From IMG/VR virus record IMGVR_UViG_3300044547_000096, positions 1 through 39,383 of that record: a stretch of 39,383 nt of DNA; one strand, 5' to 3'. Both the position numbers and the translations under genes were made by a program. The DNA comes from a virus. Each line of letters starts with the position of its first letter. The first letter of the stretch is position 1. This document shows positions 1-39,383 of the stretch, piece by piece. The notes below the pieces were generated by a model. It had not been told where the DNA came from. It did not search any database and was given only the letters and a program-made list of their open reading frames with translations.

Positions 1-9573: not shown

Positions 9574-9822
9574 CTAATCCTCTTCTTCTTCTTCAATAAA
9601 ATCATTTTCTAGTGCATGTTGAATTAATCCAGTTACATGCCATATTGGTGATTTATCATCAAATATTGTGCTTGCCCAGTATTGTCCATCACCATCAAAA
9701 AATTCTGCGGTAACAAAATATGTAGTACAAAATGCGCCATCTTGATGAAATGTATGTCCGTACTCATCAAGTAGATCTTTTAATTTGCTTCTAAATAAAG
9801 CTAAGCGTTCTTCGTCTGTCAT
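9574..9822 (-). CDS. Small acidic protein of the portal region (82 aa)
   Basis: An 82-residue protein with a helical N-terminus, a beta-rich centre with aromatic residues (YFVTAEFF, WASTIF, IWHV) and a final run of seven acidic residues. It overlaps the portal gene's end by four bases (ATGA), a translational-coupling junction. Nothing in it identifies a family. Its position suggests a minor head component or chaperone, but that is a guess. Confidence 0.6.
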   Translation of the reverse strand: MTDEERLALFRSKLKDLLDEYGHTFHQDGAFCTTYFVTAEFFDGDGQYWASTIFDDKSPIWHVTGLIQHALENDFIEEEEED

Positions 9823-11564
9823 GCTCCGCCACGCAGACGAGCTAGAATACTAGCAACATCTGGTGGTGGTCCTGCTGGCTGACCCTCAGGTCCTGCTGGT
9901 GCAGGTTGAGGTGGAGCACCCTGTTGCATTCCTTCAGGAGCCATAGGTTGCTCTGGTTGGGCTGGAGCTTCTTCGGCTTCTTCTTTCTTAAAGATTTCCA
10001 TAACGGCATCTTCAATAGAAGTGCCCTTCTTTTTCATGTCAATTACAGTAGCAATCTTTTCAATAATATCTGAAGGGTCAGCCCCATTAGCTGCCATTTG
10101 TGGAATAGCTTGAGTTAATGCTCCAATAGAACCAGAAAGAGCATCTCGCATTCGTTCAATATCAATGCGATCCTTTTCAAGACCAACATTCATACTCCAA
10201 GGTAGTTCGCTCATTACAAACTCACGAGATAGCAATCCAGCTTGCAAAGCCTGTAGCGAAAAGATAAGAGCACGAGATGGATCAAGTCCAGCCATAACAC
10301 CGTAGCGAACCTGAATGCTGTAGTCGCTCTTAATGTCTTTAGATGGTTTGTAACTAATTTCGTATGGTGCGCCTTGATAGACACCAGCCATAGTCTTATC
10401 TTCGTCAAATAGGGTCTGATCAATGTGGAAACATAGTTCCATAACCTTTTGGAAGGTTTCAGCAAGAATTTGCTGACCAGCCTTTATCTGCGAATCAAAG
10501 CCACCAAGAAGTGCTTGAACTCCAGAACCTGTAATAATAGACGCATCAATGTTACCTGATCTTCCTTCTGGGTAACGAGCACCCATACGCATTTCTTGCT
10601 CAAGCAACTGTTGTTCGGTAAATGCACCAGTAGGTAACTCAAGAGCTACACGACGTACACCAGCAGGGTTGTTTGTGCGGATAACAGAATCAGGACCAAA
10701 GGCAAATTCAGATACATCGTTAGGTAGAACTAACGGAGCTTGTACAGATTTTTCTGCAGCTTCCATAGCCAACATGCTAAAGCGAGCACGGGCAATTTGT
10801 GCCCATAGTACGTCATCAAACTGACCACGTGGGTCATCTAGGTCAAGCCCTGGACGACGAGCAACTACAACTGAAAGCATTCCAATTGGATTTTTAGCCT
10901 TGCGAAGAACTAGGTTACCACGTTGAGGTAAAAACAAAACTACCTGATCGGCATCTTCGTAACGCATTAGTTCCATATTGTTGTCAAGATCAGCTAGATC
11001 ACGACCTTGATCACCAACAATTGCACGTTCGTATTCGGGGAAATCAACAATTAGTTCACGCATAGTCTTAATGTACTTTTTAGTAAAAGATACACAACGA
11101 CCAAAACGATCAAACTCTGGGTAAGAACCCATAGGATTTTCAATGCGAATGTGTGGCATGTTTGCATCGAAGTTAGCATCAACAAAGATTGGCAAGAAAC
11201 CATAGGTCAAGTACCAGTCAGCACCCGTATACATCTGAGTCTGAAGATTAGAAAATTCAACGTAGTTGTTGGCAATAATGGTTCGCTTGTCAGAAAACTT
11301 TTTTGCCTTGTCAGAGTTAATACTTGGAGTTGAACAGTTAAATGAAGGAAGTGGAGCAAGAACTTCAGCAATGTCACGGGCAGCAACGTCAACAAAGTTA
11401 GCAATCATTGGACGAGACATGCCCTCTGGGAACATATCTGGGTACACGGACTCCATGTTTCCACGACGAACAGCGGTAATGTCTGCCATTCTAAAGTCAC
11501 GCTCAGCGTACCTGCGTGTTAGAGCTAATACCTTATTGGTAACTTGCTCGGTTGATAATGCCAT
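9819..11564 (-). CDS. Portal protein
   Basis: A 581-residue protein directly after the large terminase, with an AGGAA ribosome binding site six bases before its ATG. The length, the helical N-terminus, the mixed alpha/beta middle and the long helical region before a Pro/Gln/Gly-rich tail (from about residue 525) are those of podovirus-type portal or head-tail connector proteins. These form the dodecameric ring at one capsid vertex through which DNA is packaged and ejected. The disordered Pro-rich tail of about 50 residues is notable. Terminase-portal adjacency is the main support; I see no other candidate portal in the genome. Confidence 0.82.
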   Translation of the reverse strand: MALSTEQVTNKVLALTRRYAERDFRMADITAVRRGNMESVYPDMFPEGMSRPMIANFVDVAARDIAEVLAPLPSFNCSTPSINSDKAKKFSDKRTIIANNYVEFSNLQTQMYTGADWYLTYGFLPIFVDANFDANMPHIRIENPMGSYPEFDRFGRCVSFTKKYIKTMRELIVDFPEYERAIVGDQGRDLADLDNNMELMRYEDADQVVLFLPQRGNLVLRKAKNPIGMLSVVVARRPGLDLDDPRGQFDDVLWAQIARARFSMLAMEAAEKSVQAPLVLPNDVSEFAFGPDSVIRTNNPAGVRRVALELPTGAFTEQQLLEQEMRMGARYPEGRSGNIDASIITGSGVQALLGGFDSQIKAGQQILAETFQKVMELCFHIDQTLFDEDKTMAGVYQGAPYEISYKPSKDIKSDYSIQVRYGVMAGLDPSRALIFSLQALQAGLLSREFVMSELPWSMNVGLEKDRIDIERMRDALSGSIGALTQAIPQMAANGADPSDIIEKIATVIDMKKKGTSIEDAVMEIFKKEEAEEAPAQPEQPMAPEGMQQGAPPQPAPAGPEGQPAGPPPDVASILARLRGGA

Positions 11565-11572
11565 TTAATTTC

Positions 11573-13465
11573 CTAGTATAGACCTGACAATGTTTCCATT
11601 GCCATCTCATCAAGGTTTACTACACCTTGCATAGCGACGTTTCTTCTTGTTGCCCACTTGTTATTAGCGTGTGCCGTTCTGAAGTTACTTTGTTGAATTA
11701 ATTCTTTTGCTCTAATCTCACAGAACCACAGTGCCATAACACAGTCAGTTGGTCCTTTGGTATCAGCCTTCCAGGTAATTAACTGGTTAACTAAAGCCTT
11801 AACATGCTCATTAGAGTTATCGGGAAGCTCAATAAGGTTGTCCCTGTTGAACTTTCCATCACGCATACTACCAAATAGGGATGACATTGCAGCTACACCG
11901 AAGTTAACATCCCACTTGTTCTTGCTGGTAAAGTGCTCTCGTAGTGCAGTACCACGGCTGGCAAGCCACATTCGCAACTCATTATCAAGCGAGAAAGCTT
12001 TTTGATAAGCATTGATTTCAATGCGTAGCTCTTGTGGTTGATAGATCTCTACCCACTCCTTGATTAAGCTATCAATCTTTTGTGGAGTAGATTCAGCCAT
12101 GTTGTACACATCAAGCACGTATCGCTTGTTGGTCTCTCGGTTGACTGCATAGACAACCATAGCTGTTTTGCCAGACATGGCAGGATCCAGCCCCATAATA
12201 ACAAACCAAGAACCTTGAGGACTTGGATGTCCAGGAGCATTGAAGTTAAGTTTACCAACTTTACGCATACGGTTTACTGAACCATTAACAATAGGAAGTG
12301 GGAATATCGCATCTTCCTCTACATCTTGTTGTTGGTAAACAAGTGCCCACGTGGAGGGGCTAACCTCGCTACGACGCTCAAACAGTCGCCTACCGTCCCA
12401 CTTTACAAAGTGCCCGTTTTCATCGGGTGTAAGCAATTCTGGATCATCAAACTCGTCAGCCCCATCCAGCGGTCTATCAGACCTAGCCCAAAGTGTCTTC
12501 CACTTTTCAGGCTTATCGTCAAACTCAAGTACAGCTGGCATGGCTAAGTAAGTGAAGGGTGACTTACCGCCAGTCCAGTGTTCAGGATTTCTAATTTCTT
12601 TATATAGATCTATTGAGGAAACTCTAGTCCCAGCAATCAGCAGCGTCCCAGTCGAACCCACACGGGTAACTACCATCTTCTGCAACCAGTTGAGTTGCTT
12701 TTCCCATTCGTGCGCGTTTGTCGTTGAGACAATATCGTCCATGATGATTAGATCCGCACGAGTACCGTAGATCTGTTGTCCAATACCAAGAGCTTGAACC
12801 GTCGGGTCCTTCTCCCCTGACTCTCTTTCGAGATAAATTCTGTCTGCAGTCCATTGGTCTGCTGTCTCCTTATAGCCCCCTGGAGGACCATAGACCTGTT
12901 GCATCTTAAGCCACGGCTCTTCGGTCATGCGCTGCTTGATGGAGTACAAGAACTCCTTGGCGCGTGTCTGGGTCTGGGAAATGACCACAATCCGAATATT
13001 GGGATTTAAAGCAATTTTGTACATGGCGTAGTTAACCGTCATGGTGGTTGACTTGGCATGTTCTGGGGGTACATTCATCAGAAGCCTACGGCGGTTGCCT
13101 GGCTCAAATGTCATGGAAGGGTGTTGCCACGCTGGGTCACGACCCTCAAGAACGTCAATCCAGTTTTGCTGATGAGGGAATACCTCGGTGTTCAAGAACT
13201 CTTTAGAGAACGTGGCAAAATCAATTTTATGTTTATTTTCACCTAGTGAGGCGGCAATGGCATCGGATCCAAAGTTAATGGCTTCCTCAACCTGCGCGGC
13301 GAATTCCCCATCTAGCATCCAAGATCTAAGGCTGGTCCGCTTCTTTCCCACAGCAGCAAGGGCGGAATCCATATCTATGCCCTGCTTAAGAAAAGAAATA
13401 AACTTTCTCTGATCTTCAATTTGCCGAAGTCTGGTATGGTGTTGATCTCCAGCTTTAGCAGCCAT
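11573..13465 (-). CDS. Terminase large subunit with N-terminal helix-turn-helix segment
   Basis: The DNA-packaging motor ATPase/nuclease, 630 residues from the chosen ATG. The Walker A-like motif is PPEHAKSTT (residues 133-141), the Walker B is LIIMDD (239-244), and the RNase H-like nuclease domain begins around MGLDPAMSG with its first metal-binding Asp. Residues about 15-65 resemble a helix-turn-helix of the type usually found in small terminases, and no separate small-terminase gene is visible. The frame is open for 26 more codons upstream to 13543, but that stretch runs through an AT-rich palindrome and a hairpin and is hydrophobic in translation, so I place the start at 13465. It is the first gene of the leftward block. 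Confidence 0.92.
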   Translation of the reverse strand: MAAKAGDQHHTRLRQIEDQRKFISFLKQGIDMDSALAAVGKKRTSLRSWMLDGEFAAQVEEAINFGSDAIAASLGENKHKIDFATFSKEFLNTEVFPHQQNWIDVLEGRDPAWQHPSMTFEPGNRRRLLMNVPPEHAKSTTMTVNYAMYKIALNPNIRIVVISQTQTRAKEFLYSIKQRMTEEPWLKMQQVYGPPGGYKETADQWTADRIYLERESGEKDPTVQALGIGQQIYGTRADLIIMDDIVSTTNAHEWEKQLNWLQKMVVTRVGSTGTLLIAGTRVSSIDLYKEIRNPEHWTGGKSPFTYLAMPAVLEFDDKPEKWKTLWARSDRPLDGADEFDDPELLTPDENGHFVKWDGRRLFERRSEVSPSTWALVYQQQDVEEDAIFPLPIVNGSVNRMRKVGKLNFNAPGHPSPQGSWFVIMGLDPAMSGKTAMVVYAVNRETNKRYVLDVYNMAESTPQKIDSLIKEWVEIYQPQELRIEINAYQKAFSLDNELRMWLASRGTALREHFTSKNKWDVNFGVAAMSSLFGSMRDGKFNRDNLIELPDNSNEHVKALVNQLITWKADTKGPTDCVMALWFCEIRAKELIQQSNFRTAHANNKWATRRNVAMQGVVNLDEMAMETLSGLY

Positions 13466-13492
13466 AATAAACCTAATTATTCTAATAATAGT

Positions 13493-13513
13493 ATTACTAT
13501 TAATAATAGTAAT
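13493..13513. repeat. AT-rich inverted repeat (candidate operator)
   Basis: The perfect 9-bp arms ATTACTATT (13493-13501) and AATAGTAAT (13505-13513) are separated by three bases. A further AATAGTA half-site just to the left pairs with the same left arm, giving two overlapping dyads. It lies about 30 bases upstream of the terminase ATG, where a repressor or activator dimer could control the leftward operon. Alternatively it may form a leader RNA hairpin. Confidence 0.5.
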
Positions 13514-13518
13514 AGTAA

Positions 13519-13541
13519 GCAACCCCTCCAAAGGGGGTTGC
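13519..13541 (-). terminator. GC hairpin before terminase (attenuator-like)
   Basis: A perfect 8-bp stem, GCAACCCC (13519-13526) with GGGGTTGC (13534-13541), and a 7-base loop. Read leftward it is followed by an A/T-rich stretch, but not by a clean U-run. It precedes the terminase gene, so it would act on a leader transcript as an attenuator or RNA stabiliser rather than as an end-of-operon terminator. Confidence 0.45.
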
Positions 13542-13602
13542 AATTAACTGGCAAGCCATAAGACAAGCTTGCTTTACTTATAACCTCTACTAATACTAAC
13601 CC

Positions 13603-13663
13603 TGTTACAGAACACTTGTAACGCTCTGTTATCAGATTGTTACCTAAATCACATAGATTGTTA
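13603..13663. repeat. Phased TGTTA direct repeats (iteron-like)
   Basis: TGTTA occurs four times, at 13603, 13627, 13638 and 13659. The last two are part of a longer direct repeat AGATTGTTA (13634-13642 and 13655-13663) whose copies are 21 bp apart, two helical turns. Spacings of 11 and 21 bp place the last three sites on one face of the helix. Such phased short repeats in an AT-rich region are typical of initiator or regulator binding sites. The function is inferred. Confidence 0.45.
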
Positions 13664-13786
13664 TAAACAAAACAAATAGATAATACTACGGGCAAACAAC
13701 TAACTATAAATTATTACAGACTCTACAGTATTACTTCCGTACGAGATTAACAACTGGGGGTCAAGTCTAAACTTATATTATCCTTC

Positions 13787-13833
13787 TCGCTCCGCTACAT
13801 TCAGTCGCTATCGCTCCTTCATTTCGCTCCGCT
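13787..13833. repeat. Three TCGCTCC direct repeats
   Basis: TCGCTCC is found at 13787-13793, 13811-13817 and 13824-13830. The first and third extend to the identical 10-mer TCGCTCCGCT. They form a locally C/T-biased and GC-richer patch inside an AT-rich intergenic region. They could be a protein-binding array or a remnant of an expanded repeat; I cannot choose between these. Confidence 0.4.
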
Positions 13834-13834
13834 T

Positions 13835-13875
13835 GTACCCCCCTACCAGCTCAGTGACTACCTGGGGGGAGGTAC
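13835..13875. repeat. Poly-C/poly-G inverted repeat
   Basis: GTACCCCCC (13835-13843) faces GGGGGG (13864-13869) followed by AGGTAC (13870-13875). The two sides can pair through the C/G runs and the GTACC/GGTAC ends, leaving a bulge and a loop of about 20 bases. In either RNA this is a stable imperfect stem. No U-tract follows on the plus strand, so it is not a standard terminator. Confidence 0.4.
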
Positions 13876-13965
13876 TTATAACTATGGTTTAGTTTAAAGA
13901 CAAAGACCTCGACTGTTTGTACTGTTGACTGTCTTATCCAGACTATTAACCCCCCTAAAGAGATA

Positions 13966-13982
13966 AGCAAGCAAAGCTTGCT
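13966..13982 (+). repeat. Short hairpin in the leader of the rightward operon
   Basis: A perfect 7-bp inverted repeat, AGCAAGC (13966-13972) and GCTTGCT (13976-13982), with an AAA loop. It lies about 40 bases before the first rightward gene, hence probably in its 5' leader. It could be an operator or an mRNA hairpin. Confidence 0.4.
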
Positions 13983-14021
13983 AGGTAGTTTGTAGTTAAT
14001 GTCAACCAGAAAGGAACTACA

Positions 14022-14243
14022 ATGCTATCAACAATCAATGGGTTCGACCTTCTATTAATCCTCATCATTACCGCATTGGCGTACCGCGTCTACAACCTTA
14101 ACCGTGAGTGTGAGGATTACGTAGGTCAAATGCTACGCCTGTCTTGGGATCTCCAAGCAGAACTCCAAGCCAACCATCACAACGATCCAGACAAGCACGA
14201 GTACCAGTCATTCTGCGACTGCAACAAATGCATACCTTTCTAG
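14022..14243 (+). CDS. Small membrane-anchored protein, first gene of the rightward operon (73 aa)
   Basis: A 73-residue protein. Residues about 8-24 (FDLLLILIITALAYRVY) form a hydrophobic helix that probably anchors it in the membrane. The remainder is hydrophilic and helical and ends in a small Cys cluster (CDCNKC). An AAAGGA ribosome binding site sits seven bases before the ATG. Being first in the early block, it may act on the host membrane soon after infection. I do not recognise the family. Confidence 0.6.
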   Translation: MLSTINGFDLLLILIITALAYRVYNLNRECEDYVGQMLRLSWDLQAELQANHHNDPDKHEYQSFCDCNKCIPF

Positions 14244-14254
14244 GTTCTTTAGTG

Positions 14255-14285
14255 ACGACCACCCCGCTCTGCGTGGTGTGGTCGT
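14255..14285 (+). terminator. Stem-loop between the first two early genes
   Basis: ACGACC (14255-14260) pairs with GGTCGT (14280-14285). The inner ACCCCGC/GCGTGGT segments extend the stem with one mismatch and a small bulge around a three-base TCT loop. No T-run follows. It probably tunes expression or mRNA stability between gene 1 and gene 2 rather than ending transcription, because the operon continues. Confidence 0.45.
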
Positions 14286-14334
14286 TGCTATGGATTCTAG
14301 GTGGATCCAATCAGTCACAGAACAGGAGTAAATA

Positions 14335-14934
14335 ATGACTGACTTAAGTACCTACGGGGACGACGAGAAGCTATCCAGCATCTTGGACGTACTCAAGCAA
14401 GCAGGTCTCTTTGACCGTGTCGTTGCAGTCAAGTCGCTAGTAAATGACGATGACTTAGACACAGAGGATGAGGACTGGGTGGACGTACAAACCAAGTACG
14501 GACACGACACCACGGACTATGTCTTTGGTGACCGTTCAGAATCTAGAGCAGGCACTATCTCAACAGAAACTGAGCCTGTATCAGGACACGACTGGGTATC
14601 TCCAGTCCAACACACAGGTCGCAAGATTTACGTTATCTCTGGCACAAAGGCTATGTGTGGACTCAAGGAAGCAGACTGCTTCGACCTTACCTGCAGGCAC
14701 GTACCAGTGCTTGAGGAACAAGACGAGGAACGTCACGAGTTCAAGCAAGACTGGAACTCAATGGCTGACAGACCCACAGAGAACTTCTTTATGGGGTTGC
14801 CAGGTCTTCGTTACATAGAGAGTGACCAGCAATACTTCACTCGTCTCAACACGGTGTGCAGTGAGTGCAATCTCTACACACCATCACGACTAGAACTATG
14901 TCAGAACTGCGACAAAGTTTTAGTATCCAAATAA
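14335..14934 (+). CDS. Hypothetical protein with C-terminal zinc ribbon (199 aa)
   Basis: A 199-residue protein whose first third is acidic (an Asp/Glu-rich stretch at about residues 37-50). A mixed middle region follows, then a four-cysteine C-terminus: C175-x2-C178 and C189-x2-C192, a zinc-ribbon pattern. An AGGAG ribosome binding site lies seven bases before the ATG. Hairpins on both sides isolate the gene within the operon. Zinc ribbons in phage early proteins often mediate nucleic-acid or RNA-polymerase contact, but nothing here proves either. Confidence 0.6.
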   Translation: MTDLSTYGDDEKLSSILDVLKQAGLFDRVVAVKSLVNDDDLDTEDEDWVDVQTKYGHDTTDYVFGDRSESRAGTISTETEPVSGHDWVSPVQHTGRKIYVISGTKAMCGLKEADCFDLTCRHVPVLEEQDEERHEFKQDWNSMADRPTENFFMGLPGLRYIESDQQYFTRLNTVCSECNLYTPSRLELCQNCDKVLVSK

Positions 14935-14939
14935 AAATA

Positions 14940-14973
14940 GGCTTACGCCCCCACTTTGTGGGGGGCGTAAGCC
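14940..14973 (+). terminator. Strong 13-bp stem-loop
   Basis: A perfect 13-bp stem joins 14940-14952 (GGCTTACGCCCCC) to 14961-14973, with an 8-base loop. It sits six bases after the stop of the upstream gene and before a GGAG ribosome binding site for the next. There is no T-tract after it, so it may be an inefficient terminator, a transcript 3'-end stabiliser or a processing site that sets different levels for the two genes. Confidence 0.6.
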
Positions 14974-14998
14974 ACTCAACAGATAAAAGGAGCAAGGA

Positions 14999-15325
14999 AT
15001 GAACAACGAACTAACAGTGACAGGTAAGTTAAAGAACATCAAGGAGTTCGATCAGTACGGCTTGATGATCGTAGGTCAGTTGACCCAGAAGGTTGGTAAC
15101 GAACGAGCAAAGTTCACAATCCCAGTAGCCTGCTTTGACGAAAGCATTGCAAGCACACTGCGAGGACTGCGCGAGATGCAAGACGGTAACGGCTTTACAC
15201 CAGTAGTGAATATCGTAGGTGAATTAGACACCAAGTTCGATGTTCGTCAGGGAGTTGAGTTGAGTGACCGCAAGCCACCGCTTACCCGTGTACTTATCAA
15301 GTCCGTAGAACTAGCAGAAGTCTAG
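14999..15325 (+). CDS. OB-fold-like protein, candidate single-stranded DNA-binding protein
   Basis: A 108-residue protein with alternating short beta strands (ELTVTGKLKNIKEF, GLMIVGQLTQKV, AKFTIPVACF, VVNIVGELDTKF, RVLIKSVEL) separated by loops. This is the arrangement of an OB-fold, and the size is close to that of small SSB or PriB proteins. It is flanked by hairpins that could allow it to be expressed at its own, probably high, level, as an SSB would need. The genome otherwise lacks a recognisable SSB. The fold assignment is inference from strand pattern, not from conserved residues. An AAAAGGAG site precedes the ATG. Confidence 0.45.
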   Translation: MNNELTVTGKLKNIKEFDQYGLMIVGQLTQKVGNERAKFTIPVACFDESIASTLRGLREMQDGNGFTPVVNIVGELDTKFDVRQGVELSDRKPPLTRVLIKSVELAEV

Positions 15326-15332
15326 TTCAATC

Positions 15333-15368
15333 GAGAGAGGTGTGGGGCATTCGCCCTGCACCTCTCTC
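15333..15368 (+). terminator. Rho-independent-like terminator after the OB-fold gene
   Basis: A 16-bp stem formed by 15333-15348 and 15353-15368, with two G-U wobbles and a four-base loop ATTC, followed by CTCTTTCC. Stability, position eight bases after the stop and the T/C-rich tail suggest termination or partial attenuation of the first part of the early operon. Confidence 0.6.
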
Positions 15369-15405
15369 TCTTTCCGAAACAGTAGAGAGTTAGGCGTTTA
15401 CTAAG

Positions 15406-15585
15406 TTGGTAGATAACAATGCGCTTACTAAGTGCAATCATATCTATAGTCCAGAGTGTAATAGCTGTGGAGAAGACAACACTTATAGATGGATTGTTTG
15501 TGCAAGGTACAAGAAAGACTGTCCAGACTTTGCATGTATTACATGTGGAGAAATAGAAATAACAACCGAAAGGAACAGCAAATGA
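15406..15585 (+). CDS. Seven-cysteine zinc-ribbon miniprotein (59 aa, TTG start)
   Basis: An open frame of 59 codons from TTG at 15406 to a TGA that overlaps the next gene's ATG (ATGA). It encodes cysteines at residues 10, 18, 21, 32, 39, 44 and 47, with CNSC and CITC pairs and the sequence ACITCGE, a treble-clef or zinc-ribbon pattern. The stop/start overlap and the organised cysteines argue that this frame is real. The larger frame of the next gene could also be extended over this interval, but that extension lacks such order. There is no in-frame ATG; an in-frame TAG lies five codons upstream of the TTG. Function unknown. Confidence 0.6.
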   Translation: MVDNNALTKCNHIYSPECNSCGEDNTYRWIVCARYKKDCPDFACITCGEIEITTERNSK

Positions 15586-16142
15586 GTACAACAAAAGAGA
15601 TAGATCTAGGTGCAATTACAGAAGAACATCTAGCAACAGTTCAAAGTGTATACAAACTAATGGCATTCTTACTAGATGAGAACGCTGACTACAGTAAGTT
15701 AAGTACCGAAGAGCTTGAGCTAATCCATGTAGCTACTACTAACATTAAAATCCGCGATGGTGTACTTAAGTACTTCAGTGATGCACCATTCAGCATTCGA
15801 GTAGACATTATGAAATCATTTACAACTGTTAGTCAAACAATGGTTGACAATGAAGACATCAATGAAGAAGCAATTGGTTACACATCAATGATCTTAGCTG
15901 CCTTCATGCTATGCCATGCAGGTATGCTAGAAGACTTTGATGAAGATCGTAATGTTGACTATGAACTAGAACTAGTAGATAAATTACTAGATCAAGCAAT
16001 AGAGATGGGCTGCGATGCAAGCCTACTAACACTGTTAAAGATGGCACGTGATCACAACATCCCACCACGTATCTTCTATTCATCATTAGAAGCAGTGTCA
16101 TTCCACAAAGCAACAGATCCAACAGGACATGAAGATGAGTAA
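15582..16142 (+). CDS. Helical hypothetical protein (186 aa)
   Basis: A 186-residue acidic helical protein. The start chosen is ATG 15582, with AAAGGA eight bases upstream and an ATGA overlap with the preceding zinc-ribbon gene. The frame is open to an earlier ATG at 15489, but that would run over the cysteine protein. The C-terminal half (ELVDKLLDQAIEMG, LLTLLKMARDH) looks like packed helical hairpins. No motif is recognised. It is part of the tightly overlapped early operon. Confidence 0.6.
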   Translation: MSTTKEIDLGAITEEHLATVQSVYKLMAFLLDENADYSKLSTEELELIHVATTNIKIRDGVLKYFSDAPFSIRVDIMKSFTTVSQTMVDNEDINEEAIGYTSMILAAFMLCHAGMLEDFDEDRNVDYELELVDKLLDQAIEMGCDASLLTLLKMARDHNIPPRIFYSSLEAVSFHKATDPTGHEDE

Positions 16143-16224
16143 AAGAATACAAGTAATTACAAAAGGTCCTAAAGAAATAAAGCGAGAAAAAAAGCAAGCT
16201 CTTAAATTAAGGCAAGCAAAATGA
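16135..16224 (+). CDS. Tiny basic peptide (29 aa)
   Basis: A 29-residue peptide with 10 Lys/Arg residues and only one acidic cluster, a single amphipathic or nucleic-acid-binding helix at most. Its ATG overlaps the end of the upstream gene by eight bases and its TGA overlaps the next ATG (ATGA). Both overlaps fit the junction style of this operon and are the main reason to believe it. It could also be a translational relay without a functional product. Confidence 0.4.
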   Translation: MSKRIQVITKGPKEIKREKKQALKLRQAK

Positions 16225-16364
16225 TTAAAGCTGAAGCTGTATGTAATAGGTGCAACACACCTGTTGAGTTTCAGTTAGTAACACCAGGTTACTTTGCTTG
16301 GTGCCCACATCACGATGAAGATCTATATAAATTCGAGTGCAAGCTGGAGGTATGGAATGATTAA
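16221..16364 (+). CDS. Zinc-finger-like miniprotein (47 aa)
   Basis: A 47-residue protein with C8-x2-C11 and C28-x2-H31 spaced by 16 residues, plus C40: a compact zinc-binding arrangement (CNRC ... CPHH). It starts in an ATGA overlap with the preceding peptide and ends eight bases inside the next gene. It resembles single zinc knuckles of phage early proteins. Its partner or target is unknown. Confidence 0.55.
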   Translation: MIKAEAVCNRCNTPVEFQLVTPGYFAWCPHHDEDLYKFECKLEVWND

Positions 16365-16758
16365 GACAAGCAGTGGTACCGTGTACTACACACAAAAAGA
16401 AATGACTGATAGAACCAATGAGGTTATGGAAGATGGCTACAAAATTACCAATGCTATCTATGAGAAAGCTAATGACCTAGATTGGTGTGAAGAGTATGAC
16501 AACTGGGCTGAAGATACAAACAAAGATCTTAAATACTTTGAGATCCCATTAATGCGTAGAGAATATTCAGTTACATATACATTGGTACGCACACAATCAG
16601 CAGACGTAACAATAACAGTGACAGCACGTAGTGATGATAACGCAGAAGATCAAGCCAATGACATCTATGATGTAAGTGATCTCGTTGACAAGCTAGATGA
16701 AAACGATTGGGAAACACAAGACGTAGACATAGACCGCACAGAAGTAGGGGAAGCATGA
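16357..16758 (+). CDS. Acidic hypothetical protein (133 aa)
   Basis: The start is set at ATG 16357 because a strong GGAGG lies six bases upstream; the frame is open to 16294, but the extra residues have no ribosome binding site. The 133-residue product has a helical, aromatic N-terminal half. A beta-rich segment with YSVTYTLVRTQSADVTITVTARSD (residues about 69-92) leads into a very acidic C-terminus. The alternating beta segment and the helix after it (AEDQANDIYD) resemble small phage proteins of unknown function. The stop overlaps the next start in ATGA. Confidence 0.55.
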   Translation: MIKTSSGTVYYTQKEMTDRTNEVMEDGYKITNAIYEKANDLDWCEEYDNWAEDTNKDLKYFEIPLMRREYSVTYTLVRTQSADVTITVTARSDDNAEDQANDIYDVSDLVDKLDENDWETQDVDIDRTEVGEA

Positions 16759-17072
16759 GCATAAAGGACGAGCCGTGGTTTAACGACCCGTTCGATTGGT
16801 ATGAACGAGAAGGATATCCAGAGATTGTAGGTATAGCCGTAACAGATAAGGTAGCACTTGATTTTCTTCAAGCGTTATACCAAATCTATAAACGACTAGA
16901 GCGCAATGATAGAACAAAAGCGATGGAAGATGCTAAGCAACTAGCAATACTGCTACTAGCTAGTGCATTTGATTACGCTGAAGAAGCAATAGATGAATTA
17001 ATTATACAAGAAGTAAACGCAGTAGATATAGATGCTGCATTCGCAGAGATGATAGAGGAACAGAATGACTAG
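16755..17072 (+). CDS. Hypothetical protein (105 aa)
   Basis: A 105-residue, mainly helical protein starting in an ATGA overlap at 16755. An earlier in-frame ATG at 16707 would add 16 Arg/His-rich residues inside the upstream gene and is rejected. The helices at residues about 30-95 are Ala/Leu/Ile-rich with many acidic residues (LAILLLASAFDYAEEAIDEL). No membrane segment or motif is recognised. It overlaps the DUF932 gene by eight bases. Confidence 0.55.
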   Translation: MSIKDEPWFNDPFDWYEREGYPEIVGIAVTDKVALDFLQALYQIYKRLERNDRTKAMEDAKQLAILLLASAFDYAEEAIDELIIQEVNAVDIDAAFAEMIEEQND

Positions 17073-18045
17073 ACGAGATCCGTATACAGTAATTGGTACG
17101 CATAGCGAGTACGAAGTTAACTCAGCACATGACCTAATGGTAAAGGCTGGACTTGACTGGAAGGTTACATTAGAAAATGTATTTATTAATGAGACTGATC
17201 CACTTGAAGTACCAGATAGATATGCAACAGTTAAGTGGACTAATACAGGGTGGACTGAAACAGACCCTACACCACTAGCAATAGTAGGTTCACGATACAA
17301 AGTATTACAAAATGATGAGATCTTCTCATGCCTTGACGACATCGTTAACAACAGCGATGCACGTTATGGTGCAGCAGGTGAACTCAAGGGTGGCAACGTA
17401 GTATGGGCAACCATTGAACTACCAGCTAACGTAACAGTTGGTGATGATCCACACAATGCATATGTAATTGCACGTACATCACACGATGGTAGTATGCCAT
17501 TCCAAATGACACCAGTTGTTAATCGATTAAGCTGTACTAATCAGATCAATGCAGCCATGATGAGTGGCAAAGCTAAGGGTATTTACTACCGTGTTAAGCA
17601 TAGCCCTAACAGTAGCATCAACCCAGATGATATCCGAAAAGCATTTAGAATTATGAACGAAGATGTTCAGAAGTATGCAACAGTATCATCATACCTACGT
17701 TCAATTGAATTCAGTAACGAAGAGTTCAAGAACTTTGTTAAGCGAGTGTACCCACTGCCTAGCAAGATTGAGTTCTCACCATATGAGATGCTCAGTGCAG
17801 GTGAACGTACATCTAAGACAAGAGTAGAACGTAACAGAGCCAGTGCATTGAACGTATGGATTGGTGAGACAGACACGCAGCACAACATTAAGAACACTAA
17901 GTTCGGTGCATTCCAAGCTATCGTGGAAGCAACCGATCACTTCAGTAAAGACTATAGCAAGCAAGCAGGCAAGATGATTCTCGGCACAGACATAGCCGTG
18001 AAGTCACGAGCACTACAACTATTAGGAGTAAGCAATGGGTCTTGA
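17065..18045 (+). CDS. DUF932 family phage/plasmid-like protein
   Basis: A 326-residue protein matching the DUF932 (phage/plasmid-like TIGR03299) pattern. The N-terminal half contains YATVKWTNTG, VGSRYKVLQNDEIF and a Gly-rich GGNVVWATIELP strand. The central VVNRLSCTNQ signature is followed by a long helical segment and a C-terminal part with NTKFGAFQAIVEATDH. This family is widespread in phages and plasmids, lies near replication or recombination genes and has no firmly established biochemical role. The length is normal for the family and no key segment appears missing. It overlaps its neighbours by 8 and 11 bases. Confidence 0.8.
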   Translation: MTRRDPYTVIGTHSEYEVNSAHDLMVKAGLDWKVTLENVFINETDPLEVPDRYATVKWTNTGWTETDPTPLAIVGSRYKVLQNDEIFSCLDDIVNNSDARYGAAGELKGGNVVWATIELPANVTVGDDPHNAYVIARTSHDGSMPFQMTPVVNRLSCTNQINAAMMSGKAKGIYYRVKHSPNSSINPDDIRKAFRIMNEDVQKYATVSSYLRSIEFSNEEFKNFVKRVYPLPSKIEFSPYEMLSAGERTSKTRVERNRASALNVWIGETDTQHNIKNTKFGAFQAIVEATDHFSKDYSKQAGKMILGTDIAVKSRALQLLGVSNGS

Positions 18046-18514
18046 CATGTACCTAAATGTAAAAGAAAGTTTCTCTGATTATAATTACGTTACTAAACAA
18101 AAGAATAAACAATACAGTGACATCGTAGAAGCAGCAGGTATTAAGACAAAAGAAATAGCACCAGTAGTATCAGTAGAATACACTGCTATTTACTGGCGTA
18201 AAGCTAATCAGATTCATAACTGGTTTGTAAATACATTAGCTAATGGTATCGATCAATGCCAACGTATACCAGTAAGTAGAACAAGACTGGTTGAGTTACA
18301 TAGTATCTGTGGTCAGCTACTTGATACACGATCAACAGAGTTAGCATTTGAATTGCTACCACCAGCATCAGGATTCTTCTTTGGATCTATAGAGATTGAT
18401 GAATGGTACTGGCAGGATCTTGAGCATACACATAAAGAACTAACTGAATTGCTTGAAGAAATCCATGAAGGAAACTATTGGAACTATGACATTGAGTACC
18501 AAGCATCATGGTAG
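18035..18514 (+). CDS. Conserved phage protein of the MGLDMYL family
   Basis: A 159-residue protein that begins with the conserved MGLDMYL. It also carries YWRKANQIHNWF (about residues 53-64) and GFFFGSIEIDEWYWQDLEHT (about 112-131), both landmarks of a protein family common in phages of many hosts. No enzymatic function is established for the family. It lies in the early operon downstream of DUF932, overlapping it by 11 bases, and overlaps the next gene by seven. Confidence 0.75.
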   Translation: MGLDMYLNVKESFSDYNYVTKQKNKQYSDIVEAAGIKTKEIAPVVSVEYTAIYWRKANQIHNWFVNTLANGIDQCQRIPVSRTRLVELHSICGQLLDTRSTELAFELLPPASGFFFGSIEIDEWYWQDLEHTHKELTELLEEIHEGNYWNYDIEYQASW

Positions 18515-18699
18515 AGCTAGCAGAAGATCACTTTGCTATTGATGGATACAGAGCTGATGTATTAATAAGTCCAGATACATTAGAGTATTTACAAAAGATT
18601 AACGAAGTAGTAATGGAAGGTGAATGTATGTGGTTCAAAAGTTTAACTACATGTAGATACGATCCACACACAGGAGATGTGTTCGATGTTTCAGATTAA
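18508..18699 (+). CDS. Small hypothetical protein (63 aa)
   Basis: A 63-residue protein starting in an ATGGTAG overlap with the preceding gene and ending inside the Wbl gene. It is helical in the first 35 residues and has a short C-terminal segment with Cys49 and a Tyr-Asp-Pro turn. No motif is recognised. Its existence rests on the overlapping start/stop arrangement and open frame. Confidence 0.5.
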   Translation: MVELAEDHFAIDGYRADVLISPDTLEYLQKINEVVMEGECMWFKSLTTCRYDPHTGDVFDVSD

Positions 18700-18988
18700 T
18701 GAGAATGAAACACCAGCATGTGATGGTATGGATACTAACTTCTTCTATCCAGTAGGAGAAGACAATGATGATAACGCATGGGCAAAGACCAATGTTTATC
18801 CACAGCTGAGGAAAGTCTGTGCAAACTGTGATGTCCTAGAAAAGTGTAGAGACTGGGGTATTAAGCACGAAGAGTGGGGATTCTGGGGTGGCATGTCAGT
18901 CTATGAACGCCGTCAATGGAGAAAGAAATACAACATCAAGATTGAGCAGCCCTGGACTTCAGGGTTCTTGAGAGGAATGAACAAGTAA
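18677..18988 (+). CDS. whiB-like: WhiB-like (Wbl) iron-sulphur transcription factor
   Basis: A 103-residue protein with the Wbl signature: C15 followed by D-x-x-FFYP, then C48-x2-C51-x5-C57, then the GFWGG turn (residues 68-72) and SVYERR. In this family the four cysteines bind a 4Fe-4S cluster, the G[VI]WGG turn is conserved, and a basic C-terminal tail (here RRQWRKKY) contacts DNA; many members bind the principal sigma factor. Wbl proteins are restricted to Actinobacteria and their phages, which identifies the host phylum. A phage Wbl from mycobacteriophage TM4 is known to interfere with host gene control and division. The start could be ATG 18677 or 18686. Confidence 0.92.
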   Translation: MCSMFQINENETPACDGMDTNFFYPVGEDNDDNAWAKTNVYPQLRKVCANCDVLEKCRDWGIKHEEWGFWGGMSVYERRQWRKKYNIKIEQPWTSGFLRGMNK

Positions 18989-19146
18989 TGGAATGCTGTA
19001 ACATGGACATAGAAGAACTATATAAGCAAGAAGACGAAGATGTCTGCGAGTCATGCTATGATCGTATCGAAGCACACATTGAAGACATGATGCTTAGTAG
19101 AGCTAAAGAAGATTTCTATGATAGGAATAAAAAATACTATGATTAA
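18988..19146 (+). CDS. Acidic cysteine-containing miniprotein (52 aa)
   Basis: A 52-residue open frame starting in a TAATG junction with the Wbl gene and overlapping the nuclease fragment by eight bases. It has C3, C4 and C20-x2-C23 (CESC), which could bind one metal ion, followed by an acidic then Lys-rich helix. The precise overlap at both ends supports it as a real gene. Function unknown. Confidence 0.55.
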   Translation: MECCNMDIEELYKQEDEDVCESCYDRIEAHIEDMMLSRAKEDFYDRNKKYYD

Positions 19147-19342
19147 AATAAACGGATACGAACTACCAGCACATGTATCTTATTCAGCACTAACAACATA
19201 CCTTGACTGCGGTTGGAAGTATTATCTTACACGAGTGGAAAAGTTAATTGAACAACCAACCTGGTATCTAGCAGGTGGTAGTGCAGTACACACAGCGACC
19301 GAGATGTATGATAAAGAACTATTTGAAACAGAAGGTAAGTAA
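19139..19342 (+). CDS. Cas4/RecB-like PD-(D/E)XK exonuclease, N-terminal part
   Basis: 67 residues from ATG 19139; the longer frame from 19118 lies inside the preceding gene. It contains SYSALTTYLDCGWKYYL (residues 14-30), typical of the start of RecB/AddB/Cas4-type nucleases, with C24 in the position of the first Fe-S ligand. It also has GGSAVH (46-51), the nuclease motif I with H51. It then stops at TAA, which overlaps the ATG of the next gene (TAATG). The remaining nuclease motifs and three cysteines are in that next gene, one base back in frame. The pair is either a true two-subunit enzyme, a frameshifted gene or a sequencing error. Confidence 0.75.
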   Translation: MIKINGYELPAHVSYSALTTYLDCGWKYYLTRVEKLIEQPTWYLAGGSAVHTATEMYDKELFETEGK

Positions 19343-19959
19343 TGAATAAGTATTGGGAAGCAGCATGGGCTGCACAACAAGCAGAACAACTAACAAAAAC
19401 AGGTGTTGATCAGGCACAATGGAAAGCATCTGGTCGTGCAACCAAAGCTAATCCCAACAAAGAAGATGGTGATTGGTGGAACGTAAATGGTTCAGAGATG
19501 GTTGACTCATGGATTACATGGCGTAATGGTACGCATCCACTAACTATGTGGGAAGTACAACCTGGAGTACCAGCAATTGAACTATCACTTACACCTATCT
19601 GGAATGACATACCAGTACAGATGCACATTGACAGAGTTATGATTAACCCTGATGGTGAACTAATTGTATTAGATATTAAAACAGGTGTACGTACCCCATC
19701 GTCAGACTTACAGTTAGCATTCTATGCTGCAGGTATGGAAGAAATGTTAGGCATCCGTCCACAGTATGGTGCATACTGGATGGCTAGGTCTGGTCAGACT
19801 AGTGAACTAATTGACCTAGACTATTTTAGTAAGGATGATATCATTGAGATTGTTACTAAGTTTGATCAAGCTCGTAAGGCAGAGCTGTTCATACCTAACC
19901 TCAATCACTGTATAATGTGTAATGTAAAAGACCAATGCAAGTACAAAAGAAAAGGATAG
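19342..19959 (+). CDS. Cas4/RecB-like PD-(D/E)XK exonuclease, C-terminal catalytic part
   Basis: 205 residues carrying the catalytic core. D97 (in HIDRV) and D111-x-K113 (in LDIKTG) are the metal ligands and lysine. Q124-x3-Y128 matches the QxxxY motif of RecB-like nucleases. C190-x2-C193-x5-C199 at the C-terminus matches the Fe-S cluster ligands of Cas4, AddB and Dna2. The fourth ligand and motif I are in the upstream 67-residue frame. Such nucleases process DNA ends in recombination or replication. It sits upstream of helicase, resolvase and primase genes. Start and upstream stop share one base, allowing reinitiation. Confidence 0.82.
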   Translation: MNKYWEAAWAAQQAEQLTKTGVDQAQWKASGRATKANPNKEDGDWWNVNGSEMVDSWITWRNGTHPLTMWEVQPGVPAIELSLTPIWNDIPVQMHIDRVMINPDGELIVLDIKTGVRTPSSDLQLAFYAAGMEEMLGIRPQYGAYWMARSGQTSELIDLDYFSKDDIIEIVTKFDQARKAELFIPNLNHCIMCNVKDQCKYKRKG

Positions 19960-19965
19960 AACAAA

Positions 19966-20436
19966 GTGGAAAGTAATTACGTAGTAAATGTAAAGACTAA
20001 GGTAGGTACTATCATTACCGTACGCGGTACTGATGCTACTGAGTTTGAAAATAATATCAATGCTCTCATTGGTAACGGAGTTAATAACAGCATCGCTGCA
20101 ATGGAAGAGTTGTTTCTTGGAACGCAACCCAGTCAATCAAGTAACGCAAGAATCAATACAGTGGTTGATGCGCTAGGTGGTACAGTAATTAGCGAGACAC
20201 CAATCCCAGCAACAACACCAGCAGCACCATTCGCACCAGTAGCACCACCATCAGTAGCAGGGGTTACAGCAGGCTCAGCCAGCAGGACTTGTATTCATGG
20301 TGTAATGACTAAGCGTGAAGGTGTAGGACCATACGGACCTTACAAGGCTTACATGTGTCCAACAGCTAAGGGTACACCAGATCAGTGTAAAGCTATCTAT
20401 CTGAAAACCAACGACCCAGACTACGCTACGTTCTAG
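19966..20436 (+). CDS. Early protein with C-terminal zinc-binding module (156 aa, GTG start)
   Basis: A 156-residue protein starting at GTG 19966, with AAGGA about 11 bases upstream. Residues 1-50 contain two beta strands (YVVNVKTKVG, TIITVRG) and a helix. Residues about 75-105 are a Pro/Ala/Thr linker. The C-terminus holds C109-x-H111 ... C131 ... C141, a likely zinc site in a segment with many basic and aromatic residues (PYGPYKAYMCP). The architecture, a small domain plus linker plus zinc module next to nuclease and helicase genes, suggests DNA binding or a replication accessory. I cannot name a family. Confidence 0.6.
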   Translation: MESNYVVNVKTKVGTIITVRGTDATEFENNINALIGNGVNNSIAAMEELFLGTQPSQSSNARINTVVDALGGTVISETPIPATTPAAPFAPVAPPSVAGVTAGSASRTCIHGVMTKREGVGPYGPYKAYMCPTAKGTPDQCKAIYLKTNDPDYATF

Positions 20437-20446
20437 TCGCATAGGT

Positions 20447-20488
20447 TTGACTGGGTAGTGTAGTGGGGAAGGCTACCTACCCAGTCAA
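20447..20488 (+). terminator. Terminator-like hairpin before the helicase gene
   Basis: A perfect 12-bp stem, TTGACTGGGTAG (20447-20458) with CTACCCAGTCAA (20477-20488). A second inner GTAG/CTAC pairing shortens the loop. It is followed by TTATTTATT, so it resembles a rho-independent terminator with an interrupted U-tract. It lies in the only 70-base gap of this part of the operon, just upstream of the GGGAG site of the helicase gene. Confidence 0.65.
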
Positions 20489-20506
20489 TTATTTATTGGG
20501 AGATAA

Positions 20507-21289
20507 ATGAAAACATTAAGCAGAGCAGTAGGTCGTCCTGACATTGGTGGTGAGCCAATGCCTACAGTATTCAGGACGTTTGACAATAACCAAATCGTAT
20601 TGCGAAGAGCAGAAGTAAGTATGATTGCAGGCACACCAGGTGCAGGTAAGTCAACACTTGCACTAGCCCTAGCACTACGTATGCAAGCACCAACGCTATA
20701 CCTATCAGCAGATACTAATGCTCACACTATGGCTATGCGTTTGTATTCAATGATTACAGGAGTAAGTCAGAGTGAAGCAGAAAAAATCATATCGGAAGAC
20801 CCAATCAATTCTAGGAATAACCTTGCTCTTGCCAGCCATATTTATTGGAGCTTTGATAGTGCCCCTAGTCTTAGTGATATCGACGATGAGGTTACCGCAA
20901 TTGAGGAGTTACTTGGAGAAGCACCTGCCTTAATTGTTATTGATAACCTTATGGATATTAGTATGGATGGCGGAGAAGAATTCAGTAACATGCGTAGTGC
21001 ACTTAAAGAACTTAAGTACTTAGCAAGAGATACCAACGCCGCTATCCTAGTATTACATCACACACAAGAAGGTTATGTCGGAGACCCATGCCAACCAAGA
21101 TCATCCCTGCAAGGCAAGGTAGCACAGTTACCTGCACTAATCCTTACCGTTGGACAGAGCAATGGATTGCTAGGTGTAGCTGCAGTTAAAAATAGATACG
21201 GTAAAGCAGACCAGTCTGGTAAGTCACCAGTATGGTTACAATTTAATCCAGAGTATATGTTTATAGCAGATCTAGAGGAGGCGAGATAA
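20507..21289 (+). CDS. DnaB/RepA-like replicative helicase ATPase
   Basis: A 260-residue RecA-fold ATPase. Walker A is GTPGAGKST (residues 42-50), Walker B is ALIVIDN (141-147), and the following LVLHHTQEG (181-189) occupies the place of the polar motif H3/sensor strand. This is the compact form seen in many actinobacterial phages, lacking the large N-terminal domain of cellular DnaB. It would unwind or load on the replication fork with the neighbouring primase. It starts nine bases after a GGGAG site and ends in a TAATG overlap with the next reading frame. Confidence 0.8.
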   Translation: MKTLSRAVGRPDIGGEPMPTVFRTFDNNQIVLRRAEVSMIAGTPGAGKSTLALALALRMQAPTLYLSADTNAHTMAMRLYSMITGVSQSEAEKIISEDPINSRNNLALASHIYWSFDSAPSLSDIDDEVTAIEELLGEAPALIVIDNLMDISMDGGEEFSNMRSALKELKYLARDTNAAILVLHHTQEGYVGDPCQPRSSLQGKVAQLPALILTVGQSNGLLGVAAVKNRYGKADQSGKSPVWLQFNPEYMFIADLEEAR

Positions 21290-21348
21290 TGGAACGAATC
21301 AATTGGGATACCAATAATCCAGTAGAGTATGACGATGATGATGAGTAA
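21289..21348 (+). CDS. Very short acidic peptide (19 aa)
   Basis: A 19-codon frame that starts in a TAATG junction with the helicase stop, has AGGAGG upstream, and ends inside the next small gene. The peptide is Asp/Glu-rich at its C-terminus. With such a length it may serve only to couple translation between helicase and the downstream genes. Confidence 0.35.
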   Translation: MERINWDTNNPVEYDDDDE

Positions 21349-21469
21349 ATTTGGATGGTGTACTGGACACGAAATAGAACAGCAACACAGCAAGTGCCCA
21401 AAAGAATTTACTAATAACGTAAGCGACTATACATTGAAATGTGATTGTGAATGCCATGAGCAAAAGTAA
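21341..21469 (+). CDS. Cys/His-rich miniprotein (42 aa)
   Basis: A 42-residue protein with C7, H10, H16, C19 in its first half and C34-D-C36-E-C38-H39 in its second, enough ligands for two metal sites. Three consecutive in-frame ATG codons (21335, 21338, 21341) could start it; I use the last. Its end overlaps the resolvase gene by 14 bases. Small Cys/His proteins ending in a CxCxCH-like motif occur in actinobacterial phages, with no known role. Confidence 0.5.
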   Translation: MSKFGWCTGHEIEQQHSKCPKEFTNNVSDYTLKCDCECHEQK

Positions 21470-21791
21470 ACAAAAAGGTACGGCTGCTGAGACAGCAGTA
21501 GTTAACTGGCTACTAAGTAAAGGACGCAAGCATGTCGAACGACGATCACTTAACGGTGTCAATGATCGAGGTGACATTGCAGGTGTGCCTGGAGTTGTAC
21601 TCGAAATAAAAAACTGTGCCAAGATGGAACTATCAGCATGGTTAAAAGAGCTAGAAGTAGAAATGATTAATGACAAAGCTGACACAGGTGTAGTGATACA
21701 TAAGAAAAAAGGAACTCAAGATGTTGGGTTATGGTACGCCACTATGCCAGTGCATGTATGGTTTAAACTAATAGAAGACGCAGGTTACTGA
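21456..21791 (+). CDS. Holliday-junction-resolvase-like endonuclease
   Basis: A 111-residue protein from ATG 21456; the frame is open five codons further, but that lies in the preceding gene. It carries the compact PD-(D/E)XK resolvase pattern: E12 in KGTAAE, D40 in RGDIAGVPG, and E50-I-K52 in VVLEIKN, a motif set shared with archaeal Hjc-type and phage resolvases. It probably resolves branched replication or recombination intermediates before packaging. Its stop codon overlaps the primase zinc-finger gene start by one base (TGATG). Confidence 0.72.
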   Translation: MSKSKQKGTAAETAVVNWLLSKGRKHVERRSLNGVNDRGDIAGVPGVVLEIKNCAKMELSAWLKELEVEMINDKADTGVVIHKKKGTQDVGLWYATMPVHVWFKLIEDAGY

Positions 21792-22150
21792 TGGACGTAC
21801 CACCTATTGCTGCAATCATAGAGCACTACGGTGGTAGATTACGTAGAGACTATGGCAGTTGGCAAAAAATTAAGTGTCCATTCCATGACGATAGCCATGC
21901 ATCAGCAGGCGTATCAGTTACAGATAACATCTTTGTATGTCATGGCTGTGGAGTAAAAGGAAATGCATTTAACGTAATCAAAATACACGAAGGAGTTAAG
22001 TACGGTGAAGCTATCAAGATCGCAGAAAGTATTACTGGAGAAAGCTACAAGTCATTACGAGGAGTACCTTCCATTGGCAGAAGAGTATCTAGCCAAGCGA
22101 GGGATAAGTCTAAAGACAGCTCAAGAGATTCGATTAGGAGTCGTCGTTGA
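21791..22150 (+). CDS. DnaG-like primase, CHC2 zinc-finger part
   Basis: 119 residues with C29-x2-H32-x17-C50-x2-C53, the CHC2 zinc-binding domain of bacterial-type primases (CPFHDD ... FVCHGCGVKGN), which reads template DNA. After about residue 85 the sequence becomes Arg/Ser/Lys-rich and unlike a primase, while the overlapping +1 frame there is primase-like. The reading frame may therefore simply run out into non-homologous sequence. The Toprim half is encoded by the overlapping gene at 22005-22622. Confidence 0.8.
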   Translation: MDVPPIAAIIEHYGGRLRRDYGSWQKIKCPFHDDSHASAGVSVTDNIFVCHGCGVKGNAFNVIKIHEGVKYGEAIKIAESITGESYKSLRGVPSIGRRVSSQARDKSKDSSRDSIRSRR

Positions 22151-22622
22151 TCCATTAGCAGGACAAGAAGCATTTGTAAATAGACTAGCTATTCCATACA
22201 TAACACCAACAGGTGTAGTTGATGTAAGGTTTAGATCAATGGGATTAGAAGAACCTAAGTACATGGGTATGCCAGGAACTTCTACTAGGTTATACAATGT
22301 AAGTGCACTGCACACGGCAGGCAATTTTATAGCGGTATGTGAAGGAGAAATAGATGCTATCACTCTTAGTTATTCTTGCGGCATTCCTGCTGTGGGTGTT
22401 CCTGGAGCTAATGCTTGGAAACGGCACTACGGACGTTTACTGGCAGACTTTGAAACTATCTATGTTTTTGCTGACGGTGATCAGCCTGGCTCTGATTTTG
22501 CAAAGAGTCTAAGTAAAGAGTTTAATAGTGTTATCATTATGCAGATGCCTGAAGGTGAGGATGTTAACTCAATGTACTTACGTAATGGATCTGGTTACTT
22601 TACAGAAAAGATTGCAGCATGA
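22005..22622 (+). CDS. DnaG-like primase, Toprim catalytic part (GTG start)
   Basis: 205 residues with the linker pattern YLPLAEEYLAKRGIS (residues 21-35) and Toprim motifs: E113-G-E in CEGEIDA and D157-x-D159 in FADGDQPG, the metal-binding residues that catalyse primer synthesis. It starts at GTG 22005, nine bases after a full AAGGAG (21990-21995) inside the zinc-finger gene, so it can be translated independently. The overlap with the first part is 146 bases. Together the two proteins reconstitute a phage primase acting with the adjacent helicase. A +1 frameshift producing a fused protein is the alternative. Confidence 0.8.
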   Translation: MKLSRSQKVLLEKATSHYEEYLPLAEEYLAKRGISLKTAQEIRLGVVVDPLAGQEAFVNRLAIPYITPTGVVDVRFRSMGLEEPKYMGMPGTSTRLYNVSALHTAGNFIAVCEGEIDAITLSYSCGIPAVGVPGANAWKRHYGRLLADFETIYVFADGDQPGSDFAKSLSKEFNSVIIMQMPEGEDVNSMYLRNGSGYFTEKIAA

Positions 22623-23104
22623 AACAAAAAGAATATGAACGAAGTGACAAATGGGAACTAGAAGAACATGAAAGAAAACTAGAGGAGTACAATGCAAGAC
22701 TTCAGCGAACAAGAAATAAATCACATCTTCCAAGCCCTAATCAACATGGGTTTAAAAGTTGTGGATGTGAAATATGCGAACGGACTTACTCTAACATTAA
22801 AGAGACCAACGCTAAAATAAAACCACCATTAGAGTTTGAAGCTGCCATCATAGCTCGCAAAGCTATTGAGTTACTAGTGCAAAAGCATGACGACTATGGA
22901 CCAAGCAACATCTCTGATGCACCAGGTGGACCACTGAACGGACTAAGTGTTAGGCTACATGACAAGGTAGCAAGACTAAACAATCTATTGTCAAACAATA
23001 AAGAACCACAAAACGAAAGTGTACAAGATACATTCATTGATATCCTTAACTATGCACTCATTGCCTTACTGGTAATCGAGAACAAGTGGGACTCTACTAA
23101 GTAG
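22619..23104 (+). CDS. Nmad1 (DUF1599)-like protein with Cys-containing N-terminus
   Basis: A 161-residue protein starting in an ATGA overlap with the primase gene. Residues about 75-155 fit the nucleotide-modification-associated domain 1 / DUF1599 pattern: KHDDYGPSNI, then SVRLHDKVARLNNLL, then ESVQDTFIDILNYALI, with Asp/Glu/Lys positions resembling an all-alpha MazG-like fold. Such domains occur in phages next to nucleotide metabolism genes. The N-terminal 70 residues are highly charged and include C48, C50 and C53 (CGCEIC). A second open frame, 22692-22820, lies wholly inside this N-terminal region. Confidence 0.7.
   Translation: MKQKEYERSDKWELEEHERKLEEYNARLQRTRNKSHLPSPNQHGFKSCGCEICERTYSNIKETNAKIKPPLEFEAAIIARKAIELLVQKHDDYGPSNISDAPGGPLNGLSVRLHDKVARLNNLLSNNKEPQNESVQDTFIDILNYALIALLVIENKWDSTK
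22692..22820 (+). CDS. Nested small reading frame inside the Nmad1 gene (42 aa)
   Basis: 42 codons in a different frame, with GAGGAG five bases before ATG 22692 and a TAA stop at 22818-22820. The product looks like a folded alpha/beta miniprotein: an amphipathic helix (EQEINHIFQALINMG) followed by two strands (VVDVKYANG, LTLTLKR). The overlapping part of the larger gene is low-complexity, so this could be a case of two genes sharing DNA. Chance cannot be excluded without homologues. Confidence 0.4.
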   Translation: MQDFSEQEINHIFQALINMGLKVVDVKYANGLTLTLKRPTLK

Positions 23105-23110
23105 GTAAAT

Positions 23111-23869
23111 ATGAAAACAGTTATAGTGATTCCAGATATGCAAGTTCCTTACCATGATCCTCGTGCTGTACGTGCAGTACAAAACTTTGTAGGTGACTAC
23201 CAACCAGATGAACTTTACTGTGTTGGTGATGAAGCAGATAGTCCTGAACCATCACGATGGAACAAAGGTTTAGTTGGAGAGTTTGAAGGAACTCTACAAG
23301 CTGGACTAGATCGTACTGCTGCCATTATGAAAGAGTTTAAAAACAAGTTAGGTGATAAGCCTTTCCATACCATGAGGAGTAACCACGGTGACCGAGTTGA
23401 GAACTATGTCAAGAGATATGCCCCAGCACTGGCAAGTTTGCGGGAGTTGGAATACTCCAAGCTTTTACATTACAGCGAAAACGAAATTACCTATCACGAT
23501 AAGTTATGGGAGTTTGCACCAGGATGGGTACTGGCACATGGGGATGAAGGCAACATCTCAAGGCAAGCTGGTGGGACGGCTCTCGCTTTGGCTCGCAAAA
23601 TTGGGTCTTCGGTCGTCTGTGGGCATACACATAGAGCAGGAATCCAGCATGAACACCAAGGTTATAATGGCAAAATTCAAAGTCGTCTCTACGGAGTTGA
23701 AGTCGGACACCTTATGGATCTCAGCCAAGCGTCTTACTTAAATACTGGTAGTGCTAACTGGCAACAAGCATTTACTATTCTCTACATACGTAGAGGTAAC
23801 GTGACTCCTGTTGTTGTACCTATCAATGGACGATCTTTTGTAGTCGAGGGTAAGACATATGAGTTCTAA
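23111..23869 (+). CDS. Calcineurin-like metallophosphoesterase
   Basis: A 252-residue protein with the metallophosphoesterase order of motifs: D9 (VIPDMQ) and H15, then GDE at 39-41, N91-H92 (SNHGD, in place of the common GNHD), H143 (AHGD) and G171-H-x-H174 (CGHTH). These bind two metal ions and hydrolyse phosphate mono- or diesters. SbcD-type nucleases and phage phosphoesterases share the fold. By location after primase it may process DNA or nucleotides, but the substrate cannot be inferred. The length is normal for the short phage form. It overlaps the sigma-like gene by 11 bases. Confidence 0.8.
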   Translation: MKTVIVIPDMQVPYHDPRAVRAVQNFVGDYQPDELYCVGDEADSPEPSRWNKGLVGEFEGTLQAGLDRTAAIMKEFKNKLGDKPFHTMRSNHGDRVENYVKRYAPALASLRELEYSKLLHYSENEITYHDKLWEFAPGWVLAHGDEGNISRQAGGTALALARKIGSSVVCGHTHRAGIQHEHQGYNGKIQSRLYGVEVGHLMDLSQASYLNTGSANWQQAFTILYIRRGNVTPVVVPINGRSFVVEGKTYEF

Positions 23870-24500
23870 TGGAATTGTTTATGAGATGTACCATGCTATG
23901 GTCAAGCAGATTGGATCAGAGTTTAAACGTAAATACCAGATGGTTGAACGTGAAGACATTGAACAAGAGTTATGGCTATGGTTTGCTGAACATCCCAACA
24001 AGATAGAGGAATGGTTAGCTTTACCTGATCAGAAAGATAGAGATAAACTATTTGCTAGGTCACTACGTAACTCAGCACTAGACTATTGCATTAAAGAAAA
24101 AGCACATAAGTCTGGTTACAATGCTGAAGATAACTTCTGGTACAACAAGCAGTTCATTAAGCTTATGATTCCTGCTGTACTTAGTGACGACTGGACTAAG
24201 TTCAACAACACACTAAGCAACATGGGTCGTACTAGTAAAGCACTAGCAGAGTCAGGTGACTTCATGGCATTTAGTTCTGATGTCAAGGTTGCTTTCGATA
24301 AGTTAAATGACAGAGAAAAATCATTAGTTCATTTATTTTATGGAGAGCAGATAGATGGAGCAGAACTAAGAGATCGTATGGACGCTGACAAGTCACAAAA
24401 AGCAGTGATGATGGAAGCTAACAGAGCAGTCAACAAGATGGTTAAGATACTAGGTGGTAACCCACCAGTAAGAGACGAAGACTACCAAAGCAATACATAA
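23859..24500 (+). CDS. Sigma-factor-like protein
   Basis: A 213-residue helical protein. Residues about 28-80 (MVEREDIEQELWLWF ... ARSLRNSALDYCIKE) resemble sigma-70 region 2, including the D-x-x-Q-E-x-W-x-x-F helix. Residues about 145-200 (FDKLNDREKSLVHLFYGEQIDGAELRDRM) resemble region 4 with a helix-turn-helix. Many actinobacterial phages encode such short sigma-like proteins as the last gene of the early operon, where they could direct host RNA polymerase to late promoters. The -35-recognition residues are not conserved enough to predict a promoter. It is followed directly by the bidirectional terminator. Confidence 0.65.
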   Translation: MSSNGIVYEMYHAMVKQIGSEFKRKYQMVEREDIEQELWLWFAEHPNKIEEWLALPDQKDRDKLFARSLRNSALDYCIKEKAHKSGYNAEDNFWYNKQFIKLMIPAVLSDDWTKFNNTLSNMGRTSKALAESGDFMAFSSDVKVAFDKLNDREKSLVHLFYGEQIDGAELRDRMDADKSQKAVMMEANRAVNKMVKILGGNPPVRDEDYQSNT

Positions 24501-24506
24501 AAAAAT

Positions 24507-24558
24507 AACCCCCCTTAGGGTGGTAGGTACTAAGTTGCCTACTACTCTAAGAGGGGTT
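24507..24558. terminator. Bidirectional terminator between the convergent operons
   Basis: A 21-bp stem pairs 24507-24527 with 24538-24558 (one mismatch, two wobbles on the plus strand) around a ten-base loop. Read leftward it is followed by a run of U from the A-tract at 24498-24506, a classic rho-independent terminator for the lysis/structural operon. Read rightward it lies directly after the sigma-like gene but has only a weak U-tract. Confidence 0.8.
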
Positions 24559-24572
24559 ACATAAGCCGTAGC

Positions 24573-25049
24573 TTATGACGATGGTACTTCTTCTGGTAAT
24601 GGTTCACCAGGTTGCCACCATTTGAATTGACGATTAGATGAAGTGCATCCACTACCACCCATAATCTTGTATTGAACTGTCATGGGATATTTACTTTTGG
24701 TTTCCCATAACAATGTACCTTGCCATACCTTAATACCTTTTGGGTATGGGTATGTATTAGTACCAGTTGTATCCAACTTACCATTAGGTAGATGTCTTGC
24801 TAGTCTCATCTTTATGTAGCGAGGTTTCTTTTTGCACTGCATGTGCAACTGTGCAACCCATAGAGTTCGCTCACCATTAAGAGTAAACGAATCATTGCCA
24901 CTAAATGGAACGTCAGTCCATTTGTTAGTACGTAGTGATACCGTACTCTCATCCTTCTTTAGTTTACTTGCACCTGCATCAGCTTGTGATGAGGACAACA
25001 TAAGAACGAGAGCAGTACTTATAGATACCGCTACTAACTTGCGAAACAA
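24573..25049 (-). CDS. Exported protein of the lysis cassette (158 aa, TTG start)
   Basis: A 158-residue protein, the last gene of the leftward block. It starts with TTG immediately after the TAA of the M23 peptidase gene. Residues 1-26 are a signal peptide (basic start, hydrophobic core, ADA cleavage motif before Gly). The mature part is beta-rich and aromatic with Cys pairs that could form disulphides (C77 in HMQCKKK; GSGCTSS later) and ends in a Pro/Glu tail. Location after endolysin suggests action in the cell envelope, either in lysis or in superinfection control. No family recognised. Confidence 0.6.
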   Translation of the reverse strand: MFRKLVAVSISTALVLMLSSSQADAGASKLKKDESTVSLRTNKWTDVPFSGNDSFTLNGERTLWVAQLHMQCKKKPRYIKMRLARHLPNGKLDTTGTNTYPYPKGIKVWQGTLLWETKSKYPMTVQYKIMGGSGCTSSNRQFKWWQPGEPLPEEVPSS

Positions 25050-25481
25050 TTAAGCCTCTGGTGTTGCTGGTTTCTTGGCATCGCCAATGATCTTAGCAGG
25101 ATCTAACCCACCGCCACGCTTCCAGCCTGGACCTGCCTGTAGTTCCATGTGAAGATGCGGACCTGTGACATTGCCTTCTTTTCCAACCTTACCGATAAAG
25201 TCTCCAGTCTTAAGGTTTTGTCCGACCTTGACCTTGTAAGAAGATAGGTGAGCAAATAGAAGATGTCCACCTTCAACTTTAAGTAGCACTGAGTACTGTC
25301 CAAAAGCAGCACCCCATACTTGACCAACCTTTACAACCTTGCCATCGCATGGAGCAACTACAACTGCACCTACTGGTGCTGCATAGTCCACTCCTTCATG
25401 CTTTCCGCTAGACCATCGCTTTCCAGCGACTCCGAAGGGTGTCGTGACCTTATACTTTGTATCTTTCATTGGTGAAGCCAT
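25050..25481 (-). CDS. Endolysin-type M23 (LytM) peptidase
   Basis: A 143-residue protein that is almost only a peptidase domain. H28-x3-D32 (HEGVD), H78 (FAHL) and H109-x-H111 (GPHLHMEL) are the zinc ligands and catalytic residues of M23 metalloendopeptidases, which cut peptidoglycan cross-links or stems. There is no signal peptide, so release must depend on a holin; three membrane or exported proteins are encoded next to it. It lacks a separate cell-wall-binding domain. It overlaps the upstream membrane protein gene by one base. Confidence 0.9.
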   Translation of the reverse strand: MASPMKDTKYKVTTPFGVAGKRWSSGKHEGVDYAAPVGAVVVAPCDGKVVKVGQVWGAAFGQYSVLLKVEGGHLLFAHLSSYKVKVGQNLKTGDFIGKVGKEGNVTGPHLHMELQAGPGWKRGGGLDPAKIIGDAKKPATPEA

Positions 25482-25663
25482 TAGTCTTCATCCTCTTCTC
25501 TTAGTGGTATTGTTACAAGCCATACAAGGAAGCCAGATATTACTAAGATCCCTGTTACCTTCTTGGCTCCGCCGTCTAACGTAAAGTAAGCTATGGCGAG
25601 TCCGACCAAGGTGTATGTCTCTGCTGTTATTTCTTTTAAGTATTTCTTTATTCGATTAAGCAA
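25481..25663 (-). CDS. Holin-like small membrane protein (60 aa, TTG start)
   Basis: A 60-residue protein with two hydrophobic segments, residues about 17-29 and 35-53, a basic N-terminus and an acidic C-terminus (REEDED). It starts with TTG directly after the TAG of the upstream gene and overlaps the endolysin ATG by one base (TAATG). Size, two membrane segments and tight linkage to the endolysin are those of class II-like holins. The other candidate is the 82-residue protein at 26504-26752. Confidence 0.6.
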   Translation of the reverse strand: MLNRIKKYLKEITAETYTLVGLAIAYFTLDGGAKKVTGILVISGFLVWLVTIPLREEDED

Positions 25664-26500
25664 CTACTTAAGTCTCCTGACTTGGGCTAACTGACCTACA
25701 ATTACTGCAGCAACTACAACACCCTGAGATTCTTCTCTTTCTTCAGGTGTCATGTCACTACCTATAGCCATGATCGACTCCGCAGCAGCTGCTAACTGTA
25801 CAATTCCAGGTACATTTTCTAGGTAGGTTGGTAGTTGGATACTAACCTCTGCTAAAAACTGTTCTGTGTCGCTTACAGGGGCAGGAACAGCCATTGTAGG
25901 CTGTGGTTCTGGGGTTATTTCTGGGACTATTTCTTCTATCGTAGGAGTAGGGGAAGGTGTAGGCTCAACTTGTACAGATTCTTGTACAACTTCTGGAGTA
26001 GGTGTTGGCTCTACTGGTACTGGTACTACTACCTCTGGTGTAGGTTCAGCTATAGTTTCAGTAGGGGTAGGACTTGGTTCTACTGTAGGTTCTGGAGTGG
26101 GTGATTCAATTTGAGTAGGTTCAGGTATTGGCGTTGGCTCTGGGTTCAGAGTTGGTTCAACGCTTACGACTGGCTCAGGGCTAGGACTTGGCACAGGTTC
26201 TAATACAGGAACTATGCCATTGTACCAACGCAATGGAGAATCTAACGGTAAGTTATCCGTAATGTAAATAGGATAACCATTAGAGAATCCACCCTCACAG
26301 TAAAGACGAGCTATATTACCTTTACCATTAAAGAATTGATTAGAGTTATCCCACCCAATAGAAAACGTACGTTCTGTTCCATCGTTTGTAGCACATGTAA
26401 CTTCAGCTATAGCCTGTTCAGCATATGCATTGGTTGGTGTAAACACCATGAACGAACCTACAATAAAAGAAACAATTCCTAAGCGGAGTTTTCTTTTCAA
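25664..26500 (-). CDS. Exported Pro/Glu/Thr-repeat protein of the lysis cassette (278 aa)
   Basis: A 278-residue protein with a signal peptide (residues 1-27, AYA cleavage site) and a small N-terminal domain with C36 and C68. A long linker at residues about 98-210 consists of repeated EPTP/PTPE units. A C-terminal helical segment has a weakly hydrophobic end (VVVAAVIVGQLAQ). Such extended Pro-rich linkers span the cell wall in actinobacterial proteins. Its placement between two holin-like genes suggests an envelope-spanning role at lysis. No enzyme motif is visible. The repeat DNA is imperfect, so it is not a recent expansion. Confidence 0.6.
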   Translation of the reverse strand: MKRKLRLGIVSFIVGSFMVFTPTNAYAEQAIAEVTCATNDGTERTFSIGWDNSNQFFNGKGNIARLYCEGGFSNGYPIYITDNLPLDSPLRWYNGIVPVLEPVPSPSPEPVVSVEPTLNPEPTPIPEPTQIESPTPEPTVEPSPTPTETIAEPTPEVVVPVPVEPTPTPEVVQESVQVEPTPSPTPTIEEIVPEITPEPQPTMAVPAPVSDTEQFLAEVSIQLPTYLENVPGIVQLAAAAESIMAIGSDMTPEEREESQGVVVAAVIVGQLAQVRRLK

Positions 26501-26503
26501 TTA

Positions 26504-26752
26504 CTACTTAGACTTCTTCTCGTTTGCCTTAGCAAAGGAATCATTGATTTCTTTTTCATCTAGCTTGCCGTCACCAAGGTAACCACGGGCTAGAGATTCA
26601 GATACAACTGCAACACCCATGATCGCTGCTAATGCAGCAGACTTCCATGTGTCAATACCAAGTAGTGCACCAGCACCAAGGGTACCCATTACAGATGCAA
26701 TAACTACAGCCACCATGCGACCAGAGATATCCTTAACTTGCTTCTTACTCAT
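26504..26752 (-). CDS. Holin-like membrane protein (82 aa)
   Basis: An 82-residue protein with two membrane segments, residues about 14-33 (AVVIASVMGTLGAGALLGI) and 37-54. A helical acidic/basic C-terminus with GDGKLDEKEIND follows. This two-helix form followed by a Glu/Lys tail is common next to endolysins in actinobacterial phages and is usually annotated as a holin. It begins directly at the stop of the tail protein gene and precedes the rest of the lysis cassette by three bases. Confidence 0.62.
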   Translation of the reverse strand: MSKKQVKDISGRMVAVVIASVMGTLGAGALLGIDTWKSAALAAIMGVAVVSESLARGYLGDGKLDEKEINDSFAKANEKKSK

Positions 26753-28744
26753 TTACATTTTCCTAACTGTTACTAGTAATACGCCACCAAAGCCACTACT
26801 GTTTTTATCTGGGGAAGACTCGTTAATAAAACGAACTTCTTCAATTACACCTTGATACTGCTCACCAGTACGATAATCAATTACATTAACAAACTTACCA
26901 GTCTCTTCAATAGATTCAAGACGCTGTATGTACTCCATTGCGCGACCATCGTAACCAAAAATAGAATTAAATCTATCCATTTCATTGTCATAACAAGACA
27001 GTGGATACTGATACAAACGCTGACGACGTGTAGCTGGTGTAGATTTAATCTGATAAGCCTCTAGTACAGGCAAATCTTGATCATCAGTAGCGTTATTAAA
27101 CACAAACTTAAATGCCATAAACTCTTGCTTAGTAGCAGGTGTATTAATCATTATGTCTTTGTTACTTAAGCCTTCACTAACAATTGCAATGGCAGATTCA
27201 AGACCAGACTTGTCAATAGTGTAAACAGTAATATTGTCACCTTGACCAGTAGTACACTGAAGATTAATGTACCTAAAGAACTTAGGCTCAACAGTTCCAT
27301 ATCTAATCTTGCCAGTCTTAAGCCAACCACTACTACGTTTTCTAGTTGTGTGCTGTATCTGTAGTTCACCCTTAGTAGTTCCATCATCTTCCTGAACTAC
27401 CATAACTAATCTATTGTCAACTAAATAAACTTCAGTTGCTTCAGAGTTATCAGCATCAACGCTAGAGTTATATTCTAAATCGTAAGCATAAGCAAAAGTG
27501 CCATCACTAAATGATTGCGATAGATCAATACGAATTAAACAAGCATTTGTATAAGCACCTGAAGCTACCTTAGTAGCTGCATAAATGTATTTATCTTGAG
27601 TGGCAAAACCGTTGACTGCGTAATCAGAATCAACTAATAGTGGTCCAAGTGTTACTAGTCCAGTAGGACCTACCTGACATATGCGTACACCTCTGTTAGT
27701 GGCAACTGCTAAGTAACCTAAGTAGTATTCAATTGCAACAATGTTCTCACCATCAGGCATAGTTGCTACAACAAAACCACCTGGCATGTCAGGCAAGTTA
27801 GTAGTCTCATCAAAACCTATTGCATAAATTTCAGACTTGTTACCAGCATTGCCAGCAGCATAAACATAAGTTGGACCAGCTGTTACATCTTTCCAATTCC
27901 AGTCAGCATTAATATGAACTTTAGATGTACTAGATGCAGCAGCCATATCATTGCTACCAGTATGATTACCATTACCAGTATAAGCAGAGTTTAATAAGTA
28001 AAGAGTTTTGCCATCACCAAAAAATAACTGTCCTTTAATATATTTAATCATTCCTTGTGTACTAGAACCATGTCTAGCAAATACAACATCGCTATCTAAG
28101 TCATTAACAAGACCAGTATGAATACAAGTAGAACAAGCAGCGTAGTACCTAGTACCATTAGTTGCTACAGAAATAATTGGAAACGTAGTTGAATGTCCAA
28201 CTAATGTAGTACCTGCACCAGCTTCACTATAAGTACCTGTAGTCGCAGAACTATCGCCATTTAAGGTAATACGCTTTAGTACTCCAAGGCTATCGCCAGA
28301 TATAAGACAACTACTGGTACCATTGTTTCCAGTAGCAGCATTAATACCATCAGCACCAGTGTATGCATGAAATACATCTGGAAGTAATGTAGCTTGTCCA
28401 ATAGTCCATACATCTATGCCACGACTATCAGCAAACCTATGGCTTACATGTTCGTAGTCAGTACCTGGTTCATAGAATGAAATACCACTACCATTATGCC
28501 ATGATGTTTGTGATCGTAGCCACCAACCAGTAAGAGATTGCTCACCTGGTTCGGGGCTGTTATCAAACTGATCCTTTTTGTATGGTGCAGTCTCACGACG
28601 ATATGGGTTTTGATTATTAACACTAACAATAAATGGTAAGTCGTCAATAACAATATCAAAAGCAGTATCAGTTAATTCAAATGTAGCTTCAGTAGAAGGA
28701 ATGGAAAGATCATAGGGAATATCTTCTGTAATATCCTTAGCCAT
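26753..28744 (-). CDS. Large minor tail protein, probable beta-propeller
   Basis: A 663-residue, beta-rich protein. The N-terminal segment (DLSIPSTEATFELTDTAFDI) is of a type seen at the start of minor tail proteins of actinobacterial phages. Residues about 150-480 consist of repeated short strands with Gly/Asp turns that look like a propeller (repeated Y-A-A-x and V-A-T-N units). The C-terminal domain is also beta-rich. It lies between the collar fibre and the lysis genes. A role in the tail tip or receptor contact is likely; the receptor is unknown. Confidence 0.6.
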   Translation of the reverse strand: MAKDITEDIPYDLSIPSTEATFELTDTAFDIVIDDLPFIVSVNNQNPYRRETAPYKKDQFDNSPEPGEQSLTGWWLRSQTSWHNGSGISFYEPGTDYEHVSHRFADSRGIDVWTIGQATLLPDVFHAYTGADGINAATGNNGTSSCLISGDSLGVLKRITLNGDSSATTGTYSEAGAGTTLVGHSTTFPIISVATNGTRYYAACSTCIHTGLVNDLDSDVVFARHGSSTQGMIKYIKGQLFFGDGKTLYLLNSAYTGNGNHTGSNDMAAASSTSKVHINADWNWKDVTAGPTYVYAAGNAGNKSEIYAIGFDETTNLPDMPGGFVVATMPDGENIVAIEYYLGYLAVATNRGVRICQVGPTGLVTLGPLLVDSDYAVNGFATQDKYIYAATKVASGAYTNACLIRIDLSQSFSDGTFAYAYDLEYNSSVDADNSEATEVYLVDNRLVMVVQEDDGTTKGELQIQHTTRKRSSGWLKTGKIRYGTVEPKFFRYINLQCTTGQGDNITVYTIDKSGLESAIAIVSEGLSNKDIMINTPATKQEFMAFKFVFNNATDDQDLPVLEAYQIKSTPATRRQRLYQYPLSCYDNEMDRFNSIFGYDGRAMEYIQRLESIEETGKFVNVIDYRTGEQYQGVIEEVRFINESSPDKNSSGFGGVLLVTVRKM

Positions 28745-28752
28745 TAGTGCTC

Positions 28753-29934
28753 CTAAAACTTAATAATAAAGTTAATTACAGTGGATGGCTGAGTATTATT
28801 GTGAGCTTGACTTGAACCTCTATAATCAGTTGCATCTTGAGCAGCAAAATCTCCTACAGGTATTACATCATAAACATCAGAACCAACAGTACCAATGGTC
28901 TTGGTTGCTCTAGCTAATGCGTGATTATGCGAAGGCATTTGCGCTTCAGTAAGAGTTACTGTTTCATCATTAGATACCTTTGACCTATTAGTAGCATTAA
29001 AGGAACGTGCAGTTAAAGCATTATTATGATCAACAGTGGTACCAGTTCCAATACCCATAGGTACACGACCACGCAAGTCTGGAACACGGAAGTGAGTAGT
29101 ACCTGCTCCACCAGAACCATTGGTTAATGCACCATAATTAGTTCCAATTACATTAGCAAGAGTAGGATAGGAACTTACAAGTTTTTCTGTACCATCACAC
29201 AATAACCAGCCAGTAGGTGCAGTGTCAGTAACCCACATGTTTACAGCACCAACTGGAGTGTTATTAGTAAACTGTGTTTGAATTGCAGAAGTTACTCCAT
29301 CAAGATAACCAATTTCAGTAGAGGTAACTGTACCAATTGAAGTGGTAGATGGAAGAACTACTGTTCCAGTAAATGTTGGATCAGCACTAGGAGCTTTAGT
29401 ATTTAATTGTGTCTGAACAGCAGAGGTAACGCCATCAACATAATTAAGTTCTGTTGTAGTAAGTGTTGCTCCATCTAAAATATTTAGTTCTGTTGATGTA
29501 GCAGTAAGATTAACATTTTCATTAATTTTTGGTGTAGTTAAAGTTTTGTTAGTAAGAGTTTGTGCTTTAGCTGTACCAACTACGTTGCCTTCAGCAGACC
29601 CAATACCATGAACTAAGTCTGAATCATCAAGATGATCATGTACAAACTGTAAGTCAGAACCAACAATCATATGACGAACTGCGTTACCATTTGTATGTGG
29701 ATATGCAGTAGCACCAGTTTCAATAGCTCTTTGAATTCTAATTGTAGGTGCAGTTAGAGTGCCATCTGCAACTACAAGTACAGCTTCTTCACTTGCAGTA
29801 TCTGGACTAAGAACAAGAACATATGGTGGACTAGGTAAACCTGTAACATTATTAAGAGTAAGTTGTGTAGCGGTATTAGTTATATCACCACTTAATGTTT
29901 TAGGTTCTGCAATAGATGTGTAATTACGGGACAT
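28753..29934 (-). CDS. Tail fibre with phage tail collar domain (393 aa)
   Basis: A 393-residue protein. Residues 1-110 form an N-terminal beta domain with a metal-ion-like HDHLDDSDLVHG segment. Residues about 145-235 contain repeats of T-x-T-E-L-N-x-L-D-G-x-T and Y-V-D-G-V-T-S-A-x-Q-T-Q, the stem repeats common in phage fibres. Residues about 240-310 are a tail collar domain ([10 protein letters not shown] ... FRVPDLRGRVPMG). The C-terminus has HNHA and ends in INFIIKF. It is one of two collar-domain proteins; the other carries a collagen-like shaft. It probably binds the host surface. Confidence 0.8.
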   Translation of the reverse strand: MSRNYTSIAEPKTLSGDITNTATQLTLNNVTGLPSPPYVLVLSPDTASEEAVLVVADGTLTAPTIRIQRAIETGATAYPHTNGNAVRHMIVGSDLQFVHDHLDDSDLVHGIGSAEGNVVGTAKAQTLTNKTLTTPKINENVNLTATSTELNILDGATLTTTELNYVDGVTSAVQTQLNTKAPSADPTFTGTVVLPSTTSIGTVTSTEIGYLDGVTSAIQTQFTNNTPVGAVNMWVTDTAPTGWLLCDGTEKLVSSYPTLANVIGTNYGALTNGSGGAGTTHFRVPDLRGRVPMGIGTGTTVDHNNALTARSFNATNRSKVSNDETVTLTEAQMPSHNHALARATKTIGTVGSDVYDVIPVGDFAAQDATDYRGSSQAHNNTQPSTVINFIIKF

Positions 29935-29941
29935 GATTTAC

Positions 29942-30841
29942 CTATCGTGTGAAGTGGATTCTAGTTGGGTTACGATCAGTTAACTTTCGGCTTTCTTCAG
30001 CAAGCCTCTTGTCATATAGTGCAAGCAAATACTTAGCAGTATTAGTACCAGCACCATAAGAACGACCAGCAATTTGTGACTGTTGATCTGATTCAGCAGA
30101 GCCAAAGGTTAGACGACCTGGATCTACAAATGAAGCTAGTCTTGCTGCAGCACCAAGAACAATTACATCCTTAGAAGACACAGGTAAACCAGTAACGATT
30201 TCAAACTCATCATCATTAGTATCCATTACGGTTGGTGCGGATGTATAAAATATCTGTACAGTTCTTCCTGGTTCAACACCAGAGTAAAGACTAATACTGT
30301 TGCGAGAATTAAAAGCACTAGTGTTAGCCATAGAATCAACACGCCAACTACGAATAGGAAGCCATTCTTTAGATGGACCAGTAGTTTGAAAGGATACTCC
30401 AAGCACAGTTTCTGCTTCGTCAGGTAAAGCGTAAGTTGATTTAGCTGTTGAGTAAGAGAATGTATGGGTAGCAGTAGCATACAAGTCTGGATAAACTGCC
30501 TGAATCGTATCATTAATAGCTTCCTTAATGTCTACAGATGGGAAGGTAGGAGATACAATTACACGTGCACCGTTCTGATGTGTAGCAGCAGATGTGCCAT
30601 TGTACCCACGACCATAAGGCGGAATACTAAGTACGCCAGAGTTACGATCATATGAGTCTACATAAATTAATTCATCATCAATCTGAATAACACCAGTAGA
30701 AATGTTAGTAGCAGAAGCAACAGTAATACTAGTTGCAGTTGCATTAACTGCAGCAGTAAGGTGTGTTTGACGATCTTGACGCAGGGTAAAGCCTGCTAAC
30801 TTACGTGATACCTCATCAGTCATTTGACCAAACGTAGCCAT
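29942..30841 (-). CDS. Probable head-tail adaptor / tail-tubular protein
   Basis: A 299-residue protein. Residues about 30-95 hold a small beta module with the IxIDDELIYVDS pattern followed by GRGYNGTSAATHQNGA, a structural module frequent in phage virion proteins. After it, IKEAINDTIQAVYPDLY and YALPDEAETVLGV resemble the helical-plus-beta core of phage adaptor proteins that join portal to tail in podoviruses. It shares a TAATG overlap with the SLOG-NADAR gene upstream. The adaptor assignment is moderate and rests on the pattern and absence of other candidates. Confidence 0.55.
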   Translation of the reverse strand: MATFGQMTDEVSRKLAGFTLRQDRQTHLTAAVNATATSITVASATNISTGVIQIDDELIYVDSYDRNSGVLSIPPYGRGYNGTSAATHQNGARVIVSPTFPSVDIKEAINDTIQAVYPDLYATATHTFSYSTAKSTYALPDEAETVLGVSFQTTGPSKEWLPIRSWRVDSMANTSAFNSRNSISLYSGVEPGRTVQIFYTSAPTVMDTNDDEFEIVTGLPVSSKDVIVLGAAARLASFVDPGRLTFGSAESDQQSQIAGRSYGAGTNTAKYLLALYDKRLAEESRKLTDRNPTRIHFTR

Positions 30842-33435
30842 TAGTTACCTTCCATTAGTTCATCACGAATTTTCATAAGAAGCTTTCCAAGTTTATTTGA
30901 ACCCTTGCCATTAACTTGACCCCAGAAAGTATCTCCCCAGGTATTACCTTCAATTAATTCAACATCACCAGTGTCAATTAACTTCTTTTTTAGTTCTGGA
31001 TTTTGTTGGAACTTTGCGCGAAGTGCAGTTTCCATTACTTCTTCACGTATTTGAGTCCAGTTCTTGCGAAGCGTTACAGTCCTACCAATTTTCTTTGCTT
31101 CTCCTGCTGTCTTAGCAGCAAGAATTTTTGCACGTTGAGCTGAATCAGTAGTCTTCATTGCTTGGAAAAAATGTTCAACGGTTGGATAAGTTTCTTGACC
31201 AACTTTAAAAGAAGACTCACTCATGTTAGAAAGAAAAGCATTCTCTCCTCTAAAAAAATTAATTGGTTTTAATTCACTTGCAGCTGATTTAACAGGTTCG
31301 GTTGTTTTTGCTGCACCTTTTGTAAATTGTTGCAAGTATTCTTCAATAGCTTGACGACCAGCTGGATTTAAATCACGAGTACCAATACCAGCAAACTCAT
31401 CAAACTTAGGTGGCAAATCTGAATCTACAAACTTTTTACCATCCCACTTAAACCAAGACTTTTTAACTTGATCAAACACATAAACAGGTACTCCCTTATC
31501 TATACCCATTTGAGTAGCCCAACCAGTGCCACCGCTTACCTTGGTTCCATCAGGAAGAACTTTACCAACAGCAATAACTGCTTCTGAATCTTTAACTTGA
31601 TAGTAATTGCGACGGAATAAATTTTGATAGTCTGCATTAATTGGTCTACCTAAACCTTCTGCAGCTTTTTCAATAAATTTATCTGCTGCTTTAAGTTGTT
31701 CTTCAGTTAACTCATTACGTGTTTCCATCGTTGGTCTAGTACCAGAAACTCTGTGACCCTTAAAGCTGTGACCAATTGTTTTAATACCCATAGAGTCAGC
31801 AACTTCTGCCCATGCAGTATCAGCACCAGTAGCCATGCCAGAGTGTACGGTAATATCTGAAGCATTAGCTGCTGGTTCTAGCTTAGTTGCAGGTACACGT
31901 TTTTCTAGCTTTTTAATTTGCTCGCCTTTAATTCTGGCTGATTCAACAATTAATTTACGCTGTTGTTGAACTGAAAGTTCTTTGCCATTTGGCATTATTT
32001 TTGGTTCTTTAATGTCTGTGTATTCAACACGTAAATCATCAATTTCTTTTTGAAGTTTATCTATTTCTTTTTTAGCACCAGCAAGTTCAGGTGTTGCCTT
32101 AGGTTGTTCTGGTTTAATTGGAGACCTAGCAATTGCTTCACGTGCTTGCTTAGTTTCTTGATTAAAGATTTCTTCCTGAGTGCGCTTTAAGTCAGAACGT
32201 AATCCAGAAAGAATATCTGGATCTGTTTCATTATCTATCATGCGTGTAATAGATTTTTCATCAGACTTTAATTCAGTTAACGTAGAACGTGCAGGACTGT
32301 CTGGTGCTTTGCCAGGCTTACCTGCTGGTCGAACTGCTTCGTAGTTACGTGGACTAGCCCAGTCGCGTGTTGTTGCTCCAGTTTTTTTATCTGTCTTAAA
32401 AAATGGAATATAGCGTTCAACATAATCTATAGCTTTTGGATCAGTTGGATCATCAATATATCTTTGAAGTCTAACTGATGTTCTATCAAGCTTTGCTACT
32501 TCAGATTTAATTCTGTCAACTATGTTTGTTGATACGCCATTCTTTTTAAGATCTTCTATGTCTTTATAGATTTCTCTACGTATCTCTGGATCTTTTTCTT
32601 TTTGAGCAAGACGGCGTAAAGTTCCAACAACTTTACCTACTTGATCTCTTCCAACTTCTTCACCAGAAAGAGTAAGCATTTCTTCTAAGATATTTTTATC
32701 TGAAGTAATATCATCTAATTCAGCTTGAACAGATGAACGCTTAACTGGTTCGCGTGGTGTCTTAGTGTTAAGTTCATCAACTTGTTGTGCAGTTTTAATT
32801 TCTTCTGGAGTACCACGATTTAAGTCACGTTTAACTTTAGCGTCAGCTGCTCGCTCACTGTTGGGTACAGCTTTACCTGACTTGTCAACAGATGGTATAT
32901 CATTTTTATTTGTAAGAATACTAATCTCTTCAGGATCAAGATCACGTTCTAAAAACTTAGCAGGACCTTGCGATGCCTGATACTCAGCAAGATCATCTGC
33001 TGTTGCGCCAGGACCAAGGGTTATGTTTGGCTCAAGAGTTCGTGCATCTTCAGCAGTAGTGACAGCAGGGTTGTATTCAACTGGCTTACCACGTCTAGCT
33101 AACTCAGCTTCAATTTCTAATTTAGTTTTACCAGCTGCTTTAGCTACAACAGGCAATGAATCAGTAGCAGCATTTACAACTATGGTTTCTGCTAATACAG
33201 TTCTTAAAGCTTTAGTTCCTAGTTGAGCTATCTTTGCAGGTGGAATCAAAAATGTGGCTGCAGTTATACCTACGTTAAGGGCATCGCCCCAAGTGCCTTC
33301 GCCATCCATAATTTTTTTAATTGACTTAGCACCAAATAAAAAGTCAGCAACTTCCCATGCCACTGAATCATTATCTTTTTCTACAATGTTAGTACCACGG
33401 TACTGATCTATTGGTGGTGCTATTGGGTTAGCCAT
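30841..33435 (-). CDS. Virion-block fusion protein with SLOG-like and NADAR domains (864 aa)
   Basis: An 864-residue multidomain protein. Residues 1-100 contain a hydrophobic segment (about 49-97). Residues 100-520 are charged, helical and linker-rich. Residues about 527-690 fit a SLOG-type Rossmann fold: HSGMATGADTAW (531-542), AVIAVG (619-624), SGGTGWATQMG (634-644) and VPVYVFDQ. Residues about 722-862 are a NADAR (YbiA) domain with FFRGENAFLSNM, E754-x3-Q758 in YPTVEHFFQAMK, W793, and E829 plus D835-x2-W838 in IEGNTWGDTFWG. NADAR enzymes hydrolyse N-glycosidic bonds of ADP-ribose-like substrates and some remove ADP-ribose from guanine; SLOG domains bind NAD-derived nucleotides. Encoded among tail genes, it may be packaged and injected. 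The enzyme roles are inferred. Confidence 0.8.
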   Translation of the reverse strand: MANPIAPPIDQYRGTNIVEKDNDSVAWEVADFLFGAKSIKKIMDGEGTWGDALNVGITAATFLIPPAKIAQLGTKALRTVLAETIVVNAATDSLPVVAKAAGKTKLEIEAELARRGKPVEYNPAVTTAEDARTLEPNITLGPGATADDLAEYQASQGPAKFLERDLDPEEISILTNKNDIPSVDKSGKAVPNSERAADAKVKRDLNRGTPEEIKTAQQVDELNTKTPREPVKRSSVQAELDDITSDKNILEEMLTLSGEEVGRDQVGKVVGTLRRLAQKEKDPEIRREIYKDIEDLKKNGVSTNIVDRIKSEVAKLDRTSVRLQRYIDDPTDPKAIDYVERYIPFFKTDKKTGATTRDWASPRNYEAVRPAGKPGKAPDSPARSTLTELKSDEKSITRMIDNETDPDILSGLRSDLKRTQEEIFNQETKQAREAIARSPIKPEQPKATPELAGAKKEIDKLQKEIDDLRVEYTDIKEPKIMPNGKELSVQQQRKLIVESARIKGEQIKKLEKRVPATKLEPAANASDITVHSGMATGADTAWAEVADSMGIKTIGHSFKGHRVSGTRPTMETRNELTEEQLKAADKFIEKAAEGLGRPINADYQNLFRRNYYQVKDSEAVIAVGKVLPDGTKVSGGTGWATQMGIDKGVPVYVFDQVKKSWFKWDGKKFVDSDLPPKFDEFAGIGTRDLNPAGRQAIEEYLQQFTKGAAKTTEPVKSAASELKPINFFRGENAFLSNMSESSFKVGQETYPTVEHFFQAMKTTDSAQRAKILAAKTAGEAKKIGRTVTLRKNWTQIREEVMETALRAKFQQNPELKKKLIDTGDVELIEGNTWGDTFWGQVNGKGSNKLGKLLMKIRDELMEGN

Positions 33436-33594
33436 TTATTTTTTCTTTCGAGTAACTGCCATGTTGTCAATTAAATTTGGATAAGGTCGTCCAGCTTTTT
33501 TAGCACGAGCTTTAGCTGCAGCCTTTTGAGCTGGTGTTAATGCTTTAGATTTCTTTTTAGGATTTGGTATATCCCATACTTTTTTCTTTACCAT
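33436..33594 (-). CDS. Very basic small protein (52 aa)
   Basis: A 52-residue Lys/Ala-rich protein with the conserved-looking core LTPAQKAAAKARAKKAGRPY followed by PNLIDNMA and a KKK end. Small proteins with this AKKAGRPYPNL pattern recur in tailed phages of Actinobacteria. It could coat DNA or bind the acidic virion interior. Its start overlaps the upstream gene by seven bases (ATGGTAA), and the next gene starts immediately after its stop. Confidence 0.65.
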   Translation of the reverse strand: MVKKKVWDIPNPKKKSKALTPAQKAAAKARAKKAGRPYPNLIDNMAVTRKKK

Positions 33595-33854
33595 TTAACT
33601 TTGTCCGCCCAATATGCTGCGCTCATTTTGCCTTTAGCGATATTTTTGGCGTGACGGGCTTTAAACGAAGCCTGTCTTGCGGTAGGTTGTCTATCACCCG
33701 TCACACCTTGTTGACCAAAGCGGATAGTCTTAACCTGTGTACCTTCTTTAGCCACAACAACGTGTGACTTTGTTGGATGTCCAGGTGTACGCTTCGGCTT
33801 GTTGTAGCCAGAAACACCTGCACGTGCTAGTCGTGGGTCCTTCTTGACTGCCAT
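33588..33854 (-). CDS. Conserved basic phage protein (88 aa)
   Basis: An 88-residue basic protein with features of a family widespread in aquatic phages: N-terminal KKDPRLARAGVSGYNKPKRT, PTKSHVVVAKEG, and a C-terminal SFKARHAKNIAKGKMSAAYW followed by ADKVKW. I recall this pattern from phage genomes of unrelated hosts, where the function is unknown; a DNA-associated virion role is plausible. It overlaps the downstream 52-residue gene. Confidence 0.7.
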   Translation of the reverse strand: MAVKKDPRLARAGVSGYNKPKRTPGHPTKSHVVVAKEGTQVKTIRFGQQGVTGDRQPTARQASFKARHAKNIAKGKMSAAYWADKVKW

Positions 33855-33856
33855 AA

Positions 33857-34213
33857 TTAACGACCTCTTGGAGCCTTTGGCTTTGCTGTTTTTGACATGG
33901 GTTTCTTTTCCATAGGTCCTAAATTCTTACCGCCACCAGCACGTTGCGCCTGACGGGCTCTTGCAACCTCTGATGTTTTAGCACCAAACTTTTCTCCTCT
34001 AGCGTTAGTAAAAGTTTTTGACTGAGACTTTCCTTCAGCCTTCATTCCCTTTACTTCAGCCTTTGAAACAATGTTTTTGTAATACTTGTTTACACGTACA
34101 TTTTCACGTGCGTTTTCATTTCCAACCTGTACAGCAGTTTTGCTGCCACGTGACTTTGTTGTTGCCATCTTTGCTACTGGCTTCTTAGCACCAGTCATTT
34201 TCTTCATTGCCAT
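33857..34213 (-). CDS. Lysine-rich protein (118 aa)
   Basis: A 118-residue protein with more than 25 Lys residues and repeated MKK, AKK and KPK stretches, both termini being low-complexity. The centre (VSKAEVKGMKAEGKSQSKT) is helical and the C-terminus is PKAPRGR. It resembles histone-tail-like or DNA-condensing proteins. It is the third of three consecutive basic genes and may help neutralise packaged DNA; inference only. Confidence 0.55.
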   Translation of the reverse strand: MAMKKMTGAKKPVAKMATTKSRGSKTAVQVGNENARENVRVNKYYKNIVSKAEVKGMKAEGKSQSKTFTNARGEKFGAKTSEVARARQAQRAGGGKNLGPMEKKPMSKTAKPKAPRGR

Positions 34214-34214
34214 G

Positions 34215-34367
34215 TTACTTACCCTTCTTGGTTGACTTAGGCATAGCAGGAACTGCTGGTACCTTCGGCATGTTGTAATTTACTTTGTCAATACCTTTGT
34301 ATGATCCTGGCATTGTAGGAACTTCGTGATTATAGTTAACGTGATTACATCCACATGAAGCACACAT
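34215..34367 (-). CDS. MCASCGC miniprotein (50 aa)
   Basis: A 50-residue protein with C2-x2-C5-x-C7 and H9, H14, followed by a Pro/Met/Lys-rich tail. AAAGGAG lies six bases before the ATG, an excellent ribosome binding site. The N-terminal Cys/His cluster could bind one zinc ion. It starts 11 bases after the stop of the 88-residue Cys protein and ends one base before the lysine-rich gene, showing it is part of the operon. Confidence 0.6.
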   Translation of the reverse strand: MCASCGCNHVNYNHEVPTMPGSYKGIDKVNYNMPKVPAVPAMPKSTKKGK

Positions 34368-34378
34368 GGTTATCTCCT

Positions 34379-34645
34379 TTATAAAGCAGAACCGAATGCG
34401 TGTCCTGTTTTGTTACTTACATCTACTGCCTTCCGAATCTGTGCAGTAGAAGTTCCGTCTGGTTGTATACCCTGAGCACGAGCGTCACGGTAAGCTTTAA
34501 GTTCGTTGTTCCATTTTTTGTTGGTCCAACCATTGTTAACTAGCTCGCCATTAGCGTCACCAGTTGACATCTGTATGTTTGATGCTCGTAAGCAATCACC
34601 CCAAGACTCGTGATCTTGAGTAGGACAGCCAGTTCTACAAGCCAT
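34379..34645 (-). CDS. MACRTGCPTQ family protein, long form (88 aa)
   Basis: An 88-residue protein beginning MACRTGCPTQDHESWGDCLR, with C3, C7 and C18, then a mainly helical hydrophilic region ending GHAFGSAL. Its first 10 residues are identical to the 31-residue peptide encoded at 35723-35818, on the other side of the glycosyltransferase gene, and the DxxC segment that follows is similar. An AAAGGA site precedes the start, which overlaps the glycosyltransferase end by 11 bases. The Cys motif may bind metal or form disulphides. Function unknown. Confidence 0.6.
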   Translation of the reverse strand: MACRTGCPTQDHESWGDCLRASNIQMSTGDANGELVNNGWTNKKWNNELKAYRDARAQGIQPDGTSTAQIRKAVDVSNKTGHAFGSAL

Positions 34646-35705
34646 TCTTGTAATCCTTTACAGTCTGAGTCATAATAAACTCATAGTTTTTTATTAATCT
34701 TTCATCAGTAGGATTAAGATCAACTGCTTTACGTGCGTACTTTTTAGCAGAACCCTTCTTGTCTAGGTTCCAACATGCAATAGAAAGCAAGTCATACATA
34801 CGCCAAGGCATTGACTGATCAGCAATGTAATGCTTATTGCCTTGAGATTTAATACTGTTAACAACCATTGCTGCTTGATAGCAGTGATTCCACATCTTAC
34901 GTTCATAATAATAAAACGCTAAGGGAAACCAAGCTTCTAAATCATTTGGTGCTTCTTCAACACCACGTTGTAGCCAGTGCAAACCTTCTAGGTCATTACC
35001 TAAGTTGCAGTATGCTTGACCAATACCACGCCAAGTCTGAGCACGTTCAATGTTCCAACCAGATACATGTTCTAGTTTTTTACCAACTGTTATTAGTTCT
35101 TCCCACATACCCTTGAAGTAATACTCACGAGCTAAGTAAACAATCATTCGATGATCTGTAGGATCTTCTTGATGTCCTAGTTCTAGTAGTGGTAGATAGC
35201 TACTACGTGGCTTACTGTTATCTGGACTATGAGTAATCAGTGACTCTATTACAATAAGTTTATCTAAACTTTTATCAATAGGTTCTATAACTTCATGGCA
35301 CGGATACTTCCATCTATAGCCATGTCTAGAATGAATACGAGTGTTACTAGCCCAGACGTTGCCCGTGTCACACATAACCCAAGCTCTATCAGTATCAGGC
35401 TGCCAAGCCTGTCGTATCTTGTCAAAGAAATCTGGATCGGGAATCTCGTCCATATCTAAAACAACACATACATCTACATCAGATGGTACTAAATCTAGTG
35501 CCATATTTCGTGCGATATCAAACCTAAAGTCTGTTAGCGTGGCTCTGTGGGCTTCTATGGGGTACTTCTGAAGCAAGTCATAGGTGTTATCTTCTGACCC
35601 AGTATCTAAAACTACCCTAACATCTGCACCCTTGGTAGCACCTACCCATTGTTTAATATGTTTAGATTCATTCTTAGCTATAGCATAAGCTGCAATTTTA
35701 ACCAT
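34635..35705 (-). CDS. GT2-like glycosyltransferase with TPR region
   Basis: A 356-residue protein. Residues 1-110 have the GT-A fold start of family 2 glycosyltransferases: AIAKNESKHI (about 8-17), VLDTGSEDNT (about 32-41) and VCVVLDMDEIPD (about 79-90), where DMDE is the metal-binding DxD. Residues about 195-345 carry tetratricopeptide-like helical repeats (AREYYFKGMWEEL, WRGIGQAYCNLGN, SAKKYARKAVDLNPTDER). This architecture occurs in phage and bacterial enzymes that glycosylate surface molecules or proteins. Within the structural block it might modify tail fibres or capsid, or host surface sugars. The sugar donor is unknown. It shows no truncation. Confidence 0.8.
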   Translation of the reverse strand: MVKIAAYAIAKNESKHIKQWVGATKGADVRVVLDTGSEDNTYDLLQKYPIEAHRATLTDFRFDIARNMALDLVPSDVDVCVVLDMDEIPDPDFFDKIRQAWQPDTDRAWVMCDTGNVWASNTRIHSRHGYRWKYPCHEVIEPIDKSLDKLIVIESLITHSPDNSKPRSSYLPLLELGHQEDPTDHRMIVYLAREYYFKGMWEELITVGKKLEHVSGWNIERAQTWRGIGQAYCNLGNDLEGLHWLQRGVEEAPNDLEAWFPLAFYYYERKMWNHCYQAAMVVNSIKSQGNKHYIADQSMPWRMYDLLSIACWNLDKKGSAKKYARKAVDLNPTDERLIKNYEFIMTQTVKDYKNGL

Positions 35706-35722
35706 GCTATAATCCTAGCATA

Positions 35723-35818
35723 CTATGGTCGTAGGCTAGACTTATTAATAGCTACACCCTTACAGCAGTCTGCGTATGATTCACAGTTCTGAGTTGGACA
35801 TCCTGTACGACAAGCCAT
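35723..35818 (-). CDS. MACRTGCPTQ family peptide, short form (31 aa)
   Basis: A 31-residue peptide with C3, C7, C12, C18 and C19. Its first ten residues equal those of the 88-residue protein at 34379-34645, followed by NCESYADCCK in place of DHESWGDCLR. It starts in a TAATG overlap with the preceding small gene. An AAAGGA site and the paralogy support translation. It may be a duplicated and shortened copy, or the ancestral minimal form. Confidence 0.6.
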   Translation of the reverse strand: MACRTGCPTQNCESYADCCKGVAINKSSLRP

Positions 35819-35958
35819 TATGGAAGTTCCTTTGCTCCAAAGGCATTAACATTAATAACCTTTGTTCCATTAGATAAACTAACCATTACATTAAGATTTA
35901 AAGTTACTTCAATCTCTTCACTGTCTAGTGGATTAATTACTGTTACTGTTACTTCCAT
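35818..35958 (-). CDS. Small beta-rich protein (46 aa)
   Basis: 46 residues with alternating Val/Thr/Ile strands (MEVTVTVINPLDSEEIEVTL, NVMVSLSNGTKVINV) and an end NAFGAKELP. It is preceded by AAGGA after the collar-fibre stop and overlaps the MACRTGC peptide start by one base. A small beta-sandwich or fibre-associated chaperone is possible. No family recognised. Confidence 0.55.
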   Translation of the reverse strand: MEVTVTVINPLDSEEIEVTLNLNVMVSLSNGTKVINVNAFGAKELP

Positions 35959-35967
35959 TTTAATTCC

Positions 35968-37418
<1,451 letters not shown>

Positions 37419-37419
<1 letters not shown>

Positions 37420-37748
37420 TACTGCGTCACCTCTGCTGTTACAATAAAGCGACCCTCCAAGATTCGTGTAACTTCATTACCAGAAGAAGTAAGTTCAATG
37501 TCATATACCCAACGACCAGCAGGTACATCAGACATGGTTGCAGCAGAAACTGTTACAGATACATGACCAACAGATGTCATAGTTGCAGAAGTAATGTTAA
37601 GTAAAGTTGCAGTTGCGGAAGCAGAACGACGAACTTGCATAGCAAAAGTGTAGCCAGTTAAATTCCAAGGAGTACCATCAGTCTCAACACGAAAGTTTAG
37701 ATTAAAGGTAGCACCTTGCTCAGCTACAATATTGTACTTACCACTCAT
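37419..37748 (-). CDS. Small beta protein preceding the fibre (BppU N-domain-like)
   Basis: A 109-residue beta-rich protein: [57 protein letters not shown] and [15 protein letters not shown] follow the strand order of small baseplate- or fibre-attachment domains like the N-domain of BppU-type proteins. Such genes often sit directly upstream of fibre genes and may link the fibre to the tail. It overlaps the fibre gene start by one base and the upstream membrane gene by four. Confidence 0.6.
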
Positions 37749-37975
37749 AGTTCATCCTTAAGATGTAATGTAATGTGCTCATCTAAACGCTTTTCAATTC
37801 GATCTACTGTGCGAGCAATGTCTGGAAGGCTGCGACCACCATTGGCAGTTGGTTGAATAGGATAGGTCTGGTCTTTAATATAATTTTTAATTGGAGTTAC
37901 TATAAATAACTTACCCAGTACGGTCAGGATACCTATACTTAACGACACAACTGTCAATGATTCTAGAAGTGTCAT
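37745..37975 (-). CDS. DUF2746-like small membrane protein (76 aa)
   Basis: A 76-residue protein with one N-terminal membrane helix (residues about 5-26) and a conserved-looking YPIQPTANGGRSLPDIARTV segment (about 38-57). A charged amphipathic helix (RIEKRLDEHITLHL) follows. The pattern matches a short actinophage family (DUF2746-like), sometimes proposed as holin-like. It is far from the endolysin, so a virion or membrane-contact role is as likely. It overlaps neighbours by four bases on each side. Confidence 0.6.
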   Translation of the reverse strand: MTLLESLTVVSLSIGILTVLGKLFIVTPIKNYIKDQTYPIQPTANGGRSLPDIARTVDRIEKRLDEHITLHLKDEL

Positions 37976-38223
37976 AGTTCAAAGACCTCGTAGCCAACCG
38001 ACTCAAGAGCATCTTTCTCTTCTTCAGTAACCACATACTCATGTCCTCCAAGATAAACTAGATCAGCATCAATAAGATCATCCTGTGAAACAAATCTATC
38101 TTCATAGAATTCACCATCAACACGGTAAACAGTTACACCTTGCTTGCGTGTGTAACGAGCAAATAGCCAGTTACCACCCATAGGTCCTTCGTTAACCACT
38201 GGTGGTACAAATAGGTAAGACAT
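37972..38223 (-). CDS. Small connector-region protein (83 aa)
   Basis: An 83-residue protein directly after the capsid gene, with AAAGGG upstream of the ATG. Residues 1-45 have strands with aromatic residues (NWLFARYTRKQGVTVYRVDG). The second half, with the conserved-looking FVSQDDLIDADLVYLGGHEY and an acidic end, resembles small proteins encoded after capsid genes in related phages. Function unknown; a head-completion role is possible by position. Confidence 0.55.
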   Translation of the reverse strand: MSYLFVPPVVNEGPMGGNWLFARYTRKQGVTVYRVDGEFYEDRFVSQDDLIDADLVYLGGHEYVVTEEEKDALESVGYEVFEL

Positions 38224-38240
38224 TTAATCCCTTTCAGTAC

Positions 38241-38279
38241 CTAGCAACACCCCCACCTTGTGGGTGGGGATGAAGCTAG
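38241..38279 (-). terminator. Hairpin after the capsid gene
   Basis: The outer CTAGC/GCTAG pairs (38241-38245 and 38275-38279) enclose a 7-bp stem, CCCCACC (38251-38257) with GGTGGGG (38263-38269). It follows the capsid stop by seven bases in the leftward direction and has no U-run. It would partly attenuate transcription or protect the capsid mRNA 3' end, giving more capsid than downstream tail products. Confidence 0.55.
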
Positions 38280-38286
38280 CCACTAA

Positions 38287-39297
38287 CTAAGCAATGCTAG
38301 AAGCAGACTCGATACGGTACAACGCTTCGTTACGGTAGATAGCGTGTCCTAGAACACCGTACCAACCGATTGGACGCTGACGCATCAAACGATCTACGAC
38401 TGGACCAACAACCACGTGTGGTTCTTCGGCAACAGCCTCAGCAAGTGCTTGCTGTCCACATAGGAACGTACGGTAAACAGGAATGCTTGAAGCACCGCTG
38501 TTTGTCTTACGTAGACGTGGAGATTCGATGAAGTATGCACCTTCAAACTGACCAATTTCGCCAGCCCAGATAGCATCGTTGCTCTGGTACTCATGTGGGT
38601 TACGCCATGAAGCAGCACCAGTTTCAGCACGAAGATCGTGAGATACTTCTGGGTGAATACCACACCAGTATAGTGATCCCTTACGACCATTAGCCTTGTT
38701 GGAACGAAGCTTTGCAACAGCGTAACGGATGTCAGCAGCAGATAGTGTGTCATCTGAAGTGATACCTGAAGTTGTTGTTGCAGTGGTTGTTCCACCAGTT
38801 GCGTAAAGTACGTTAGTACCTGTTAGCAATGCATCCTGTGCTAGTTCATCGATAGAATCAGCCATGTTGAATGCAATGATGTTAGCAACAGCAGGATCTA
38901 CGTCAGCTAGTGACAATAGACCAAGCTTCTTGCTAACTAGGGTAGCGTTACCATACTCGTTTAGAGTGATGGTTACTACATCTGGAGTAGACAGAGCAAC
39001 TGCTTCTGGATCTACTTCTTCAGATAGAACGCTCTTAGCGACTGCCATGTCGTTGTAGATCTGTAGAGCTACAGACGAACCTGGCATAGCCTGACGAGCA
39101 GGCTTCTTGTCTGCTACTGAACGTAGCAATGGGGTGGAGCGTAGTTCAAATTCAACAAGACGATCGTACGCCTTCTGAACTAGACCAGCACCGTTTGATG
39201 GTGTGAATGTTCCTACGTTGGAGTTGCTTGAGTAAGCACCACCACCGAGACCGCCATTAGTTGCAGCGGTACCACCCGATAAGCCTGTTACAGCCAT
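38287..39297 (-). CDS. Major capsid protein, N4-gp56 family
   Basis: A 336-residue HK97-fold capsid protein of the N4-gp56 type. The N-terminus is Gly/Ser/Thr-rich. Next come VQKAYDRLVEFELRSTPLLR and DKKPARQAMPGSSVALQIYN, typical of the N-arm and E-loop. The central AQDALLTGTNVLYA and SAADIRYAVAKLRSNK lead to the family hallmark GIHPEVSHDLR. The C-terminal domain carries GWYGVLGHAIYRNEALYRIE. It is transcribed directly after scaffold and preceded by AAGGA. The length is normal for the family. A hairpin follows the stop. Confidence 0.9.
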   Translation of the reverse strand: MAVTGLSGGTAATNGGLGGGAYSSNSNVGTFTPSNGAGLVQKAYDRLVEFELRSTPLLRSVADKKPARQAMPGSSVALQIYNDMAVAKSVLSEEVDPEAVALSTPDVVTITLNEYGNATLVSKKLGLLSLADVDPAVANIIAFNMADSIDELAQDALLTGTNVLYATGGTTTATTTSGITSDDTLSAADIRYAVAKLRSNKANGRKGSLYWCGIHPEVSHDLRAETGAASWRNPHEYQSNDAIWAGEIGQFEGAYFIESPRLRKTNSGASSIPVYRTFLCGQQALAEAVAEEPHVVVGPVVDRLMRQRPIGWYGVLGHAIYRNEALYRIESASSIA

Positions 39298-39383
39298 GAT
39301 TATTCCTTAGGGGTTGTGTGATTGATTACGAATCTGCGCCGTAAATCATTTCCATTAATTCTTCGGCACTCTGAGCATTGTTA
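39200..39383. repeat. Terminal duplication of the contig, right copy
   Basis: The counterpart of bases 1-184 at an offset of 39199, with two mismatches (39202 and 39256). It contains the capsid start, the 28-base gap and the end of the scaffold gene. Joining the two copies restores complete scaffold and capsid genes in the correct order. Confidence 0.93.
39326..39383 (-). CDS. Scaffolding protein, C-terminal fragment (second copy)
   Basis: The last 18 codons and stop of the scaffold gene, whose complete copy lies at 127-594, cut by the contig end. The sequence is identical to the corresponding part of the full copy. It is not an independent gene. Confidence 0.9.
   Translation of the reverse strand, partial: NNAQSAEELMEMIYGADS

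Follow-up and report, generated by a model that had tools for sequence, protein, structure and literature searches.

Gene order around the platform gene

The window (the whole stretch of 39,383 nucleotides analyzed here) is a phage genome from an environmental sample, probably that of a podovirus-like phage whose host is among the Actinomycetota. The gene of interest, which we call the cargo-platform gene (P0001), occupies positions 30841 to 33435 on the minus strand and encodes, from an ATG start, a protein of 864 amino acids. A sequence-only reading of this DNA had drawn the same open reading frame and gave no strand for it; the frame is real, and the strand is minus. A plus-strand reading of 30841-33435 is ruled out by its many stops. 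From N to C terminus, the protein consists of an N-terminal module common to all platform proteins that we found (residues 1-110; 33106-33435, minus strand), a variable charged linker (residues 111-520; 31876-33105, minus), a Rossmannoid SLOG domain (residues ~521-708; 31312-31875, minus), and a NADAR domain of the YbiA subfamily (residues 721-864; 30844-31275, minus).

Judged by the predicted functions of its neighbors, the platform gene sits in a structural-gene block, its stop overlapping the start of an adaptor gene. This SU10-type adaptor gene, which served as the anchor of our locus survey, lies immediately downstream (29942-30841, minus strand; Pfam E=2.2e-6), and the platform stop and adaptor start share one base (TAATG). 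Within the last platform codons, GGAAGG (30848-30853, minus strand) probably serves the adaptor gene as its ribosome-binding site. A collar protein gene lies beyond the adaptor, and collagen-collar fiber and capsid genes lie upstream of the platform (Pfam, PHROGs), which bears out the neighborhood among virion genes that had been claimed. Between the portal and capsid genes, the window also encodes a giant 1744-aa protein (3936-9170, minus strand), here without a SLOG domain.

The nearest upstream neighbor of the platform is an 88-aa gene (33588-33854, minus strand; phrog_7595 in PHROGs). Several platform-less phages, for example at loci L036, L048, and L065, have a similar 88-aa open reading frame immediately before the adaptor. 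Scans of positions 29500-39383 for promoters (13 promoter-like sites versus 20.6 expected) and for terminators (12 terminator-like sites versus 7.1 expected) were uninformative.

The C terminus combines a NADAR domain with a SLOG domain

A fusion of SLOG and NADAR had been proposed for the C terminus from the sequence, and both domains were recovered by profile and by fold. The NADAR assignment passes the Pfam cut-off by a wide margin (PF08719, E=5.9e-31, 108.4 bits versus a cut-off of 35.1, residues 731-860) and is repeated in PHROGs (phrog_1017, E=2.8e-46) and in the PDB, where the best match is E. coli YbiA (2b3w, E=1.8e-25). The predicted fold agrees, with a Z score of 19.7 to 2b3w (144 residues, rmsd 1.8) and of 18.2 to 8bau. 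A chance match is ruled out by the NADAR E value together with the recovery of both folds.

All six NADAR residues named in the sequence-only reading (E754, Q758, W793, E829, D835, and W838) are where it placed them, and K761, R785, and R797 are present as well. We took the catalytic and ADP-ribose-contact residues from excerpts of PMC11543638 and transferred them through an alignment to 8bau, partly by hand. On this alignment, E754, K761, R785, W793, R797, E829, D835, and W838 are all kept, including a Glu at the catalytic E125 position, while the equivalents of the 8bau adenine-contact residues Y84 and D86 are not. We aligned four more full-length platform NADARs, and their active sites are intact too, except for one R-to-K change (L032); the domain has a dN/dS of ~0.29 against L031 and ~0.26 against L032.

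According to the same excerpts, an Asp at the E125 position marks the BC4488 subfamily (PMC11543638). Here that position is Glu 829, and by this residue the platform NADAR is a member of the YbiA subfamily. We found no ART toxin gene beside it: there was no Pfam match among the 18 window proteins scanned, and none in the 88-aa upstream neighbor, which was scanned with PHROGs only. Membership among the DarT1-type antitoxins is ruled out, as no ART was found adjacent and Glu replaces Asp. The earlier suggestion that the domain repairs DarT-type ADP-ribosylated DNA has a mixed standing. In the portions of PMC11125620 available, YbiA and a T4-type phage NADAR hydrolyzed guanosine-ADPr in vitro, which speaks for it, yet neither rescued cells from DarT1. 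For another YbiA-family protein, the same paper reports an antitoxin role against a different ART, YarT. Other ADP-ribose substrates are therefore likelier targets than DarT1-type damage.

The SLOG domain is weaker by sequence and clear by fold. PHROG_768 (DprA-like) matches residues 521-654 at E=4.7e-11, whereas the Pfam DprA model reaches 14.3 bits, under its cut-off of 29.6, and across this clade the Pfam SLOG families give only sub-cut-off matches (DprA, YAcAr, cpYpsA, and LDcluster4). Of the two domains put to profile searches and structure prediction, NADAR stood by Pfam cut-off and fold, and SLOG stood by fold and PHROG, with Pfam scores under the cut-off. The closest structure is 3imk (Z 13.8, 134 residues aligned, rmsd 2.7; VIA-align), which we take to be of the circularly permuted YpsA (cpYpsA-type) SLOG family; the next rows on the SLOG part reach Z 5.9. 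Both motifs are where they had been claimed, HSGMATGADT at residue 531 and GGTGWATQMG at 635, and the HSG-A-G-D residues and the G-T pair, presumably the glycine-rich nucleotide loop and the second G-T loop of SLOG domains, are invariant in 11 aligned SLOG members. With 3imk as nearest structure to the model, identity with the ThsA-type Thoeris sensor may be entertained only as a candidate. The SLOG dN/dS is ~0.35 against L041 and ~0.46 against L031.

One module carries exchangeable cargo among close relatives

With duplicates merged and truncated copies left out, we compared 20 distinct full-length platform proteins, the window's among them. Nine cargo states occur among them, counting both domain orders and "none," and all are joined to the same module upstream of the same adaptor gene: SLOG plus NADAR, NADAR, SLOG, DUF4326 with or without SLOG, all three, DUF3626, and none recognized (6 of 20, with module and linker kept). 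A DUF3626 domain, which we take to be ART-like, is found on one platform only (L094). In L094 the gap is 176 bp.

The exchange is seen between close relatives. Four cargo states fall within the adaptor group around the window, and cargo differs between phages whose adaptors are at least 98% identical. Between the window and the near-identical phage L001, the flanks share 94-95.5% DNA identity and the SLOG alone is missing, in frame; between the window and L028, the flanks are 80.6-92% identical, with no DNA match over the gene body (30862-33428). Of the 45 loci in the survey, 26 lack a platform, and given also the six platforms without recognized cargo, we conclude that the gene is dispensable. 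Across 33 virus records, many of them fragments, all nine matches to SLOG, NADAR, or DUF4326 fall in the platform open reading frame, and the 21 records without a platform contain none. The effector domains thus ride on one N-terminal module of the late locus and differ from one close relative to the next. In the sequence comparisons, the 110-residue module stays conserved, the linker behind it changes fast, and the C-terminal domains that follow, predicted to be linked to NAD and ADP-ribose, are exchanged.

The linker is rich in charge (K, E, D, and R make up ~37% of residues 115-515), and its identity is 23% and 31% in the two pairs tested. The module is modeled as all-helical at low confidence (pLDDT 65.7), and a fold search of this weak model against BFVD gave no match at E<=0.001, which, given the weakness of the model, does not mean a new fold. 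Neither did the module have kin among the other window genes (no second match better than E=4.9), in bacterial genomes (none of 97 pattern matches was confirmed), or in annotated phages (a single match at E=9, not credible), and no Pfam model, MuF included, scored above cut-off on the module in the platform proteins scanned.

The same SLOG occurs on other virion-locus carriers

In seven contigs of sister phages, the SLOG lies inside a giant protein encoded between portal and capsid, and from gene order these giants would be in virions. The window's own 1744-aa protein is a homologue of this carrier, yet it has no SLOG. The case for an insertion in the sister giants is built on two flanking tblastn pieces of 22-31% identity, and a MAFFT alignment of the giants did not resolve its borders cleanly. 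The annotated virion RNA polymerase of the N4-like Klebsiella phage Pylas (NC_049444) also contains the same SLOG, and virion RNA polymerases of the N4 type are packaged and injected. The occurrence of the SLOG on these two carriers, together with the cargo exchange described above, gives partial support to the earlier reading of a packaged counter-defense protein.

Giant proteins of the crAss-like phages cr130_1 and cr113_1 carry this SLOG as well, and one crAss-like protein of 5801 aa has a SLOG followed by a NADAR-like domain. The Pylas, cr130_1, and cr113_1 domains belong to the same SLOG clade (36-43% identity), and cr130_1 repeats the domain order of the platform; their carriers, however, run to 3819-5801 aa, whereas the platform is smaller and has a gene to itself. 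In cr130_1 and L125, the NADAR-like domain falls under the Pfam cut-off, has His in place of the platform's Glu at the E829 position, and misses other active-site residues, so the parallel holds firmly for SLOG and more loosely for NADAR. Pfam found nothing in four of the seven giant SLOG carriers and only sub-cut-off matches in the other three. PHROGs on both halves of the cr130_1 giant returned SLOG and NADAR-type families only, with no RNA polymerase among them, which leaves orthology of this giant to the crAss001 virion cargo proteins no more than putative. Finally, 25 of 80 SLOG relatives are short, free-standing proteins, and the SLOG therefore does not need a virion carrier.

Discussion

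A long protein with several effector domains, its gene lying among virion genes, has the arrangement of a polyvalent effector. The exchange of C-terminal enzymes behind a constant N-terminal module suggests that this gene is a slot for proteins that would disarm bacterial immunity and that are probably carried in the particle. We propose a modular cargo platform, probably packaged and injected, whose enzymes would clear ADP-ribose signals or adducts early in infection; for the whole chain, packaging included, we put the chances as evenly balanced. The N-terminal module and linker would carry the protein into the virion, the protein would enter the cell together with the DNA, and the C-terminal enzymes would act at once upon entry. 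The NADAR would cleave N-glycosidic ADP-ribose links, either in guanine-ADPr or in a soluble derivative. For the SLOG, the expected target is a signal of the ADP-ribose or cyclic ADP-ribose kind, to be bound or cleaved, and cargo turnover would track the NAD-based defenses of the hosts. A more specific form of this proposal, to which we give somewhat less than an even chance, treats the module as a dedicated tag for both virion loading and ejection and the gene as a slot at which small podovirus-like phages exchange ADP-ribose enzymes, much as bacteria do with the tips of polymorphic toxins, with cargo also moving to the portal-capsid giant and the repertoire reading out the NAD-based defenses of the hosts.

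Alternatively, the protein could be made late, together with the structural proteins, and act in the same infected cell without being injected, to shield freshly made DNA or weaken NAD-based abortive responses late in infection, while the module ties it to assembling heads, tails, or membrane. The structural-block position and the overlap with the adaptor start are compatible with late expression, and phages commonly encode SLOG and NADAR as free-standing proteins. A cytosolic enzyme, however, has no need of a long and variable N-terminal half. That the same SLOG recurs in portal-capsid giants and in the annotated virion RNA polymerase also counts against this reading, which we consider rather unlikely. 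Platforms that keep module and linker without recognized cargo would suit a structural or ejection component of the virion that depends chiefly on these two parts, with C-terminal domains whose binding of nucleotide ligands serves only stability or regulation. Such a role is improbable for a gene that is not essential, being missing from more than half of the loci, and whose cargo keeps its catalytic residues and is under purifying selection.

An effector acting against the host or competing phages, with NAD-consuming or signal-making cargo (the ART-like DUF3626 of L094, and SLOG) and a NADAR that limits self-damage, seems to us far-fetched, given that a possible ART is present on 1 of 20 platforms and that the remaining cargo families are processors or sensors in the available text of PMC9503650. 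The best PDB match, E. coli YbiA, also raises the prospect of metabolic housekeeping, in which the NADAR removes reactive riboflavin-pathway intermediates, a role of YbiA reported in the excerpts of PMC11543638, and the SLOG acts on cellular nucleotides, neither having a part in defense. Fast cargo turnover, the combinations with DUF4326 and DUF3626, and the siting in the structural block make this very unlikely.

The concept of packaged NAD/ADP-ribose polyvalent effectors has been published by Iyer, Burroughs, Anantharaman, and Aravind in 2022 (PMC9503650), and the available sections of that paper describe multi-domain proteins among virion genes that combine SLOG, NADAR, Macro, and DUF4326, with predicted packaging and early action on ADP-ribose signals; NADAR is given there as present in 0.3% of small phages. 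The platform differs from the effectors in those sections in that one small module is constant and the cargo is swapped between close relatives, and the same sections held no such module, adaptor-side locus, or SLOG relocation between two virion-locus carriers. Their MuF-effector fusions likewise join a structural head domain to exchangeable C-terminal enzymes, whereas the platform gene adjoins the adaptor gene, not the portal gene, and has no MuF match above cut-off. A swappable adaptor-side platform was not found in the parts of the literature searched, and both the interchangeable platform and the SLOG move between two virion-locus carriers appear to be new.

If the proposed packaging is correct, the module would be a candidate signal, short and portable, by which enzymes are loaded into podovirus-type virions. 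These phages would form a natural series whose main difference, around a single locus, is the ADP-ribose enzyme carried. Entry-stage action of packaged NADAR, SLOG, and DUF4326 on NAD-derived immune signals, a prediction that so far rests mostly on comparative genomics, would become directly testable, and could reveal the substrates of SLOG and DUF4326, which are predictions only in the sections of PMC9503650 available.

Compared with the YbiA-subfamily NADARs of known structure (E. coli YbiA, 2b3w; P. nicotianae, 8bau), the platform domain shares the fold, the catalytic residues, and the subfamily Glu. It differs from them in lacking the 8bau Y84 and D86 and in being fused to a SLOG on a virion-locus platform.

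Domains, fold, and setting of the platform protein

The sequence-only reading had described a fusion of SLOG-like and NADAR domains at 30841-33435. We confirmed this open reading frame (ORF), which lies on the minus strand and encodes an 864-aa protein, hereafter the platform, whose exchangeable C-terminal domains we call cargo. The NADAR domain held up in a profile search (Pfam NADAR, residues 731-860, E=5.9e-31), and the six residues named from the sequence (E754, Q758, W793, E829, D835, and W838) are all in place, with K761, R785, and R797 beside them. The SLOG domain, which scored below the Pfam cut-offs, was borne out by a match to the DprA-like PHROG_768 (E=4.7e-11) and by its fold.

We modeled residues 512-864 with AlphaFold2, drawing on 18 sequences from the window and its related loci. 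Given a mean pLDDT of 87.9 and a pTM of 0.55, the domains are modeled well and their relative placement is not. The NADAR part matched Escherichia coli YbiA (2b3w; Z 19.7) and the P. nicotianae NADAR with ADP-ribose (8bau; Z 18.2), and the SLOG part matched 3imk (Z 13.8 over 134 residues), the next matches to it reaching Z 5.9 at most. We mapped residues through the 8bau alignment, partly by hand, and took their roles from the accessible part of PMC11543638; on this basis the window NADAR residues, Q758 excepted, match 8bau residues that contact ADP-ribose or are proposed for catalysis, and the adenine contacts Y84 and D86 of 8bau are not kept. Because of E829, the domain is assignable by sequence to the YbiA subfamily.

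An SU10-type adaptor gene directly follows the platform gene; stop and start share one base (TAATG), and the likely ribosome-binding site of the adaptor lies within the last platform codons. The region on the 5' side of the platform gene encodes several small proteins, a glycosyltransferase-TPR protein, a collagen-collar fiber, and the capsid protein; the low-coordinate end of the window holds, on the same strand, the genes for terminase, portal, and a 1744-aa protein, among others.

Cargo varies on a common N-terminal platform

Using the adaptor as an anchor in IMG/VR, we recovered 52 loci, of which 45 had at least 1.4 kb upstream and 7 were too short to judge. A protein with the N-terminal module was present in 19 of the 45 judged loci and absent from 26, near-duplicate contigs being counted separately. 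The N-terminal alignment as query yielded 23 loci, and a SLOG scan added L103. After duplicate contigs were merged (e.g., L069 with L031, L005 with L041, and L040 with L038) and truncated copies dropped (L027, L030, L085, and L086), there were 20 distinct full-length platforms, the window's included, each with the adaptor next after it. The one-base overlap recurs in 18 of the 20; the exceptions are L064 (3-base gap) and L094 (176-base gap). An AAGG element stands just ahead of the adaptor start in 19/19 junctions examined (all but that of L103).

Cargo comprised SLOG plus NADAR in two platforms (window and L031), NADAR in two (L026 and L032), SLOG in four (L034, L041, L064, and L072), DUF4326 plus SLOG in one (L070), SLOG plus DUF4326 in two (L073 and L103), DUF4326 in one (L071), SLOG plus DUF4326 plus NADAR in one (L095), and DUF3626 in one (L094); six had no recognized cargo (L028, L029, L033, L037, L038, and L050) and may carry domains outside Pfam's models. 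Thus, 14/20 platforms carry at least one of these four NAD/ADP-ribose-linked families. We take DUF3626 to be an ART-like family tied to this chemistry; its platform (L094:6902-9610; E=1.1e-9) holds the sole ART-like cargo seen, at the C terminus, and the adaptor starts 176 bp downstream, with no overlap. SLOG, NADAR, and DUF4326 are tied to NAD/ADP-ribose chemistry in the portion of PMC9503650 available to us.

Close relatives differ in cargo. Compared with L001, flanks are 94-95.5% identical, and the SLOG stretch 31304-31870 is absent from L001, in frame. Compared with L028, the adaptor is 98% identical and flanking DNA 80.6-92% identical, and 30862-33428 has no DNA match there at all. We built a tree from 44 adaptor sequences after setting aside cut adaptors, rows that could not be judged, and some duplicates. 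In it, the window groups with L026, L028, L029, L031, L032, L033, and L064 (support 89/91), and this group of eight holds four different cargo states; the 25 platform-less rows group together with weak support (84/40). We also searched 33 virus records, many of which are fragments; 12 carry a platform and 21 do not. In these records, SLOG, NADAR, and DUF4326 occurred in 3 each, and 9/9 matches lay inside the platform ORF.

Linker identity was 23% and 31% in the two pairs tested. For NADAR, dN was 0.081 and 0.114 versus dS of 0.277 and 0.432; for SLOG, dN was 0.176 and 0.429 versus dS of 0.509 and 0.927. Active-site residues are kept in the four other full-length platform NADARs, with one change, R785K in L032.

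SLOG on other long phage proteins

A SLOG-alignment scan gave 185 confirmed stretches, of which we kept the best 80 loci. Among these 80, 53 lie in ORFs of at least 400 aa (11 being platform loci), 25 are short free-standing proteins, L166 is cut by the locus end, and L159 is long only with TAG read as an amino acid. The 34 SLOG ORFs of at least 1200 aa among these loci form 19 groups, one of them the platform, a count that may be somewhat too high because some ORFs are cut.

Seven contigs (L116, L118, L120, L121, L123, L124, and L126) represent sister phages, with TerL 53-54%, portal 55-59%, and MCP 62-64% identical to the window where the gene falls within the locus. The giant protein of these phages, about 1955 aa long, shows homology to the 1744-aa protein of the window (3936-9170, minus strand) on both sides of a SLOG domain (residues about 46-959 at 22-23% identity, 1009 onward at 30-31%); in the window protein, a stretch of about 50 residues separates these two pieces. 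We looked for the platform module in the seven sister loci, four of which reach the adaptor, and found it in 0/7. A short frame matching DUF4326 lies near the terminase gene in two of these phages (L121:265-564 and L126:48-329, both on the minus strand).

Elsewhere, the virion RNA polymerase of Klebsiella phage Pylas (3819 aa) contains SLOG at residues 972-1151, and a 4328-aa protein of cr113_1 has it close to the end. In the 5801-aa protein of crAss-like cr130_1, the best fold match in BFVD to the window platform's C terminus, SLOG (5019-5200) precedes a NADAR-like stretch (5268-5414; 32.2 bits versus a Pfam cut-off of 35.1) in which His stands at the E829 position and R797, D835, and W838 lack counterparts. 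The same His has been noted in phage NADARs (PMC11543638, in part). For crAss001, five cargo proteins were seen in virions by mass spectrometry, according to the part of PMC10172136 available; this concerns crAss001 proteins, not those of cr130_1.

A 2281-aa phage protein (L125:8390-15232) with a tail-protein gene nearby bears NADAR-like, SLOG, and DUF4326-like stretches, the first and last under their Pfam cut-offs; it is a second ADP-ribose cargo protein of the all-in-one type, one that lacks the platform module. As in the cr130_1 protein (L098:13777-31182), its NADAR-like domain has His in place of the window's catalytic Glu 829. A 3021-aa protein (L113:7733-16795) joins SLOG to a 2OG-Fe(II) oxygenase domain, slightly under the Pfam cut-off, which we take to be AlkB-like. 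Loci L137, L138, L139, and L141 share a 475-aa ORF with SLOG at its very C terminus, after about 300 residues of other sequence.

A possible route of action

Modular cargo on a platform within the structural gene block, established at the level of sequence comparison, would be the first step of the mechanism we propose. The position of the gene, the way its domains are fused, and the existence of parallel carriers suggest that the protein would then be loaded into the virion; it would presumably be delivered together with the DNA, and its fold and residues point to action on ADP-ribose derivatives. For DarT-type repair, which the sequence-only reading had envisaged, the picture is mixed: YbiA and a T4-type phage NADAR hydrolyzed guanosine-ADPr in vitro, yet they failed to protect cells against DarT1, as far as the accessible text of PMC11125620 goes. 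The same source gives another YbiA-family protein as antitoxin of the ART YarT, and NADARs are active on RNA as well, where they reverse guanosine-ADPr (PMC11833690, in part). RyDEP offers a phage-protein precedent for enzymatic destruction of Thoeris signals; its described relationship is with a ryanodine-receptor domain and with neither NADAR nor SLOG (PMC13232231, in part). On this evidence, the likely substrate is a signal or adduct of ADP-ribose, either in place of DarT1-modified DNA or in addition to it.

It has already been proposed that packaged NADAR and its relatives, as well as fusions of SLOG, NADAR, and DUF4326, act against NAD-based immunity (PMC9503650, in part). Within the literature searched, the new elements are an N-terminal platform that small phages have in common and that bears exchangeable ADP-ribose cargo, the restriction of cargo to one locus in the records examined, and, in the sister phages, the relocation of SLOG to the giant protein encoded between portal and capsid.

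Host and other genes of the window

The nearest annotated-phage records by adaptor (n=31) were 29 of Streptomyces phages and 2 of unannotated ct2KA10. One 5.8-kb contig in an Actinomycetota metagenome bin carries a capsid gene with 67% identity, and two Streptomyces contigs have more distant capsid genes. An actinobacterial host is likely; the binning of a phage contig with a host counts as weak evidence.

In the structural block, 34635-35705 encodes a glycosyltransferase family 2 domain fused to TPR repeats (phrog_13126, E=3.6e-78), and 35968-37419 a tail fiber with collagen repeats and a collar domain. Against L001, this fiber region gives scattered repeat matches only, its adjoining flanks being about 88% identical; by sequence comparison it is another fast-changing gene. 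A DUF932 protein (17065-18045, plus strand; E=7.1e-37) lies in the half holding the replication genes, and an M23 peptidase (25050-25481; E=1.4e-23) is probably the lysis enzyme.
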